From assembly GCA_020974905.1 (NCBI GenBank), contig CP087563.1, positions 6,944,001-7,008,000 on the forward strand: DNA of 64,000 nt. Direction: 5' to 3'. The stretch comes from Planctomycetes bacterium syqfu (GTDB taxonomy: Bacteria; Planctomycetota; Phycisphaerae; Phycisphaerales; Phycisphaeraceae). The position numbers were made by a program, and so were the translations under genes. The notes beneath the pieces were generated by a model. The model saw nothing but the letters and a program-made list of their open reading frames with translations. It did not search any database and was not told the origin of the DNA. This document shows positions 1 through 64,000 of this stretch, one piece after another. The first letter of the stretch is position 1. Each line of letters opens with the position of its first letter.

Positions 1-619
1 TGATACTGCCGGGTTTGGCCGAGAGGGTGGCATTGCCATCGACATGGATGCGATAGGCTGCTGCCTGCTGGACGAGGTTGGGCATGTAGGTTTTGAGCGG
101 TGTCTTGCTGGAAAAGGCGCCGACAGACATCTTGGAAAAGAAGTTAGCAGCGGTGGTGTCCACTGGGATCCAAAGTCCGCCACCAGCCTGTTGGGAGACG
201 CGACCGTCGGGCCCTAGCAGGTAGGGTTGGTAACCGAGAATGTTGGGGCCCAACGCCATGAAGCTGATGCCGATGACGAGAATTCCAGCGGTGAGCATCG
301 CGGAGATAAAACCGAAGATGCCACCAAAGATCATGTTGACCATGGTTGAAAAATGGACATTGGACTTGATGAGCTTGTCATAACTGATGCGGAAAATCTG
401 CAGGTAAATGACAAAGGGGATCAGCAGACTCACGCCCCATGCGTTGGCGGCATTGGCTTTCATGGCAAGTCCGACGGTGATCGGTTCCCATGTGGCAAAG
501 GCTAATGCACCAGCGATGATGACAGCGGCAGTATGCAGGACGGCGGAGAACACGCCCTGGTTACCCCACCAGTAAGCCATGAACAGTACAAAACCGAGGA
601 TAATGAAATTGATAATCAT
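1..619 (-). CDS. CvpA-like membrane protein (partial, C-terminus outside window)
   Basis: The reading frame opens at the ATG whose complement lies at 617-619 and runs off the left edge without a stop, giving about 206 visible residues. The N-terminal half is strongly hydrophobic, with about four predicted membrane segments (start MIINFIILGFVLFMAYWWG, then an Ala/Ile-rich helix, a third around LLIPFVIYLQIF and a fourth rich in Gly/Phe/Ile). The remaining residues look extracytoplasmic. Layout and start resemble the CvpA (colicin V production) family, whose biochemical role is unclear. It begins 7 nt after the stop of the GspE-like gene, so the two are probably co-transcribed. Family assignment is inference from topology and local similarity. 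Confidence 0.6.
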   Translation of the reverse strand, partial: MIINFIILGFVLFMAYWWGNQGVFSAVLHTAAVIIAGALAFATWEPITVGLAMKANAANAWGVSLLIPFVIYLQIFRISYDKLIKSNVHFSTMVNMIFGGIFGFISAMLTAGILVIGISFMALGPNILGYQPYLLGPDGRVSQQAGGGLWIPVDTTAANFFSKMSVGAFSSKTPLKTYMPNLVQQAAAYRIHVDGNATLSAKPGSI

Positions 620-626
620 GTCGTTC

Positions 627-2297
627 TTATTTTCCGTTGCTCTTGCTGCGGCTTTGTGATTTCTTGGGACTACTCGGATTGCTTGAGACAAGCACGCGTG
701 TGATTTCGCTGATGCTCGTCACCCCTTCGACCACGCGGGTCAAAGCAGCTTCCTGAAGATAGTACATCTTGTTCTTACGCATGTGGCTGCGAAGCTTGTC
801 GAGTTGACCTGCTGCAACCATCTCACGCGATTCGTCATCAAAGACCATCACTTCGAACACACCAATGCGGCCGAAGTAACCCAGGCCCATACAGTGCGGG
901 CACGGCTGAGGTTCTTCCTTGACGATGACCTGGCCGGAGTGCTTGTAGAACTGCTGAATGTTCTCCGCGGAGAAGTTGAGCTTGCGGAGCATGTTTGCAT
1001 CAGGTTGATACGGTTCGCGACAGGTCTGACAAAGCTTACGCACCAGACGCTGGGCGACGATGGCATTAAGCGAGTTGGCTGCCTTGGTCTTGTCACCGAT
1101 CGCCTGAATCCACGCACGCAAGGCGGTGAAGGCGTCGGTCTGACGGATGCCGACGTAAAACCGCATGTCCATCACGTGTTCGGGGATGAGCTTGGCGGTA
1201 TCACCGTCGGTGAGATTGCCGATCATCACCACGCGCGGTTCACGCAGCAGGATGGTGCGCAGTTGCTGAGCGACCGGTGGGGCATCGGTCCCGAGTTTGA
1301 TCTCGTTATGCGTCACGCCTTCCATTTCATAGGCCACTTCGTGTTCCATGGTCATGATGTTCTGCGTGTACGGGTCATGACGTTCGACCATGCTGTAAAG
1401 CGTGCTGGTCATACCATGTCCGGGCGGGCAGACGACCAGAACACTGCGCAGGTTTTCATCCAGCGATGGGATGAGTTGTTTGTCCTGCGCTTCGAGGATA
1501 CCGATTTTGTTGTACTTGAATTGCGTGCGTCGGTGGGGGTTGATCTCAACGGTGAGATTCATATCCTTCGTCGAGCCGATACTGGTGAGTTCGAATTTCT
1601 GTTTGCCCAGTTCGCTGATGGTCAGCTCCAACGTGCCGGTCTGTTTCTTGCGGCGGTCTTCGACATCCATGCCAGCATGTTTTTTGAGGTAGTCGATCAA
1701 ACCAAGTCCGACACGCGGATCGAGTTTGGTCTGCGGATACTTCACGCCGTCGATGTGAACCGAGAGTGTGGTGTGATTGGCGTCGGCGACCATGTCGATG
1801 CGATCGGCACGGCGGGGGATGGCGAAGTCCAACAGGTTGGACAAGGCTTCATACACCGGGACCAACGGATCATCGCCCAAGGGGATATCCACCGGCTGGC
1901 CGTCCTGACCCTTGATGATGACGGTGGCCTTGGCGGCTTGACGCTGAGCCTGGGCATCATTCCATCGGGCGCGGAACGAATCGAGATTCATCCGCCAACG
2001 GTCTTTATCCTTGACTTCGGTATTGCGGTAAAAATGGTAGCCCACCAATGCACCGATAATCATCACCAATGCCAAAGGCAGACCGACCCAGAAGATCGGG
2101 ATGATGATCACCAGGAACCAGGCCAACACCCCAACGCCCAGGTGGATTGCGTTCCACATCTGACGCTTGAGGTAGAAGAACTTGGCGTCCTTGTCGATAT
2201 AGCCCACCACATACGCCCAGAGTCCGACAAAGACTCCGAAGGTGATCGGCTTGGCAATACTCATTAACGTTACGGCGTCGGCAATGAAATAGGTCAT
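627..2297 (-). CDS. Membrane-anchored, catalytically degenerate GspE/PilB-type ATPase homologue
   Basis: 556 residues. The C-terminal two thirds follow the GspE/PilB fold: an N1E-like region (about 120-270), a nucleotide-binding region (about 275-440) and the Cys-x2-Cys...Cys-x2-Cys zinc loop (RKLCQTC and PCPHCMGLGYFGRIG) that marks GspE/PilB. The N-terminus instead carries three hydrophobic helices within residues 15-92, unusual for this cytoplasmic family. The catalytic motifs are altered. Walker A reads PPGHGMTST (the Lys is Met), the Asp box reads MEHE instead of IEDP, Walker B reads MIGNLTDGDTA instead of VGEIRDxETA, and the His box is lost. It lies downstream of pilT on the same strand. 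I infer a non-hydrolysing structural or regulatory partner of a type IV pilus or type II secretion-like machine. The start is uncertain: a second Met lies 11 codons in. Confidence 0.8.
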   Translation of the reverse strand: MTYFIADAVTLMSIAKPITFGVFVGLWAYVVGYIDKDAKFFYLKRQMWNAIHLGVGVLAWFLVIIIPIFWVGLPLALVMIIGALVGYHFYRNTEVKDKDRWRMNLDSFRARWNDAQAQRQAAKATVIIKGQDGQPVDIPLGDDPLVPVYEALSNLLDFAIPRRADRIDMVADANHTTLSVHIDGVKYPQTKLDPRVGLGLIDYLKKHAGMDVEDRRKKQTGTLELTISELGKQKFELTSIGSTKDMNLTVEINPHRRTQFKYNKIGILEAQDKQLIPSLDENLRSVLVVCPPGHGMTSTLYSMVERHDPYTQNIMTMEHEVAYEMEGVTHNEIKLGTDAPPVAQQLRTILLREPRVVMIGNLTDGDTAKLIPEHVMDMRFYVGIRQTDAFTALRAWIQAIGDKTKAANSLNAIVAQRLVRKLCQTCREPYQPDANMLRKLNFSAENIQQFYKHSGQVIVKEEPQPCPHCMGLGYFGRIGVFEVMVFDDESREMVAAGQLDKLRSHMRKNKMYYLQEAALTRVVEGVTSISEITRVLVSSNPSSPKKSQSRSKSNGK

Positions 2298-2576
2298 TGT
2301 TGCTTAAGCATCTTCCCTGTATTGTGTTCGACCCTGTCCCTGCGAGTCAAAGCCCGGCATGGCACCGAGTTAATGACAGTAAAGGTATTATCACCATAAA
2401 CGTGGTGATGATGCAATTGTGTTTTTTCAGGGATTCGTGATGAGGGATTTGGGATTAGGGTTTGATAACGGTTCGTACCGGCTATGTTGGAAGCGACTTG
2501 GCAAACTTGACCACCTTATTCAGTGTCTTTTTGCCTTGCACTAATCCCTATTCCCTAATCACTAATCCCTCAAGGA
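2298..2576. repeat. pilT-gspE spacer with inverted GGGATTA-type repeats
   Basis: This 279-bp spacer holds no convincing gene. It contains two opposed runs of degenerate 7-8 bp units: GGGATT-type units at 2429-2460 and the complementary AATCCCT-type units at 2539-2570. Together they could fold into a long hairpin about 80 nt apart. The organisation matches the TAGGGAG arrays near 35656-35880. Confidence 0.6.
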
Positions 2577-3716
2577 TCATCCAATCCCCTTCAATCGCAT
2601 CTTCAGTTCATCCGGGTTGGGGGCCACTTCCGCAGCCACCTTCGGATGCACGTATTGTTTCTGCACCAGGTCCACCAACGCATCGGTGAACGTCTGCATG
2701 CCCAGTTCGCGGCTGTCACGCATCACCTGGGGCAGTTCGTTTTCATTGCCATCAAGCACGTACTTACGGCTACGCGGCGTCTGAAGCAGAATCTCAATGG
2801 CCGGGATACGCGGGATGTCCTCATGTAATGTCGGCAAAAGCTTCTGATAAATGAACGCCTGGAACTGATAGGCAAGCATCGTGCGGATCTGTTCGCGTTC
2901 GTTGGCGGGGAACAGGTCATAAATACGACCAAATGCCTGCGACGCGCTGGAGGCGTGAATGGTACCGAACACCAGGTGACCGGTTTCAGCAGCATGCAAC
3001 GCGGCTTCGAACGTTTCACGGTCACGCATTTCACCGATGAGCACCACGTCGGGGTTTTCACGCACCAAAGCACGCAGCCCGTCATCGAAGCTTGCCACGT
3101 CAATGCCGACTTCGCGTTGGTTGATCATGGCCTTGGAGTCTTCGAAGAGGAATTCGATGGGGTCTTCGATGGTGACGATATGCACGTTTTTGCGGTCGTT
3201 GACGTACTGGAGCATCGACGCGATGGTGGTCGATTTACCCGAGCCGGTCACGCCGCAGAGCAGCACGATGCCGTTGGGCTGCAGACACACATCCGCCATC
3301 ACCGGTGGCAGGTAAAGCTGCTCAAAGGTCAGAATTTTGTTGTCCACACGACGGGCGGCAATCGCACTGCGACCACGCGTGCGGAAGATGTTCAGACGAA
3401 AACGGTGTGTGCCTTCCTCACCCATCGCAAGGTCAAAACCAAGGTCGGCTGAGCCATAATGCTCGTAGCGATCCCAGTGTTCATCACTCATGCCTTCACG
3501 CAACCAATTGTCGAAGTCTTCAGGCTTGATCGGACTGGTGTCCAGGGCTTTAAGACCACCCTTAAGACGCAGACGCGGGGTTTGGCCGGCACGAAGAATC
3601 AGGTCCGACGCTTTGTAGCGGACGGCTGCTTCGAAAAATTTACGGAGTCCCGTGTCGGCGATGGTCTTGCCACCGCTACGGGCGATTTTCTGGTGGGGGG
3701 TTGAAGGTCCTGACAT
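2577..3716 (-). CDS. pilT: Type IV pilus retraction ATPase PilT
   Basis: 379 residues, slightly longer than the usual 345-370 for PilT. Catalytic motifs are canonical: Walker A CGVTGSGKSTT near residue 155, Asp box TIEDPIEF, Walker B VVLIGEMRDRETF, and the His box TGHLVFGTIHASSA. The family powers pilus retraction (twitching) as a cytoplasmic hexamer. A purine-rich GGAAGAGA stretch precedes the ATG. It sits between hisF and the degenerate GspE-like gene on the same strand, so an intact and an inactive pilus-ATPase homologue are neighbours. A GspE2/PilU-like paralogue cannot be excluded without a tree. Confidence 0.92.
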   Translation of the reverse strand: MSGPSTPHQKIARSGGKTIADTGLRKFFEAAVRYKASDLILRAGQTPRLRLKGGLKALDTSPIKPEDFDNWLREGMSDEHWDRYEHYGSADLGFDLAMGEEGTHRFRLNIFRTRGRSAIAARRVDNKILTFEQLYLPPVMADVCLQPNGIVLLCGVTGSGKSTTIASMLQYVNDRKNVHIVTIEDPIEFLFEDSKAMINQREVGIDVASFDDGLRALVRENPDVVLIGEMRDRETFEAALHAAETGHLVFGTIHASSASQAFGRIYDLFPANEREQIRTMLAYQFQAFIYQKLLPTLHEDIPRIPAIEILLQTPRSRKYVLDGNENELPQVMRDSRELGMQTFTDALVDLVQKQYVHPKVAAEVAPNPDELKMRLKGIG

Positions 3717-3777
3717 TGAACTTATTTCTCTTCCTGCAAAAACAACATCAATTCGGTGTCAGTCCGTCAGCATGTTT

Positions 3778-4629
3778 TCAGTGCGTCAGGCGAACGGGGA
3801 CACCATGTTCGTGGAGGTACTGTTTGGTTTCCTGAATCGAGTATTCACCGTAGTGGAAAATGCTCGCTGCCAGGGCGGCATCGGCATCGGTTTCGGTGAG
3901 GACCTGGCGAATGTGCTCGGGGCTGCCACATCCACCTGATGCCACGACAGGCACGTCGATGGCACTACTGACCCCGCCGGTGATCACCAGGTCGTAACCC
4001 GTCTTCACGCCATCGGCATCCATACTCGTTAATACAATTTCCCCGGCACCGAGTTCGACGATGTACTGTGCCCAGGCAATCGCATCGATCCCCGTCGGCG
4101 TCCGACCGCCATGCACGTGGATCTCAAAAACGATGTCATCCGGCTGACCGTCAGGAATCACGGCATGCGGGGCGAATAAACCCTGTTTTTCACGCTCGGC
4201 CCGACGTTCTTCAAAACCATCTCGCGGGACACGTTTGGGGTCGATGTTGACCACCGTCGCACAACGACCAAACCGCTGAGCCGTCTGGCGGACAATCTCC
4301 GGTGTGACCACGGCAGCGGTATTAATGCTCACCTTCTCGGCACCGGCCTGAACCAGTGCTGTCACATCGTCAATCGTCCGAATCCCACCACCGACGGTAA
4401 ACGGCATGAAGCACTGCTCTGCCACTTTCCGGACCATGTCGTAAACAATGTCACGCTTCTCATGGCTGGCGGTGATGTCCAGAAAAACCAACTCGTCGGC
4501 ACCGGCTTCGTCGTACTGACGGGCAATTTCCACAGGATCACCCGCATCGCGAAGTCCAAGGAAATTAACACCCTTGACCACGCGACCGGCCTTAACGTCT
4601 AAACACGGGATGATTCGGTGTGTTAACAA
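3778..4629 (-). CDS. hisF: Imidazole glycerol phosphate synthase subunit HisF
   Basis: Cyclase subunit of IGP synthase; with HisH it converts PRFAR to IGP and AICAR in histidine synthesis. The (beta/alpha)8-barrel motifs are clear: [18 protein letters not shown] (catalytic Asp), [17 protein letters not shown] phosphate loop (FTVGGGIR), NIDPKR (second catalytic Asp), [10 protein letters not shown] and [11 protein letters not shown]. The chosen start is TTG at 4629, giving 283 residues; an in-frame ATG at 4833 would add 68 residues with no similarity to HisF and would run up to the RNase P gene. Even so the protein is about 30 residues longer than usual because of a charged insertion after NIDPKR ([17 protein letters not shown]...). 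No hisH is adjacent, and hisC-hisB lie near 52-54 kb, so the pathway is dispersed. Confidence 0.93.
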
Positions 4630-4840
4630 GGTGACAAAGTGTAACAAATGATCCCAAACTTCGCAGGCAACCAGTCGCAAAATTTGGAGCAATGAACTTT
4701 TGTATACGACGATGCTAGATGCCTCACAAAGCCGTGTCCCTCCCGGGGCACGGGTTAACTTTTCACATTTGTCGACATGCGAACCGTACCACAGGAGTGG
4801 TACGGCTTTTGAAAACAAAGTATGAAACTGCACTTCTCAA

Positions 4841-5317
4841 GGCGTCTTGCGTTGCGGACGGTAAGCCGAATTCTGTTGGCACCGAAGTGCTGCGACCATT
4901 TCTCTAGGCCTGCAATTACTCACAGGCTCAAGCAACCTACCCGTCCCCATCAGCCGGAATCAACTGTGATGCACAAGGCATCGGAGACTGCTTGGTCTTG
5001 CACGCGACGGGGTTTACCTTGCCGTGACTGTCACCAGCCACGCGGTGCGCTCTTACCGCACCATTTCAACCTTACCTGTGCCTGTTAAGGCCATCGGCGG
5101 TATCTTTTCTGTGGCACTGTCCCTCCCCCGCCCCCGGAAGTTGAAAACAAACGCACGGCATGGATGATCCTTGGGGGAAGTATCATGCCGGTTGCTTGCC
5201 TTGAGCTTCCGGGGGCAGGGGGGTGGGCGTTACCCACCGTCGTATCCTACCGTGTTCGGACTTTCCTCTGAATGCACAAGTCACCCAGCGGCCGCGACAT
5301 CCGCAACGCAAGACGCC
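4841..5317 (-). ncRNA. rnpB: RNase P RNA (bacterial type A)
   Basis: Catalytic RNA of RNase P, which matures tRNA 5' ends. On the minus strand the conserved core AGAGGAAAGTCCG lies near 5260 and the matching 3' core ACAGAATTCGGCTTAC near 4870; both are diagnostic of P4 and flanking regions. The ends form a long P1 helix: GGCGTCTTGCGTTGCGGA at the 5' end (5317 down to about 5300) pairs with TCCGCAACGCAAGACGCC at the 3' end (4841-4858). Length about 477 nt, somewhat long for type A (usually 350-450), with an extended GC-rich arm around 5110-5230. Ends are set from P1 pairing. Confidence 0.95.
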
Positions 5318-5334
5318 CTGAGGCGCATCGCGAT

Positions 5335-5344
5335 ATTGTATCAC
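5335..5344 (-). promoter_or_regulatory. Candidate extended -10 promoter for rnpB
   Basis: Read on the minus strand, TGATACAAT is an extended -10 (TG-n plus TACAAT, five of six consensus bases). It would place the transcription start about 10 nt before the mature RNase P 5' end at 5317. No good -35 is visible. Confidence 0.45.
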
Positions 5345-5369
5345 AAATTGCTTATAACTCTGTTATTCA

Positions 5370-5486
5370 GGCGAGCCGCGTCGTGTCGATGCGGAATTGA
5401 CCGTAGGTCAACTCTCAATATATCAACATACATGCGCAAATATGATTTTGAGCTTCGCTCAATCCCGCGTCGACACGCGGCTCGCT
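5370..5486. repeat. Imperfect inverted repeat upstream of rnpB
   Basis: The arms (about 5370-5400 and 5459-5486) share GCGAGCCGCG...GTCGA...GC with only a few mismatches and small gaps, separated by AT-rich DNA. It could be a small mobile-element remnant or a hairpin between the divergent rnpB and leu leader promoters. No gene is visible here. Confidence 0.55.
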
Positions 5487-5510
5487 TAAGACGTATTGAG
5501 AAAATTTTAA

Positions 5511-5539
5511 TTGACAACCCCCAGATCACCGATTAGGAT
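5511..5539 (+). promoter_or_regulatory. Promoter of the leu leader-leuA transcript
   Basis: Consensus -35 TTGACA at 5511-5516, a 17-bp spacer and -10 TAGGAT at 5534-5539. A start near 5546 leaves only a few nt before the leader peptide ATG at 5552, as expected for an attenuator. Confidence 0.75.
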
Positions 5540-5551
5540 TCGGACTTACCA

Positions 5552-5635
5552 ATGAAACAGCAAACCACCTATTCCAACATCCACAGTGACAGCAAGGACC
5601 TCCTAGGCTTGCTACTCCTGTCGGTGCGCGGATAG
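5552..5635 (+). CDS. leuL: Leucine leader peptide (attenuator)
   Basis: A 27-codon ORF: ATG at 5552, TAG at 5633-5635. Codons 17-23 read CTC CTA GGC TTG CTA CTC CTG, so six of seven specify leucine using four different Leu codons, including CTA twice. It follows a consensus promoter by a few nt and precedes an alternative hairpin (5645-5676) and an intrinsic terminator (5691-5730) before leuA. This is the architecture of ribosome-mediated transcription attenuation: stalling at Leu codons when charged tRNA-Leu is scarce should favour read-through. The peptide itself is not expected to have a function. The symbol is given by analogy with proteobacterial leuL. Confidence 0.82.
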   Translation: MKQQTTYSNIHSDSKDLLGLLLLSVRG

Positions 5636-5644
5636 GCCATTGCT

Positions 5645-5676
5645 GGTTCCCCGGAATAAATTCAACCGGGACAACC
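5645..5676 (+). promoter_or_regulatory. Pause/antiterminator-type hairpin of the leu attenuator
   Basis: GGTT-C-CCCGG pairs with CCGGG-AC-AACC around an A/T-rich loop. It sits between the leader stop and the terminator, where ribosome position would decide which structures form. The exact alternative pairing with the terminator arm was not resolved by eye. Confidence 0.5.
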
Positions 5677-5690
5677 TGATCAAATGCAAC

Positions 5691-5730
5691 GCCCTGTCTG
5701 CCCACCTCATGCAGACGGGGCTTTTTTTTT
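5691..5730 (+). terminator. Intrinsic terminator of the leu attenuator
   Basis: An 11-bp stem, GCCCTGTCTGC with GCAGACGGGGC (one G-U pair) and a 9-nt loop, followed by nine T. It ends about 75 nt before the leuA start and lies between leader ORF and structural gene, so it is regulatory rather than the end of an upstream gene. Confidence 0.88.
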
Positions 5731-5805
5731 GATTTTTATGAGGTAGTAACTAACATTGCCGATCCGAAACTGGAAAACGACCGGCATAACCAAGGAGACA
5801 TTCCA

Positions 5806-7374
5806 ATGTCCGACACCCAGATGATCCGAATCTTCGACACAACGTTACGCGATGGTGAGCAATCCCCAGGCGCAACGCTGAACCTACAGGAGAAGATCGA
5901 GATCGCCCGCAAGCTCGAAGCCATGGGTGTCGATGTCATCGAAGCCGGCTTCCCCATCACTTCGCAGGGCGACTTTGATTCCGTCTCCGCCATCAGCCAG
6001 GAAATCCAGAATTCCATCGTCTGCGGACTCTCGCGTTGCGTCCCCCGTGACGTGGAGCGTGCAGGTGAAGCGATCAAGAAAGCCAAGCATGGCCGCGTTC
6101 ACGTGTTCTGTGCAACCAGCAAGATTCATCGTGAAAACAAGCTCAACAAAGCCATCGACGAGATCATCAAAATCTCCGTCGAATCCGTCAAGCAGGCCCG
6201 CCAGTACACCGACGACGTGGAATTTTCTCCCGAAGACGGTTCGCGTACCGAGTTGGATGTGTTGGTCGAAATCACACAGGCCGTCGTCGAAGCTGGTGCA
6301 ACAACCGTCAACATTCCCGATACTGTGGGCTATGCGACCCCCGAAGAGTATGGCTACATCTTCAAGTACGTCCGCGAGAAATTGCCGATGCTTGATGAGA
6401 AGGGCATCTATCTTTCCTCGCATTGTCATAACGACCTGGGCTTAGCCGTCGCCAACTCGTTGGCAGCGGTGCAGAACGGTTGTCGTCAGATCGAGTGCAC
6501 CATCAACGGCATCGGTGAACGTGCGGGTAATGCGTCACTGGAAGAAGTGGTCATGACCTTGCGAACCCGTGCCGACTATTACAAGGGCTTTACCACGCGG
6601 ATCGATCCCAGGAAGATTTACCCGCTCTCGCGCATGGTCTCCAACTTCACCGGCCTGACCGTGCAGCGGAATAAAGCCATCGTCGGCCAGAATGCCTTTG
6701 CACACGAATCAGGCATTCATCAGGACGGCATGCTCAAGGACCGCAGCACCTACGAAATCATGGACCCGCGTGAAGTCGGCATCCCCGAAAGCAAGTTGGT
6801 CCTGGGTAAACACTCCGGCCGACATGCCTTCCGTGATCGTTTGAATCAATTGGGCTATCAACCCGATGACGATCTGCTTCAACGCAGCTTCGTTGCTTTC
6901 AAGGCGTTGGCGGACAAAAAGAAGGACGTCTACGACGAAGACATCGAAGCCATCCTTGATGAGCAGATCGGCAAGACCCGCGTGCTCTGGGAACTTGATC
7001 GTTTCCAGGTCACCAGCTCCAGCAACGACACCGCCATGGCGATGGTCAGCCTCAAGGACACCGCTGGGGTTCACCGCATGGAAGCTGCCACCGGTGACGG
7101 CCCGATTGACGCGATTTACTCGGCGATCCAATTGGCAACCGGTGTGACGGTCACTCTTGAAGACTATACCACCCGTGGCATCACCGGCGGCAAAGACGCG
7201 CAGGGTGAAGTCTCGGTGAAGATCCGTCACCATGACCGTTATGTCCGTGGTCGTGGCCTGAGTACCGATGTCATCGAAGCCGCTGCCAAGGCGTATCTCG
7301 CTGCAATCAACCGCATCAAGGTCGCCTCCGATGCCGTGGTCGATGAGTCGGAAGACAAAGTCGCCCAACCGTAA
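5806..7374 (+). CDS. leuA: 2-isopropylmalate synthase LeuA
   Basis: Condenses acetyl-CoA with 2-ketoisovalerate, the committed step of leucine synthesis. 522 residues, the usual length for the form with a C-terminal feedback domain. The TIM barrel starts IRIFDTTLRDGEQSPGA (metal-binding Asp and catalytic Arg), with LSSHCHNDLGLAVANSL (metal-binding His pair) and the GIGERAGN motif. The FAHESGIHQDG motif follows, then the LeuA dimerisation/leucine-binding domain (about 380-510). The start has a strong AAGGAG site about 10 nt upstream. Expression appears controlled by the leader/terminator at 5552-5730. No leuB or leuCD is adjacent. A perfect terminator follows at 7408-7448. Confidence 0.97.
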   Translation: MSDTQMIRIFDTTLRDGEQSPGATLNLQEKIEIARKLEAMGVDVIEAGFPITSQGDFDSVSAISQEIQNSIVCGLSRCVPRDVERAGEAIKKAKHGRVHVFCATSKIHRENKLNKAIDEIIKISVESVKQARQYTDDVEFSPEDGSRTELDVLVEITQAVVEAGATTVNIPDTVGYATPEEYGYIFKYVREKLPMLDEKGIYLSSHCHNDLGLAVANSLAAVQNGCRQIECTINGIGERAGNASLEEVVMTLRTRADYYKGFTTRIDPRKIYPLSRMVSNFTGLTVQRNKAIVGQNAFAHESGIHQDGMLKDRSTYEIMDPREVGIPESKLVLGKHSGRHAFRDRLNQLGYQPDDDLLQRSFVAFKALADKKKDVYDEDIEAILDEQIGKTRVLWELDRFQVTSSSNDTAMAMVSLKDTAGVHRMEAATGDGPIDAIYSAIQLATGVTVTLEDYTTRGITGGKDAQGEVSVKIRHHDRYVRGRGLSTDVIEAAAKAYLAAINRIKVASDAVVDESEDKVAQP

Positions 7375-7407
7375 TCCGTACTGAAAACTTGACTGAATAT
7401 TTTTTAC

Positions 7408-7448
7408 ACCCAAGCGGCCAGATTAATCTGGCCGCTTGGGAGTTTTTT
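7408..7448 (+). terminator. Terminator of leuA
   Basis: A perfect stem CCCAAGCGGCCAGAT / ATCTGGCCGCTTGGG with a minimal loop, followed by AG and six T. Confidence 0.9.
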
Positions 7449-7497
7449 ACACATTCAGAGGAGATTCAACATTTAATCTCCATTCGTACTGTAAGTA

Positions 7498-7583
7498 CGT
7501 CATTCCCGCGCAGGCGGGAATCCAGTGGCATTCTGTTAACACCTGCAAGTTCCACTGGACTCCCGCCTGCGCGGGAGTGACGG
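7498..7583. repeat. Palindromic REP-like element (family A), intact copy
   Basis: Two outward arms, GTCATTCCCGCGCAGGCGGGAATCCAG (7499-7525) and the matching CTGGACTCCCGCCTGCGCGGGAGTGACGG (7555-7583), each internally palindromic around CGCAGGCG or CCTGCGCGG. A second copy at 23587-23875 is split by an insertion. Confidence 0.85.
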
Positions 7584-7650
7584 GAAGAAGAAATCAATTG
7601 TTTTAAACGATTCCAGATGCATCTCTAGTGATGCGTTTTTAACCGCGAAA

Positions 7651-8379
7651 GTGAATATCCCCATGTGCAACGACAAATCCACCGTCGACGAAATCCGTGC
7701 GCGCTTTGATCATGATGTCGAGCGCTTTTCCAATCTTGAAACCGGCCAGACCACCGTCCCCGACTCCCGGCAAATGTGGGAGTTGGTGGCAGACACCGCA
7801 GCGGTCCTGCATCCCAATGCAACGAGCATGCTCGATATCGGCTGTGGTGCAGGTAACGGCTGTCTCTATGTTTTGCAACAAGTCCCCAACATGGACGTGA
7901 CGTTAGTCGATCTGAGTTTACCCATGCTCGAACGCGCTAAGCATCGCGTCGGAGAGCAAACGGCGGGTAACATCCGAACCATGCAGGGCGATGTCCGTGA
8001 TCTTGATCTGGGGGGCCAGCAGCATGACATCATCATCTCCGGCTTGGCGCTGCATCACCTTCGGACTGCTGAGCAGTGGCAACATGTCATGCACAAAGTC
8101 TGCCAATCTTTGCGTCCCGGCGGGAGTTTCTTTCTCGTGGACATGTTTAAATTTGATGAACCGGCGGTGCAGCAACTCAACTGGCAACGCTATGGCCAAT
8201 ACCTGATGATTCACAATGACCAGGCGTTTCGAGACAAGGTTTATGACTATGTCCAGAAGGAAGACACGCCGTTCTCCGTGCCGTTTGTTGGTGGGGTGAT
8301 GATGAATGTTGGGTTTGAAACCGTTGAGATTTTGCATAAAAAATGGTTTTTTGCTTCACTCTGGGCTCGCAAATCGTAA
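7651..8379 (+). CDS. Class I SAM-dependent methyltransferase
   Basis: 242 residues. The Rossmann-type SAM-binding motif I is MLDIGCGAGNG (about residues 60-70), followed by an acidic strand end VTLVDLS, motif II around QGDVRDLDL, and IIISGLALHHLRTAEQW / LRPGGSFFLVDMF, typical of Methyltransf_25/11 proteins. The substrate cannot be told from sequence. The GTG at 7651 gives the full frame; an ATG at 7663 is an alternative start. It stands alone between the leuA terminator with a REP-like element and phoH, with no operon partner. Confidence 0.85.
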   Translation: MNIPMCNDKSTVDEIRARFDHDVERFSNLETGQTTVPDSRQMWELVADTAAVLHPNATSMLDIGCGAGNGCLYVLQQVPNMDVTLVDLSLPMLERAKHRVGEQTAGNIRTMQGDVRDLDLGGQQHDIIISGLALHHLRTAEQWQHVMHKVCQSLRPGGSFFLVDMFKFDEPAVQQLNWQRYGQYLMIHNDQAFRDKVYDYVQKEDTPFSVPFVGGVMMNVGFETVEILHKKWFFASLWARKS

Positions 8380-8420
8380 AAAATATGCTGCAACGGTTTA
8401 CCCGATTGACAGGTAGTGAG

Positions 8421-8426
8421 TATAAT
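8421..8426 (+). promoter_or_regulatory. Candidate -10 box upstream of phoH
   Basis: A consensus TATAAT with TGAG just upstream. The nearest TTGACA (8406-8411) is only 9 bp away, too close to act as its -35, so an extended -10 type promoter is more likely. Confidence 0.4.
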
Positions 8427-8445
8427 CCTGATAGTTGATGAACCC

Positions 8446-8466
8446 GCTTCGGAAGGAGTCCGAAGC
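8446..8466 (+). other. Perfect stem-loop with a purine AGGAG loop, phoH leader
   Basis: GCTTCGGA / TCCGAAGC, 8 bp, enclosing the loop AGGAG. It lies in the 5' leader of phoH, about 20 nt before the real Shine-Dalgarno (GGGAGG at 8485-8490). It could be an RNA-binding protein target or a decoy ribosome site. Confidence 0.5.
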
Positions 8467-8498
8467 ACCAACCAAAACACCCCAGGGAGGTATAGCAC

Positions 8499-9923
8499 TT
8501 GACACAAGTGGAAGGCCCGGCTGTTTCGCCCCCGGTAGTTTCCAAGGGCACCGTTACCAAATCCTTTGTGCTGGATACCAACGTCCTGCTGCACAACTCA
8601 GCTTCCTTGTTCATGTTCGATGATAACGAAGTTGTGATTCCCTTCGTGGTTCTTGAAGAACTCGATAAATTCAAAAAATCAAACGACGATGTCGGCCGAA
8701 ACGCACGCCAGGTGATTCGTCACCTTGATGGTCTGCGCGAAAAGGGCAGTCTTGTTGAGGGTGTGCAATGGAATGGTCATAAAGGCACCATTCGCGTGGA
8801 GTTCGCCCAGGCGGATCGGCCTATCGCCTTGCGTGAAGATTCGCCGGATAACCGCATCATCGCGGTGGCGTACAATCTCAAAGAGGCTGGCAAAAAAGCC
8901 ATCGTCATCACCAAGGATTTGAATGTTCGTCTCAAAGCCCACTCGCTGGGTATCAAGACCGAGGACTTCGAAGCGCAGAAAGTCGATGCTGAAAGTCTCT
9001 ACAGTGGTTTTATCTCACTGAAGGTCAGTTCCACCATCATCGACACGTTGTACGAAGAGAAGCAGCTTCCCATCGAATCCATCCGTGAGCATCTTGTGCG
9101 CAAGACCGATGACGGCAAGGAAGTCGGCATCGACTTGTGGGCCAACCAGTTCGTCCAACTCCTTGATGATCTTGATGAATCGCACACCGGTCTGGGACGC
9201 GTGCTCGGTGATACCGATCACATCATCCCGGTGCATGGTCCCCGCAAGCCGGTCTTCGGCATTTTGGCGCGAAACCTGCAGCAGACCATGGCGATGGATT
9301 TGCTGTTGGATGACGATATCAAACTCATCACGTTGCTCGGTTCTGCCGGCACGGGTAAGACGCTGCTTGCCATCGCAGCAGGCATGCACAAGGTGATCTC
9401 CGAGCAGCGTTATGACAAGTTACTCGTCGCCCGCCCGATCATGCCGATGGGCCGTGACATTGGTTATCTGCCCGGTGACAAGGACGAGAAACTGGCCGCC
9501 TGGATGCAGCCGATTTTCGACAACCTCTCCTACCTGCTCTCCACGCGCAGCGTCGGTTCACAGCATGCTGAGAGTCGCAGTGCCGACATCCGCGTGCAGC
9601 AGTACATGGACTCAGGGCAGGTCGTCCTCGAACCGCTGACCTACATCCGCGGTCGCAGTATCCCGCATCAATTCATGATCGTTGACGAAGCACAGAACCT
9701 CACGCCACACGAGATCAAGACCATTGTCTCGCGTGCCGGTGAAGGCACCAAGATCATTCTCACCGGTGACGTGGGCCAGATCGACAACCCGTATCTGGAC
9801 TCCTCGTCCAACGGTCTTGCTTACATCGTCGAACGTCTCAAGGGCGAACCGATGATCGGCCATGTGACGTTAGCCAAAAGTGAACGTTCCGAACTGGCAT
9901 CGCTGGCAGCAATCAAACTCTGA
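8499..9923 (+). CDS. PIN domain-PhoH ATPase fusion (PhoH2-like)
   Basis: 474 residues. The N-terminal PIN nuclease domain (about 12-150) shows FVLDTNVLLHN with the first acidic residue, a VVLEELDKFKK helix and DNRIIAVAYNL plus ITKDLNVRLKA. The C-terminal PhoH domain (about 240-474) has Walker A GSAGTGKTLLA, GRDIGYLPGDKDEKL, and Walker B FMIVDEAQNLTPHEIKT. PhoH2 proteins of this layout are described as RNA helicase/RNases. The start is TTG at 8499 with a GGGAGG site 8 nt upstream; no in-frame ATG fits the PIN N-terminus. Monocistronic, with a terminator at 9952-9980. Confidence 0.93.
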   Translation: MTQVEGPAVSPPVVSKGTVTKSFVLDTNVLLHNSASLFMFDDNEVVIPFVVLEELDKFKKSNDDVGRNARQVIRHLDGLREKGSLVEGVQWNGHKGTIRVEFAQADRPIALREDSPDNRIIAVAYNLKEAGKKAIVITKDLNVRLKAHSLGIKTEDFEAQKVDAESLYSGFISLKVSSTIIDTLYEEKQLPIESIREHLVRKTDDGKEVGIDLWANQFVQLLDDLDESHTGLGRVLGDTDHIIPVHGPRKPVFGILARNLQQTMAMDLLLDDDIKLITLLGSAGTGKTLLAIAAGMHKVISEQRYDKLLVARPIMPMGRDIGYLPGDKDEKLAAWMQPIFDNLSYLLSTRSVGSQHAESRSADIRVQQYMDSGQVVLEPLTYIRGRSIPHQFMIVDEAQNLTPHEIKTIVSRAGEGTKIILTGDVGQIDNPYLDSSSNGLAYIVERLKGEPMIGHVTLAKSERSELASLAAIKL

Positions 9924-9951
9924 TTACTCAACACAAACAAACACACGCAAA

Positions 9952-9980
9952 AAGCATCAAGACAACTTGGTGCTTTTTTT
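9952..9980 (+). terminator. Terminator of phoH
   Basis: AAGCATCAAG / CTTGGTGCTT stem (10 bp, one G-U) with an ACAA loop, followed by a T run. Confidence 0.85.
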
Positions 9981-10114
9981 TATTGGGGTAACGGAGCATG
10001 AAAAATTGGAATGATTCATCGCTCCGATTTATTAACTCATACAACAATATGAAACTTGTTATTGATCTGACGGTACAATGAAGTACGCAGATCATGACAC
10101 GAAAGAGGTCCTTA

Positions 10115-13100
10115 ATGTCCGAAACGCAAAACCAATCGCAGTCAGATCCGGCTGGGGGTAAACCGAAAAAGAAACGTCGCTTGCTCAAGATCATTATCGC
10201 ATTGGTGGTGATCATGATGCTTGGTATCGCCTGTTTGCCGATGCTGCTGTCCGGGCCGTTCAAAGGCGTGGTTGTCAGTCAGATCAACAAGCAAATCAAC
10301 GGCAGCGCTTCCATCGACAGCATGTCGCTTGCCTGGTTCTCCGGCCAGCAGGTCAATGGTTTGAAAATCAATGATGCGTCCGATCAAACCGTTGTTGACA
10401 TTGAAAAAATCGACCTGCCCGATGTCTCACTCTGGGGCCTGATCTCCGGCAATCGGGACATGGGCAACATCACCATTCACATCAACAACATCAAGGCGGT
10501 GGTCGAACGTGATGGCAAACTCAATCTCGAGAAACTGGCAAAGCAATCATCTTCAACAAGTTCATCGGCTTCATCATCATCGCAGTCGTCATCGCCCAGT
10601 GTCGGTGAAGTCGGCGTTGCTGCGTTGGTCCCCGAAGAAGTCGCTGCGAAGGTGCAGTTGGTCATTGACAAGCTGACTTACGAATCACCTGATGATCCGA
10701 CCGCAACCATCTCCGACTTCCGCGTGGATGTGGCAGTGGACGGCAGTGAGCCTATCGTCGGGAAACTGGCAACGACGCTGGCCTACGGACCCCTGCGCGG
10801 GACCGCCTCTTCCGATGTCACCATCGACAAAATGGCCAACCTTTCAGGCACCCGCCTGACCATGGATGTCACCCCCGAAGCCTGGGCCGAATTTGCCCAG
10901 CAATCCAAGGCCAAATTGCTTAAACCCTTTGGCGTTTCACTGTCGATCCCCACACTCAAAGTCCCTGCCTTGGCAGGCAAAGCCGGTCTCAAGGATTTGA
11001 TGGCCCAGGTCAATCTGGAAGTCACCGATGTGTTACTTGTTGCAGCGGATGAGAAACTTGGGACGCTTCAACTCTCGGGAACCCAACTTGCCATTGATGC
11101 CGACGGCACCGCCAAGCCCGTCACCGCATCCTTCAAAGGGCAAGTCACCCAAAGCAATCAACCGGGCAAGTTTGATCTGAACATCACCTTGGAAAATGTG
11201 CTTGAAGAACTCTCCGAACCGCAGTCCGATTTTTCCAATGTCAAAGCGCGCATCGTCGGTGATGTATCGCAAGTCGGTCTTGCCATCTTCGATGAACTGT
11301 TCCAGCAAAATGGCGTGATCCGCAATGCCATTGGTCCGACGTTAACTGCCAACATTGAATCGGAATTGCAGTATGACGCGACGGGTATCCCCCAGGGATA
11401 CATGAACCTCAAGGCGACCGCACAATATCTCAATGCGGATATGGCGCTGAGTATTGGCCCGGATGGTGTGAGTCAGAAATCGCCGGGCATCCTGCAAATG
11501 CAGATCACACCCGATCTGTATGCTGCTGTAACACAGTTACAACCTGATCAACCCAACATGCTCAATAGAACCTTTGGCATGGTGTTCAAGATCAACACAC
11601 TGCATGTCCCGCGTGTCAGTGAACAATGGGAATTCCAAAACGCCAGCATCGACATGACGCTACAGCTTGAGGATGTGTATCTCCGCGCCAAACCCGATGT
11701 CGAAAGTAAAGCGCTGATCAAACTCAGCAAGCCTTCATGGTCCGTCAAAAGTAAGTCCGTCGGGAAGGCCGTTGCGGTCAAGGGTGGTTTTGAAGTGTCG
11801 ATGGGGGGCGCGTTACCCGGTAAGTTTGCAGTGGATCTGACAGCAAACAATCTACTTAAGGACTCGGGGAAGCTCAATACCGATGCTGCACACATCAAGG
11901 GTAATCTCACGCTCTTGCCGTTGCAGTTCCCGCAGGTCACGCCGTTTTTCTCCGCACTCAAATTCAACGTCAATAAACTGGTCAACCATGTCATCGGCAC
12001 CAAGCAGAGCATTGAAATGGATGTCCGTTTGCTCCCCGAGGACACCAATGCTGTGGCAACAAAAGTGCCCAACATGCAGGTGCATTTCAAGACCAGCAGC
12101 TTTGCGATCAACACCAACGTCAAGGCAACCATCAAGCAGGATTTACTCACGCTTGATCCGAGTAGTGAACTGGATGTGAAACTCACACCCGAGTTGTTTA
12201 CCTTCCTGACCAAGCCCCGTGAGGAAAGCACGCAGGAGGCTACCAGCGAAACGATCCCGACACCTGCACCTGCAACGGGTAGCACACCTGAAGCAACGAC
12301 GACATCCACACCCACCGAATCTCCGGCATTGGGTTTGGCCAAAGCGGTCATGCTCAAGGGACGTGTTGAGGAATTGCGTTGGCCGCTGGATCCATCTCAG
12401 AATCAGCAGGCCAGTGTCGCGGTCTCAATGACTGCTGACCGCATCGAACCCACGGGTTTACCCGGTGGTTTGAGTACGTCCATGCGTGATTTGAAACTGA
12501 CGATCGGTAAAGGTTCGCCGGTCTCGACGATCCCCGTCAAACTCACCGCACAGATGTATGAACAGAACAAGGCTGCGGGCAATCTCAATGTCACCCTGGT
12601 ATTGATGGATTTACTCAACCAACCTACTGCCAGCGATCTTGCTCTGAGTATGAAGCAGATACCCGTAGCATTGATCGATTCGCTGTCGGGCATGAATGGC
12701 AAGCTCTACGCACTGCTTGGCAATCGCATTGATGAACTCAAAGTTCAGGCCAACGGTCCATTGGATCAGAACATGGCGGTTGAGGTTTCGGCGCTGAGTG
12801 ATAATCTCAACGTGCAGACACAGGTGCAACTCTCCGAAGAAACGATCACCGTCAAGCCCGGCAGCACGGTTGCGTTGCAGGTCACACCCCAATCACTTGC
12901 CTTACTCAATAAGGCGATGAATCCGCAGTACAAAGCCAGCGATACGACATGGCAGTTGACCAAGCCCACGCAGTTGAAACTCACGTTACCCAAACTTGTT
13001 TTGCCCAAGGATGCCAGCAAGATCAATCAGACGCAGTTGGGTGTGGATGTCACCGCATCGACCATGAACTTTAGCCATCGCACACTCAAAACCACGCTGT

Positions 13101-14455
13101 CGATTGAAGATTTGAAACTGGCGTTGGATGCCAAGAAACTCACCGACCCGATCTTTGCCCAACTCGACGCCAAGATCAATGGCAAGGATGAGGCTGGCAA
13201 AGCGTATCAAAGCGACATGATCAGCAAGACCACGATCCTGAACCTGATCAATGACAAAGGTGAAGTGGATGCGGTGCATGCGACGGTGAAGACGAATACC
13301 GCGATTCCCAAGTTGCCGATCGAGTTGCTTGATAGTCTGCTCAATCAGCAGGGCAAGCTCGCTGGCATCATCGGGCCAACCGCGCGCGTCTCAGCCAAGG
13401 GCAGTTACCCCGGTGAGTTGAATCTGGAGTTTGTCGGGGACAATACCAGTCTCTCGCTGCCTGCCAAGATCGATGCCAACCGCACGATGACTTTGCGGGA
13501 AGATGCGGTCGCCAGGATTCAGGTCAACAAGCAGACTGCTGAGGCATTGCTGAAATATGGTAATCCGATTCTCATTGATGCTACTGAATCGCGAGAACCG
13601 GTGACGGCGACCATCAGCGCCAAGACGTTCTCCGCACCGCTTGCCAATTTTGATATCAAGAATGTCGTCGCTGACATCCAACTCAAACTCGGCACGATCA
13701 GCTTGCAGGACAGTTGGCTGCTTAACAGCATGGGCGAAGGCTTTGGTAAACTCGACAAGGCCTTTAGCATCAGTTCCAAACAGGATGCCGTCTTCACGCC
13801 GTTGACCATCACCATGCGCGATGGCGTCACGCAGACCAATGACATGTGGATGCAGATCAACGATGTGAAAGTCTTTGGTAAAAGTCGCATCGACACCTTG
13901 ACCGTCGGCACGCAAGGCAGTGTCGATCTGGTCAAGAGTACTGCCAACATGGGCCTGGGTTTGCCGGCGGAGACGTTTTACAGTTTCGGAAGCAGTCTAC
14001 GCAAGTACATCAAGCCCGGCACCGTTTTTGAAATGCCACTCTCCGGACCACTTAATGCAGTGAAACTCCAAGGCCTGGATAAGCTGGCCATCAGTCTGGC
14101 TGCAACTGTTGCAGGCGGTGAACTTGGTGGCAATAACGGTGGATTGGGGGCCTTGCTCGGCCAAGTCGCAGGGCAGGCACTCTCCGGTGGCAAGAGTTAC
14201 ACCGAGTATCAATCCCAGAGAACCTGGCCCAACAAACCTGTGATCAAGCAGGAACAGACGCAAACACAAACCGACCCCGCTGCACAATCCACCGAGCAAC
14301 CTGCATCGCAAACCACACAAACGCAGCAGCCTCAAACGCAGACGCAACAGCTTGATCAACCCAAGCAGCCTGCTGAAGAAAAGTCGGAAAAAGAGAAACG
14401 GCGTGAAGAGATTGGTAAGACGGTGGATTCGTTGATTGATCTGTTTAGCAAGTGA
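10115..14455 (+). CDS. Giant AsmA-like envelope protein
   Basis: 1446 residues. A Lys/Arg-rich cytoplasmic N-terminus (KPKKKRRLLK) is followed by one transmembrane helix (about 25-45). Then comes an AsmA-type start: a long extracytoplasmic region opening with a VSQINKQINGSASIDSMSLAW / GLKINDASDQTVVDIEKIDL pattern, and roughly 1300 residues of beta-rich, weakly repetitive sequence (repeats of the type vavk..f.lnt.v...LPVALIDSL...LGxxIGPT). The tail is Gln/Thr/Pro-rich and charged. AsmA/TamB-family bridges are thought to move phospholipids or assist assembly between membranes; that role is inferred. The ATG at 10115 is chosen over 10094 because AAGAGG lies 6 nt upstream of it and would be inside the longer form. 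A Ser-rich linker occurs near residue 145 and a Pro/Thr-rich linker near 715. Confidence 0.75.
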   Translation: MSETQNQSQSDPAGGKPKKKRRLLKIIIALVVIMMLGIACLPMLLSGPFKGVVVSQINKQINGSASIDSMSLAWFSGQQVNGLKINDASDQTVVDIEKIDLPDVSLWGLISGNRDMGNITIHINNIKAVVERDGKLNLEKLAKQSSSTSSSASSSSQSSSPSVGEVGVAALVPEEVAAKVQLVIDKLTYESPDDPTATISDFRVDVAVDGSEPIVGKLATTLAYGPLRGTASSDVTIDKMANLSGTRLTMDVTPEAWAEFAQQSKAKLLKPFGVSLSIPTLKVPALAGKAGLKDLMAQVNLEVTDVLLVAADEKLGTLQLSGTQLAIDADGTAKPVTASFKGQVTQSNQPGKFDLNITLENVLEELSEPQSDFSNVKARIVGDVSQVGLAIFDELFQQNGVIRNAIGPTLTANIESELQYDATGIPQGYMNLKATAQYLNADMALSIGPDGVSQKSPGILQMQITPDLYAAVTQLQPDQPNMLNRTFGMVFKINTLHVPRVSEQWEFQNASIDMTLQLEDVYLRAKPDVESKALIKLSKPSWSVKSKSVGKAVAVKGGFEVSMGGALPGKFAVDLTANNLLKDSGKLNTDAAHIKGNLTLLPLQFPQVTPFFSALKFNVNKLVNHVIGTKQSIEMDVRLLPEDTNAVATKVPNMQVHFKTSSFAINTNVKATIKQDLLTLDPSSELDVKLTPELFTFLTKPREESTQEATSETIPTPAPATGSTPEATTTSTPTESPALGLAKAVMLKGRVEELRWPLDPSQNQQASVAVSMTADRIEPTGLPGGLSTSMRDLKLTIGKGSPVSTIPVKLTAQMYEQNKAAGNLNVTLVLMDLLNQPTASDLALSMKQIPVALIDSLSGMNGKLYALLGNRIDELKVQANGPLDQNMAVEVSALSDNLNVQTQVQLSEETITVKPGSTVALQVTPQSLALLNKAMNPQYKASDTTWQLTKPTQLKLTLPKLVLPKDASKINQTQLGVDVTASTMNFSHRTLKTTLSIEDLKLALDAKKLTDPIFAQLDAKINGKDEAGKAYQSDMISKTTILNLINDKGEVDAVHATVKTNTAIPKLPIELLDSLLNQQGKLAGIIGPTARVSAKGSYPGELNLEFVGDNTSLSLPAKIDANRTMTLREDAVARIQVNKQTAEALLKYGNPILIDATESREPVTATISAKTFSAPLANFDIKNVVADIQLKLGTISLQDSWLLNSMGEGFGKLDKAFSISSKQDAVFTPLTITMRDGVTQTNDMWMQINDVKVFGKSRIDTLTVGTQGSVDLVKSTANMGLGLPAETFYSFGSSLRKYIKPGTVFEMPLSGPLNAVKLQGLDKLAISLAATVAGGELGGNNGGLGALLGQVAGQALSGGKSYTEYQSQRTWPNKPVIKQEQTQTQTDPAAQSTEQPASQTTQTQQPQTQTQQLDQPKQPAEEKSEKEKRREEIGKTVDSLIDLFSK

Positions 14456-14474
14456 TCGAGTTGATGGTGAAATG

Positions 14475-14583
14475 TACGCAACACCCCTGGGGTTAAAACC
14501 CCAGGGCTTTATTTCAAGGTTTGAGATTGGGTTGGTGTTGCGTATGCACATTAAAGTCCGTGGGACTTTAGTCCCCGGGACGT
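14475..14583. repeat. Two opposed copies of repeat family C
   Basis: The left copy (minus orientation, about 14484-14520) reads TTGAAATAAAGCCCTGGGGT from the other strand, with a CCCTGGGG...CCCCAGGG stem. The right copy (about 14550-14583) reads AAAGTCCGTGGGACTTTAGT then CCCCGGGAC. Outer ACGCAACACC / GGTGTTGCGT arms add a further inverted repeat. A third copy lies at 37297-37338. The left hairpin may also end transcription of the AsmA-like gene and of ispD. Confidence 0.7.
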
Positions 14584-14602
14584 TGCAGGTTCGTTTTCTC
14601 AA

Positions 14603-15445
14603 TCAATCGTCATCATCTGCAAACAAGCGTTTCTTTGCTAACGTTGCTGCACTGGATTCCTTGCGGGCATTGGCGATGATCTGCGCTAATTCATAATCCG
14701 CCGGTTCGGTGATCTTGAGATTGACTTGTTCACCGTCGACAACGTAGACCGTTTGCCCCATGGCTTCGACGAGTCCTGCATCGTCGGTGATTTGGCTGGT
14801 GTCGGTGTTGCCATCGTCGATGCTCTGGTATGCCTTTTCCAACAGCGAGCGTTCAAAGACCTGCGGGGTTTGGACGAGCACGACATTGGTGCGGTCGAGC
14901 GTTTGGGTGACCTTGGTGACATCGACGGTGACTTTACCTGCACTGCCGAGGATGGCATCGAGCGGGTCAGTTTTGGCTTTGGATTCGTCATCCGCTAACG
15001 GGGCGGTTTTTTTGAGGGTTGCAGAACATTTCACGCCGGGGATGACGGCCGGATAGTCTTTGGCTGCCTGGAAAGTCCGGTTGATCAACTCGTTGCTGAC
15101 AAGGGGACGGGCTGCATCGTGGACAGCAATGTGGGTGGCATTGTCATTGACTGCTGCCAGGGCGTTCTTGATGGTTTCCCAACGTTCGATCTTGCCACCG
15201 GCGACGATGGTCACGCCATGGAATCCGAGGGTGTCGCCCCATTTGAGTTTGAAGGCATCCACCTGATCGGGATCGACGGCAATGATGCATTGGCAGACGT
15301 CTTTGTGTTTGAGAAAGCCATCCAGTGCTGCCATGAAGACCGGCTTGCCGGCAAGGTCCAGTTCGAGTTTGGATTTGTTGGTTGTTGCGTCAATGTTAAA
15401 ACGCTTGCTCTGGCCGGCGGCGGGCAGGATGACTGCAATTTGCAT
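14603..15445 (-). CDS. ispD: 2-C-methyl-D-erythritol 4-phosphate cytidylyltransferase
   Basis: Third step of the MEP isoprenoid pathway: couples MEP with CTP to give CDP-ME. 280 residues. Nucleotide-binding N-terminus AVILPAAGQSKRF, then KLELDLAGKPV, THIAVHDAARPLVS (catalytic Asp/Arg area), LVQTPQVFERSLL and ITDDAGLVEAMG with the C-terminal VNLKITEPADYELA. The family usually has about 230 residues; the extra length is mostly an acidic insertion around 160-190 (ADDESKAKTDPLDA...) between the GVKCSATLKK strand and the LDRTNVVLVQTPQ segment. Convergent with the AsmA-like gene. Confidence 0.93.
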   Translation of the reverse strand: MQIAVILPAAGQSKRFNIDATTNKSKLELDLAGKPVFMAALDGFLKHKDVCQCIIAVDPDQVDAFKLKWGDTLGFHGVTIVAGGKIERWETIKNALAAVNDNATHIAVHDAARPLVSNELINRTFQAAKDYPAVIPGVKCSATLKKTAPLADDESKAKTDPLDAILGSAGKVTVDVTKVTQTLDRTNVVLVQTPQVFERSLLEKAYQSIDDGNTDTSQITDDAGLVEAMGQTVYVVDGEQVNLKITEPADYELAQIIANARKESSAATLAKKRLFADDDD

Positions 15446-15674
15446 GGCATGCTCCGATGATCTGAAAAATTCTTAGTCCCAGATCATAACGCAATTGGAC
15501 ATGGCTTTGGAGCGCAGGTGGCAGGGGGTTGGCAGGATATGATCCGATAACCATGCTGTTTTCCGGTTATTTCTGGAAATGAGATTGCAAGGTATTTGAT
15601 TTGATCGTCAAGTTGAAGAAGTAAACGGACGATAGCAGTTATGAACTAACACGCCCTTAGCAATGGGAAGAACC

Positions 15675-15860
15675 ATGGCTGGAAGTATTCGCGTAATCTG
15701 CCCCAATCTCAAATGCAGGGCTATCCTCTCTGCACCGGACCATGCACGCGGCCGGATGGTGCGCTGTCGGATGTGTGGGATGAAAGTCAAAATCCCATCG
15801 ACCGCCAAAGTCAAAGCCGAGCCGACCTCGCAAGCACACGGTGACGGTGAGAGCAAGTAA
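15675..15860 (+). CDS. Small zinc-ribbon protein
   Basis: 61 residues from the ATG at 15675, with GGGAAG just upstream; an ATG at 15663 would add four residues. Four cysteines in a CPNxxCRA...VRCRMCGMKV arrangement (Cys-x4-Cys and Cys-x2-Cys) form a zinc ribbon. IRVICPNLKCRAILSAPDHARGRMVRC resembles the N-terminal ribbon fused to many larger planctomycete proteins, but here it stands alone with a short charged tail. Function unknown; it may bind nucleic acid or protein. Confidence 0.65.
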   Translation: MAGSIRVICPNLKCRAILSAPDHARGRMVRCRMCGMKVKIPSTAKVKAEPTSQAHGDGESK

Positions 15861-15987
15861 GGACCATCCTGCAGCACTGATCCTGTTTGTGTCATCAAGC
15901 CTATCCTTCGCGGTCTGTTAATTTAAATTCCGATAACTTGACCTGCTGATATCGCATCGGATGCGTTTTGCGCTTATCCTGTAGGTT

Positions 15988-17730
15988 ATGTCAGCAGCTA
16001 CAGCCGTTTACAACTCACGCAAAAGCACTGGTCTGGGGGTTCGTTCCTGGTGGGCGCATGCGGCGTTGGTGATCGGCAGTTTTATCCTGCTGGCCATGTC
16101 CTTCCCCAATCCCGGTTGGAGTCTGCTTGCATATATCGCGCTGGTCCCATTGACCTTGCTTGGGATGCGTTCGCGAAGTCGCAAGAGTTTATTCATCTGG
16201 ACGTACATCGGCGGTGTGTTGTGGTGGCTGCTAATGCTGTATTGGCTGAATCGCGTCACCGTGGGCGGATATGTCACCCTGAGTTTTTACCTTGGACTTT
16301 ACTGGCCGGCGTACGTGTTTTTGATCCGACTGATGGATCGGCGGACGAAGTGGCCTAAGTGCTTCAGCGTGCCTGCGGTGTGGGTCTGTCTGGAGTACAT
16401 TCGGGCTCACATATTGGCGGGGGGCTTTGGCTGGTTCTGCATCGGTCATTCACAAGCCCCGTATCACCCGCTTCAATCACCGGGACAGGTGGTGCAGTTG
16501 GCGGACACCTTCGGTGTGTGGGGCGTGAGTTTTTTAGTAGCAATGACCAGTGGCATGTTTGTGGACATGCTGACCCGACCTTGGAATAAATCATCACGCA
16601 AATGGTACAAACCCAGTCCCGCGATGCGCAGCGTGATGATCTGGTTAATCCTGATGGTCGCAACCCTGTTTTACGGGGCATACCGCATTCGCACCACGCC
16701 ACAGTCCGGGCCAACCATCAAGACCACCGTCATCCAAACCAACCAACCCCAGGACAATCGACAGGCTCCGACCAGTGAGTCGATTGCTGCGGATTGGAAA
16801 CGTGCGTTGGAACTTTCGGTCACGGCTGCGATCACCGACAAACCGGACATGATGATCTGGCCGGAGACGATGTCGCCTGCTGCGTTTAATGCCCGTGCGT
16901 TGGAGTATTACCGCAATGCCCCGACCAAGGAGAAGGGGTATGAAGAGTTCTACTACCAGACTGAGGAGTTGGCTTCACGGATGAATGTCCACCTGTTTGC
17001 AGGCGCCCACGCCAAGTCGGATTGGGAGTTCGTGGAGCTTGATGATGGTCGGCAGTTTGTCGTGCCTCAGACGCGGTACAACAGTGTCTTTCACTTCACG
17101 CCTCGAGTCGGACAGTCGGTAACGCGCTATGACAAAATGCACCTTGTCCCCTTTGGTGAATACATCCCCTGGGTCTCAAGCGTGGGCTTTCTCAAGAACC
17201 TGTTCATGAATTACCTGAGTCCGCACAAGATCGATTATTCGCTGGATGCAGGGCAGAAAATGGTGGTCTTCAACGTGCCGGTGGACGGGCGGGATGTCCG
17301 CGTGTCTGCACCGATCTGCTTTGAGGACACCATCGGACGCCTGGTGCGGAAAATGGTCTACGATGGATCAGGCAATAAGCGGTCGGATGTGCTGATCAAT
17401 CTGACCAATGACGGCTGGTATGCGGGTTCGGTTCAGGCGTATCAGCACACGCAAAATGCCGTCTTCCGATGTATTGAAAACCGTGTCCCGATGGCGCGCA
17501 GTGTCAACACCGGCATCAGTGGCTTTATCGACTCAGCAGGGGAGTTGGGCAACTGGGTCCAGGTCGATGGGAAGTTTCAGGAAGTCGACGGCTATGCCAC
17601 ACGTGAGATGATCATCGACGCGCGACAGACGTTTTACGGTCGATGGGGTGACCTGCCCATGAAACTGCTGTTGCTTGCGACGCTGCTTCGGATCGTCTTT
17701 GCAAGCTTTGTCGGGCGGAAAATGTTATAA
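15988..17730 (+). CDS. lnt: Apolipoprotein N-acyltransferase Lnt
   Basis: Adds the third acyl chain to the N-terminal Cys of lipoproteins in the inner membrane. 580 residues; about six to seven N-terminal membrane helices (residues 20-240), a carbon-nitrogen hydrolase domain (about 245-530) and a final C-terminal helix (LLLLATLLRIVF). The catalytic triad is visible as Glu in MMIWPETMS, Lys in RYDKMHLVPFGEYIPW and Cys in SAPICFEDTIG. INLTNDGWYAGSVQAYQH and ARSVNTGISGFID are also typical. Its presence implies outer-membrane lipoprotein processing. It lies alone, with no corC-like neighbour. Confidence 0.95.
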   Translation: MSAATAVYNSRKSTGLGVRSWWAHAALVIGSFILLAMSFPNPGWSLLAYIALVPLTLLGMRSRSRKSLFIWTYIGGVLWWLLMLYWLNRVTVGGYVTLSFYLGLYWPAYVFLIRLMDRRTKWPKCFSVPAVWVCLEYIRAHILAGGFGWFCIGHSQAPYHPLQSPGQVVQLADTFGVWGVSFLVAMTSGMFVDMLTRPWNKSSRKWYKPSPAMRSVMIWLILMVATLFYGAYRIRTTPQSGPTIKTTVIQTNQPQDNRQAPTSESIAADWKRALELSVTAAITDKPDMMIWPETMSPAAFNARALEYYRNAPTKEKGYEEFYYQTEELASRMNVHLFAGAHAKSDWEFVELDDGRQFVVPQTRYNSVFHFTPRVGQSVTRYDKMHLVPFGEYIPWVSSVGFLKNLFMNYLSPHKIDYSLDAGQKMVVFNVPVDGRDVRVSAPICFEDTIGRLVRKMVYDGSGNKRSDVLINLTNDGWYAGSVQAYQHTQNAVFRCIENRVPMARSVNTGISGFIDSAGELGNWVQVDGKFQEVDGYATREMIIDARQTFYGRWGDLPMKLLLLATLLRIVFASFVGRKML

Positions 17731-17920
17731 TTATTGGAACCTGCAACATCAGGTCGATGTATGTTCAGGGGGCAGGCAATCCCCTTGAAAGTTTGATCAA
17801 CCGGGGAATTGACTGACAAAAATATGACACTCAATCCTCATGAGTGGCCAAAGCTGACAAAGCATTTTGGCTGACACTGACCCAATGCACCGTCTTACGC
17901 AACACGGATGGATAAGACTT

Positions 17921-18925
17921 ATGATGCAATCCCGCAAATGGACATGGATGTGGCTGACGCTGGCGATGATTTTGCCGACGACACAACTGCAGGCTCAACC
18001 GCTGACCGCAGATATCTTTCAGGCGGCCCAGAATCGGGCTGTGCAGCAGATTCTCGTCTCAGCCAAGAGTCAGGACCCGATTTTGCGAGCCAACGCTCTG
18101 GAGGCCGCTGAGGCGCTTCCCAACCGCATTGGGCCACTGGTTCAGCAGGCTTTGATGGATCAGTCCCCGGTGGTGCGTTATGCCGCGTTACTGACCATTG
18201 GCAAACTCAAACTTTCAGGCGTGGCAGCAAACGCCCGTCAATTCATCAATGACCCCAACGAATCGGTCCGTGCTGCTGCGATTTTCGCCCTGGCACGTAA
18301 CTTCGGGACGCAAGGTGGGGGCGGCTTTTCGGTGGATATATCGCCGCTCGCCGGGTTGGTGATGAGTAACAATCCGACCACGCGTGGCAATGCTGCCTAC
18401 ATCATGGGACTCATGGGCGATGATACTGCCATCCCGATGCTCAAAGCTGCTGCCCGAAAGCGGTTACCGACGGCACCCCAGGCCCGTGAAGTGCTCATTC
18501 GGGTGCAGATTGCAGAGGCAATTTATCGCCTTGGGGATACCGATGTGCTTGACTCGATTCGGGCGGGGATGTTCAGTCAATTTGACGAAGTGCGGATTCT
18601 TTCGGTGCAGATTCTGGGGCGACTTTATGATCGTCAATGGGAGCCTGCCATTGAGAACACGCTCAAGAAAGACCCGATTGAATTGAAGTTGGCGGCTGCC
18701 GGGACGCTAGGTCGTTTTGGAAATCGCAAAGGATTGGATATCATATTGGATGCCGCCCAAAGCCAGAGTGTGTTGTTACGCTCTCAGGCTGCCATTTGCC
18801 TTGGGATGTTCCGTAACGAGCCCACGGCAACCCAGATGTTAATCGGGATGTTGACGGATCAATCTGAGCCGGTACGTCTTGCCGCCGCCGCCGGTTTACT
18901 CGGTGGTGGACGCGACGGACTGTGA
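17921..18925 (+). CDS. Secreted HEAT-repeat protein
   Basis: About 334 residues from the ATG at 17921, which directly precedes a signal peptide (MMQSRKWTWMWLTLAMILPTT...LQAQ). The open frame extends to TTG at 17867, but those residues are not signal-like. The mature part consists of about seven to eight HEAT/PBS-lyase-type helical repeats (VRYAALLTIGKL, VRAAAIFALARNF, LRSQAAICLGMF, VRLAAAAGLLGG). Such scaffolds mediate protein contacts; no catalytic motif is visible. Confidence 0.75.
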   Translation: MMQSRKWTWMWLTLAMILPTTQLQAQPLTADIFQAAQNRAVQQILVSAKSQDPILRANALEAAEALPNRIGPLVQQALMDQSPVVRYAALLTIGKLKLSGVAANARQFINDPNESVRAAAIFALARNFGTQGGGGFSVDISPLAGLVMSNNPTTRGNAAYIMGLMGDDTAIPMLKAAARKRLPTAPQAREVLIRVQIAEAIYRLGDTDVLDSIRAGMFSQFDEVRILSVQILGRLYDRQWEPAIENTLKKDPIELKLAAAGTLGRFGNRKGLDIILDAAQSQSVLLRSQAAICLGMFRNEPTATQMLIGMLTDQSEPVRLAAAAGLLGGGRDGL

Positions 18926-19063
18926 TGTTCGATGAACCGTGATCGATACTGAGGCCTGTTTGTGGGTTCTCAGGTGACCGGACAGGGATGTCTGAAATAC
19001 GCATCCCTCGAAAAAATAATGCCTTGCTTTACGAAAAAAACCTCACTCAGCACCGATGTTGTG

Positions 19064-19092
19064 TTGACAAAACGTTGCCGAAAAGATAGATA
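19064..19092 (+). promoter_or_regulatory. Candidate promoter of the coiled-coil/mre cluster
   Basis: TTGACA at 19064-19069, a 17-bp spacer and TAGATA at 19087-19092, about 100 nt before the coiled-coil gene. The -10 is weak. Confidence 0.45.
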
Positions 19093-19189
19093 TTGATCCT
19101 TAATACCCCCGAAAAATCGCTTGCAGTTTTGATTGGCACCGATGAGGTAGGTCTGTAAGTGATTTAAACGCACGGCCAGGGAGGTCACC

Positions 19190-20080
19190 TTGAGCGTATT
19201 GACCCGGTTTTTTGTGATTACTGTGACGCTTTTGTCCGTCGCACTCGTTGCGGTTGTCGTGCCATTTGTGGCCAAGACCGAAGATTACCGTTCCCAAGTC
19301 GAAGAAGCACACAACCTGCGGATTCGCGCTGAAATGACAGCCCGACTGCGTGACGCGGAAGTGGCACAGGTTCAGGAGCGTGTTGCCAAGCAACTGACTG
19401 ACCTGAGTCATGAAAAGCAGACGCTCACCGCTGAGGTGGCGCGTCTCTCTGAAGAACTCAACACCTCCCGCGCACTGCTGGCTACCGCCAAGGCCGAGAA
19501 CGCCAACAACGGTGCCAACCTTGCACACCTTTCAGCTTCCCACGAGCAGTTTGCCCTGATCGTCGAGTCCATGCGTAAGGAACTCAACGAACGCCGTGGC
19601 CAGGCTCTGGAACAGCAGAAGAAGATCATCGAACTGGCAGACGAGTCGGATCGTCTCAAGGCAGAGCTTGACTCGCTGACCCGCCAGGTTCGTCAGTACC
19701 AGGAAACCACTGTGGCGTTGGAAGACCGCAATGCGGATCTGGAAAAAATGCTCGGTCGCCTGGACCCGGCCATCCGTCAGCAGATCGAAGGTCAGGACGT
19801 TGCTGGCGCCACCGTGCGTCCCTTCATGCCTGACTATCTCATCGACGGTCAGGTCACCAAGATCGCCCGCCTGGATGACGAAACCTTCGTCGAGCTGAAC
19901 ATCGGCTCCAACGACGGCGTCGAAAAGAACATGAAATTCCGCATTCACCGTGGTGATGACTTCATTGCCAACCTCGTGGTCACTGTGGTTGACATCGACG
20001 CCTGCTCCGGCCGTGTCGTCCTTGTCGACGATGGTCAGCAGGTCACCGTGGGCGACTCGGTTCAGACCGGCGGTCTTTGA
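19190..20080 (+). CDS. Membrane-anchored coiled-coil protein next to mreB
   Basis: 296 residues from a TTG start with GGGAGG 7 nt upstream. One N-terminal transmembrane helix (about 5-28) is followed by an uninterrupted coiled coil (about 32-195, heptads rich in Glu/Gln/Leu/Arg). A compact beta domain follows (about 210-296: IDGQVTKIARLDDETFVELNIGSNDGVEKNMKFRIHR...DACSGRVVLVD). This is reminiscent of MreC's coiled coil plus beta domains and of the FlgT C-terminal barrel, but I do not recognise a named family. Position suggests a cell-shape or envelope scaffold. Confidence 0.7.
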   Translation: MSVLTRFFVITVTLLSVALVAVVVPFVAKTEDYRSQVEEAHNLRIRAEMTARLRDAEVAQVQERVAKQLTDLSHEKQTLTAEVARLSEELNTSRALLATAKAENANNGANLAHLSASHEQFALIVESMRKELNERRGQALEQQKKIIELADESDRLKAELDSLTRQVRQYQETTVALEDRNADLEKMLGRLDPAIRQQIEGQDVAGATVRPFMPDYLIDGQVTKIARLDDETFVELNIGSNDGVEKNMKFRIHRGDDFIANLVVTVVDIDACSGRVVLVDDGQQVTVGDSVQTGGL

Positions 20081-20272
20081 TCCCACAAGGGAACATTGAT
20101 CTGCGACACCTGAGTTCGCAGACACCTGTTAAACAGCCGCTGATTCAGCCAGAATGCATCGGCACAGGTTGACTCAGGTAATGGATCGGAATGCACCACA
20201 AGGCAAAACATTGCCCATGATGGCGATGTGAATGCAACCCACCTCGCTTAGAGAATCGTCAGGAGATCAGAT

Positions 20273-20557
20273 TTGGCCAAGAAACAGAAAACCAAAGCCA
20301 AAAAGGCAGCCAAGGCACCCAAAGCCCCCAAGGGACCGGGTAAGGCCAAGGCATCGTCCAACGTGTACACGGTGATGACCTTTGTTGCGACGGTGATGCT
20401 TTCGGTGGCTCTGGGGTTTGTCCTGATGCGCAGTGCCGAACTCTTTGGCAGTGTCGGTGAATTGTTTAATCTCGAACAATCCAGTCGCTCGGCTCCACGC
20501 TCCCAACCTGTTTCAGCACAGCCGCAACCTGACGCCACACCCGCCGAAAACCAGTAA
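20273..20557 (+). CDS. Small Lys/Ala-rich single-span membrane protein
   Basis: 94 residues, TTG start with AGGAG about 9 nt upstream. The N-terminus is an extremely basic Lys/Ala/Pro stretch (about residues 2-28). One transmembrane helix (about 30-55, VYTVMTFVATVMLSVALGFVLM) is followed by a Ser/Pro/Gln-rich tail. Topology predicts a basic cytoplasmic tail. No family recognised; it is encoded between the coiled-coil gene and mreB, so a cell-shape role is inferred only from position. Confidence 0.65.
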   Translation: MAKKQKTKAKKAAKAPKAPKGPGKAKASSNVYTVMTFVATVMLSVALGFVLMRSAELFGSVGELFNLEQSSRSAPRSQPVSAQPQPDATPAENQ

Positions 20558-20603
20558 ATCATCTTTTTCGGATGTTTTTTGTACCGCTATGGCTGTACAA
20601 AGA

Positions 20604-20633
20604 TTGATCTTACATACCTTTGTGGTGTAAACT
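20604..20633 (+). promoter_or_regulatory. Candidate mreB promoter
   Basis: TTGATC, an 18-bp spacer and TAAACT, each four of six matches to consensus, about 100 nt before mreB. Confidence 0.35.
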
Positions 20634-20734
20634 GTGAGCCAGCTGCACGGGTGGTCCGATGGGTGTCAACCATCAACCCAAATCCTGCAGGATGATCACA
20701 ACAGACGCAACAACACCGTTGAGGGGCCTTTCCT

Positions 20735-21787
20735 TTGTTCTTCGATAAATTTCAAAGCTGGTTCAGCGTGGACATGGGGATTGACCTGGGCACCTGCAAC
20801 ACCCTCGTGTGTGTGCGGGGTGAAGGCATTGTGCTCGACGAGCCCAGTGTGGTTGCGGTCAAGAAGGGCACCAACCAGGTTCTCCAGAACGGTAATGCCG
20901 TTGGTTGGGTCGCCAAGGAAATGCTCGGCCGCACGCCCGGCAGTATCTCCGCTATCCGCCCACTCAAGGACGGTGTGATCAGCGACTTTGAAATCACCGA
21001 GGCCATGCTCTCGTACTTCATCCGCAAGGTCAACGGCAATCGCCCGCTGGCCAAACCCCGCGTCGTCATTGCGGTTCCTTCCGGTATCACCGCCGTCGAA
21101 AAACGGGCGGTCCTCGATTCGGCTGAACATGCTGGCGCTCGACGTGTGTATCTCGTCGAAGAGCCCATGGCAGCAGGCATCGGTGCCAACCTCCCCATCG
21201 TCGAAGCCACCGCCTCCATGATCGTTGACATTGGTGGTGGTACCACCGAAGTGGCCATCATGTCCCTGGCTGACATCGCTCAATGCGAATCCGTCCGCGT
21301 AGCCGGTGACGACATGGACGAAGCCATCATCAATCACATGAAAAAGGCTTACAACCTGATGATTGGTGAGCAGACCGCTGAACGCATCAAAATCGAAATC
21401 GGCTCGGCTGGTGGTCCCGATGAAGGACGCAGCATGGAAGTCCGTGGCCGTGACATGATCTCCGGCTTACCGCGTAAAACCATCATCACCGGCGAGGAAG
21501 TCCGTACTGCCTTGCAGGAACCGGTGGGCGCGATCATCGAAACCGTCACCCGCACCCTCGAACGTGCCGAACCTGAACTCGCTGCTGACCTCGTCGAAAA
21601 CGGCATCGTCCTGGCGGGCGGTGGTGCACTGCTGCGTGGCATGAACGTGGTGATCTCCGAAGCCACTGGCCTGGAATGTCGTGTCGCTGACAACCCGCTT
21701 CACTGCGTCGCCCTGGGAACCGCCATCTACCTCGAACACCTTGAGGAATGGAAGAGCACCATGGAAAGCGACATGGACGAGATTTGA
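20735..21787 (+). CDS. mreB: Rod-shape determining actin homologue MreB
   Basis: 350 residues, standard length. Phosphate-1 loop VDMGIDLGTCNTLVCVRG, phosphate-2 region SMIVDIGGGTTEVAIMSL and adenosine loop IVLAGGGALLRGM are intact. MreB forms membrane-bound filaments guiding the elongation machinery. TTG start with GAGGGG about 8 nt upstream. Followed by mreC after 181 bp that holds an inverted repeat, then mreD. MreB is missing from many Planctomycetia, so its presence with mreC and mreD fits Phycisphaerae or related lineages. Confidence 0.97.
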   Translation: MFFDKFQSWFSVDMGIDLGTCNTLVCVRGEGIVLDEPSVVAVKKGTNQVLQNGNAVGWVAKEMLGRTPGSISAIRPLKDGVISDFEITEAMLSYFIRKVNGNRPLAKPRVVIAVPSGITAVEKRAVLDSAEHAGARRVYLVEEPMAAGIGANLPIVEATASMIVDIGGGTTEVAIMSLADIAQCESVRVAGDDMDEAIINHMKKAYNLMIGEQTAERIKIEIGSAGGPDEGRSMEVRGRDMISGLPRKTIITGEEVRTALQEPVGAIIETVTRTLERAEPELAADLVENGIVLAGGGALLRGMNVVISEATGLECRVADNPLHCVALGTAIYLEHLEEWKSTMESDMDEI

Positions 21788-21829
21788 TCTTTGCTTCACG
21801 TCCTGACCACATTGTTTCAAGGCAATCAA

Positions 21830-21921
21830 CCACAGATGAACACAGATAAACACAGATGATTTAAAACCAGGACGGTTTGCATTGTTTGTCTTTATCTGTG
21901 TTCATCTGTGTTCATCTGTGG
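21830..21921. repeat. Inverted repeat of CACAGATGAA-type units (family F)
   Basis: CCACAGATGAACACAGATAA...CACAGATGA (21830-21859) faces the complementary TTTATCTGTGTTCATCTGTG...TTCATCTGTGG (21891-21921). Each arm is itself about three direct copies of a 10-bp unit. It separates mreB from mreC and could fold into a hairpin of about 30 bp in the transcript. Confidence 0.85.
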
Positions 21922-21968
21922 CTAAATGTCTTTTGACGTTGTGCTGACAAATTGGATCAAAGGCAATC

Positions 21969-22844
21969 ATGCGACGGCGGTTATTGACTTCAAAACACGG
22001 GCTTTTTCTGGCATTTGTTCTGATGCTCGTTGCCTGTCTTTTGCCGCAATCGCTGGTCAACAAACTCTGGTCTGGACCGCGACACCTGCTTAAACTTTCA
22101 CTCTCACCGCTTCAACATCCGCTGCATCAACTTTCTGACCAAATCCGCGCGCCACTGGAACCCGTAGTCGATCTCGGCCCCGCGCTGGAACTCGAAAACA
22201 ACTACATGGAACTCATGGCATACAATGCCAAACTCCAGCAGGAACTCCGCGAAGCGCGCAGTTTCATCGAACAACTCTCGCAGATGCGACGCTACCGACA
22301 GGGCAGTGAAAAACTCCTGCCAGCTCGTGTCACGCTCTCAACCCGTGGCCTTGCGATCAACACACTGACCCTCGGCGTCGGCAGCGTCGACAATGTCTCC
22401 GTCGGTGAAGTCGTCACCACCGGTTACAACCTCGTGGGACGCATTGCTTCGGTGGGCACGCACACTTCAACCGTCCGACTCATCAATACCCCCGGGACTT
22501 ACCTGGCGGTCGGCATTGTCCCACCTGTCAATGATGACACCCCTCGGCAATCTTTGGCGCATCTGGAAATCTCCGACGATGGCAACGTGTTCTACGCCCG
22601 TGGTGATGTCAATGATCCCGTCAAAGTCGGAGATCTTGCATTCCTGGCTGATGACCGTTGGCCGACCAGCGCCCAGGGCCTGATCGTGGGCAAGGTCACA
22701 CACATTGACCCGGACGAAAAAACACCACTGCTGCGAACGCGTCTGACCATCACACCGCTTAAGAGTCTGATGCATCTTGGGCAGGTACTCGTGTTTGTCC
22801 CCGAAGACCTCTCGGAGTTACGATTGGAAGGGGGCCTGCAATGA
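21969..22844 (+). CDS. mreC: Cell-shape protein MreC
   Basis: 291 residues: N-terminal transmembrane helix (about 10-28), a coiled coil (about 70-110, ELENNYMELMAYNAKLQQELREARSFIEQL), then the MreC beta domains with LGVGSVDNVSVGEVVTTGYNLVGRIASVGTHTSTV, the typical second-half signature. It bridges MreB/RodZ and the penicillin-binding enzymes in the periplasm. The stop overlaps the mreD start by 4 nt. Confidence 0.92.
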   Translation: MRRRLLTSKHGLFLAFVLMLVACLLPQSLVNKLWSGPRHLLKLSLSPLQHPLHQLSDQIRAPLEPVVDLGPALELENNYMELMAYNAKLQQELREARSFIEQLSQMRRYRQGSEKLLPARVTLSTRGLAINTLTLGVGSVDNVSVGEVVTTGYNLVGRIASVGTHTSTVRLINTPGTYLAVGIVPPVNDDTPRQSLAHLEISDDGNVFYARGDVNDPVKVGDLAFLADDRWPTSAQGLIVGKVTHIDPDEKTPLLRTRLTITPLKSLMHLGQVLVFVPEDLSELRLEGGLQ

Positions 22845-23419
22845 GATGGATTTTCTTCCTGATCGTCACCTATTTGACGCTGTCGATTCAGTCAGGTTTA
22901 TCGAGTCTGTTTGTTATCAATAATGACGTTCTGCCCAGTCTGCTGTTGATCCTTGGCGTGTTTGTCTCCGTGTATGCACCGCAGACGACCACGCTCTGGG
23001 CGATGTTTCTACTGGGCGCACTCACCGACTTGATGTACCCGATCCAGGGCGCCGGACCTGTCAGTGACTTCGTCCTCGTCGGCCCCAATGCTGTCGGATT
23101 CATGATTGGTGGCTGGGCAGCATTGCAACTGCGGGGGATCTTCCGACGCTCGATTCCCGGGATTGTGGCAACGGTCCTCGTCGTCTGCTTCTTCGTGGAG
23201 TTGGTGGTTGTTGCAGCCATGACCATCCGCGGTCTACCCTGGCCGGTCGCTCAGCCGTTGGAAGGATGGTCCGCTGCTGATGAACTGGTCCGCCGATTCT
23301 GGTGCATGCTTTACACGACCGTCTTGAGCATCCCCGTCATCTACCTACTTGGGGGCATGCAGCGTCTGTTTCATTTTGATACTTCAAGGTCCGGCCAATC
23401 CGGTTATGTGATGCGATGA
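22841..23419 (+). CDS. mreD: MreD-like rod-shape membrane protein
   Basis: 192 residues with about five hydrophobic helices, in the usual place directly after mreC (ATGA overlap). Sequence conservation of MreD is low; the call rests on size, topology (start MRWIFFLIVTYLTLSIQSGL) and position. It overlaps the following small ORF by 4 nt. Confidence 0.8.
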   Translation: MRWIFFLIVTYLTLSIQSGLSSLFVINNDVLPSLLLILGVFVSVYAPQTTTLWAMFLLGALTDLMYPIQGAGPVSDFVLVGPNAVGFMIGGWAALQLRGIFRRSIPGIVATVLVVCFFVELVVVAAMTIRGLPWPVAQPLEGWSAADELVRRFWCMLYTTVLSIPVIYLLGGMQRLFHFDTSRSGQSGYVMR

Positions 23420-23544
23420 ACCAATCCCAGGACAATCCCACTGAACACTGGCAACCCAACCGCGGCCCGGTCGCCAAGATCATTGCATGGCTGCTGTTGA
23501 TCCTGATTTTTGCGGGTCTGCTGGTGATGATGATTTATGAGTGA
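23416..23544 (+). CDS. 42-residue single-span membrane protein after mreD
   Basis: ATG at 23416 overlaps the mreD stop (ATGA), the same coupling as mreC-mreD. The product is hydrophilic for about 20 residues (MNQSQDNPTEHWQPNRG), then a single strong transmembrane helix (KIIAWLLLILIFAGLLVMMI), ending YE. No family recognised. The coupling suggests a real small subunit of the shape complex; rodA and PBP2 genes are absent. Confidence 0.6.
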   Translation: MNQSQDNPTEHWQPNRGPVAKIIAWLLLILIFAGLLVMMIYE

Positions 23545-23586
23545 TCGACTTCTTTGAAATCGTACGCGTAAACGTTCTCCATCTTC

Positions 23587-23875
23587 CGTCACTCCCGCGC
23601 AGGCGGGAGTCCAGTGAGAACTGCAAGCGTCAACAGAATGCCACTGGATTCCCGCCTGCGGACATTATGCACGTGGCCTTCTGACGTAGGGTGGGTAGAG
23701 CGTAGCGAAACCCACCATCGGTGCTTGCAATGGCGTTGAATTGGTGGGTTTCGCTTTGCTCTACCCACCCTACGAATCATGTCGAGTAAGTCCGACCCCT
23801 AAAACATCACTAATCGCAGTTCATATAAACACTTGTGAAATGAAGTGCGTAATGTCCCTGCGCGGGAATGACGGA
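23587..23875. repeat. REP-like element (family A) interrupted by an insertion
   Basis: The left part (23587-23659) and right end (23859-23875, CTGCGCGGGAATGACGG) together rebuild a family A element like that at 7498-7583. The break falls in the centre of the right palindrome (CCCGCCTGC|GCGGG). Confidence 0.85.
23660..23858. mobile_element. 199-bp MITE-like element with TIRs and 4-bp target duplication
   Basis: Ends are GGACATTATGCAC (23660-23672) and GTGCGTAATGTCC (23846-23858), 13-bp terminal inverted repeats with one mismatch. They are flanked by CTGC on both sides (23656-23659 and 23859-23862), a duplicated target; removing the element restores the palindrome of the host repeat. Inside is a second long inverted repeat (23685-23716 and 23743-23774, GTAGGGTGGGTAGAGCG...CGAAACCCACC). 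No ORF of note, so it would need a transposase from elsewhere. Confidence 0.8.
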
Positions 23876-23946
23876 ATCGATTTCAATGTGGCATAAATGA
23901 CGCGAAATGTAAGCATCGCATCAGTATTGGGCATTCATGTTGAAAC

Positions 23947-23990
23947 AAAAAAACTGCAAACCTTCACTCATTCGAAGCTTCGCAGTTTTG
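23947..23990 (-). terminator. Terminator of the large NHL/CBM9-like operon
   Basis: Minus-strand stem AAAACTGC / GCAGTTTT with an inner GAAGCTTC palindrome, followed by a T run, 26 nt beyond the stop at 24017. Confidence 0.65.
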
Positions 23991-24016
23991 GATTTTTTGT
24001 CTTGCATTGATGGGTT

Positions 24017-27000
24017 TTATTTCACTTGAATCTTGCCCCAATACGCAGGCATGATCATGGCTTCGCTGGGGATGTCCGCGATAATTCCCGCAGCCTTGTT
24101 ATGCCAGTAGACACGTTCGACGGTCGCGCCGGATTGTCCGATGAGCACGCCAATGTCTCCGGTGGTCTTGGGCAATTGCTTCGGATTCCAACCTAGAACT
24201 GAAAGCGGGATGGCAATCTCCGTGACATCAAAGACGACCTTCTTTTCCGGCTGAGTGAATGCAGGTCGGACCAGGCGGCTGGAAGCCAGTTTGATCTGCA
24301 AACTCACATCGTCAATCTGGTCGATGGTGATGTGCCGCACCGGTGAAGTGAAAGCAACCGGAGACTGCGTGCCGGGGACAATGTAACGGTAGCACGCGGC
24401 TTTGGGGTTACCATTTGCTTCGGTGATGAGTAAACGCAAATCACCTGCAACGGGTTCATTCTTGCGTTTACCTTCAACAGGTTGGGTTGCCAGTTTCAGG
24501 TCGAAACCGCCACCGGTTTTAAACAGGGTCTGTAAATCGCTGCCCCTGTTATCCAGCAGATTATTTCGGCGTGAGAGCAGGGCGATGTAGAGATGCGATT
24601 GATCGACAGACAACGCAGCGGTGATCGCAGGCTCCTTGTACTGCTTGCCCCAATCACCTTCCTTAAATGTCTCCGCGTCGATGAGTACCCACTGCGGGTC
24701 TTGCCAATCGTTGAGTTTACCATCGATATTTTTCGGTTTGTCGGACTTGGTGATCGTCATGACATCCGACTCGCTTGCGGACTTCTGTGCACGGTCGCAG
24801 GCGATCATGTAATCCTGCACAGCCAGAACGTCCTTGGCGGTGATCGTCAGAGATTGGCTGGGCAGTCGCTTGATGGACTCCAGGCCTAAGACTTTGACGA
24901 GGCTGCTGTGACTCTTACCTGCAACGAGGATGATCTCGCCGTTAGGCAGTTGGTTGAGGGTCGGGAAGAAGTGTTCGCTGATCTGGTTGATGTTGGTGAG
25001 ATCCATGCCACGGTTGTGTTCAGCCATATCCCATTGGCGTCCGTCGCGTGGGTAAGCACCGAGGTAATCCACGAACAAACCATCCGTGGTCAGCAGGTAG
25101 ACCACGCCCTTGTCGGAGTTGATCGCCCAGAGTTCACCGGCATCGGAGTTACGTGGGGTGACTGTGGGGCCGAGGAGTCGCGTGGTAGCCAGTAACTCGC
25201 CGGGATAACTCGGCAACGCTGGTGATGCGTGTCCGGGATGCAGACCTGGCCAACGGGAATGGTACTGCCAAACCAGCTTGCCATCTTTGAAACCGCGCAT
25301 GGGTCCGCCGGTGAAAATGAGCATGCCGCTATCGTCGGTGAATGCCTGGCCGCCACCACTGGTGGGTTGATGATTGATATCCGAAACCAGTGAGGTGACG
25401 TTGGCAAGGTCATAGTGTGGCAAGCCATCCGAATCGACCTGTGTCGGTTTGAGTTCGACAACGCCATTGCGATGTGTGATCAGCAGAGACAGGTCTGATT
25501 GGATATGTGCGGTCAAGAAGGAGTTGATGTTTGGATCGTCAGCAAAGCTGCGAATCTGCACTTCGTCATTTTGAACCTGTTGGTCGTGATTCAGATCGAC
25601 CCAACAAACCAGGCTGCTGGCTTTGAACATGTGGCGTTGGCGATTGACCTTTCGCGGGTTGCCTTTGACCTGATATGCAGGGAAGTCATCAAGCCAACCT
25701 TGTTCTTCGATGAACTTCCAACTGCTTAATGATCCGACGCAAGCCAGGGGTGTGATGCGTTCTTTGTCATCACGCCAGATGGAGGCCAGTGGCTGACCCG
25801 TGGTTGGGCCGGAGTAGTTGGTGGTGATATAGCGGTGTCCCAATGCATGGGTGACGGTTTGCGGGCCATGCCACCTGGGGGCGTACCACGGTGTTTCGGA
25901 TGCGAGCCAATAGATGCGATCAAGTTTGGTTTGGCCGGTAGATTGGTTGATTTTGAATTCCATGCCGCCGGCAGTTTGTGACAGGTAGAAACGTGACGGA
26001 TCTTTGGGATCGATCATGCCACCGCCGCCATATCCTGGGGGACCGTAGAACGCCTTGATGAGTTTGCCATCCAGTGACCAGACACTGACGCGCTTGGGGG
26101 CTTTGAAATCTTCGGTGACCCAGAGTTGGTCCCGCGCGTCGATTGCGATACCGTCAGGATTGTTCATGTGATATTCGTCATACAAACCTGACTGGGGCTT
26201 GCCGGGATGTCCGATGGTTTTGATATGGCGATAGCTGTTGGCAGTGAAGACTTTGATGCAGTGGCTTTCTCCCTGGTTTGTGATGTAGAAATTGCCTTTG
26301 CTATCGACGGTGAGTTGTCGGGGCTGATCAAGCCCATCACTGATGAGAATTTCTTTGTCGGTGAGTTGGCAGTTTGGGACATCGAGTGTGTAACGATGCA
26401 GCTCATTGCCAACGAGGATGAACAGTTTGCCATGTCGATCAAAGTACATGCCGCCGGCATTGGCAAGATCAATCGTACCCAGCGGCTTGGCTTCCGTTTG
26501 CACACTCACTGAAGCAGCATCGTAGAGATAAAGTTTCTGGGTGAGTTTGTCAGAGTAGACCAGCAGGCCGTTGTGCACCGCAAGTCCGCCGAGGTCGATG
26601 TCATCCCAGTTTGCATCATTGGGCAGTGTCGGTTGTGGGAAGGCGACGCGGAACATGCCGTTGTCAGCAAAGCCCATGATGCGGATTTCCGCTTGAGGTT
26701 TGGCAGACTTGGCGGTCTTGTCAACGTTCCATGACATGGCTGAGTAGAGATAGATTTTCTGATCGCGCTTGGGGCCGTGATCCACTGCAAGCAAGGTTGC
26801 GCCGGTCCAGTGTCCGCCGATGCGACGACGGCCTGCGAACTTGTTGCCATCCATGTCCACCCACGCCACCGCCTGCGCCGCTTCCGCAACACCGCTGGTG
26901 ATCACAAGGTGCGGCTTATTGGCTTGGCTGTAGGACTCAGGGATGAATGCGATGGCACGGGGACTGCCGTGATCAGCTAACCAGCCACCGGGTCCAAAAT

Positions 27001-28036
27001 CAATATCGGTTGGCCAGGGGGGATTACCGGTGTTGGGGTAAATGGTTTTCTCGTATGTGAGTTTGATTTGATCACGCACCAAACCACGGACGGTGTACTG
27101 GCCGGGCTTGATGATGGAGCGGATGATCTCATAACCGGTGCCAGGTTGGGCATGCTGCTTGGGTGTACCGATGTCGGTGCCGTCGTAGAGGAAGGTGTGT
27201 TTACCTGCTTCGTAAAACTCCCCGCCGGTGAGATTGCGGACACGGTGTCCTTGTTCGTCTTCGAGGACAAGTGTGACGTAGCCGGGCTTATCAAGCTCAA
27301 AGTTGATGGCAATGGGAGGATCAGTAAGCTTAACTTGAACTGACTTCTGGTTTACTTGTTGACTGATACTTTTTTTCTCCGCGATCGCTGGGTATTGAGT
27401 AAGAACCACGTCATCCAAATAGCATTGTCCTTCAATCAGCGAACCGGTTGCACCCATTCGCAGGAAGGAGATGCGCACACCAATAAAGTCGAAGGGTTTA
27501 TCGCCATCGTAGGTGAAGTCCATTTTCATGGGTGTCCAGTCTGTGGTTTTCAGATTGATCACCTTGGAGGTCAGCACACCTGCCATGACACGGCGTTGTT
27601 TGGTTTTACCATCCTTGTCCTGATAGGACTCGTATTTCTGCAGGATCAGGTTGGCAAGGACTGCGTTGTATTGATCGGTCGATCGTGTTTTGGCCTGAAA
27701 TGACAGTGTAAACGCGTTGCCCTTGTCCTGCTTGATACCGTTGAGATAGGCTTCGAAGCGACCATCAAGACGCGATTTGTCATTGCCGGTGACAGTGATA
27801 AAAGCGTACTGTTTACCTGCCGGAACCGGTGCGTCGGACATCGTTCCGCGGTCAATGACCTTGCAACCATGTGCATGACTGGACCAGCCTCTGGTACCTT
27901 TCTCGAAGCTGCCGTTGTTGTGTATGGCATCAATGAGAATGGTTGGGGGGGACTGTGTTCTGGGCGTCTCCTGGGCCGAGAGTGGCAGTGCCAATGCAGT
28001 GAGAAGCAAGGCGGTGAACAAAGTATTTAATTTCAT
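24017..28036 (-). CDS. Giant secreted NHL/beta-propeller protein with CBM9-like C-terminus
   Basis: 1339 residues from the ATG at 28036, which has GAGGTT upstream and starts a clear signal peptide (MKLNTLFTALLLTALALPLSAQ); the open frame extends 19 codons further. Domains as read: a jelly-roll-like carbohydrate-binding region (about 35-210), a FlgD/Ig-like module (about 230-330, VTLVLEDEQGHRVRNLTGG...YTVRGLVRDQ), a long NHL-type propeller (about 350-1080, DGIAIDARDQLWVTED, QLTVDSKGNFYITNQG) with a WVDLNHDQQVQNDE segment resembling a Ca-binding loop, and a C-terminal CBM9/DOMON-like domain (about 1120-1339, IDGKLNDWQDPQW...ALSVDQSHLYIALL). No catalytic motif recognised. Paralogue of the gene just upstream, 14 nt away. 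Likely glycan binding at the cell surface, by inference. Confidence 0.78.
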   Translation of the reverse strand: MKLNTLFTALLLTALALPLSAQETPRTQSPPTILIDAIHNNGSFEKGTRGWSSHAHGCKVIDRGTMSDAPVPAGKQYAFITVTGNDKSRLDGRFEAYLNGIKQDKGNAFTLSFQAKTRSTDQYNAVLANLILQKYESYQDKDGKTKQRRVMAGVLTSKVINLKTTDWTPMKMDFTYDGDKPFDFIGVRISFLRMGATGSLIEGQCYLDDVVLTQYPAIAEKKSISQQVNQKSVQVKLTDPPIAINFELDKPGYVTLVLEDEQGHRVRNLTGGEFYEAGKHTFLYDGTDIGTPKQHAQPGTGYEIIRSIIKPGQYTVRGLVRDQIKLTYEKTIYPNTGNPPWPTDIDFGPGGWLADHGSPRAIAFIPESYSQANKPHLVITSGVAEAAQAVAWVDMDGNKFAGRRRIGGHWTGATLLAVDHGPKRDQKIYLYSAMSWNVDKTAKSAKPQAEIRIMGFADNGMFRVAFPQPTLPNDANWDDIDLGGLAVHNGLLVYSDKLTQKLYLYDAASVSVQTEAKPLGTIDLANAGGMYFDRHGKLFILVGNELHRYTLDVPNCQLTDKEILISDGLDQPRQLTVDSKGNFYITNQGESHCIKVFTANSYRHIKTIGHPGKPQSGLYDEYHMNNPDGIAIDARDQLWVTEDFKAPKRVSVWSLDGKLIKAFYGPPGYGGGGMIDPKDPSRFYLSQTAGGMEFKINQSTGQTKLDRIYWLASETPWYAPRWHGPQTVTHALGHRYITTNYSGPTTGQPLASIWRDDKERITPLACVGSLSSWKFIEEQGWLDDFPAYQVKGNPRKVNRQRHMFKASSLVCWVDLNHDQQVQNDEVQIRSFADDPNINSFLTAHIQSDLSLLITHRNGVVELKPTQVDSDGLPHYDLANVTSLVSDINHQPTSGGGQAFTDDSGMLIFTGGPMRGFKDGKLVWQYHSRWPGLHPGHASPALPSYPGELLATTRLLGPTVTPRNSDAGELWAINSDKGVVYLLTTDGLFVDYLGAYPRDGRQWDMAEHNRGMDLTNINQISEHFFPTLNQLPNGEIILVAGKSHSSLVKVLGLESIKRLPSQSLTITAKDVLAVQDYMIACDRAQKSASESDVMTITKSDKPKNIDGKLNDWQDPQWVLIDAETFKEGDWGKQYKEPAITAALSVDQSHLYIALLSRRNNLLDNRGSDLQTLFKTGGGFDLKLATQPVEGKRKNEPVAGDLRLLITEANGNPKAACYRYIVPGTQSPVAFTSPVRHITIDQIDDVSLQIKLASSRLVRPAFTQPEKKVVFDVTEIAIPLSVLGWNPKQLPKTTGDIGVLIGQSGATVERVYWHNKAAGIIADIPSEAMIMPAYWGKIQVK

Positions 28037-28050
28037 GTTGAACCTCAAAG

Positions 28051-31000
28051 TTATTTGATACTGATTTTGCCCCATTGGCTTGGATAAAGCCAAGCTTCGG
28101 CAGGGAGATCGCTGATGAGATTGGTCTGTTTGTTGGACCAGTAAGTGCGTGCGGTATTGATGCTGCCGGTCGCATCGGAACTGATGAATCCGATGTCACC
28201 GGTTAACTGCATGTTGGGTTTGAGTGCCATGCCCAGTGCTTCGCGTGGCAGTTGGGCTTCGACGATGTAGCCGTCTTTGGTCGTGCTGACATGTATGTTG
28301 GTGTTATCGAGAATGACCACCTTGTCCATCGGGTGTGTCATCACCGGTGAGATGTAAATTTGTTTTTCACTTGCGCTGGCTTGTTTTGCTTTGGGCATCA
28401 TCAAGACCGCAGTGGGCTTACCCTTGAAGTTGGCGATGAGGATACGCAGGTCGCCAGCAACAGGGTCTTTTTGTGTGTTGCCTGTTGGACTGAATTGGAT
28501 GTCAACCGCATCGCCGGTTTTAAACAGTCGCGTGAAATCCTTGCCCTGGTTGAGCCATGGCGAAGGGTCGGAGACTTTGAAAAAGGCGTAGAGATTTTGG
28601 GCATCGTAAGCGAGTTTGGCGGTGCCGGACTGTTGGCCGCCTTGACGTGCGATCTGCATCGCTGGTATGTCGGACCATTCGTTTTCCTTGCCATCCGCTT
28701 TGAAATGAGAGACAAGTTTCTGCATGACGTAAGTCTTGTCTTGATTGGCATCACTTTGCATTTGAGACTGCATTTGCAGGGCTTTTGCGATGTGCGTGTC
28801 GGTGATGGTGATCGTTTGCGTTGGCAATCGCTTGATGTTTTCAAGTCCGTGGACATTGAGAATCATGCAGGCTTCACGAGCCAGTGCGCAGGTCAGACGA
28901 ATTTGACCGTCAGCTTGTTTGCCGAAGAATCCGTTGAATGCTTCGCCACTTTGGGTAAAGGCATTGATGGACTTGCCAACGAGTTTGGCTTCGGAGTCGG
29001 GGAGGGGTAATGCTGGCAGGCGACCGTCTGCAAAGAGGGTGTCGACGAAGATACCATCATTGGTCAACAGATAATCCTGACCGAGATTGCCACGCAGATG
29101 AAAGACGTTGCCGATCTCATCGTTGATGCGAGCCTGACCGGTGATCATTAACGGGCCGATGATCAGGCCGGGCTTGGGCATGGTGGCACGATGCGAACCG
29201 TGGACACCGGGGAAGGGGTTGGGATAGGTCCAGTTGAGTTTGCCGGTCATCGCATCCACCGCGCAGATTCGACTTGGATTAGGATACCCAAGCTTGCTTG
29301 AGATGAGCACCTGGTTGTTGTCCTCGTCGGGAACCATCGTGCCTTGTTCTCGGATGTTCATGGGCTTGATGCTGGCTGATGTGTAAATCGGTGCGCCGCG
29401 ATCATCAAAGCCAACGGGTTCAATGCGTATCATGCCTGAAGCAAAGATGCGAAGCTTGCTGTCCATGCGTCCGCCCCAGCCACTGTTAAAGGCAAAGGCA
29501 GAGTCTTTGCGGCGTTGGTTTCCTGCTGCAGGATACTTGGTTTTGATGATCTCGCATTCCTCGCGTTGGACCAGACCATCGTGATTCGTGTCATTCCAAA
29601 AGACACCATCAAGCAGGTCGCAGTCGGCCCATTGGCCGGAGGGTCGTTCGAGGACGGTGTTCCCCTTGCCGAGTTTGCCTGCGATTTGGCTGACGGTGGT
29701 GATGGCGGTGACGGGTTGCCAGTCACCATTGTCCATTTGCATCAACAGGATGTAACCATGTTGGTTGTAGTAGGGCAGTGAGAGGAAATACTCACGTTTC
29801 TTGCCACTGGCATCACTGGAAAAACGTTGGGGTTTGGCAAAGCGGTCCGTCGGGATTTCAAAGCTTTCGCCCTTGGTCAGGTCCGGGTGCCAGAGAATAC
29901 TTTGGAGTTTCCAGGTGCGCTTGGCATGATCGATTTTAAACTCCAACGGGCCAAGATAAGCCAGTGTCGGGTCGGTGTCATGAAGCGTGGTGGCATTGCC
30001 TGCATAGCCGGTGTTCCCCAGATAATCTCTGACGAGTTTGCCTGACGGTTCCCAGACACTCACACGACGGGGATAGTCCCAGCTTTCCGTGATCCAGATT
30101 TTGTTTTTGCTGTCAACAGCGACACTGCTGCCGTGCATGATGCCCTTGGGATCAAATGGGCCTCGGATGGCTCGACCCCCTTTTTGCCCGCAGGTGTAGG
30201 CTAATTTGCCTTGCGGGGTGTAGGCTTTGATCTGGGAGTCAGGACCTTGATCGAAGGTGAGATAATTGCCATTGCGATCACAGGCTAAACCGACCGGTTG
30301 CTTAAGCCCGGGAGTTGGAATCGCGGACAATTGGGCATTGTTTTGATCAATGGTAAATAGCTGATTGTTACTGAGGACAACGAGTTGATCCTGAGCATTG
30401 TATGCCATTGCCGATGGAGCGTTGACGTTGAGTGTGCGAACGTAGGTCGCTTTGATTTTGTCGATGAGAATAATCTGATTGTGCTGCGTATAGGCGATGG
30501 CAAGATATGCTTTACCCACCGCGATGAAATCGGGTTTGCCAAGTTGCTTGCTATCAAAAATGTCTGATAAATGCAGGACAAAGGGCAGTTCCTTACCGTC
30601 ACGAATAAAGGGCTTGTAATCACCGGTTGCTGCATCAAGCCGGATGATGGCAGGGGGAGGCGAGAAGGAATTGAAATGTTCAGGGATGGCATAGACGTAT
30701 TGTTCGTCTGCGGCCAAGGCGCGTGCGCCACGTTTTTCACTCCAGATTTTCTTGCCGTTGCGATCCAGACCGATCATGCCCCAGCCGCCTTCAGCAAACT
30801 CCCATGCGATGACCATGTTTGAACCGCTGGCTGCGATCAGATGTGGCGGTGTGTGATCCGCTCCCCATGCACCGCTACCGTCTGCGACATCCCATGTGGG
30901 TGTGCCAGGGTTGTAGAAACTCATTTCATAAGTCGCATCAATTCCGGGGTGACACAGTGCCTTGACGGTGTACTCACCTGTTGCAACAGTCGAGGAATGC

Positions 31001-32046
31001 GGTTCGTAACCAATATTATGATTGCCTTTCCAAACCGCATCGGCCATGGTGTCCCAGGGGATGGTGACCTGGACAGCATTGTCATCGCGATGTGTCACAT
31101 AGTCAGCAACTTTCAATCCGCCGATGTTACGAACACGATTGCCCTGCGCATCATCAATCGCAAGAGAGACGATTTTGGCATCGGTTGGCAAGGTCAGTTT
31201 GATGGGGACTGGACCGGTGAGGCGGTCGGTCTTGGGTTGGTATTGACGCAGCGCAACTTCGGTTTGGTCGGTGAGTGTTGCATTGCCCCAGACGCGATGG
31301 TTGTTCCAGTAGAACTCACGTGATGTGATGCCTGCCTGGATGTTGTCAGCATAACGGTGAATGAGTGTGTCACTTCCTGCCGGATCACCCCAGAGAAACT
31401 CCATGCCGATCTGGAAGTTCATCCCTGCCTGCAAGTCAGGCTTTTTGCGTGTGATCATCTTCCATGGGATGCGCAGTTCCTGAACGTAGCCGGTGTCCGT
31501 TTTGGCAAAGGCTTGTTGAGCGCCTTCGCCCAGTTCATTGGAACCGGTTTTGGCAACGAGTGAACGAGCCTGATTTTCTCGCCAGTTATTCATGTCATCC
31601 CAGACGGTGATGCGGATCACCGATGACTTTGACGGCTTGTGATACCAGCCATCTATCCAGGTGATCTGGTCAGCGGTCTTGAATCGCAGTTGAACACAGT
31701 CGGACTTCCAGCCGGTGTCGGGGTTGAAACGTGGATCGATGAAGCTGCCCATGGGCGTTGGATCATTCCAATCGATCGCCAGGTAGAGATACGTCTGATC
31801 CCACATGGCGGTGACTGTTGCCGAATAACGGTCACTAAGCAGCTGGTCGGCAAAGCAGCGAATGCGGCCTGTTTTATTCCAATCTGACAGGTCGCCATCA
31901 ATCTGAACCGGCCTGCTGACAGGTAAGACCAGGATGCCTTCGTTTTGACTTTGTCGGCCAATCATATTGACCTGACCCAGGGTCGGTAGGGCCATTGTGA
32001 GTGTGACGGTCATGGCCATAAGCCACTTTGAGAGTTGATCTAACAA
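28051..32046 (-). CDS. Giant secreted protein: CBM9-like, FlgD-like, NHL propeller, CBM9-like
   Basis: 1331 residues, TTG start with GGAGA 6 nt upstream and a signal peptide (KWLMAMTVTLTMALPTLGQ). An N-terminal CBM9/DOMON-like domain (about 45-250: VQIDGDLSDWNKTGRI...YLYLAIDWND) is present here but not in its neighbour. A FlgD-like module (about 275-385), an NHL-type propeller (about 400-1080, including a GVFWNDTNHDGLVQREE Ca-binding-like loop) and a second CBM9-like domain follow. The C-termini of the two paralogues align well (SDLPAEAWLYPSQWGKISIK against a matching end), so they arose by duplication. First gene of a two-gene operon divergent from the GntR-type regulator, with a good promoter at 32136-32163. 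Confidence 0.78.
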   Translation of the reverse strand: MLDQLSKWLMAMTVTLTMALPTLGQVNMIGRQSQNEGILVLPVSRPVQIDGDLSDWNKTGRIRCFADQLLSDRYSATVTAMWDQTYLYLAIDWNDPTPMGSFIDPRFNPDTGWKSDCVQLRFKTADQITWIDGWYHKPSKSSVIRITVWDDMNNWRENQARSLVAKTGSNELGEGAQQAFAKTDTGYVQELRIPWKMITRKKPDLQAGMNFQIGMEFLWGDPAGSDTLIHRYADNIQAGITSREFYWNNHRVWGNATLTDQTEVALRQYQPKTDRLTGPVPIKLTLPTDAKIVSLAIDDAQGNRVRNIGGLKVADYVTHRDDNAVQVTIPWDTMADAVWKGNHNIGYEPHSSTVATGEYTVKALCHPGIDATYEMSFYNPGTPTWDVADGSGAWGADHTPPHLIAASGSNMVIAWEFAEGGWGMIGLDRNGKKIWSEKRGARALAADEQYVYAIPEHFNSFSPPPAIIRLDAATGDYKPFIRDGKELPFVLHLSDIFDSKQLGKPDFIAVGKAYLAIAYTQHNQIILIDKIKATYVRTLNVNAPSAMAYNAQDQLVVLSNNQLFTIDQNNAQLSAIPTPGLKQPVGLACDRNGNYLTFDQGPDSQIKAYTPQGKLAYTCGQKGGRAIRGPFDPKGIMHGSSVAVDSKNKIWITESWDYPRRVSVWEPSGKLVRDYLGNTGYAGNATTLHDTDPTLAYLGPLEFKIDHAKRTWKLQSILWHPDLTKGESFEIPTDRFAKPQRFSSDASGKKREYFLSLPYYNQHGYILLMQMDNGDWQPVTAITTVSQIAGKLGKGNTVLERPSGQWADCDLLDGVFWNDTNHDGLVQREECEIIKTKYPAAGNQRRKDSAFAFNSGWGGRMDSKLRIFASGMIRIEPVGFDDRGAPIYTSASIKPMNIREQGTMVPDEDNNQVLISSKLGYPNPSRICAVDAMTGKLNWTYPNPFPGVHGSHRATMPKPGLIIGPLMITGQARINDEIGNVFHLRGNLGQDYLLTNDGIFVDTLFADGRLPALPLPDSEAKLVGKSINAFTQSGEAFNGFFGKQADGQIRLTCALAREACMILNVHGLENIKRLPTQTITITDTHIAKALQMQSQMQSDANQDKTYVMQKLVSHFKADGKENEWSDIPAMQIARQGGQQSGTAKLAYDAQNLYAFFKVSDPSPWLNQGKDFTRLFKTGDAVDIQFSPTGNTQKDPVAGDLRILIANFKGKPTAVLMMPKAKQASASEKQIYISPVMTHPMDKVVILDNTNIHVSTTKDGYIVEAQLPREALGMALKPNMQLTGDIGFISSDATGSINTARTYWSNKQTNLISDLPAEAWLYPSQWGKISIK

Positions 32047-32135
32047 GGAAAATCTCCATTACATCGGGGCAATGTGAAGAGCGGTTTGGATGACGGTGGG
32101 CGGGAAAAATAATCTGCTTTGGAATGTTGATTTTC

Positions 32136-32163
32136 ATTCTAGACGTGAATATCATAATGTCAA
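32136..32163 (-). promoter_or_regulatory. Promoter of the large secreted-protein operon
   Basis: On the minus strand TTGACA (32163-32158), a 16-bp spacer and TAGAAT (32141-32136), five of six -10 matches. It overlaps the inverted repeat at 32149-32183. Confidence 0.65.
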
Positions 32164-32183
32164 CAGTCTTTAAACTATGATAT
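32149..32183. promoter_or_regulatory. Candidate operator in the divergent regulator region
   Basis: ATATCATA (32149-32156) and TATGATAT (32176-32183) form a perfect 8-bp inverted repeat with a 19-bp spacer. One arm lies inside the minus-strand promoter. A direct repeat TAGACGT also occurs at 32140-32146 and 32196-32202. Either could bind the adjacent regulator. Confidence 0.45.
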
Positions 32184-32209
32184 AAATTTTTGAGATAGAC
32201 GTATCCAAA

Positions 32210-33322
32210 ATGCCCCCAACCCTGATCTCCACAACACGACAAGCGCCCAAGCACAACGGTATCACCGATAAACTTCGGTCCGCCATTGCGCGTGGCAAAC
32301 TCAAGCCCGGGGACCGGCTGCCGGTTCGCACGGAGCTCGAATCGCAACTCAAAGCCAGTCGCATGACGGTGCAAAAAGCGTTGGATGAATTGATCCGTGA
32401 CGGCTTTGTGATCTCCAAGGGCAAGCTTGGTACGTTTGTCTCGGATACTCCGCCGTGTTTGAATCACTATGGACTGGTCCTGCCCCATTCACCAACGCAT
32501 CCGCGATGGAATGGGTATTACGATGCGCTGCTTTTGAGTCTGCACGAACTCAATGAAGTGCTTCAAAGTCAGATTCAGATTTACTACAGCGTGGACTTGC
32601 CGACCGATGAGAATTTTTTGCAACTCTGTCAGGATGTCCATGCTCGACGTCTTGCGGGATTGATGTTTGCAGAAGGTCCTGTGGAGTTGACTGAAACGGA
32701 TTTGATATGCAACCCGAAGATCCCGATGGTCGCCAGTATGTCGGGCAAAGGCAGACCCAATCTGGATCATCTGGTATCAAGTGGGTTTGATTTTGTTTCA
32801 GGTTATGATCTGGCGTGCAAGATTCTCAAGGAACAGGGAGCCAAGCGGTTGGGCGTGATCATGCTCACCAAGGCCCGTGAGATTTTTGAGGAAAGTATTC
32901 CCGAGGTGATCAAGGCCAACGGCTTTGACTATAACCCCATTTTTTACCAGACCACACCAATGGAGCATCGTGATGAGGCTTCTCATGTCGTGCGTTTGAT
33001 GATGTCTTTACCCAAGGATCAACGTCCTGATGGCTTGTACATCAGCGATGACAACCTGGTTCCCGCCGTCTGTCGCGGTTTGATCGAAGCAGGCATTCGC
33101 GTGGGTAAAGACCTGCATGTTGCCACGCACCGAAACTATCCATCTCAAGCGCAGGACATGTTACCTACGCATGATGTCATCTTTGATGTCCGCCAATTAC
33201 TTTCCATTTCTTTGAAGCGGCTTGAAGCCAAACGCATGGGCGATCCGTCCATGAAACCCGTCAAAATCAAGGCCATTCGGGCCTGTGAAGTGCAAGAATT
33301 AAAACAGGAGACATTGTCATGA
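32210..33322 (+). CDS. GntR-family regulator with LacI-type sensor domain
   Basis: 370 residues. The N-terminal GntR winged helix (about 18-80) shows [28 protein letters not shown]...[18 protein letters not shown], ending [10 protein letters not shown]. The rest (about 90-370) resembles a periplasmic-binding-protein/LacI-type effector domain ([43 protein letters not shown]), as in AraR-like proteins that sense sugars. Divergent from the secreted-protein operon and overlapping the prepilin-like gene by 4 nt. It most likely controls both in response to a glycan-derived ligand (inference). Confidence 0.88.
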
Positions 33323-34128
33323 AACGCGCGGTTACCAGGGGGTTCACACTCATCGAATTGTTGGTCGTGATCAGCATTATTTCTCTGCTGATTGCCATCC
33401 TGTTACCTGCGTTGAGCAAAGCCCGGGAGTCTGCCAGACGCATTCAATGTGCCACTAAAGTACGTGCATTGGCTCAGGCATCAATCGTTTACAGTATGGA
33501 TTACAAGAATGTGTTGCCGATGGTCGAGTCCCCGTACGCCGTGGACCAAGGGTACTTTGCAACGCGTTCAGCAGGCAAACAATTGCTTAAGCAATACATG
33601 AATTATGCCATGGCAACCGGTGTGTATCGTGCGGTTCCCATGAAGTGCCCGTCCAATCCCAATGGGTTAAATGGTGCCGGCCAACCATCATTGGATTACA
33701 GCTACAACGGCAACACTGCGTCTTGGCCCGGTGTTGGTCGCGCGCCTTGGTTGGATATCACATTGGACATGACCAACAACATCGCCAACAAGTATGGTGC
33801 GCGGTGGGGATTGTTTTTTGATCGTGTCAGCGTCAACTGGTCGGATACCTCGTATAAGGGGCCTGCTTCCACATCACATCGCGAAGGCAATACCTTTGAG
33901 GGGGGCAATGTCGCATGGGCCGATGGTTCGACTTCATGGGAAGGATATGATCAAGGCACTGGTTGGACGGATGTTTGTGGTGGTAAAGTCCAGGGACCTG
34001 TTTCTGGGATCAATCTCTATATCAACCATCCCGGTGGCGGTGAAGTTCGTTTCCGTGGAGCGATCAGCAAAGGTTTGTTCAGTGGCGTCGGGTCTGACGC
34101 TTCAGAGGTGATTAAAGTTTTCCAATAA
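33319..34128 (+). CDS. Prepilin-like protein with planctomycete H-x9-DG motif
   Basis: 269 residues. The type III signal sequence is [36 protein letters not shown]: Gly before Phe at the prepilin peptidase site, Glu at +5, then the hydrophobic helix. The body is a pseudopilin-like domain and near the end carries [19 protein letters not shown], matching the H-x-n-DG signature of proteins greatly expanded in Planctomycetota. Translationally coupled to the regulator (ATGA overlap), which is an unusual partnership. A terminator follows at 34153-34189. Probably surface or secretion-associated; the role is unknown. Confidence 0.85.
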
Positions 34129-34152
34129 CCGTCAACAACAATATCACGAATG

Positions 34153-34189
34153 AAAAAACGCGGTCACATTATGCGACCGCGTTTTTTTT
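34153..34189 (+). terminator. Terminator after the prepilin-like gene
   Basis: AACGCGGTC / GACCGCGTT stem flanked by A and T runs; it could work in both directions. Confidence 0.85.
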
Positions 34190-34216
34190 ATATTTCATGT
34201 TCGCTCAGACACAGAC

Positions 34217-35557
34217 TTACACCGTTACCGCACTCAGGGGCATCAGTGTGTCCGCCAATCGCCAACGCAGGGCATCAAGCAGATTCGTACTCACCGGGGA
34301 ACTGAGCAGATTCTGCGTTTCATTTGGATCATTGAGCAAGTCAAATAACCCCATTGCCTGACGATGCTCCGTGTCGAAGACCACTTTATAACGTTCAGTT
34401 TCCAACAACAATCGCTTGGCAAATTCGCTGATCAAACCGGTGAACGGTTCAGGCAGATCATCCCCCATGATCAATGGCAATAATGAGCGACCGGGCATGT
34501 TCTCAGGCAGATCACATCCGGCCAGCGATGCGATGGTGGTGGCAATGTCCACCGTGCTTACCATGTCATCTGCACTGCGTGGTCTGGCGGGAGTCGGTGG
34601 GGTAATGATGACGGGCACTTCCAATGCCGGAGCCAGGAAGGAGCGATTGCCCACCAAACCCTGTTCACCGAGTAAGCAACCACGGTCGGACGTGATCACG
34701 GACCATGTGCGGTGATGATCGTCCCGGGTTTTGAGTGTTTTGATCATGCGGCCAATGCCATGGTCGATCAGACTCACGCGACCGAGATAGTCCTGACGGA
34801 TCTTGCCGATTTTTCTACGGGTGAGTCGTTGCAGGGCGACACGGGGATAATCCAGTTCCGCCAGTTGATTGATTTGCGAGAAGTTGGCTGGGACAAAGTC
34901 GCTACCCAGGTGGTCGACGTCTGCAAGGTCGTCATACATCCGTGGGGCAGGCAGATTGTTACCCGGTCCTGAGTAGAAAACCATCAAAGCCCATGGCCGA
35001 TCCGAAGGCATGTTTTCCAAGGCACGTTGCGCTTGATCCGAAATGAAATGATCAATGTCCTGATCGGGTTCGATGGCTTGTTGTTCGGTGGTGAACGGGC
35101 CGTGCATCGCACGTTCTTTGCGTTGGTTTAGAACGGTCTGAAGACAGCCGTATTGATCTGCGGTGTTCAGATAAGCACATTGGCTCGGGTCGGTGACACT
35201 CAAATCCGCGACGGGGATCGCGACATCGAGTTGTTCAATCAAAGGTGTGACATTGCCCACGCCCACCAGGTGATAGCCTGAATCCTTGAGTAGTGCCGGG
35301 AACCCAGCAAACTCGCGGTTAAGTGATTGGAACCGGCCCGAGGTGGTGATGCCATGTTGACGGGCATGCAGACCGGTGATGAGACTCATCACGCACTGTG
35401 GGTCTGCCGGGCTGGCAGCGGTACCAATCAGGCGCAAGCTCTTTTGACAAAGCTTATCGAGATTGGGGGTATGAACTGGCCAAACTTCTGCGTCACTCAG
35501 GGCATCCGACCGCAGACCATGTCCCACGACAATGATCAGGTTGCGTCGAAAGCTCAT
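34217..35557 (-). CDS. Sulfatase-fold protein lacking the catalytic and metal residues
   Basis: 446 residues with the alkaline-phosphatase/sulfatase layout: IIVVGHGLRSDAL...HTPNLDKLCQKS at the N-terminus, SPADPQCVMSLITGLHARQHG where active sulfatases have SPxCxPxRxxLLTG, and VITSDRGCLLGEQGL...RSFLAPALEVPVIITPP near the end, ending with MGLFDLLNDPNETQNL. The formylglycine Cys is Asp, the following Pro-x-Arg is missing, the N-terminal metal Asp pair is Gly-His, and SDHG is SDRG. No signal peptide is visible. I infer a non-catalytic or altered-function member. It faces the prepilin-like gene convergently. Confidence 0.8.
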   Translation of the reverse strand: MSFRRNLIIVVGHGLRSDALSDAEVWPVHTPNLDKLCQKSLRLIGTAASPADPQCVMSLITGLHARQHGITTSGRFQSLNREFAGFPALLKDSGYHLVGVGNVTPLIEQLDVAIPVADLSVTDPSQCAYLNTADQYGCLQTVLNQRKERAMHGPFTTEQQAIEPDQDIDHFISDQAQRALENMPSDRPWALMVFYSGPGNNLPAPRMYDDLADVDHLGSDFVPANFSQINQLAELDYPRVALQRLTRRKIGKIRQDYLGRVSLIDHGIGRMIKTLKTRDDHHRTWSVITSDRGCLLGEQGLVGNRSFLAPALEVPVIITPPTPARPRSADDMVSTVDIATTIASLAGCDLPENMPGRSLLPLIMGDDLPEPFTGLISEFAKRLLLETERYKVVFDTEHRQAMGLFDLLNDPNETQNLLSSPVSTNLLDALRWRLADTLMPLSAVTV

Positions 35558-35655
35558 GCTCGGAAGCTATCACGTGGTTTGGGTGATGCAAAAGAAAGTG
35601 CAAGAGTATTTACCAGTGTTTGTCACAAGGTGGGGTTGTAACGATTGTGACGAAG

Positions 35656-35697
35656 TAGGGAGTAGGGAGTAGGGAGTAGGGAGTAGGGAGTAGGGAG
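35656..35697. repeat. Heptanucleotide array, TAGGGAG x6
   Basis: Six perfect tandem copies of TAGGGAG. A complementary array of about four units (CTACTCC-type) lies at 35851-35880, so the pair forms a long potential hairpin about 150 nt apart. The 372-bp region 35558-35929 holds nothing else I can support. Confidence 0.95.
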
Positions 35698-35850
35698 CAT
35701 ACTACGTTGGGTTGGTTGTGGTTGATCAAGGTTTCCAACACAAGCCGCCAGATGAGACCACAGGTCGAATCTGACGGGTCATCAAGGTGATATTCCATTT
35801 ACATATCCTTTTGGCCTTGCGGTTTAGAAATGTTCTTGCAGTGACTTGCC

Positions 35851-35880
35851 TACTCCCTACTCCCTATTCCCTACTCCCTG
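35851..35880. repeat. Complementary heptanucleotide array (CTACTCC-type)
   Basis: About four units of the complement of the array at 35656-35697, with one variant base (CTATTCC). It lies directly upstream of the ketosynthase-like gene, whose ATG is at 35930. Confidence 0.9.
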
Positions 35881-35929
35881 TGTATGCACAATTCGAAATT
35901 CCAATTGCAAGAAGCTAAACTATGGGTCT

Positions 35930-37270
35930 ATGTCAAGACGCGTTGTAATTACCGGATTGGGACCAGTCTCCGCCCTGGGGATCGGCATTGATGAGACCTG
36001 GCAGGCCTTGCTTGAGGGCAAGAGTGCTGTGAGTCGTGTTGATCGCTTTGATCCGTCAGGATTCCCCAGCCAGATCGCTGGCCAGGTGCCGGACTTTAAG
36101 GTCGTCAAGTTTGTCCCCAAGTCAGATCGCAAAGCCACCAAGGTGATGGCACGGGATATTGAATTGGCAGTCGTCGGTGCGGATTCAGCTGCCCGTGACG
36201 CCGGTTTGGTGACCCGTAGCACGGACCCCGATGGCTACAAGTCCGATGACTTCAAGCCCACCTATGCATCACGCCGGATGGGTTGTCATATCGGTGCAGG
36301 TCTGATCGCTGCGGATCTCGAAGAATTGACCCAGGCCTTTGTCCAGGCGGTCAAAGAGGATGGCAGCTTCGACATTCACAAGTGGGGTGCCGATGGCATG
36401 AACAACCTCACACCGCTGTGGTTGCTCAAGTACCTGCCGAACATGCTCGCCTGTCACGTGACGATTTTGCATGCCACACAAGGTCCCAGCAACACCATCA
36501 CCTGTGCCGAAGCTTCCAGCGAGTTGAGCATTGGTGAATCGCTGCGTGTGATCCAGCGTAATGCTGCGGATGCGTGTTTGTCGGGTGGTGCTGACAGCAA
36601 ACTTAATCCGCTTGGTTTCCTGCGTCAGATCATGACCGGTCGAACCAACACGACAGATAACGACTCACCGACAACCGCCGTGCGACCCTTTGCAACGGAT
36701 GCTGCTGGGACCGCCGCTGCCGAAGGCGGTGCGATTGTGATTCTCGAAGCACTTGAGACGTATCAAGCCCGTGGCGGAGAAGGTGCCTACGCCGAGATCG
36801 TCGGCTTTGGTGCTTCGCAAACGGTCAACCGTGAAAAGGGTCACATCAAGGCGGACCCCACCGGCAGTGGCGTGACCAATGCCGTGCGTGCCGCCTTGGC
36901 CGAAGCTCAGATCACCGCGGACCAGGTCGATTTGATCCTGCCGTTTGGTACCGGCAGCCCCGATGCCGACGCGTCTGAAGTCGCTGGACTCAAAGCGATC
37001 TTCGGTGACCGTTTATCTGAGATTCCATTGGTGAACACCAAGGCCTACGCCGGTAACGCCGGTGCCGGTGGCGGGGCGATTGACGTGTGTGTCGCAGCCA
37101 AGGCTGTGAAGGAACAGACCATCCCTGCACGCATCAATTGTGATTCGCCGTTGGAAGGTGTCAACGCCAGGACGTCACCTGCCACCAAGGCGGACCTCAA
37201 TTACGTGCTGACCTACTCCACGAGTTTCGGTGGCCAGAATGCTGCCTTGATTCTCAAGAAGTGCGACTGA
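35930..37270 (+). CDS. Ketosynthase-like chain-length-factor homologue (no catalytic triad)
   Basis: 446 residues of the KAS II/FabF fold from the ATG at 35930 (SRRVVITGLGPVSALGIG, like the start of FabF). The open frame upstream only reads through the heptamer array. At the nucleophile position the motif is GPSNTITCAEASSELSIG: counted from the conserved Gly-Pro, the catalytic Cys is Glu194. The first His (NAHGTST in active enzymes) is LPFGTGSPDA and the second (LGHxxGAAG) is YAGNAGAGGG. The C-terminal STSFGGQNAALIL is typical. Loss of all three residues, with an intact ketosynthase immediately downstream, fits a KS-beta/chain-length-factor subunit of a heterodimer. Confidence 0.85.
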   Translation: MSRRVVITGLGPVSALGIGIDETWQALLEGKSAVSRVDRFDPSGFPSQIAGQVPDFKVVKFVPKSDRKATKVMARDIELAVVGADSAARDAGLVTRSTDPDGYKSDDFKPTYASRRMGCHIGAGLIAADLEELTQAFVQAVKEDGSFDIHKWGADGMNNLTPLWLLKYLPNMLACHVTILHATQGPSNTITCAEASSELSIGESLRVIQRNAADACLSGGADSKLNPLGFLRQIMTGRTNTTDNDSPTTAVRPFATDAAGTAAAEGGAIVILEALETYQARGGEGAYAEIVGFGASQTVNREKGHIKADPTGSGVTNAVRAALAEAQITADQVDLILPFGTGSPDADASEVAGLKAIFGDRLSEIPLVNTKAYAGNAGAGGGAIDVCVAAKAVKEQTIPARINCDSPLEGVNARTSPATKADLNYVLTYSTSFGGQNAALILKKCD

Positions 37271-37296
37271 TTGTTGCGTTGTCGCCAGCGTCTTAC

Positions 37297-37338
37297 GAAT
37301 TTGAAATAAAGCCCGTGGGACTTTAGTCCCCGGGACTG
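37297..37338. repeat. Repeat family C copy between the ketosynthase genes
   Basis: TTTGAAATAAAGCCCGTGGG then ACTTTAGTCCCCGGGAC. It matches the copies at 14475-14583 and sits in the spacer between the two ketosynthase genes, where it could form a GGGAC/GTCCC-type hairpin. Confidence 0.8.
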
Positions 37339-37373
37339 CCTTGAACAAGGCAACAACAGATAGGTTTATCATC

Positions 37374-38666
37374 ATGACCAAACGCGTCGTCATCACAGGT
37401 ATCGGTTGGGTCACCCCCATGGGATACGACATCGAATCCGTCTGGCAGGGACTGCTTGCAGGTAAGTCTGCCATCGGCCCGACGACTCACTTTGACGCTT
37501 CGACCTTCCCCACCAAGTTCTGCGGGCAGGTTGCTGACGAGTACACGCATAATGACTTCGTCACGCATAAAGACCTCCACGAAGGTGTCGGTGCCAACAC
37601 CAGCTTCGCCCTTGGTGCAGCAACTCAGGCATGGAAGTCCGCCGGTCTGGATCAGTTTGCTGATCTGGATCCGACACGCCTGGGCATCTACCTGGGCTCA
37701 GGTGAAGGTTCGCTGGACTTTGAAAATTATGCAGCCTCCGCATTGGCGGGTTGGGACGAAGAAGCGCGTGGCATTGATGCTGCCAAATGGGCTGCCAAGG
37801 CACAGTCCTGCATGAGCGCACTCTGCGAAATCGAGCAGGAACCCAACATGCCCCTGACTCACCTTGCCATGGAGTTCAACGCACAGGGACCAGCCTACAA
37901 CTGTCTGACCGCCTGTGCAGCTTCGACCCAGGCCATTGGTGAAGCCACCGAAATCCTGCGTCGCGGTCAAGCAGACGTCATGATCTCAGGCGGGGCACAT
38001 ACCATGATCCACCCGTTGGGCGTCACCGGCTTTAACCGACTCACGGCACTGTCGACCCGCAATGACGAACCGCAAACCGCAAGCCGCCCGTTCTCCGCGG
38101 ATCGTGATGGCTTTGTCATGGGTGAAGGTTCGGGCATGTTGATTCTCGAAACCTTGGAACACGCCCAAAAACGTGGTGCAACGATTCTCGCTGAGATCAC
38201 CGGCTACGGTTCATCTGCCGACGCCTTCCGTGTGACCGACATGCATCCCGAAGGTGCCGGTGCCTACGAAGCCATGAAACAGGCTTTGGATCAAGCCGGT
38301 GTCACCACCGCCGACATCGATTACATCTCCGCCCATGGCACGTCCACCAAGGAGAACGACTCCACGGAGACTATGGCCATTGCATCGCTGTTTGCTGAGC
38401 ATGCACCGACCACGCCGATCAGCTCCATCAAGAGTATGCTCGGTCATCTCATTGCTGCAGCCGGTTCGGTGGAAGCGATCGTCTGCGTGCTTGCTCTGCG
38501 TGATCAAACCATCCCGCCGACCATCAATTATGGCAAGAAAGACCCCGAGTGCCATCTGGATTACGTGCCCAACGAATCCCGCAAACTCCCGGTCGATATT
38601 TGCCTGTCCAACAGCTTTGGTTTCGGTGGCCAGAATGACACACTGGTTATCCGCAAATTCCAGTGA
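37374..38666 (+). CDS. Beta-ketoacyl-ACP synthase, FabF/KAS II type (active)
   Basis: 430 residues from the ATG at 37374. Catalytic motifs are intact: Cys in CLTACAASTQAIGEA, first His in YISAHGTSTKENDSTE, second His in KSMLGHLIAAAGSVEA, and the C-terminal NSFGFGGQNDTLV. It decarboxylates malonyl-ACP and extends acyl-ACP. It is probably the catalytic partner of the degenerate homologue upstream. No ACP, malonyltransferase or ketoreductase gene is adjacent, so it is unclear whether this serves ordinary fatty acid synthesis or a specialised lipid or polyketide; fabF is avoided as a symbol for that reason. Confidence 0.93.
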   Translation: MTKRVVITGIGWVTPMGYDIESVWQGLLAGKSAIGPTTHFDASTFPTKFCGQVADEYTHNDFVTHKDLHEGVGANTSFALGAATQAWKSAGLDQFADLDPTRLGIYLGSGEGSLDFENYAASALAGWDEEARGIDAAKWAAKAQSCMSALCEIEQEPNMPLTHLAMEFNAQGPAYNCLTACAASTQAIGEATEILRRGQADVMISGGAHTMIHPLGVTGFNRLTALSTRNDEPQTASRPFSADRDGFVMGEGSGMLILETLEHAQKRGATILAEITGYGSSADAFRVTDMHPEGAGAYEAMKQALDQAGVTTADIDYISAHGTSTKENDSTETMAIASLFAEHAPTTPISSIKSMLGHLIAAAGSVEAIVCVLALRDQTIPPTINYGKKDPECHLDYVPNESRKLPVDICLSNSFGFGGQNDTLVIRKFQ

Positions 38667-38742
38667 TCGGTTTAGGACACATTGTTGCCATGCGTTGCTA
38701 CAGCGATGGTACAAATTAGAACGCATGACGAAGTGATTTTAA

Positions 38743-39492
38743 ATGAGCATTCTCAGCGACATTGCCAGTACACTGTTAACACCATTGCATCGGTCATTGG
38801 CGATCAAACGCCTGCGCAAACTCGAGAGAACCTTCAAGTTTGTTGAGCATCGCTGGGTGGTGCCGTTTGCGTTTCGTTCTCACGGATTCTTCAAAGGCAT
38901 GCGTCCCATGCAGGACCTGCGAGAGATCGAAATGCTCTACCGTCTGATTCTTGAGAAAAAACCACGCCATGTCGTGGAGATTGGGACGGCACGTGGTGGG
39001 ACGCTGTACATGTGGGGCCAAGCCTGTGCCGACGATGCAATACTTGTCAGTGTGGATTTACCCGGTGGCAATTTCGGTGGGGGTTACCGCAACTGTCGCA
39101 CACCGCTTTACCAGCTCTTTGCACGCGACAAACAAACGTTGCATTTACTCCGTGCTGACTCACATGCTTCTTCAACCTGTGAACATGTCAGCACCTTGTT
39201 TGATGATGGCAAAGTCGACTTCCTCTACATCGATGGTGATCACACCTATGAAGGCGTTAAGAAGGACTTCATCCAATACGGTAAGTTGGTCCGCCCCGGT
39301 GGTATCATTGCCATGCACGACATCCGTAAGACGCCCGTGAGTCCTGAGACGCAAGTCTATCGCCTTTGGGATCAGATCAAGCAGCATTGCCAGACAACGG
39401 AACTGGTCAATGACAAGGATCAAACCAGCGTCATGGGAATTGGCGTGGTGCATATCCCAGAGACCGGGATGCCCGATCTGGACTTCGAATAA
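38743..39492 (+). CDS. CmcI-like SAM-dependent methyltransferase/hydroxylase family protein
   Basis: 249 residues. The SAM-binding core shows PRHVVEIGTARGGTLYMWGQA, LVSVDLPGG, VDFLYIDGDHTYEGVKKDF and VRPGGIIAMHDI. The VDFLYIDGDHxYEGVKxD signature is typical of the Methyltransf_24/CmcI group, often found with sugar or antibiotic tailoring genes. Substrate unknown. It follows the ketosynthase gene by 76 nt on the same strand. Confidence 0.8.
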   Translation: MSILSDIASTLLTPLHRSLAIKRLRKLERTFKFVEHRWVVPFAFRSHGFFKGMRPMQDLREIEMLYRLILEKKPRHVVEIGTARGGTLYMWGQACADDAILVSVDLPGGNFGGGYRNCRTPLYQLFARDKQTLHLLRADSHASSTCEHVSTLFDDGKVDFLYIDGDHTYEGVKKDFIQYGKLVRPGGIIAMHDIRKTPVSPETQVYRLWDQIKQHCQTTELVNDKDQTSVMGIGVVHIPETGMPDLDFE

Positions 39493-39536
39493 TTAAACAC
39501 AATTTCCCCGCAGCCAAGTTTGAAAAGAGATAAGTT

Positions 39537-40142
39537 ATGAAGGTCCGTGAATCCACCGAATGGTGTCGGTATTACTGGTTTAAAACCGAACGCATCGACT
39601 TGCCGCGTGTTCTGCTCATTGGTGACTCGATTGTTGCAGGTTATGCTCCCTTGGTTTCGGAACGATTGGCGGAAGTCGCGACGGTGGGTTTTTTCTCGAC
39701 TTCCATTTGCGTGGGGGATCCTGCGATTTACCGTCAGCTGAATCTTGCCTTTGCCGGATACCAGTTTGAGGTGGTGCATTTTAATAACGGTCTTCATGGC
39801 TTTACGACCACCGAGGCGGACTATGCGGTTGGCCTGGAAGACTTCGTGGATGCCATTGACGAGTTGGCTCCCAACGCCAAACACATCTGGCGAAACTCCA
39901 CGCCGATCACCGTCAAGGGTGAACCGTCCAAGCTTGATCCTGAAAAGAATCCGCGTGTGCTTGAACGCAATCGTCTGGCGACCGACATCATGACACGTCG
40001 CCAAATCCCGGTGGATGACTTGTACTCGGTGGCTGCCAGCGATCCGGCGTATGCTTGCGGAGATGGCTATCACTACAGTCAGCAGGGCAACGAAGCCCTG
40101 GCGGACCATGTTACAGCCGTGATCAAAAAAGCGCTGGCATAA
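39537..40142 (+). CDS. SGNH/GDSL-family hydrolase
   Basis: 201 residues. Block I VLLIGDSIVAGYAP (nucleophile Ser), an Asn-containing VHFNNGLHGF (block III type) and GDGYHYSQQGNEAL (block V Asp-x-x-His). Members deacylate esters or carbohydrates. No signal peptide is visible, so a cytoplasmic esterase is likely. Same strand as the methyltransferase, 44 nt away, so probably co-transcribed. Confidence 0.85.
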   Translation: MKVRESTEWCRYYWFKTERIDLPRVLLIGDSIVAGYAPLVSERLAEVATVGFFSTSICVGDPAIYRQLNLAFAGYQFEVVHFNNGLHGFTTTEADYAVGLEDFVDAIDELAPNAKHIWRNSTPITVKGEPSKLDPEKNPRVLERNRLATDIMTRRQIPVDDLYSVAASDPAYACGDGYHYSQQGNEALADHVTAVIKKALA

Positions 40143-40161
40143 AACCGCTTGCGGTTTATCG
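40142..40161. repeat. Short palindromic repeat (family E), copy 1
   Basis: AAACCGCTTGCGGTTTA, a palindrome overlapping the SGNH stop. The same sequence recurs at 53940-53959. Confidence 0.65.
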
Positions 40162-40203
40162 CTCCCCATTTCGACTCGGTTACCTTGATACGGTCTTTGA
40201 AAT

Positions 40204-40235
40204 CAACCCGGCCAAGATGACCGGGCTATATGTCT
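40204..40235. repeat. Repeat family D, copy 1
   Basis: CAACCCGGCCAAGATGACCG then GGCTATATGT, with a CCCGG...CCGGG stem. Related copies at 49073-49132. Confidence 0.7.
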
Positions 40236-40334
40236 TACAGATTCGCATATTCATCCAACTTGACGCCACCTGCTATCCATTGAGCGCCACATGTTATCGC
40301 AATCTTGACCTGTAGCCAACCTTGCGCTAGCGAC

Positions 40335-40340
40335 TATAAT
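40335..40340 (+). promoter_or_regulatory. Consensus -10 only 9 nt before the FAD oxidoreductase ATG
   Basis: A perfect TATAAT ending at 40340; the start codon is at 40350. If used, transcription would begin within a few nt of the ATG and give a leaderless mRNA. No good -35 at normal spacing. Confidence 0.4.
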
Positions 40341-40349
40341 TCACCGTCT

Positions 40350-41945
40350 ATGAGCAATCTCCACTACTTCAAGCGTGAATGGATCACTCCATCGGACGAA
40401 ACGATTAACGTCGACATTGCCATCTACGGTGGCACGGCGTCAGGCATCATTGCAGCGGTCACCGCCGCACAGCGCGGTAAATCCGTCGTCGTGCTCCAAC
40501 CGGGTAAACATGTCGGCGGGATGACCACCGGCGGACTGGGTTGGACGGACTTCGGCCGCAAGCATGTCATCGGTGGGCGCTCCCGCGAGTTCTACAACAT
40601 GGTTGGTAAGCTCTACGGCCTGTCCGAAGAGTGGCAGTTCGAACCCTCCAAAGCACGCAAAGTCATCGACACCCTCATCGCAGACAACAACATTGATGTG
40701 CGCTATTGTCAGTATGTCGACACGGTCGAAACTTCTGGGGGCAAGATCACTGCTGCCAAGATGCTCGGCGGTCTGACAGTCAACGCCAAGATGTGGATCG
40801 ATGCCAGTTACGAAGGCGATCTTATGGCCAAAGCTGGCGTGTCCTTCACCACGGGCCGTGAAGCCAATTCTCAGTACGATGAAAAACTCAACGGCATACA
40901 GGTCCGCGATAAACACCAGTTCTCGCACCCGGTTGATCCGTACAAGGTTGCTGGTGATCCGAGCAGTGGTTTACTGCCGATGCTCGAAGAGGGCGACTTT
41001 ACCGCCAAACAGGGCGAAGGTGACAAGCGACTTCAGGCATACAATTTCCGCGTGTGCATGACCGATGACCCGGAATTGAAAATCGATTGGGCCAAACCCG
41101 CGGGCTTTGAACCTGAACTCTACGAACTCGTCAGCCGCTGGTTTAACGCGGAAAAAGACGGTTACAACGAACAGATCAAAAACAAGCCCGACACACCCGC
41201 CAAGTTCGACGTCTTCCCCAACAAGACTCCCGGCGGACATCGCAAGACGGATACCAACAACCACGGCGCCGTCTCCAGTGACTTTATCGGTGGCAACTGG
41301 GAATGGCCCGACGCCAGCTACGAACGTCGCGAAGAAATCTTCCAACGTCACGTTGCCTGGCAACAGGGGTATTACTGGTTTGTCGCGAATGATGAATCAA
41401 TCCCGCAACGCTACCGTGATGCTTATCGCACATGGGGCTTACCCAAAGACGAATTCACCGACACCGGCAATTGGCCGCACCAGCTTTATGTCCGCGAGTG
41501 TCGACGCATGGTGGCGGACTACGTGATCACCGAGCATGACTGCCTGGGGAATCACGTGCAAGACTCGGTGGGCATGGGGTCCTACACGATGGACTCGCAC
41601 AACTGCACACGCTTTGCCAAGGTGATTGATGGTAAAGCATGGGTGCTTAATGATGGTGATGTTCAGATCCCGCCGACGGACCCGTATCCGGTGAGTTACC
41701 GCGCGGTGGTGCCCAAGGTCGGTGAGATTGGCAACCTGTTTGTTCCGGTGTGCTTCTCTGCATCGCACATTGCTTACGGTTCAGCACGCATGGAGCCAGT
41801 GTTCATGGCATTGGGTGAGTCGGTTGCCATCGCAGCAAGCCTGTGTCTGGATGAAAATTGCCCGGTCCAGGAATTGCCCTACGATCACCTGCAACCGGAG
41901 TTGCTCAAAGCCAAGCAGGTTCTCTTTGATCCAACCAAGCAGTGA
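40350..41945 (+). CDS. FAD-dependent oxidoreductase (FAD_oxidored family)
   Basis: 531 residues from the ATG at 40350. The N-terminal dinucleotide-binding motif is VDIAIYGGTASGIIAAVTAAQRGKSVVVLQ, followed by VGGMTTGGLGWTDFGRK, a signature of the FAD-dependent xanthan lyase-like/FAD_oxidored group common in Planctomycetota. The C-terminus has FVPVCFSASHIAYGSARMEPVFMALGESVAIAA, the typical FAD-contacting end. No signal peptide, although some relatives are exported. Substrate unknown. A strong terminator follows. Confidence 0.88.
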   Translation: MSNLHYFKREWITPSDETINVDIAIYGGTASGIIAAVTAAQRGKSVVVLQPGKHVGGMTTGGLGWTDFGRKHVIGGRSREFYNMVGKLYGLSEEWQFEPSKARKVIDTLIADNNIDVRYCQYVDTVETSGGKITAAKMLGGLTVNAKMWIDASYEGDLMAKAGVSFTTGREANSQYDEKLNGIQVRDKHQFSHPVDPYKVAGDPSSGLLPMLEEGDFTAKQGEGDKRLQAYNFRVCMTDDPELKIDWAKPAGFEPELYELVSRWFNAEKDGYNEQIKNKPDTPAKFDVFPNKTPGGHRKTDTNNHGAVSSDFIGGNWEWPDASYERREEIFQRHVAWQQGYYWFVANDESIPQRYRDAYRTWGLPKDEFTDTGNWPHQLYVRECRRMVADYVITEHDCLGNHVQDSVGMGSYTMDSHNCTRFAKVIDGKAWVLNDGDVQIPPTDPYPVSYRAVVPKVGEIGNLFVPVCFSASHIAYGSARMEPVFMALGESVAIAASLCLDENCPVQELPYDHLQPELLKAKQVLFDPTKQ

Positions 41946-41978
41946 TTTTCGGTAGCATTTTTCAAGAACCAGCAACTC

Positions 41979-42017
41979 AACCGAGCATCGAAGCCACCTT
42001 TCGATGCTCGGTTTTTT
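41979..42017 (+). terminator. Terminator of the FAD oxidoreductase gene
   Basis: AACCGAGCATCGAA / TTCGATGCTCGGTT stem followed by T6. Confidence 0.9.
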
Positions 42018-42125
42018 ACTGGATGCATATCGCTGCCAAAAAATGATGACTGGTTGGCAATATAGTTGGGAGTATCACGTTAGTCTTTGGACAGCACATC
42101 TGACTTACATTTCAGGAGCTAAAAA

Positions 42126-42893
42126 ATGAAGGCTGACTTACGCCCGTTGGGTCAACGCTTATCGTTTATTCTCACCACACTGGCAGTGACCGGTTTGCTG
42201 AGTTTGCCTGTCATGGCATCGCAGTCCAGTGGTGACACATCCACGGATACATCCAGTAGTGACACCAAGACCAAGACCAAGACCAAGACCGTGGAAGTGG
42301 AAGTCGAGCAGGATCGACAGGTCACCGAAAACGAAGACGGCAGCAAAACCGTCACCAGCACCAGGACCGTGACCAACACCCAGACCGGTGATAGCCATAC
42401 GATCAATAAGACATCCGACGTGGTGAAAAACGAAAACGGCTCGCACACCATCACTACGACAGGAACTGCAACCAATACGCGCAATGACAATGTCAAAACA
42501 CTCAATGCGACGACCAATGTGACCAGGACGGATACCGGTCGGTCATTTGATCGCACCCGTCACATCGCCAATGCCAATGGTGCCTACACCGAGGAGACCG
42601 TCAAAGGTTTGGTCACACGCAACAGTGATGGCTCACGGACGCGCTCTGCCGATGTCCAGGGTACGCACACCAATGCCAAAGGCAAGACGGTGACTTACAC
42701 CGCGGACCGAAGCCTGACTTCCAGCCGAAATGTCGATGGCAGCCTAAGTTTCAAGGCTTCGGAAACACGTAACTATTCAAATGGACGCGCCACTCGCCGA
42801 GATGTCGAAGGCACCAGTGTCCGTGATGGCAATAAGATCAAACGCACTGCGAAAGTCACCAAGTCGCGTAGTGGTGGCAAAAATACTGACTGA
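42126..42893 (+). CDS. Secreted Thr/Lys/Asp-rich repetitive protein
   Basis: 255 residues, CAGGAG site about 8 nt upstream. A signal peptide (about 1-32, LSFILTTLAVTGLLSLPVMA) is followed by an acidic Ser/Thr/Asp stretch, a (Lys-Thr)5 run and then about seven imperfect repeats of 22-25 residues built on N-x-D/N-G-S/x-x-T-x-T-x-T. The pattern predicts an extended beta structure, possibly a fibre or beta-solenoid on the cell surface. No family recognised. Flanked by terminators, so monocistronic. Confidence 0.7.
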   Translation: MKADLRPLGQRLSFILTTLAVTGLLSLPVMASQSSGDTSTDTSSSDTKTKTKTKTVEVEVEQDRQVTENEDGSKTVTSTRTVTNTQTGDSHTINKTSDVVKNENGSHTITTTGTATNTRNDNVKTLNATTNVTRTDTGRSFDRTRHIANANGAYTEETVKGLVTRNSDGSRTRSADVQGTHTNAKGKTVTYTADRSLTSSRNVDGSLSFKASETRNYSNGRATRRDVEGTSVRDGNKIKRTAKVTKSRSGGKNTD

Positions 42894-42928
42894 TCCATTT
42901 CATCATCCGTTTGTGTATTTCATTATGT

Positions 42929-42970
42929 ACAGGCAGCAGATCAAACAGACTGCTGCCTGTGTTTTGTCTT
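42929..42970 (+). terminator. Terminator of the repetitive secreted protein gene
   Basis: ACAGGCAGCA / TGCTGCCTGT stem with a 12-nt loop, then a T-rich stretch. Confidence 0.8.
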
Positions 42971-43044
42971 ATGCTTGATAGTAGAAGAAGACTTCTGCGA
43001 AGTCTCAGCATTGCGTTGCAATGCGGCTATTGATGATAGAATTG

Positions 43045-43114
43045 ACACGTCACACGTCACACGTCACACGTCACACGTCACACGTCACACGTCACACGTC
43101 ACACGTCACACGTC
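43045..43114. repeat. Heptanucleotide array, ACACGTC x10
   Basis: Ten perfect consecutive copies of the 7-bp unit. It lies in the 380-bp spacer between the repetitive secreted protein and nrfA, which otherwise holds only two terminators. No spacers between units, so not CRISPR. Confidence 0.97.
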
Positions 43115-43205
43115 ACTTCTACAGACAACACAATAGCTGCGACACCACGTGTTGCAGTTGCTTCGTTGAAGCAAAGAAAGTCTCATTTCATCGCATGACG
43201 CTGTA

Positions 43206-43240
43206 ATAAAACAGGACACCGAAATCTATCCGGTGCCCTG
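43206..43240 (-). terminator. Terminator of nrfHA
   Basis: Minus-strand stem GGGCACCG / CGGTGTCC (one G-U) followed by TGTTTTATT, 34 nt past the nrfA stop. Confidence 0.75.
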
Positions 43241-43273
43241 CATCATGGTCGATTGAGTGCTGGTTAAAACGTC

Positions 43274-44764
43274 TTAATTCAAGGCTGCTTTGCTGACCTT
43301 AAATCCACCCAGCAGGTCCGGGCCTTCACCAGCAATAAATGCGTTGTTCAGTGCCTGTGCTTTTTCCTTGGTGGAGAAGTCAGGATACACAACCGGCTTG
43401 GTGTAGCCGTAGGTTGCCAAAAGTCGTGTGGCTTCGACACGGGCTTCCTGTGCCTTTTCGACGGCCTTGGCAAGGACACGCAGACATTCCTGCGGACTGT
43501 GGAAACCCATGCCGTTGTTGGCAGCAACGTAGTCCCAGTTCATCTGTGCCGTGCGGACCAGGCTGCGAATCGGTTTGAGTTGTTCATCGGTCGCACCAAC
43601 CTGCATGCAGGCTGCAATGTCAAAGTGTGCATAGGCAATGGCACGTTCGGCACGCTTGCGGCCTTCGTCGTTCTTGTCCTGAATGCCAATCACGCGATTG
43701 CGCGTTTCCTCTTCACTCCAACGGTGACACACGGCACAGGAGTTGGCGATGTTCAGCAGCGGACTTTGCAGATGGTGATCCGAATACTTGGCGCCACCTT
43801 CGGTGCGGTAGGGCATATGGCAATCAGCACAGGAGACACCGCGGAAGGCATGCACGCCTGTGGAGTACACTTCATAGTCGGGGTGCTGCATTTTGATCAT
43901 CGGCGTCTTGCTGATGGCATGCGTCCAGTCCTTAAAGTCGCGTTCGTTGTAGTATTTTTCCATCGCTTCAGGCGTCATGCCGTCATCCCAGGGGAAGGTC
44001 AGGTATTTACCTTTACCTTTGAAGTAGTATTCGACGTGACATTGGGCGCAGACGAGGGTCCGCATTTCCTGGTGGCTGACTTTGTTGACGTCTTTACCCT
44101 GACGTTCAAAGGCTTCGATCAAGGCAGGGCGGGAAACACGCAGTTTCATGGTGTCCGGATCGTGACAGTCCAGACAGCCGATGGCATGGGTGATTTCTTC
44201 GGTGAAGTCATTCCACTTGTGAGAATAGAATTCGCCAGCCCCCTTGAGTGCCAATTCCTGGAGGGATTTGTCATCAGGGTTGTCGACTTTCTTTTTGCCG
44301 AACTCCGCCATCAGACGTGGGACGTCAGGGGATTTACAACTCCAACAGGTGGCCGGGAGCTTGCCGTTGTTGCGACCTGTTTCTGTGACATCTTCAACTG
44401 CATAGGTGTGTCCACGTGCCTGCAGGTAGTCTTTGGCAAAACCGTAACCCGAAAACAGGATCACGTTGGCAGGTGTTTCCGCCAGGTAATCACGGGGGAC
44501 GGAGCCGCCGTACTTGGTCATGGTCTTGTCATCATCCATCTCGCGATAGGAGGCATGCTGACGGGGCCAGTTTTCCGCCCATTTACTGCTGTCGGTTTCG
44601 AACTTGTCGATTTCGACCATCGGCCGACGGATACGGGCTTCATCGCGACGCTCCATGATGGAGGCAAAGAGCATCCCCAGGCCGAACACCGCAGCCACGG
44701 TCAACAGAAACAAAAACCAACCCATCACAGGTTTGGAGCCGGATTGTTGTGGGGCGTCATTCAT
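43274..44764 (-). CDS. nrfA: Ammonia-forming cytochrome c nitrite reductase NrfA
   Basis: Reduces nitrite to ammonium with six electrons in the periplasm. 496 residues, five haem sites: the catalytic Cys-Trp-Ser-Cys-Lys haem (LPATCWSCKSPD) and four CxxCH (GCLDCH, VCAQCH, SCADCH, SCAVCH). Active-site residues are visible in CAQCHVEYYF and MIKMQHPDYEVYSTGVH. The N-terminus keeps a hydrophobic helix (about 15-37) followed by MERRDEARIRRP, more like an uncleaved anchor than a classical signal peptide. Its start overlaps the nrfH stop by 4 nt. Regulation is likely through the FNR-type box at 45488-45501. Confidence 0.97.
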   Translation of the reverse strand: MNDAPQQSGSKPVMGWFLFLLTVAAVFGLGMLFASIMERRDEARIRRPMVEIDKFETDSSKWAENWPRQHASYREMDDDKTMTKYGGSVPRDYLAETPANVILFSGYGFAKDYLQARGHTYAVEDVTETGRNNGKLPATCWSCKSPDVPRLMAEFGKKKVDNPDDKSLQELALKGAGEFYSHKWNDFTEEITHAIGCLDCHDPDTMKLRVSRPALIEAFERQGKDVNKVSHQEMRTLVCAQCHVEYYFKGKGKYLTFPWDDGMTPEAMEKYYNERDFKDWTHAISKTPMIKMQHPDYEVYSTGVHAFRGVSCADCHMPYRTEGGAKYSDHHLQSPLLNIANSCAVCHRWSEEETRNRVIGIQDKNDEGRKRAERAIAYAHFDIAACMQVGATDEQLKPIRSLVRTAQMNWDYVAANNGMGFHSPQECLRVLAKAVEKAQEARVEATRLLATYGYTKPVVYPDFSTKEKAQALNNAFIAGEGPDLLGGFKVSKAALN

Positions 44765-45387
44765 TTTTTGGATTCCTCTTGATTGGGGCGGACGGGGCGA
44801 CCGTCAATACTCGGCGAAGCTTTGGGACTGGAAGTAACAGATGGTAAATCAGGCACATTCACACGCGGGGTGGCCGTCAGACTGTGAACGCGACCATGCG
44901 GGACTTCACGGTGACAATCCCAGCAGCGGTGATCCGTTTTGACTGGTGTAGCCAGGTGAATCTCGTCAACCTGATTTTGATGACAACGGCGACAGTTGGC
45001 TTCGACCACGGGGATCGCACCCTTGGACAGACGGATGACCTGCGGTTCCTGACGCGTGGTGAAAATGTAGGAGTGATACAAACCGTCCCGAGCTTTGAAG
45101 GCCATCTTGCTCACAGGGTTGTCATGGGGAACGTGACAGTCATTGCAATTGGTCACGTTGGCATGACTGGACTTCTGCCAGGACTCATACTCGGCATTCA
45201 TCACATGACAATTGATGCACGTCTCAGGCGAGTCGCTCAGATAGGACGTGGCTCGTGAAACCTGCGCCACCACACCAGCCATCCCCACGGCAATCCCAAG
45301 CATGATCCAGCAGGGGACACGCCAGGCGGGTGAAACAAAATTCAGAGTCAGAATGGAACGGAAGCACGAAGGCTTTTTTTGACTCAT
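44761..45387 (-). CDS. nrfH: Membrane tetrahaem quinol dehydrogenase NrfH
   Basis: Passes electrons from menaquinol to NrfA. NapC/NirT family: one N-terminal transmembrane helix (about 25-48, WIMLGIAVGMAGVVAQVS), then four haem motifs CINCHVM (with the distal Met typical of NrfH haem 1), CNDCHVPH, CRRCHQ and CWDCHREVPHG. 208 residues, longer than the usual 150-180 because of a Pro/Ser-rich tail (about 170-208) of unknown role. ATG at 45387 chosen with GGGG 6-9 nt upstream; a TTG two codons earlier is possible. Gene order nrfH-nrfA is the common two-gene form. Confidence 0.95.
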   Translation of the reverse strand: MSQKKPSCFRSILTLNFVSPAWRVPCWIMLGIAVGMAGVVAQVSRATSYLSDSPETCINCHVMNAEYESWQKSSHANVTNCNDCHVPHDNPVSKMAFKARDGLYHSYIFTTRQEPQVIRLSKGAIPVVEANCRRCHQNQVDEIHLATPVKTDHRCWDCHREVPHGRVHSLTATPRVNVPDLPSVTSSPKASPSIDGRPVRPNQEESKK

Positions 45388-45466
45388 ATTCAACCCCTAC
45401 GGCGATGAGGGTAGTCGAAAGGTGCGCGACCCGGTGTCGATGCATCCTTGCACGACCATAGTCTGA

Positions 45467-45487
45467 GGTATTCTTGCTCCGAATACC
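45467..45487. promoter_or_regulatory. Palindrome next to the FNR-type box, nrfHA promoter
   Basis: GGTATTC-N7-GAATACC, perfect 7-bp arms, immediately abutting the FNR-type box on the nrfH side. It probably overlaps the core promoter, so it could be a repressor or response-regulator site. Confidence 0.55.
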
Positions 45488-45501
45488 TTGATCTACATCA
45501 A
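45488..45501. promoter_or_regulatory. FNR/CRP-family binding site upstream of nrfHA
   Basis: TTGATCTACATCAA matches the FNR consensus TTGAT-N4-ATCAA exactly. It is centred about 107 bp before the nrfH ATG and would give oxygen-responsive activation of nitrite reduction. The rest of the 470-bp region 45388-45857 is AT-rich with a weak AAAAGACT/AGTCTTTT hairpin at 45608-45631. Confidence 0.75.
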
Positions 45502-45857
45502 AGTTTACGACAATAAATTTGGACTTCAAGACATAAAGACAAAAATGTAACTCAAATTCAAAAATTAACCTGATAGATCATAAACCATTATTAATATTGG
45601 CTTAGAAAAAAGACTTTTTGTTGAGTCTTTTGATTTGTGCTTATCCGTTGTGTCACGAAATGACCTGTTTTTAGGCAGTGTATGGGGGCAGGTTGAGTAT
45701 GCTGTTCGGGATTATCAGGTATATCTCAAGTGGATTGAAAGTGACTGCAAGACAGTGATTGGGTAGGGGCAAAAACGCTGTCACCTTGCTCAAAACGCTG
45801 AAGGCTGGTAATCTGCCCTGCTTTTGAAAATGATCAAATTTTCCCGGAGATGGATTG

Positions 45858-46946
45858 ATGGAAGCTGGTATCGTCGGACTGCCCAATGTTGGTAAGAGTA
45901 CGCTGTTTAATGCCCTGACTGCTGCGGGGATTCCCAGTGAGAATTATCCGTTCTGCACCATCGAGCCCAACGTCGGCGTGGTGAGTGTGCCGGATGATCG
46001 GTTAGCGCGCATCAATTCACATATGCCGACCGAAAAAGTCATCCCCGCGATTCTCCAGATCGTCGACATCGCCGGCCTGGTCCGCGGTGCCTCTCAGGGG
46101 GAAGGGCTTGGCAACAAGTTTCTGTCTCACATCCGTAATGTCGATGCCATCATGCACGTGGTCCGCTGCTTTGAAGACGGCGATGTGACCCATGTCGACG
46201 GCGGCGTTGATCCGATTCGTGATATTGAAACCATCGACACCGAACTGATTCTTTCCGACTTGGTGCAGGCTGAAGGGGCATTGGAAAAAGCACGCCGCAC
46301 CGCCAAGAGTGGTGACAAGGATGCCAAGGCGCGCGTGGCTTTGCTCGAAAAAATCGTCCCGCGTCTGAACGACACCATGCCGATCCGTGGCATGGAGTTC
46401 ACCCCCGACGAAATCAAGATGATCAAAAGCTTCGGCTTCATCACCGCCAAGCGCGTGCTCTACATTGCCAATGTCGATGAGAGTGATCTGCAAGGTGAAG
46501 GTCCGTTGGTGCAGGTCGTTCGTGATCGCGCCAAAGCCGAAGATGGCGAAGTCGTCCCGGTCTGTGCCAAGCTTGAAAGTGAATTGGCCGAACTCGATGC
46601 AGAAGACCAACAGGAACTGCTTGAAAGTGTCGGCCTGACGGAACCTGCCTTGTCCGTATTGGCTCGTGCGGCTTACAAGCTGCTTGGTTTGCAAAGTTAC
46701 TTCACTGCCGGTCCCAAGGAAATCCGAGCCTGGACCATTCCGATTGGTGCAACCGGTCCCCAAGCAGCCGGTGTGATACATACGGACTTTGAACGCGGCT
46801 ACATTCGTGCCGAAGTTTACAGCGTCGATGACCTGGATCAATACAAGACCGAAGCCGCCATCCGTGCAGCTGGTAAACTCCGAACCGAAGGTAAGGATTA
46901 CATCATGCAGGACAGCGATGTAGTGCACTTCCTGTTCAACACTTGA
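45858..46946 (+). CDS. ychF: Ribosome-associated ATPase/GTPase YchF
   Basis: 362 residues, standard length, with the Obg-family G domain: G1 [14 protein letters not shown], the switch [18 protein letters not shown]3 [17 protein letters not shown], and an NVDE-type G4 (IANVDES) that in this family favours ATP. A coiled-coil insertion and the C-terminal TGS domain ([31 protein letters not shown]) follow. The ATG at 45858 has GGAGA 7 nt upstream; the in-frame TTG at 45855 is less likely. Monocistronic with its own terminator. Confidence 0.97.
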
Positions 46947-47005
46947 TCCAATGATCAAACAATCCATCCTGGACGATTAATCCTTTAGTGTCCGGTAAGA
47001 AACGA

Positions 47006-47043
47006 AACACTGCATGCGATCCGTCATGCAGTGTTGTTTTTTA
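47006..47043 (+). terminator. Terminator of ychF
   Basis: AACACTGCATG / CATGCAGTGTT stem (11 bp) followed by a T run. Confidence 0.9.
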
Positions 47044-47218
47044 TAAGTATTACCTATCAATTCTTACAGAAATGTTTTGTGGTAATCGCAGTTCCGTATT
47101 AACCAGCAATGTCAATTTTCCGATGAACCTTAAATAACTATTCAGCTTCATGGGTCATTTTTCTACGTTACCTCGTTGATCTGAAATGACACAGAAGACT
47201 TTTGCTTGGAGCACGGCA

Positions 47219-48979
47219 ATGACGATTCGTACGAGACTTTACAGCGTGGGTGGTGTTTGTCTTTTGGGCGTGACAGGGATTTTGGTCCTGAGCCTGATCG
47301 GCTTAAGCAATCTCAGCAAGACCACCAACACGGTTGTTAACGACCAGTTCGTGCCATTGGTCGAGGTGGACTTTGTTGATGTAACTGAGCATAGCTCAGG
47401 GATTGAGTTAATTCTCAATGCCGACCGCGATGCATACCAGGCGATTCTCGCTGAGAAGCGTGCAATCATGGCACTTGATCACAATGATGCCAAGACCGTC
47501 ATCAAGTCTTTGGAAAGTTACAAGGAAAACTCAGCCCAGGTCATTGATCGTATTACCAAGGCATGCCCTGAAGATCACAAGGAAACCTACAGCCTGTTCC
47601 AGAAGTTCAAGGGCGAATATCAGGCATGGCAAAAGGCATCTGGCCAAGTGATGGCGTTGTGTCAGCAATTTATCAAACTCAGTGAGCAAAATGCTGATCA
47701 AAACGAGTTAAACGAGATCGCCAAGCAAGCCAAAGAGTTGAGCATGACGCAAACCAAAGTCACCTTCGACACGATGCGTGACACGATTGATCAAATCTGT
47801 GGTGTTAACGAAAAAGAATTAAACAAGAGTAAGCAAGCGATGCATGACCGCAAGGAAAAGACGCTGGCCATTGCCGGTGAGCTTGATCAAGACGTTCGTC
47901 ATCAGCGTGCGGTTCAAATTGCAATTGGCGTTGCTATCTCTGCAGTAATTTTCGTGCTGCTGACCTACATGATTCGTCTGATCCTTCGCCGTATCCAGGC
48001 CATTGCACAGCGTGCTGAACAGTTGGCACACGGTGATGGAGATCTGACTCAGCGTCTTGAAGAAACCAATGACGAAATCGGCAAAGCTGCCAAATGGTTC
48101 AATGCCTTTATCCAAACGGTGCATGACACCATTGAGCAAGTCGCTGCAACGTCGCAGTTGGTTCTTGCTGCCTCTGACGACATTGCACGCATCAGTGGTC
48201 AGATGTCCCAAGCCAATGAATCTCAAGCCACGCAGGTCACTTCCATCGCAGCCGCAGTCGAAGAAATGAGCCAGTCCGTCGCACAGGCCTCGCAACAGAG
48301 TGCCGAAGCAGCAGAACGTGCTCAAAAGAGTGGTGAAGTCGCCACCGAAGGCGGTCAGGTGGTTGAACAGACCATCGCCGGTATGAGCAATATCCAGGAA
48401 TCCGTCACCGTCTCCAGTCACAGTGTCGAAGCACTGGGTAAACGCAGCGAGCAGATCGGGCAGGTGATTCAGGTGATTAACGACATCGCCGATCAGACCA
48501 ACCTGTTGGCACTCAATGCTGCCATCGAAGCCGCCCGTGCCGGTGAACATGGTCGTGGCTTTGCCGTTGTGGCCGATGAAGTCCGCAAGCTTGCAGACCG
48601 CACCACCAAGGCAACCGGTGAAATCGCAGGTTCCATCGAAGCCATCCAGACCGAAACCTTCCACGCTGTGGAACAGATGAAGGGCGTCTCCGGCGAAGTG
48701 GAACAGGGCGTTGAACGTTCGACCACAGCAGGGACAAGTCTTGAACAGATCGTTGCAAGCACCCAGCATGTTGCCAAGATGATTCAGTCCATCGCTGCAT
48801 CATCCGAAGAACAGGCCCGCGCCACCGAGCAGGTTGCATGCAGCCTGGACACCATTCGTAATCTCAGTACGCAGACCAGCCGCGATTCAGCGGAAGCCTC
48901 GGAAACCGCACAGACACTCATTCAGCGTGCCAACGAATTGCAGAGTCGTATCAGCAAATTCAAACTGGCAGCCGCCTGA
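47219..48979 (+). CDS. Methyl-accepting chemotaxis protein
   Basis: 586 residues from the ATG at 47219, which has GGAG 7 nt upstream; the longer start at 47186 lacks a site. Two transmembrane helices (about 8-28 and 235-257) bracket a helical ligand-binding domain of about 200 residues (4HB-like). HAMP follows (about 258-310, [18 protein letters not shown]), then the cytoplasmic signalling domain with the hairpin-tip motif [42 protein letters not shown] (spelled here only to show its order: [19 protein letters not shown] core). A Glu/Gln-rich methylation helix flanks it. No che genes nearby, so an orphan receptor. Confidence 0.94.
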
Positions 48980-49002
48980 TCAAACCAACCAACCATGCAA
49001 TG

Positions 49003-49037
49003 AAAAACCGCAGCGATTGAACCGCTGCGGTTTTTTT
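49003..49037 (+). terminator. Terminator of the chemoreceptor gene
   Basis: AAACCGCAGCG / CGCTGCGGTTT stem followed by T7. Confidence 0.9.
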
Positions 49038-49072
49038 ATGGTCGATTTACTGCTCAATGATTGTGTTTCAAG

Positions 49073-49132
49073 ACCCGACCAAGATGACCGAGCGATATGT
49101 ATATAGCCGAGCCATCTTGGCTCGGTTGCCTT
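49073..49132. repeat. Repeat family D, two opposed copies
   Basis: GACCAAGATGACCGAGCGAT (left) and, on the other strand, CAACCGAGCCAAGATGGCTC followed by GGCTATAT (right). These match 40204-40235 and make a long hairpin between the chemoreceptor and aminotransferase genes. Confidence 0.7.
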
Positions 49133-49167
49133 GAAACGACACCCATCAAACGATGTGTGATGGATGT

Positions 49168-50349
49168 TTAGCTGGCTTCCTTCTGCATCAACAACTGTTC
49201 ACGCTGAAGCATGACATGCAAAGTATGCGTCGCCAGTTCGACATGGGTTTCATCCATGCGATTGAAAAATGGCAAGGCGACCGTCCGCTGACTCATGGAT
49301 TCGGCGATCGGCAGCATGCCTTTGTCATAGCCGAACCGCTGCTTGTAGAACGGTTGGAGATGGATGCACGGGAAGTAGTTGGCTGCCCCGACATCATGTC
49401 GACGCAGGCCTTGCACAACGCGGTCGCGTTCGGTTTGGCCATAAAGGTCTGAAAGTCGGACGACGAAAACAAACCAGCTGCGCGATTCATTGTCGTGGAG
49501 ATTGGGCAGGATCAGGTCCTTGAAGCCCATCAACCGTTTGAAGTACATCTGGGCAACATTGCGGCGGGTTTCGAGAATCTCGTCCAGGCGTTCCATCTGG
49601 GAAATCCCCAACGCGCAGTTGATCTCGCTGAGTCGGTAGTTGTAACCGAGTCTGGAATGCGCCAGCCAACTGCCAGCTTGCGTGTTGCATCCCGGATCAT
49701 GCAGGCTCATGTCGTCACGGCCCTGGTTCCGCAGTGACATGCACATGTCTGCAAGCTTGTCATCGTCGGTGACAATCATGCCCCCTTCACCCGTGGTGAT
49801 CTGCTTGTTGGGATAAAAGCCAAAGACCGCAGCCCGACCGAATGAGCCGACAGGGCGATCCTTGTAAACACCGCCAAGTCCTTCGCAGGCATCTTCAATC
49901 AAGGGGATTTCGTGAGCACCAGCAATCTGTGCAAGACGATCCATGTGTGTCGGATCACCAAAAACCTCCACGCCGATGATGGCTTTGGTCTTGGCGGTGA
50001 TGGCAGCTTCGACCTTGGTCGGGTCCATGTTCATGCTGCGTGGATCAATGTCCACGAACACCGGCTTGGCGCCGACCATCAAAATACAGTTGGCTGAAGC
50101 GATGAAGGAAAACGGCGTGGTGATCACTTCATCACCCGGGCCGATGTCCAAGGCACGCAGAACCAGGTGCAGGCCGGAGGTCCCGCTGTTGATGGCAACA
50201 CCGCGGCGGCGGCTGGCGCGTTCAGCGACCATTTCTTCAAATCGACTTTGACGCGGGCCGATACTCAATCGACCGGATCGCAGCGTTGCGACCACCGCTT
50301 GGATGTCTTTTTCAGTGATATCAGGTTGACTGAGGGGAATACCTGTCAT
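49168..50349 (-). CDS. DegT/DnrJ/EryC1/StrS-family sugar aminotransferase
   Basis: 393 residues, fold-type I PLP enzyme acting on nucleotide keto-sugars. Visible: SGTSGLHLVLRALDIGPGDEVITTPFSFIAS, the EDACEGLGG motif (Asp contacting the PLP ring nitrogen), and the Schiff-base Lys in FGFYPNKQITTGEGGMIVTDD. The C-terminal SWFVFVVRL and NYFPCIHLQPFYKQRFGY are typical. AGGAAG 6 nt before the ATG. No other sugar-nucleotide genes are next to it, so the product (LPS, capsule or glycan sugar) is unknown. Confidence 0.93.
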   Translation of the reverse strand: MTGIPLSQPDITEKDIQAVVATLRSGRLSIGPRQSRFEEMVAERASRRRGVAINSGTSGLHLVLRALDIGPGDEVITTPFSFIASANCILMVGAKPVFVDIDPRSMNMDPTKVEAAITAKTKAIIGVEVFGDPTHMDRLAQIAGAHEIPLIEDACEGLGGVYKDRPVGSFGRAAVFGFYPNKQITTGEGGMIVTDDDKLADMCMSLRNQGRDDMSLHDPGCNTQAGSWLAHSRLGYNYRLSEINCALGISQMERLDEILETRRNVAQMYFKRLMGFKDLILPNLHDNESRSWFVFVVRLSDLYGQTERDRVVQGLRRHDVGAANYFPCIHLQPFYKQRFGYDKGMLPIAESMSQRTVALPFFNRMDETHVELATHTLHVMLQREQLLMQKEAS

Positions 50350-50460
50350 GGCAACTTCCTTGTACGTTTGACAGAGAGATGGATCAGCTTTTCAGGCCAA
50401 GGCATGTCAATGCATGCGAGATATCGTTTGTCTCCTGTTGGCGTCGATCTCTTTGTGACT

Positions 50461-51975
50461 TTACTGATTCAATACGCGTGTCAATGCCTGGGCAACCTGT
50501 CCGGTTTGCTTGAGATAAGCCCAGCCTGCCTGGATGCGAATTGATTCATCGTTAATCCCACCGCCGCGAACCATCAGCGACAGATCGTGTAATTGATTGC
50601 GTGTCAGAACCACACCCCGTTTGGCTTTGATCAACAGCAGCATCTGTTTGCTGCGCGTGTCATTGAGCCCCGTAATGGCGTTGGCAAGATCAAGCACGAT
50701 GGGGGCATCGGTACGGATCATGGCCAGCAGAATGCCATGGATCAGCAGTTGATCGGTTTGATCATTGGTAAACACCGGCAAGAGCATCGCCGACGCCTTG
50801 TCCGGGAACTGTTCCATGATCGTCTGGGCAGCAGCAATGGCATCCTGGAGAATGTAGGGCTTGCTGCGACGGTCCGCATTTTTGTAACCGTAGATCAATG
50901 ACAGCAAAATGGCCTGTGCGTCTTCCGGGGATGCCTGCGTTTGAGCATAAAGCAGCGCCCATGCCGTCGCCATGCTGTGTGGGTTTTTCATGCCCACCAG
51001 GTTGATCACGTTTTCTGAGATGTTCTGTTTGGATGCAATGGCTTTGCCTGCATGCCCGAGCTTTTGCAACAGTTCGTAGTCTTCAGCAATGAGCGTATCA
51101 AACAGACTCGGTGCCAAAACCGTGGCTTCGCGAACCACGCGCAAGGCAAGGCGAGTCTTCTGCGCCAGGTCATCATTCTGATTGTAAAACTCCAGCCACA
51201 CGGCTTGGGCTTCAGGAACCTTTAGCCGCATCGCAGCCTTGAGTCCCAGTAGACGCAGAGAGCGTGATGCGTTGGTGTCTTTGGCGACATCCAATGCCCA
51301 TGGCCCCATGATATCGATGTTGTATCGAATCGCAGAGAGAAGCAAAATCGACCGCACGCTGTCTTGCGTCGGATCATCCGTGCGATGCAGCGTATTGAGT
51401 TTTTCCAAGGCGCCGGGTGTGTTTCGCCAGACTTGAAGCAGTCGGGCGAAACTGGCTTGATCGAGTTTGTCGGAGTTGGCAGCGTCCTCAAGAATCTGTG
51501 GCTTGTCGAACGTCCCGCGACTGATCTGATGGGCCGCCACAAGCAACCGGGCAGCAATATCAAGACCAGGCCAGTTGATCAATTGGTTGGCTTCCTCATC
51601 CGAAAGCAGGCCACTGTCAATGGCAGCGGCGATGACCTGAATCTGCACCGTGGACTGATCAATGCTGGCGATCCGCAGCAGGTCCAGTTTCTTCTCCGGT
51701 TGACATTCGGCCAAACCGAGTATGCCATGGATTTTCAGGATCGGGTGCGGGTACCGGGCCAACTCTTCAAACAGGGGGGCCAACTGCGGATCTTTGAGTT
51801 GACGCAACGATTTGAGCAAAGGAATTTCCCGTCCCTTGTACTGCTCTTTCATCGCGGAGTGCAGCAGGTAGATGGCCGAGTTGGTCGTCAATTCGCGTTC
51901 GTCAGCAGCGCTTGCCAAGGTCGGCAAGAACATGCTCAGAATCAGGATCAGGCAGAATTTTGGCGTGGACTTCAT
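50461..51975 (-). CDS. Secreted HEAT-like helical repeat protein
   Basis: About 504 residues from the ATG at 51975, which opens a signal peptide (MKSTPKFCLILILSMFLPTLASA). The mature protein is almost entirely alpha-helical, with weak HEAT-like periodicity (HPILKIHGILGLAE, VQIQVIAAAIDSGLL, SLRLLGLKAAMRL). No catalytic motif. Second secreted HEAT-type protein in the window (also 17921-18925). Separated from the aminotransferase by 111 bp on the same strand. Confidence 0.7.
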   Translation of the reverse strand: MKSTPKFCLILILSMFLPTLASAADERELTTNSAIYLLHSAMKEQYKGREIPLLKSLRQLKDPQLAPLFEELARYPHPILKIHGILGLAECQPEKKLDLLRIASIDQSTVQIQVIAAAIDSGLLSDEEANQLINWPGLDIAARLLVAAHQISRGTFDKPQILEDAANSDKLDQASFARLLQVWRNTPGALEKLNTLHRTDDPTQDSVRSILLLSAIRYNIDIMGPWALDVAKDTNASRSLRLLGLKAAMRLKVPEAQAVWLEFYNQNDDLAQKTRLALRVVREATVLAPSLFDTLIAEDYELLQKLGHAGKAIASKQNISENVINLVGMKNPHSMATAWALLYAQTQASPEDAQAILLSLIYGYKNADRRSKPYILQDAIAAAQTIMEQFPDKASAMLLPVFTNDQTDQLLIHGILLAMIRTDAPIVLDLANAITGLNDTRSKQMLLLIKAKRGVVLTRNQLHDLSLMVRGGGINDESIRIQAGWAYLKQTGQVAQALTRVLNQ

Positions 51976-52163
51976 AGTCAATAGTTTAGCATTATTTGGG
52001 TTGGTTCGTGTCTGGTTTATCGGCAATTAACCTGTGATGAGCGTATCTTTCGCAGACTTTGCTGCTCTTACGGTATCTTGTTTTGCCACGGTCATTGCCC
52101 AGAGCCCTTACTCGGGTTCTGATTCATACCCCGCAATCGGCGGATGGTTGCCTGGCTTCGCTG

Positions 52164-52192
52164 TTGACCTTGAGGCTGGTTTAGGTCACAAT
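52164..52192 (+). promoter_or_regulatory. Candidate hisCB promoter
   Basis: TTGACC, a 17-bp spacer and CACAAT, 38 nt before the hisC ATG. Confidence 0.5.
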
Positions 52193-52229
52193 TTCAGGCT
52201 TGCGTTAATTTTGATACGAGAAGAACACC

Positions 52230-53303
52230 ATGTCCTACGAACGTGACAACATTGCCAAACTCCAGGCTTATGTTCCTGGGGAGCAACCGCAGACCGGCAC
52301 CGTGATCAAGCTCAACACCAATGAGCATCCGGACCTGCCGCACCAGGCGGTGATCGATACGCTGCGCACGTTCGACCCGGAATTGCTCCGCCGCTATCCC
52401 TCGCCGACCGCGCGACCGTTTCGCGAGTTGGCAGCCAAAGTCCACGGCGTGACTCCAGAACAAGTCCTCGCAACCAACGGCGGTGATGAACTGCTGCGGT
52501 TGTTGTTGACCGTCTTTGCAACACCCGGTGGTAAAGGTATCGGCGTCAGTGATCCGACGTACTCACTGTACGAGGTGCTCGCTGGGATTCAGGACGTGCC
52601 GGTGACACGTGTCCCGCGACTGGATGACTGGTCGATCCCCGGTGACTTTGCCAAGCAACTTAACGATGCAGGCGTCAATCTGGCTTTCATTGTCAATCCG
52701 CACGCACCCACCGGCCGACTGGAGTCCGTGGACACCATCCGCAAGATTGCAACCGAGTTTAACGGCGTGCTGGTGATCGATGAAGCGTACACCAACTTCG
52801 CAGAACACGATTGTCTGGAACTCGTCCGCGAGGGCAGTGGTCTGGACAACCTGATCCTGCTTCGCACCCTGAGTAAAGGCTACTCGCTGGCAGGTCTCCG
52901 CTTTGGGTACGGCATAGCGTCTAACCCCGAATTGATCGCTGCGATGGATAAGGCACGTGACAGCTACAACACCGATGCACTGGCGCAGGCGTTGGCGTGT
53001 GCGGCGATCGGTGCTCACGAAGAAGTCTCAGCAAGTTGGCAGAAGATCAAAGCTGAACGTCAGCGATTGACCGACAGCTTGATCAAGCGTGGTTGGGCCG
53101 TGCTCCCCAGTCAGACCAACTTCATCCTGGCGACCGCACCGGCTGGCATTGATCATGCAGTGCGTATTTATCAGACACTCAAGGAAAACGGCATCTTTGT
53201 GCGATACTTTAATCATCCGCGCTTACTGGATAAGCTGCGCATCACCATCGGATCACCGCAGCAGAATGATGCCCTCATCGCCGCTTTGGATAACATGAAT
53301 TGA
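52230..53303 (+). CDS. hisC: Histidinol-phosphate aminotransferase
   Basis: 357 residues, fold-type I PLP enzyme. KLNTNEHPD near the N-terminus, NGGDELLRLLLTVF, FIVNPHAPTGRLES (the Asn-Pro-x-x-Pro-Thr-Gly signature), VIDEAYTNFAEHD (PLP Asp) and the Schiff-base Lys in LRTLSKGYSLAGLRFGYG. It converts imidazole-acetol phosphate and glutamate to histidinol phosphate. Its stop lies 8 nt before the hisB ATG, so the two are an operon. Confidence 0.95.
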   Translation: MSYERDNIAKLQAYVPGEQPQTGTVIKLNTNEHPDLPHQAVIDTLRTFDPELLRRYPSPTARPFRELAAKVHGVTPEQVLATNGGDELLRLLLTVFATPGGKGIGVSDPTYSLYEVLAGIQDVPVTRVPRLDDWSIPGDFAKQLNDAGVNLAFIVNPHAPTGRLESVDTIRKIATEFNGVLVIDEAYTNFAEHDCLELVREGSGLDNLILLRTLSKGYSLAGLRFGYGIASNPELIAAMDKARDSYNTDALAQALACAAIGAHEEVSASWQKIKAERQRLTDSLIKRGWAVLPSQTNFILATAPAGIDHAVRIYQTLKENGIFVRYFNHPRLLDKLRITIGSPQQNDALIAALDNMN

Positions 53304-53311
53304 GAAGCCCC

Positions 53312-53908
53312 ATGGCAGACCGTATTGCAAAAATCGTTCGCAAGACCAACGAAACCGATATCACCGTTGAGATGAATCTCGACGGCAGCGGTTACACCAA
53401 CAACACAGGCGTCGGCTTCTTTGATCACATGCTCGATCACGTTGCCCGTCACGGTCAGATTGGTTTGAACGTGACATGCAAAGGTGATTACCACATCGAC
53501 GATCACCACTCCGTCGAAGACGTGGGCATTGCACTTGGGCAGGCACTCATCGAAGCACTTGGTGATAAAAAAGGCATCGAGCGCTACGGCTTTGCATCCG
53601 TCCCCATGGATGAAGCGCTGGCACGCGTGAGTCTGGATTTGTCGGGTCGCTTTGCCTTGGTTCTGGACATCAAACCCGAAGGCTTCCAAATGCCCGGCAC
53701 CAAGATCGGCACGTTCGACACCCAACTGGTGCAGGAGTTTTTAAACGCCTTTGCCCAGGCTGGGAAATTCAATCTCCACGTCGAAGTCCCACACGGCACC
53801 AATCAGCATCACATCGCTGAAGGCATCTTCAAGGCATTGGGGCGCGCCCTGCGTCAAGCCATCGAAGTCACCGGCGATCAAATCCCTTCAACCAAGGGTT
53901 CGCTGTAA
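53312..53908 (+). CDS. hisB: Imidazoleglycerol-phosphate dehydratase
   Basis: 198 residues, monofunctional form (no phosphatase domain). Metal-binding His clusters GFFDHMLDHVARHG and IDDHHSVEDVGIALGQAL, and the repeat-related LHVEVPHGTNQHHIAEGIFKALGRALRQA near the end. It follows hisC in the pathway-consistent order. GAGAAG 5 nt before the ATG at 53312; the TTG at 53300 overlapping the hisC stop would add four residues. Confidence 0.96.
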   Translation: MADRIAKIVRKTNETDITVEMNLDGSGYTNNTGVGFFDHMLDHVARHGQIGLNVTCKGDYHIDDHHSVEDVGIALGQALIEALGDKKGIERYGFASVPMDEALARVSLDLSGRFALVLDIKPEGFQMPGTKIGTFDTQLVQEFLNAFAQAGKFNLHVEVPHGTNQHHIAEGIFKALGRALRQAIEVTGDQIPSTKGSL

Positions 53909-53939
53909 TTCAGCTTTTCATGATGAATAAACGACACTG

Positions 53940-53959
53940 AAAACCGCTTGCGGTTTAGC
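53940..53959. repeat. Short palindromic repeat (family E), copy 2
   Basis: AAAACCGCTTGCGGTTTAGC, same palindrome as at 40142-40161, between convergent hisB and the TetR gene. Confidence 0.65.
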
Positions 53960-53963
53960 GCGA

Positions 53964-54587
53964 TCATTCCACACATTGATCAAGTAACGCGCGGGCAATC
54001 TCACCAGCGGACTTGGCGGCGGTGTTATTGCCACTGATTAACCGCATCGTCACTGCACCTTCGCTTAGTAACTCCAACTGCTGCGCCAGAGTCTTGGGAT
54101 CTTTGGCTCCCACTTGTTCGCACAACGTCGTAAGGATCTGGCCGACCTTGATGTAGTGACTGGCAGCAGCGATATGCACCGGATCATGTGTCGACGGAAA
54201 CTCCGCACACGCATTGATAAACAGACACCCGGCATAGGATGGATCATTAAACCACTGATCCAAGGCTTGGAAGATGGCTAGGATGGTTCCTTTGGGACTG
54301 CCATCGCTGAATTGGCTGATGGTCTTTTCAAATGCCTGTGCTTCCCATTGATCGCGCATCTGGATCGCAGCGATGATCAATTCGTCCTTGCTTTCAAAGT
54401 GATTGTAAAACGTGGTTTTGGTCACGCCGACCTGGCTGATGACCTGATCCAGGCCGACACCATGAAAGCCATGTTCATAAAACAGATTCAGCGCGGTGGC
54501 GGTGATCCGGTCGCGCGTGTTGGTGATGGGGATGTCGGGGGCAAAGAGCTGCCTGGCAGATTTGTCTGATGCGTTGGGTGAGTTCAT
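53964..54587 (-). CDS. TetR/AcrR-family regulator
   Basis: 207 residues. N-terminal HTH (about 25-75: RDRITATALNLFYEHGFHGVGLDQVISQVGVTKTTFYNHFESKDEL), the classic TetR recognition region. The C-terminal domain includes GCLFINACAEF and resembles the TetR_C group near AcuR/YxaF-like proteins. Divergent from the Rv2258c-like methyltransferase gene, with two matching operators between them, so it very likely represses that gene and itself. Ligand unknown. Confidence 0.92.
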   Translation of the reverse strand: MNSPNASDKSARQLFAPDIPITNTRDRITATALNLFYEHGFHGVGLDQVISQVGVTKTTFYNHFESKDELIIAAIQMRDQWEAQAFEKTISQFSDGSPKGTILAIFQALDQWFNDPSYAGCLFINACAEFPSTHDPVHIAAASHYIKVGQILTTLCEQVGAKDPKTLAQQLELLSEGAVTMRLISGNNTAAKSAGEIARALLDQCVE

Positions 54588-54630
54588 GAGGTTTCCCAGA
54601 CGAAGATGAGCAAGTTGTGTGCCAGCGGAC

Positions 54631-54667
54631 TTGACTAAGAGTCAACCTGAACTTGACTCCAAGTCAA
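54631..54667. promoter_or_regulatory. Twin palindromic operators for the TetR regulator
   Basis: TTGACT-AAG-AGTCAA (54631-54645) and TTGACT-CCA-AGTCAA (54653-54667): identical 6-bp half-sites, 3-bp centres, and centres 22 bp apart, that is two helical turns, so both dimers bind the same face. Flanks are also shared (AC before, CCTG after). TTGACT of the second could double as a -35 with TACTAT at 54674-54679, though the spacing is only 15 bp. Confidence 0.82.
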
Positions 54668-54784
54668 CCTGTTTACTATGTAACTTGGATTATGATACCG
54701 CAACCTCATGGGCAACACAGCCGTTGCCTGAATTTAACAATTTTGACCCATTTTGGTACCAAACAAGCAAACAAGGAACCCGCC

Positions 54785-55906
54785 ATGTGTAATGCCTGTA
54801 ATTCGATCACGTCCGACCCCGCCAATACCGACCAACTTGCCGGCCAATTCGCTGAGAAAATGATTGAAACGCTCAACCAAGCAGGCTTGGGCATCATGAT
54901 CTCCGTCGGACATCGCACCGGACTCTTTGATGCCATGCAGGGGATGGGCTGGACGGACAGTCACCAACTTGCTCAAAAAGCCAATCTCCAGGAACGCTAT
55001 GTCCGCGAGTGGTTGGGGGCGATGGCAACGGGGCATGTTGTCCAAGTTGATGGTAGCGGTGATGCAGATCGATATCGCCTGCCCGACGCCCATGCCATGA
55101 TTCTGGCTCGCAGTGGTGAGGGCATGGCATCGGTCTTCCAGTGGATCGAAGTGATGACCAACGTGGAAGGCAGAGTCGTTGATGCATTCAAACATGGTGG
55201 AGGTGTCCCATACGAAGCCTACGATCGATTCCACGAAGTGATGGCAGAAGAATCCAGCGTCTCTGTGGTTGGCGGCTTGATGGAGCATATTCTCCCACTG
55301 GTCGATGGACTCAAGGAGCAACTCGAAGCTGGTATCAAGGTGCTGGATATTGGTTGTGGCAGTGGTCTTGCCATGTGCACCTTGGCCAAGACATTTCCCA
55401 ACTGTGAATTCATGGGGCTTGATCTCTGCCAACCGGCGATTGATGCAGCGCGTCAGACTGCACAGAACATGGGACTGACGAATATCACGTTTGATGCCCG
55501 TGATGTGACGATGTTGGACATGGATGATCATTTCGATTTGGTGACCGCGTTTGATGTGATACATGATCAGCGTGATCCAGCGGGTGTGCTGGCGATGGTG
55601 CGTCGTGTGTTGAAAGTAAACGGGACTTTCTTGATGCAGGACCTTCGCTGTAACAGTCGCCCGTCACTGAATACGGATCATCCGCTTTGCCCGTTTTTCT
55701 ACACCATCTCAACGATGCATTGCATGACAGTATCATTGGCACAAGGCGGTGCAGGATTGGGTGCAGCGTGGGGCGAACAGTTGGCGCTGGAGATGCTCAA
55801 TGAAGCTGGTTTTCAAGGCATTACCGTCAATACCTTGCCACATGACATTCAGAACAACTGGTACGTGATGTACAAGCCTGCTGAGGTTCTGGAGATGGTG
55901 GGGTGA
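54785..55906 (+). CDS. Rv2258c-like SAM-dependent methyltransferase with winged-helix N-terminus
   Basis: 373 residues from the ATG at 54785, which has AAGGAA 7 nt upstream; the open frame extends to 54653 inside the operators and is rejected as the start. An N-terminal winged-helix-like region (about 35-110: GLFDAMQGMGWTDSHQLAQKANLQERYVREWLGAMATGHVV) is fused to a class I methyltransferase domain (VLDIGCGSGLAMCTLA, FMGLDLCQPAI, VTAFDVIHDQ, LKVNGTFLMQDLR). This combination matches the Rv2258c group; substrate unknown. The N-terminus CNACNSITSD carries two Cys. Probably repressed by the divergent TetR. Confidence 0.85.
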   Translation: MCNACNSITSDPANTDQLAGQFAEKMIETLNQAGLGIMISVGHRTGLFDAMQGMGWTDSHQLAQKANLQERYVREWLGAMATGHVVQVDGSGDADRYRLPDAHAMILARSGEGMASVFQWIEVMTNVEGRVVDAFKHGGGVPYEAYDRFHEVMAEESSVSVVGGLMEHILPLVDGLKEQLEAGIKVLDIGCGSGLAMCTLAKTFPNCEFMGLDLCQPAIDAARQTAQNMGLTNITFDARDVTMLDMDDHFDLVTAFDVIHDQRDPAGVLAMVRRVLKVNGTFLMQDLRCNSRPSLNTDHPLCPFFYTISTMHCMTVSLAQGGAGLGAAWGEQLALEMLNEAGFQGITVNTLPHDIQNNWYVMYKPAEVLEMVG

Positions 55907-55907
55907 T

Positions 55908-56537
55908 TCAGACCGTCAGGGATTGACCGAGCAATTCACCCAGTGGTTTGAGATCAGCTTGCTTGTTGAAGTTTTTGAATTGGACTTCGTCTTCTTCAAA
56001 GTGCAGGAATGTTTTGCCGATGGTGGGGTGGTCTGCGATTTGGGATGGACCGCCTTTGCCATCAGCGATCGCCTGGTCCACGATTTTGTTGGCAATGCCT
56101 GCTCGCCAGGCCGAAGGGAAGGGTTCGACCTGGCCGGACTTTTCACCCAGGGCCCATTTGAACATGAGGGCGGACTGCTGGTCGGAGAGATTTAAACAGT
56201 TGTTGAGTACCGCCAAAAGTTCACAGGAAACCAGTGGCATGTCCGCAGGTAAGATAAGTAACGCATCACCGGGATCGGCTTCATGGAGCAGGGCAGCAAT
56301 GCCGTTAAGCGGTCCCTGGTGCGATTGTTTGTCGACGATGATCTTGTCGAACAACTCGGCGCCAGCCGGTTGGGGTTGATCCGGTGCCAGACTCAGCCAA
56401 CAGGCATCCAAACCCAGCGAAGCATATTTTTCGCAGAGCCATTGGAGTACGGGAATTTGGTCGACTTTGACATGCAGCTTGCTGCGTCCAAATCGTTTGC
56501 TTTCGCCACCCGCCAGAATACAGAGAATCGTTGCCAT
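55908..56537 (-). CDS. mobA: Molybdenum cofactor guanylyltransferase MobA-like
   Basis: 209 residues from the ATG at 56537, where the family N-terminus begins (ATILCILAGGESKRFGRSK, the GTP-binding LAGGxSxRxGxxK motif). HQGPLNGIAALL and LLILPADMPLVS (metal-binding Asp) follow. Family members add GMP to molybdopterin; the closely similar MocA-type CMP transferases cannot be excluded. The molybdenum role fits anaerobic respiration, but no molybdoenzyme is nearby. The stop is convergent with the methyltransferase stop (2 nt apart). Confidence 0.82.
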   Translation of the reverse strand: MATILCILAGGESKRFGRSKLHVKVDQIPVLQWLCEKYASLGLDACWLSLAPDQPQPAGAELFDKIIVDKQSHQGPLNGIAALLHEADPGDALLILPADMPLVSCELLAVLNNCLNLSDQQSALMFKWALGEKSGQVEPFPSAWRAGIANKIVDQAIADGKGGPSQIADHPTIGKTFLHFEEDEVQFKNFNKQADLKPLGELLGQSLTV

Positions 56538-56604
56538 GTTGGGATTGAGTCTTGGTAATGATCGGTTGTGGATGTCAGTTACAGGTTGAATCGATTTTGA
56601 CAGC

Positions 56605-57027
56605 TTACAGCGATGCCTTGATTTTTGCCAGCAAATCTGACGCTTGTTCAGGCTCGAGTTTACCAGCGGGCCAATCGATGCCCAGGCCGGTGTCCGCGGT
56701 TTTGGGGATGATGTGAAAATGCACATGGCCGACTGCCTGGTGCGCGAGCTTGCCGTTGTTTTGGAGGATGTTGAAATCGGCTATACCGGTGGCGTTGCAG
56801 ACGGCTTTGGCAATGACAGGCAGGACCATGCCGATGGCAGCACTGATCTCCGAGGGGACCTCATCGAGCGTGACCCAATGGCCTTTGGGGATGACGAGGG
56901 TGTGGCCTTGGCTCAACGGTCCGACATCTAGAAAGGCAAGCACGTTGTCGTCTTCGTAGACTTTATGACAGGGAATTTGTCCCGCAACAATCTTGCAGAA
57001 GATACAGTTGGGATCGGTGGGGAACAT
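56605..57027 (-). CDS. HIT-family nucleotide hydrolase
   Basis: 140 residues from the ATG at 57027 (MFPTDPNCIFCKIVAGQIPC), with GGAG upstream; a longer frame starts at 57105. The histidine triad is GHVHFHIIPK, with zinc-type CxxC (CIFC) near the N-terminus and LVIPKGHWVTLDEVP. Members hydrolyse purine nucleoside phosphoramidates or dinucleotides. Upstream of mobA on the same strand, 67 nt away. Confidence 0.93.
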   Translation of the reverse strand: MFPTDPNCIFCKIVAGQIPCHKVYEDDNVLAFLDVGPLSQGHTLVIPKGHWVTLDEVPSEISAAIGMVLPVIAKAVCNATGIADFNILQNNGKLAHQAVGHVHFHIIPKTADTGLGIDWPAGKLEPEQASDLLAKIKASL

Positions 57028-57102
57028 GGGACTTACTCCGTGTTGGATCGGTTTCGTGAACTTGTGGTTACCAAGGTGTTTGCGATGCCATGTAAAAACA
57101 AA

Positions 57103-57207
57103 CACGCCGGTTGATCGACTATAACAGATCGTGGTGATTCGTTCATGGCCCGATTTGAAAATCAGGTTTTGTCGAATCGTGAATCTGTTATGCGATCAAC
57201 CGGCGTG
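57103..57207. repeat. 105-bp inverted repeat, T-rich on both outer flanks
   Basis: CACGCCGGTTGATCG...ATAACAGAT (57103-57129) and the complementary ATCTGTTATGCGATCAACCG GCGTG (57183-57207) pair over about 25 bp with a short bulge and a 53-nt loop. Both outer flanks are T-rich on the strand leaving the stem. It could be a bidirectional terminator between the HIT and RRM genes or a MITE remnant. Confidence 0.75.
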
Positions 57208-57293
57208 CTGTTGTTTTGCGACTGCTGGGTGCAATGACTGATTAAGGAATCAGCATCACGGGATCAACAGTTTGTTTTGCATTGTGGGATGGT

Positions 57294-57695
57294 TCAATAG
57301 CGATCACGGCCACCGCCGCCGCCATAACCACCACGGCCGCCGCCGCCACCGCCACCGCCGCCGTAGCCGCCACGGCCACCGCCGCCGCCACCACCACGAC
57401 CGCCACGGTAACCACCGCCACCGCCACCACCACGGGGACCGCCGCCGCCACCTTCACGGGGACGGGCTTCGTTGACGGTGATCGTGCGACCACCGACTTC
57501 GGTACCGTTGAGGGTTTCGATAGCCTTCTTGGCTTCTTCGTCGTTGGCCATGGTGACGAAGGCAAAGCCACGCGGACGACCGGTTTCACGGTCGGTAATC
57601 AGCGCGACATCTTCGACTTCACCGAATGCACCGAATTCCGCTGAAAGCGAATCTTCGGTCGTAGAGAAGGGGATGTTTCCAACATAAATCTTCAT
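57294..57695 (-). CDS. Glycine-rich RRM RNA-binding protein
   Basis: 133 residues. One RRM (1-80): RNP2 [12 protein letters not shown]1 [10 protein letters not shown], and INPUT-like [15 protein letters not shown]. Then a Gly/Arg/Tyr-rich tail (RGG-type, about 82-133). This resembles cyanobacterial Rbp and plant GRP proteins, which are often cold-induced and act as RNA chaperones. A strong promoter at 57885-57913 predicts a 5' UTR of about 180 nt, suggesting post-transcriptional control. Confidence 0.95.
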
Positions 57696-57884
57696 TGAGA
57701 TTCTCCAAGCGAGTGGTCCTAGGCGATCGGCATGGAGAAAAAGGCAGGCCGAGTCATCAGTCCATCGCGAAAACGTGCAGCGAGGCTCTATCGTTCTAAC
57801 TTGTGCAATGGAGTGACTTCTGCTGCGAGATCATGTACGCCGAGTCTGTTCATGCGGTCGGGGCGTACTTCCGACTACGTTGGT

Positions 57885-57913
57885 ATTATCGTTGAAATTG
57901 TCAAATATGTCAA
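57885..57913 (-). promoter_or_regulatory. Strong promoter of the RRM gene with a long 5' UTR
   Basis: Minus-strand TTGACA (57913-57908), a 17-bp spacer and GATAAT (57890-57885), eleven of twelve consensus bases. A start near 57878 gives about 180 nt of leader before the ATG at 57695. The rest of 57914-58171 shows no gene or clear motif to me; the short ORFs there look accidental. Confidence 0.8.
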
Positions 57914-58171
57914 TTACCTCATGCGAAAATAATATCAACGGATTTGAGGGGTTACAGGATTCGCATGTCCTTTGACCTGTCTGCGATTTCTCAGCACCCT
58001 CAAATACACCGTTCGGGCAGGTGTCGGGCGTTCCGGTTACACTTCCAAGGGTTCGTATTTTTGAACCACCTTTTGAATACGTGGCTTGTGATCTTAGACA
58101 ATCCATGTTTCAATGCACATATACCCTCTTACTACTCTCCATCCCTCGTACCGAACGTGGAGCGCACATTC

Positions 58172-59938
58172 ATGTATTTCAAGTTCAGTTGCACCAAGTG
58201 TGGGCAGAGTCTCAAAGCACGAAAAGAAAACGTTGGCAAGAAAGCACGTTGCCCGCACTGCAAGACTGCCGTGACGGTACCCCAGCCGCCTGAACCTGAA
58301 CCCTCACTACAGATGCCCGATCTGGCGGGACTCAGTGAGAATCAGGCATCGGCGTCCGGCCAACTGCCTGCTGGCTTCCCCGGTGCGCCAGGATCATCTG
58401 GTGTCGCGGGCAGTCCCGAAGAATCCTTTGCTGCCGGCTCCGCTGCATCCTCCATGCAGATGCCTGCTCAAGGTGGTGAGGCGCCAGCCCCGGCATCCGA
58501 AGGTGGCGGTGGTGAGACCGATCAAACACCGGGCACCGATGTGAACATGCTCTTCACCTTGCTCATCGGTTTTGCAGCGACTGCGGTGTTCTACCTCGCC
58601 ATTGCCATGCCGTTGGGTGATGCCTACTTCGGCCAGCTTTTCACCGGTCGTGGTTGGGTTCCCTATGTCGAAACACTCCTGTTTTTCTGGGGCCTTTCAC
58701 AACTCATTGCCAAGTGGCGCTTGATCCGCAAACAGCGGGACTCCATGCTCTTTGACTTACTGCCCAACGAATTGGGAGACGACATCACCACGTCCAATCT
58801 CCGTCAATTCACATCACACATTCGCTCACTGCCTGCAAGCACTGCTGACAGTTTCCTGATCAACCGTGTGCTGCGTGGCATTGAACACTTTGGTGTGCGT
58901 AAGAGTGCTTCGGAAGTCGCCACCGCCATGAGCAGTCAGTCGGACATCGATGCCAACGGCATGTACTCCAGTTACACCATGCTCAAGTTTTTCATCTGGG
59001 CGATTCCCATTCTCGGTTTCATCGGCACGGTCATCGGTATCGGTGCTGCCGTCGCCGGTTTCGGTGGCGCACTGGATAACACCGAAGACGTTTCCCAGTT
59101 GATCAACTCCCTCAAGGACGTGACCTCCGGTCTGGGCACTGCCTTCGACACCACGCTCGTTGCTTTGGTCATGGGGTTGATTCTGAAATTCATCTGTGAC
59201 CCGATGCAGAAAAAAGAAGAAGACCTGCTTAACGGTGTCGATGACTACTGCAACGAAAACCTCATGAAACGCCTTAATGACGAAGGCGAAGGCGTCTCCT
59301 CTTTGGGGGGCAATGCTCGTGAGATTCAAAAGGCGATCAACGATTCGATGGTCCCACACCACGCCGAAATTCAGGCATGGAGTGAAAAACTTTCGGCTAT
59401 TGGTGATGCGCTGACCGCACGCTTGACGCAGGGTTGGAACAACATTCAAAAGGACGTGCAGGAAAAGCATGGCCAGAATATGCAGTCCATCAACGAAGCG
59501 GTCGAAGCTGTGGTGGAACGCCAGGTCGACAGTCTCAGACAAATCTCTGAGATTCAGGACATGATGACTTCCCTGCAGGATGCCCAGTCCGCATCATTGT
59601 CAGCCAAGAGTGAACATCACAACGAGGAACTCAAGCAGATTCTCGATGCGGTTATTGAACGCGTCGACAAAGCCATGGAAGGCATTGGCGATAAATCCTC
59701 CGATGCCCAGAAACAAATGGCTGACACGCTGGCATTAACCAGCAAGGCGATGCAGGAAAATATGCAGCAAACCATGCAGACCATGCGTGAATCTTCCGAA
59801 GCACTCAAAACGCAATTCTCAGCCTTGGAACAGGGACTTGGCGGACTTAACAATGTGCTTGAAAAACTCGGGCAGCAGAATGTGGTCATCGAAGCCACTG
59901 TTGTCCAACCCAAGAAAAAGGGCTGGTTTGGCAAGTAA
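58172..59938 (+). CDS. MotA/TolQ/ExbB-type proton channel with N-terminal zinc ribbon
   Basis: 588 residues from the ATG at 58172. An N-terminal zinc ribbon (1-40: FSCTKCGQSLKARKENVGKKARCPHCKTAV, two CxxC) and a Pro/Ala/Gly-rich linker (about 45-125) precede a TolQ-like membrane part: helix 1 about 128-150, helix 2 near 165-182, and the conserved last two (ILGFIGTVIGIGAAVAGF...SGLGTAFDTTLVALVMGLILKF). A long cytoplasmic coiled coil follows (about 400-588), rich in Gln/Glu/Met. TolQ/ExbB pentamers use proton flow to drive a periplasmic partner. The long tail recalls ZorA-type MotA proteins, but no Zorya effector genes are present. First gene of a three-gene operon. Confidence 0.85.
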   Translation: MYFKFSCTKCGQSLKARKENVGKKARCPHCKTAVTVPQPPEPEPSLQMPDLAGLSENQASASGQLPAGFPGAPGSSGVAGSPEESFAAGSAASSMQMPAQGGEAPAPASEGGGGETDQTPGTDVNMLFTLLIGFAATAVFYLAIAMPLGDAYFGQLFTGRGWVPYVETLLFFWGLSQLIAKWRLIRKQRDSMLFDLLPNELGDDITTSNLRQFTSHIRSLPASTADSFLINRVLRGIEHFGVRKSASEVATAMSSQSDIDANGMYSSYTMLKFFIWAIPILGFIGTVIGIGAAVAGFGGALDNTEDVSQLINSLKDVTSGLGTAFDTTLVALVMGLILKFICDPMQKKEEDLLNGVDDYCNENLMKRLNDEGEGVSSLGGNAREIQKAINDSMVPHHAEIQAWSEKLSAIGDALTARLTQGWNNIQKDVQEKHGQNMQSINEAVEAVVERQVDSLRQISEIQDMMTSLQDAQSASLSAKSEHHNEELKQILDAVIERVDKAMEGIGDKSSDAQKQMADTLALTSKAMQENMQQTMQTMRESSEALKTQFSALEQGLGGLNNVLEKLGQQNVVIEATVVQPKKKGWFGK

Positions 59939-59993
59939 GTTTGCCGTGGTGTGTGGCTGATCGTTCCTTTGACATGGACTGGAGTTTGGCAAG

Positions 59994-60809
59994 ATGTCCA
60001 GACGGAATCGCGACGACGGTGATATGTCGCTCTTCCCATTTTTAAGTATTCTCGTCTGCCTCATTGGCGTGCTCACGCTGATGATCGTGGGGGTATCCAT
60101 TGCGCAGATGAATACGCCGGACATCGATGAACTGCTCAAAAACCAGGAAAAACTCGAAGAGGTCAAAAAGGAACTGACCGAACTGGAGAAGAAGAAACTC
60201 CAACTCCAGGAACTCATCAAGATGGCCCAGGGGATCAAAGAGCAACTCAACGATGCCCTGAAAAAACTTCGTGATCTTGAGGAGATGAAAAAGGCTGCCG
60301 AGCAGCAGGAGAAATTGGCCGCCCAGGCCATCGAACTGCTCGCTGAGATTCAACGTCTTGAAAAGCAGATCAAGCAGTTGACCAAGGAACTTCAAGAGAT
60401 TCAAAAAAAGATTGCCAAGCTCGAAGAGGAACTGAAAAAACGCCAGGAAATACCGGTTCCCGAAGTGCAGATTCAGCCCAGTGGTTCAGAAGATTTGCGT
60501 AACGGCAAGATCCGACCAACCTTTGTCGAAACAACAAAGGAAGGCGTCCGTATTCACACGCCTGAAGGTCAGACCTTTGTTACCAACCGTGATCTGCGTA
60601 ACGAAGACAAAGCCTACATGCAGTTAGTCAAGGAAAGTGACGAACGCAAGGACCGCATGATTATTTTCCTGATCCGCAGTGACGCGATCAAAACGTTTGA
60701 TACCGCCAAGGCCTTGGCAGACAAGAACCATGCCTACAACTCACGCCTGCCGATTGTCGGTCAGGGACGCGTGGACCTGTCATTGTTTTTTGACTCCATG
60801 AAGAAGTGA
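59994..60809 (+). CDS. ExbD/TolR-like coiled-coil protein lacking the TM aspartate
   Basis: 271 residues. A basic N-terminus, one transmembrane helix (about 12-38: SLFPFLSILVCLIGVLTLMIVGV) and a long periplasmic coiled coil (about 45-150, Lys/Glu/Leu heptads). A globular end (about 165-271, with DRMIIFLIRSDAIKTFDTAKALADK, like the ExbD-type periplasmic domain) follows. In ExbD/TolR the helix opens LxPLxDVxLVLLI with a proton-carrying Asp; here the position is Ser (PFLSILV). Starts 55 nt after the channel gene. Confidence 0.72.
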   Translation: MSRRNRDDGDMSLFPFLSILVCLIGVLTLMIVGVSIAQMNTPDIDELLKNQEKLEEVKKELTELEKKKLQLQELIKMAQGIKEQLNDALKKLRDLEEMKKAAEQQEKLAAQAIELLAEIQRLEKQIKQLTKELQEIQKKIAKLEEELKKRQEIPVPEVQIQPSGSEDLRNGKIRPTFVETTKEGVRIHTPEGQTFVTNRDLRNEDKAYMQLVKESDERKDRMIIFLIRSDAIKTFDTAKALADKNHAYNSRLPIVGQGRVDLSLFFDSMKK

Positions 60810-60823
60810 TGAAGACTTGAGAT

Positions 60824-61987
60824 ATGCGACGTAAACCGCAGGACGATGCCAACAATCTGGATTCACTTCTGGATGCTCTGACCAATGTGGTGGGGATTCT
60901 CATCATCATGTTGGTTGTTGCGTTGCTTGGCATGAGTGAGGCGGTCAAACGCATCACCCAGGCACGGGAACTTGATGAACGTGTCAAAGTGGACCACTTG
61001 CTGGATAAGGAAAAGGAACTCGAAGCCCTTAAGGAATTACTCAAGCAACTCGAACCGGACTGGCGTGAAATGGAGCCCGAGGTCCCCAAGAATAAAGTCC
61101 GACTTGAGCAACTTACCAGGCAGCTTGAAGCGTTGCGGGACAAGGTGACCGCCGAGGCCGAAAAGAAAGAGTACGACGTTCCCAAGCTCAAGGAAGAGGC
61201 AAAGGAAAAGGAGACCGAGCAGAAGAAGCTTGCCCAGGAGCTGGAAAAGGCGATCAAGCGTCTGGAAGAGTTGCGTGCTTTGCTTGACAAGACACCGATT
61301 CCCGAAACACCGCCTGCCGAGATCGTGCGCATTCCCAATCCGCGTGATGTGGACAGTAGTTTCCGCAAGGTGGTATTTCATATTGCCAACAATCGTGTTC
61401 TGGAAGAGGAACATGAGCGTTATCGCGATAAGATCGAACGCAACATTGCTGCTTTTGAACGCCGCTTCCGACCGGCTCCTGAGACGGAGGAAGAGACGGG
61501 CGGTTATGACTTTGATAAATTCAAGGATTTGATTGACCGGAGTAAATATGGCGATCGTAACGTCGACATCAAACTCAAGATTTATACATCGCGCATCTAC
61601 ATGGACTGTTACATGACCGAGAATGCCGGTGATGATATCGATTCCATGGATCGGCCTAATTCACTATACAAACGCAAGATTTATTCGATGAAACGTGAGG
61701 GCAAGCAGTATGCCCGATACGTCGTTTATCCCAACAGTTTTGCCGAGTATGTCAAAGCGCGTAACATTGCGGACAACATCGGCATCCCCGCGGGTTGGCA
61801 GGTTGATACCAACACCAAGGATCGAAATTGGTCGATCTACGTGCCGGTCAAACTCAAGTTCAACAAGACCAAACCCAAGCCCAAACCCAAGTCTGAAGGT
61901 GGAGGCAATAAACCCAAGCCTAAACCCAAACCCAAGCCAGAGAAGAAGCCCGAGCGTGCGCCGTTGCGTGACACGTTGGTTGACTGA
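60824..61987 (+). CDS. ExbD/TolR-like coiled-coil protein with TM aspartate
   Basis: 387 residues, beginning 14 nt after the previous gene. One transmembrane helix (about 12-37: LDSLLDALTNVVGILIIMLVVALLG), in which Asp17 occupies the ExbD-like position. A coiled coil follows (about 45-155), then a mixed domain (about 165-350, with RKVVFHIANNRVLEEEHERYRD and DVQIKLKIYTSRIYMDCYMTE-type strands) and a Lys/Pro repeat tail (PKPKPKPK-type, about 345-375). Together with the channel gene this forms a TolQR-like motor with two different ExbD-like subunits. Load and partner unknown. Confidence 0.72.
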   Translation: MRRKPQDDANNLDSLLDALTNVVGILIIMLVVALLGMSEAVKRITQARELDERVKVDHLLDKEKELEALKELLKQLEPDWREMEPEVPKNKVRLEQLTRQLEALRDKVTAEAEKKEYDVPKLKEEAKEKETEQKKLAQELEKAIKRLEELRALLDKTPIPETPPAEIVRIPNPRDVDSSFRKVVFHIANNRVLEEEHERYRDKIERNIAAFERRFRPAPETEEETGGYDFDKFKDLIDRSKYGDRNVDIKLKIYTSRIYMDCYMTENAGDDIDSMDRPNSLYKRKIYSMKREGKQYARYVVYPNSFAEYVKARNIADNIGIPAGWQVDTNTKDRNWSIYVPVKLKFNKTKPKPKPKSEGGGNKPKPKPKPKPEKKPERAPLRDTLVD

Positions 61988-62017
61988 TCTTGCTGATGGT
62001 TGAGCATACATCTTCAA

Positions 62018-62422
62018 TCATTGCGATGCCTGACGGTGTTGCCTGCTTTGCCAATACACCCAAAACAACAGGCAAAACACATACACCCATCCCGGCCAAC
62101 CCCAGGCACGATTGCTTGCCCATCGGTGGAGTTGTTGCAGGGGGCGCAATCCCACGCTCAGGGAACCCATCAGCAACACGAAAACCGTCAGCGTGATCAA
62201 CACGTTGTAGTGCGCCTTGATCGCAAGGTCGCGTCCCAGGTAGACGGCGCAGAATCCTGCCATCCCCATTGTGGGTAACGTCACCGGCCATGACCCGTTA
62301 CTCAATAACCAACTCATACCAATCATCAAAATCATGATCGGTACGTGGACGACGGGCCCCGGGCTTGCGTAAGCACCAAACGCTTTGCGGCTTGGGAATG
62401 GATGTCGAAAGTAGCCGTTCAT
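62018..62422 (-). CDS. Small polytopic membrane protein
   Basis: About 134 residues if it starts at the ATG at 62422; a TTG at 62461 is an alternative and the ribosome site is unclear in both cases. Four predicted helices (VPIMILMIGMSWLL, LPTMGMAGFCAVYLG, YNVLITLTVFVLLMGSLSVG, WVYVFCLLFWVYW). No family recognised. Convergent with the ExbD-like operon. Confidence 0.55.
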   Translation of the reverse strand: MNGYFRHPFPSRKAFGAYASPGPVVHVPIMILMIGMSWLLSNGSWPVTLPTMGMAGFCAVYLGRDLAIKAHYNVLITLTVFVLLMGSLSVGLRPLQQLHRWASNRAWGWPGWVYVFCLLFWVYWQSRQHRQASQ

Positions 62423-62612
62423 CCTTTCATCATAACCAACAGACGCACTTGATATCGCCAATTTGTAGCGTGCGCGTGTAAAGACTCAAATGTCGTTTTA
62501 GCCTGTGTTTACAGGCATTTTCTTGGTGTTGGGCGTTAACGTGATTTGTTTTTAGTGTATGATGACAAAGGGTATCGAACTGAAATGACTTCTCGAAAAA
62601 CGGAAAGTGTCT

Positions 62613-64000
62613 ATGAAGCACTCAACTCACTTTCTGCCGTGCTTGTTTGTGTTTTGGGTAGGGCTTGGGATTGCCAATCTGACGGCACAGGATCAAACGT
62701 CTGCATTTCTGCCGGACGCTTATGAACCCAGCGACACCATTGAGCAAGCGACATTGGTCGATTTTGGTCAAACGATCAAGCTCAATTTTCACGTCGCCAA
62801 TGATATTGATCGCATCAAGTTTCAGATCACTGAACCGGGTCTGGTGACATGGACACTCACGAATTGGAAAGGCAAAGACAAGCTGCCTTACTTGTACTTC
62901 TGTGATGACAAAGGACGGGATATTAAGAACGGTGATGCTGGCAATCTCTATGTCAAAACACCCGGTATCTACAGTATGTTTTTGCAGGCACATCAGTATT
63001 CATGGGAACGCAAACCGGTCGGTGAATCCTTTGAATTAACCATGCACTTCAAAGCATATGATGATCCGACCGAACCCAATGATTCACTTCAGACAGCAAC
63101 ACCCATCACATTCGGTCAACCCGTATCATTACGCTTCATGTCTCGGGCGGATGTCGATTTCCTGAGTTTCGAAACGCCCGGTCCCGGCGTGGTCCTGTTG
63201 CAGATTGAGAATCTTGACAAGAAAATTCTGAGTAAGAATCCTTATGTCATCTGGTATGACACGCACGATCAACCCAATGATAAAGGCTATTACGACTACC
63301 GGATTCTTGAGAAGGGCAAGCATCATCTCAGGTTGGTTTCGTCCTACTATTCATGGGAGATGCGAGCGCATCCAAAACCGTTTGCTGTGACGCTCAGCTT
63401 CTATCCACGTGAAGATGACACTGAACCCAACGATACGATCAAGACAGCCCGTCGCGTTGCATTTGACCAAACAGTGACGATGCGTTTGCGACCCTTTAAC
63501 GATGTGGACATGCTCAAAATCGACGTGCCATCGCGTGGCCTGGTGACATGTGAGACGGCGAACTGGGATACAACGACTGCTGTACACAAGCTGCCCAACT
63601 TCATCTTCATCAACAGTGATGGCAGGAATCTCGTAGAAAACAGACCCAAGGCATTACTCGAAAAAGGTACGCACTACATTCGCGTTAACAGTGCTTACTA
63701 CAACTGGGAGGTCCGCTCGATCTACAAGCCCTTTGACGTGACCGTCCGTTGGCAACCCGAAGGTGATGATCTGGAACCCAACAATGACTTTGCTTCAGCG
63801 ACTCCGGTAGAGTTTGAAAAACAGTACACCATCAACATCATCCCTGAATTTGATCTGGACATTTTCAAGCTGGTCATCGATAAACCCACGTATGTCAACA
63901 TGACACACACCGGCTACAAAGCGCCCGAGGGTAAACCACAATTCCCCTATGTTTACTACTACAATCCCGATGGGACAGGTTTGCAGCCGGACAAGAAGGG
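62613..64000 (+). CDS. Secreted protein of tandem PPC-like repeats (partial, C-terminus outside window)
   Basis: 462 residues visible, no stop before the right edge. ATG at 62613 with GGAAAG upstream and a signal peptide (about 1-25, ending NLTAQ). At least four tandem modules of 110-115 residues follow, each opening with an acidic EPND/EPSD/EPNN segment (YEPSDTIEQA, TEPNDSLQTA, TEPNDTIKTA, LEPNNDFASA). Each then has DVDxLKxxxPxxGxVxxx and ends KGxHxxRxxSxYYxWE. The layout is like bacterial pre-peptidase C-terminal (PPC) domains, which bind ligands or stabilise exoenzymes. Any catalytic part would be beyond 64000. Confidence 0.8.
   Translation, partial: MKHSTHFLPCLFVFWVGLGIANLTAQDQTSAFLPDAYEPSDTIEQATLVDFGQTIKLNFHVANDIDRIKFQITEPGLVTWTLTNWKGKDKLPYLYFCDDKGRDIKNGDAGNLYVKTPGIYSMFLQAHQYSWERKPVGESFELTMHFKAYDDPTEPNDSLQTATPITFGQPVSLRFMSRADVDFLSFETPGPGVVLLQIENLDKKILSKNPYVIWYDTHDQPNDKGYYDYRILEKGKHHLRLVSSYYSWEMRAHPKPFAVTLSFYPREDDTEPNDTIKTARRVAFDQTVTMRLRPFNDVDMLKIDVPSRGLVTCETANWDTTTAVHKLPNFIFINSDGRNLVENRPKALLEKGTHYIRVNSAYYNWEVRSIYKPFDVTVRWQPEGDDLEPNNDFASATPVEFEKQYTINIIPEFDLDIFKLVIDKPTYVNMTHTGYKAPEGKPQFPYVYYYNPDGTGLQPDKK

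Follow-up and report, generated by a model that had tools for sequence, protein, structure and literature searches.

The window analysed here, a stretch of 64,000 nucleotides from the genome of Planctomycetes bacterium syqfu (one contig, 7.38 Mb; nearest named records Phycisphaeraceae MAGs of the phylum Planctomycetota), has on its + strand an ORF for 2-isopropylmalate synthase, leuA (5806-7374). Its product scores above the curated cut-offs of two NCBIfam equivalog models for this enzyme, namely NF002086 (749.7 vs. 532 bits) and TIGR00973 (697.6 vs. 598.7 bits). The gene is preceded by a Shine-Dalgarno sequence AAGGAG (5792-5797, + strand, assigned by eye) and followed by an inverted repeat with a T run (7406-7443, + strand), which is probably its terminator. 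Further downstream lies another inverted repeat (7498-7582), with arms of 31 nt that are 94% complementary and 23 nt apart. The upstream neighbor of leuA is the RNase P RNA, located on the minus strand (4846-5308). There is also a palindromic dispersed repeat (5362-5492) which ends approximately 25 bp 5′ of the leu promoter; counted on both strands, the genome contains 73 matches to it.

Upstream of leuA lie the parts of a putative attenuator, all on the + strand. As in the original prediction, a consensus sigma-70-like promoter was found, consisting of TTGACA (5511-5516) and TAGGAT (5534-5539) with a spacer of 17 nt and a score of 10/12. It was the only + strand site of this type listed between 5200 and 6200 in a scan with one consensus, with no other promoter-like site found up to 6200 from which transcription might start downstream of 5730. 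From the position of the -10 element, transcription is predicted to begin at 5544-5548, 4-8 nt 5′ of the leader ATG, making the RNA almost leaderless. The leader ORF (5552-5635), identified by its sequence and its recurrence in relatives, has 27 codons running from the ATG at 5552 to the stop codon TAG at 5633-5635 and encodes the peptide MKQQTTYSNIHSDSKDLLGLLLLSVRG. Its control codons (CTC CTA GGC TTG CTA CTC CTG, 5600-5620), distinguished by sequence and codon bias, specify leucine at six of seven positions with CTA used twice, exactly as first described. The stop codon is held within region 2 (GCGGATAGG, 5628-5636), assigned as the 5′ strand of the antiterminator on the basis of duplex energies, covariation and a ribosome-position model. 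Region 3 (5691-5701) forms the 5′ arm of the terminator, with 5693-5701 pairing with region 2 (fold, duplex and model), while region 4 (5711-5730) comprises the 3′ arm and the T9 tract (sequence, fold and covariation). The terminator arms, GCCCTGTCTGC (5691-5701) and GCAGACGGGGC (5711-5721), followed by nine T (5722-5730), give a hairpin of -21.5 kcal/mol, confirming the intrinsic terminator expected between leader and leuA; it is absent from the terminator scan list as its loop of 9 nt falls outside the 3-8 nt accepted by the scan.

The alternative hairpin proposed in the original prediction has to be revised. A small hairpin, CCCGG/CCGGG (5650-5670, + strand, from sequence and fold), is present in the interval between regions 2 and 3, but it has no overlap with the terminator, is compatible with it and was rejected as the antiterminator, which is instead formed by 5628-5636 with 5693-5701. 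The leader RNA as a whole has a fold of -69.2 vs. a shuffle mean of -48.2 (sd 4.33), with none of 200 shuffles as low, and when unconstrained this fold pairs CCUAUUCC of the leader with GGAUAGG. Within the window, a short ORF with leucine at six of seven codons followed by a terminator is found only as the leuA leader. At a threshold of five of seven, two nested extra matches appear at 17.6 kb; these were rejected as a leader, since by eye their DNA was taken to belong to a larger gene, at its 3′ end.

Among close relatives, a close LeuA was identified in 38 of 61 genomes (its own included), and 36 upstream regions were used, that of the window among them; L018 and the G021 match, both at contig ends, were left out. 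A short ORF with at least four Leu in seven codons was found by rule in 32 of these 36, including the doubtful leader of L040 with its GTG start and weak terminator, while the leaders of L008, L027, L033, and L034, with fewer or dispersed Leu codons, were chosen by hand. The sample of the class gave LeuA in 82 of 120 genomes at the cut-off used, and 37 of 75 further upstreams (these including one second copy from G091, L196, and with L185 lacking the motif) possess leader and terminator by rule, although two from family f20 and one from f23 rest on doubtful terminators. Other leaders of the class, chiefly of family f11, have dispersed Leu codons. Over all 111 upstreams, a leader (Leu at four of seven codons) with a terminator is present in 65, compared to 5 of 2220 dinucleotide shuffles, and its position before leuA is therefore not due to chance; the stricter thresholds of five and six of seven gave 40 and nine cases respectively, with none in the shuffles. 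A lack of the Leu run and terminator in close relatives, which had been named as evidence against attenuation, was looked for and is not what these genomes present.

A promoter with a score of at least 8/12 ending 5-13 nt before the leader start is found in 35 of the 36 close relatives, vs. 2 of 36 and 3 of 36 for two control distances, and Shine-Dalgarno-like motifs precede just 3 of 36 leaders vs. 26 of 36 leuA starts. With the promoter so close in 35 of 36, the leader is probably leaderless. This type of start is not evident for all leaders of the class, as in its other families such a promoter was found for 18 of 49 leaders (vs. 2 of 49 at control distance). In beginning almost at the ATG, the predicted RNA resembles rnTrpL, as described in the available part of PMC7298713, and the terminated RNA (approximately 180 nt) or the peptide could additionally act in trans in the manner of rnTrpL/peTrpL of Sinorhizobium; with the first half of the peptide being unlike between genera, such a role is considered improbable. 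Rare Leu codons are enriched in the leaders, and Leu codon use as a whole differs between leaders and leuA (chi-square 211, a descriptive value only, as the sequences are related). CTA accounts for 37 of the 224 Leu codons in the 36 leaders (16.5%) vs. approximately 1.5% in the leuA genes (1301 Leu codons), and CTT for 26.8% vs. 7.5%, which agrees with the suggestion that the choice of Leu codons, CTA included, would tune sensitivity to tRNA-Leu charging.

Pairing between regions 2 and 3 is specific to each upstream. For the 36 upstreams, the duplex has a mean of -21.1 kcal/mol with its own partner vs. -16.9 kcal/mol with swapped partners, and none of 20,000 permutations reached the own value, this being again the case for the 32 left when L005-L007 and L040 were removed. 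The helix of the window itself is weak (-15.6), its true partner ranking 24th of 36, which counts against the pairing at this locus. Region 2 overlaps the leader stop codon in 31 of 36. A search blind to the leader and proceeding from the terminator found terminators in 95 of 111 upstreams, and in 71 of these 95 the best partner of the terminator arm fell at the 3′ end of an ORF carrying three or more Leu in its last 15 codons. For covariation, 51 of the 71 were picked by eye for a single geometry; the 20 not included had a shifted or different geometry, were near duplicates or were the G091 copy. Across these 51 sequences, the 11 pairs of the antiterminator are paired in 86.1% of cells vs. 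67.8% when shuffled (0/500 as high), with 105 cells changed on both sides vs. 50.3 (0/500) and 21 further pair types vs. 17.3 (4/500). No signal came from counting the pairs that show at least one double change in this set (6 vs. 5.9, with 436 of 500 shuffles reaching 6). Slid partners gave at most 43.6% pairing. The middle pairs of the helix alternate between G-C and C-G (24/22) and between G-C and U-A (21/21), while the three bases of the stop codon, U, A, and G, have as their partners G (46 of the 51 sequences), U (46), and C (49); the stop codons are apparently retained for their role in the RNA switch. The terminator helix is paired in 96.9% of cells (0/500 shuffles). Both outcomes proposed as a check in related leuA upstreams, recurrence of the Leu run with a terminator and covariation, were thus found.

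With promoter, leader and terminator recurring before the leuA of relatives and two mutually exclusive helices both covarying, the original reading of the locus as a leucine attenuator is supported, and leuA is very probably controlled by ribosome-mediated transcription attenuation that senses charged tRNA-Leu. In the proposed mechanism, RNA polymerase would start near 5546 and a ribosome would initiate on the leader ORF, itself predicted to be almost leaderless. Under a shortage of Leu-tRNA, this ribosome would stall in the Leu run and leave region 2 bare; region 2 would then pair with region 3 ahead of the synthesis of region 4, and the terminator would thereby be blocked and leuA transcribed, giving a response to leucine. 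This was modeled with ribosome-covered bases blocked to 13 nt ahead of the A site, an assumed start at 5546 and RNA only through region 3. The modeled antiterminator probability for stalls at Leu codons 17, 18, 20, 21, and 22 is 0.96, 0.51, 0.95, 0.97, and 0.80 respectively; it is 0.02 at codon 23, 0.00 at the stop codon and 0.32 without a ribosome. The positions of stalling and the folding fit one another in the model, and 32 of 34 leaders have two or more Leu codons at a distance of at least 14 nt upstream of region 2. Once region 4 is present, the terminator has a probability of 1.00 in every modeled state, and the order of synthesis must therefore decide, with the antiterminator expected to take kinetic precedence.

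Three features of classical amino acid attenuators are present here, namely a Leu-rich leader ORF, an intrinsic terminator and, as judged by sequence and model, an antiterminator which would exclude the terminator and be governed by ribosome position. A conserved 1:2 hairpin was not found (mean z of -0.55, with 4 of 34 leaders below -2), and a ribosome at the stop codon therefore probably masks region 2 by itself. To our knowledge, a 1:2 pause or protector hairpin such as that of trp is not present in every accepted attenuator, and its absence is thus regarded as a difference and not as a reason for exclusion.

In the sample of the phylum, LeuA was present in 33 of 98 genomes and a Leu leader was found by rule in 10 of the 29 upstreams read, with terminators judged by eye; by family, this amounts to 5/5 in f42, 1/5 in f31, 0/5 in f54, 0/3 in f56, and 0/2 in f32. 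Among the 80 best named loci, a Leu leader followed by a terminator was found in Pirellulales, Planctomycetales, Planctomycetaceae, other Planctomycetota and one Kuenenia record. Six records of these 80 with non-planctomycete names also have a Leu leader (L075, L095, L111, L113, L118, and L119), with a listed terminator behind it only in L111 (Kiritimatiellia). For several lineages with LeuA in the class and phylum samples, a leader or terminator was not found, which weighs against the attenuation reading. Classical ribosome-mediated attenuation in Planctomycetota, as read from these sequences, would thus be common in Phycisphaerae and patchy beyond.

In families f18, f20, f23, and f24, many of the leuA leaders end in LLLLRP or LLLLRL and no intrinsic terminator was found for them. 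Such leaders, likewise those of ilvB, and an actinobacterial leuA leader described without a terminator in the available parts of PMC1262725 and PMC8079986, would accord with a leader acting on leuA through translation (by coupling or a sequestered start) or Rho and not through an intrinsic terminator; for the present locus this is very unlikely, as a strong terminator with a T tract is present in the window and in most close relatives and is held by covariation. It is hardly credible that the sole function of the terminator is to end or insulate some unrelated transcript, with the Leu-rich ORF being incidental, for although a lone terminator needs no leader and some relatives have leaders without a terminator, nothing annotated reads into leuA, the upstream RNase P RNA being on the opposite strand, leader and terminator recur far above shuffles, and covariation of regions 2 and 3 has no place in such an arrangement. 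Separately, inspection by eye of the leuA upstreams of the four families (L175, L177-L184, L186, L187, L190-L192, and L195) showed in many of them a TGCGCC..GGCGCA stem spanning the stop codon and, closer to leuA, a promoter-like TGGATTT..CATAAT.

The organization that suggests leucine attenuation at leuA is also found with the gene for citramalate synthase, cimA. The LeuA paralog L002 of the same genome (G000:C1:431651-436114) is a citramalate synthase (TIGR00977, 649.6 bits, cut-off 450) with the Ile-rich leader MNQSQTIIIASMIISTPQPR, followed by GCGGUAGGG against CCCUGCUGC and then a terminator, its antiterminator being anchored at the stop codon as in leuA. An Ile leader (at least three Ile in 10 codons) with a terminator was found in 20 of 26 cimA upstreams of relatives (L002, L233-L259, with L250 lacking the motif), this being an observed count without a shuffle control. 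Their duplexes have -20.8 kcal/mol for own vs. -17.9 kcal/mol for mismatched partners (0/20,000 permutations), and the leader stop codon is TAG in 17 of the 20. Upstream of ilvB (L226, L260-L284, with L262 lacking upstream DNA and L285 the motif), 14 of 24 cases show a near-leaderless leader rich in Val, Ile, and Leu whose end is marked by a conserved TGAGCGG motif, and a terminator was listed for one only (L267, -10.2). Of the indirect evidence that translation exerts the control, the strongest is that the control codons appear to change with the product on an RNA frame that remains the same, and leuA and cimA, with one scaffold and swapped control codons, offer a ready-made natural test of attenuator design. 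On balance, the evidence leans toward a branched-chain attenuation regulon in Planctomycetota, above all in Phycisphaerae, built on one scaffold of near-leaderless peptides with UAG as antiterminator strand and with codons re-specified for each gene (Leu for leuA, Ile for cimA, Val/Ile/Leu for ilvB), which would be old enough to be common to families outside the class. Neither the leuC-like nor the trpE-like genes of this genome showed a matching leader, the leuC matches being below the family cut-off; hisG was located as well. There is a weak Leu cluster before a second chorismate-binding gene (L231).

The enterobacterial leu operon attenuator (leuL) is represented in Rfam by RF00512. With leuL, the window shares a Leu leader peptide, rare CUA control codons and a mutually exclusive terminator and antiterminator before leuA. 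The planctomycete case is peculiar, and the window set apart from leuL, in that the stop codon lies within the antiterminator, a conserved 1:2 hairpin is apparently lacking and the start is probably leaderless. At an E-value of 0.5, 16 planctomycete loci gave no match to any Rfam leader family, one sub-threshold match lying over the leader of L136 (rli40, 28.6 bits, gathering 100), and only RNase P was found in the window at the gathering threshold. No T-box match was found in the window or in the 16 loci, and identity of the leader with a T-box or other known RNA family was rejected. Three CUA control codons are discussed for the leu attenuator of Salmonella in the available part of PMC1183508.

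Attenuation is a known kind of control; the planctomycete case was not found earlier, in that no report of planctomycete leuA attenuation was found in the open-licence literature and a term search of the uORF4u paper gave no mention of planctomycete or leuA. Classical ribosome-mediated attenuation would thereby be placed in a phylum for which that literature offered no description, and coupled transcription and leader translation would be implied there. It would also give annotators a simple rule for leader peptides and for leuA/cimA control in planctomycete genomes.

According to the available text of PMC5794164, the ilv-leu attenuator of Staphylococcus aureus is similar in that an Ile/Leu leader peptide is encoded and the terminator follows the stop codon at a distance of 52 nt (55 nt in the window). 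It differs in its ribosome binding site, in its position before ilvD and in its antiterminator, which pairs with the poly-U instead of the terminator 5′ arm. The ilvBNC leader of Corynebacterium glutamicum, as given in the available text of PMC11857589, likewise encodes a leader peptide whose control codons are those for Leu and Val, has an overlapping antiterminator and terminator, and differs in its three-hairpin model with an anti-antiterminator, in its gene and in its phylum. In Actinobacteria, the LEU element has a Leu leader before leuA for which a pseudoknot is proposed and no Rho-independent terminator is described in the portion of PMC1262725 consulted, and a leaderless LeuL1 precedes leuA in Streptomyces (PMC8079986, in its available part). 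The window resembles both in that leuA is preceded by a short, probably leaderless ORF containing a Leu run, and differs from the LEU element, as far as these portions describe it, in its terminator with a covarying antiterminator. Judged by the presence of this terminator, it does not belong to the LEU element, in which the Leu run and the leuA Shine-Dalgarno sequence make up the base stem of the pseudoknot. The GLLLLSxRG motif of the actinobacterial leader, in the same partial sources, also resembles that of the window, where the peptide GLLLLSVRG (5606-5632) is similar to GLLLLSCRG in the leuA leader of Streptomyces lividans.
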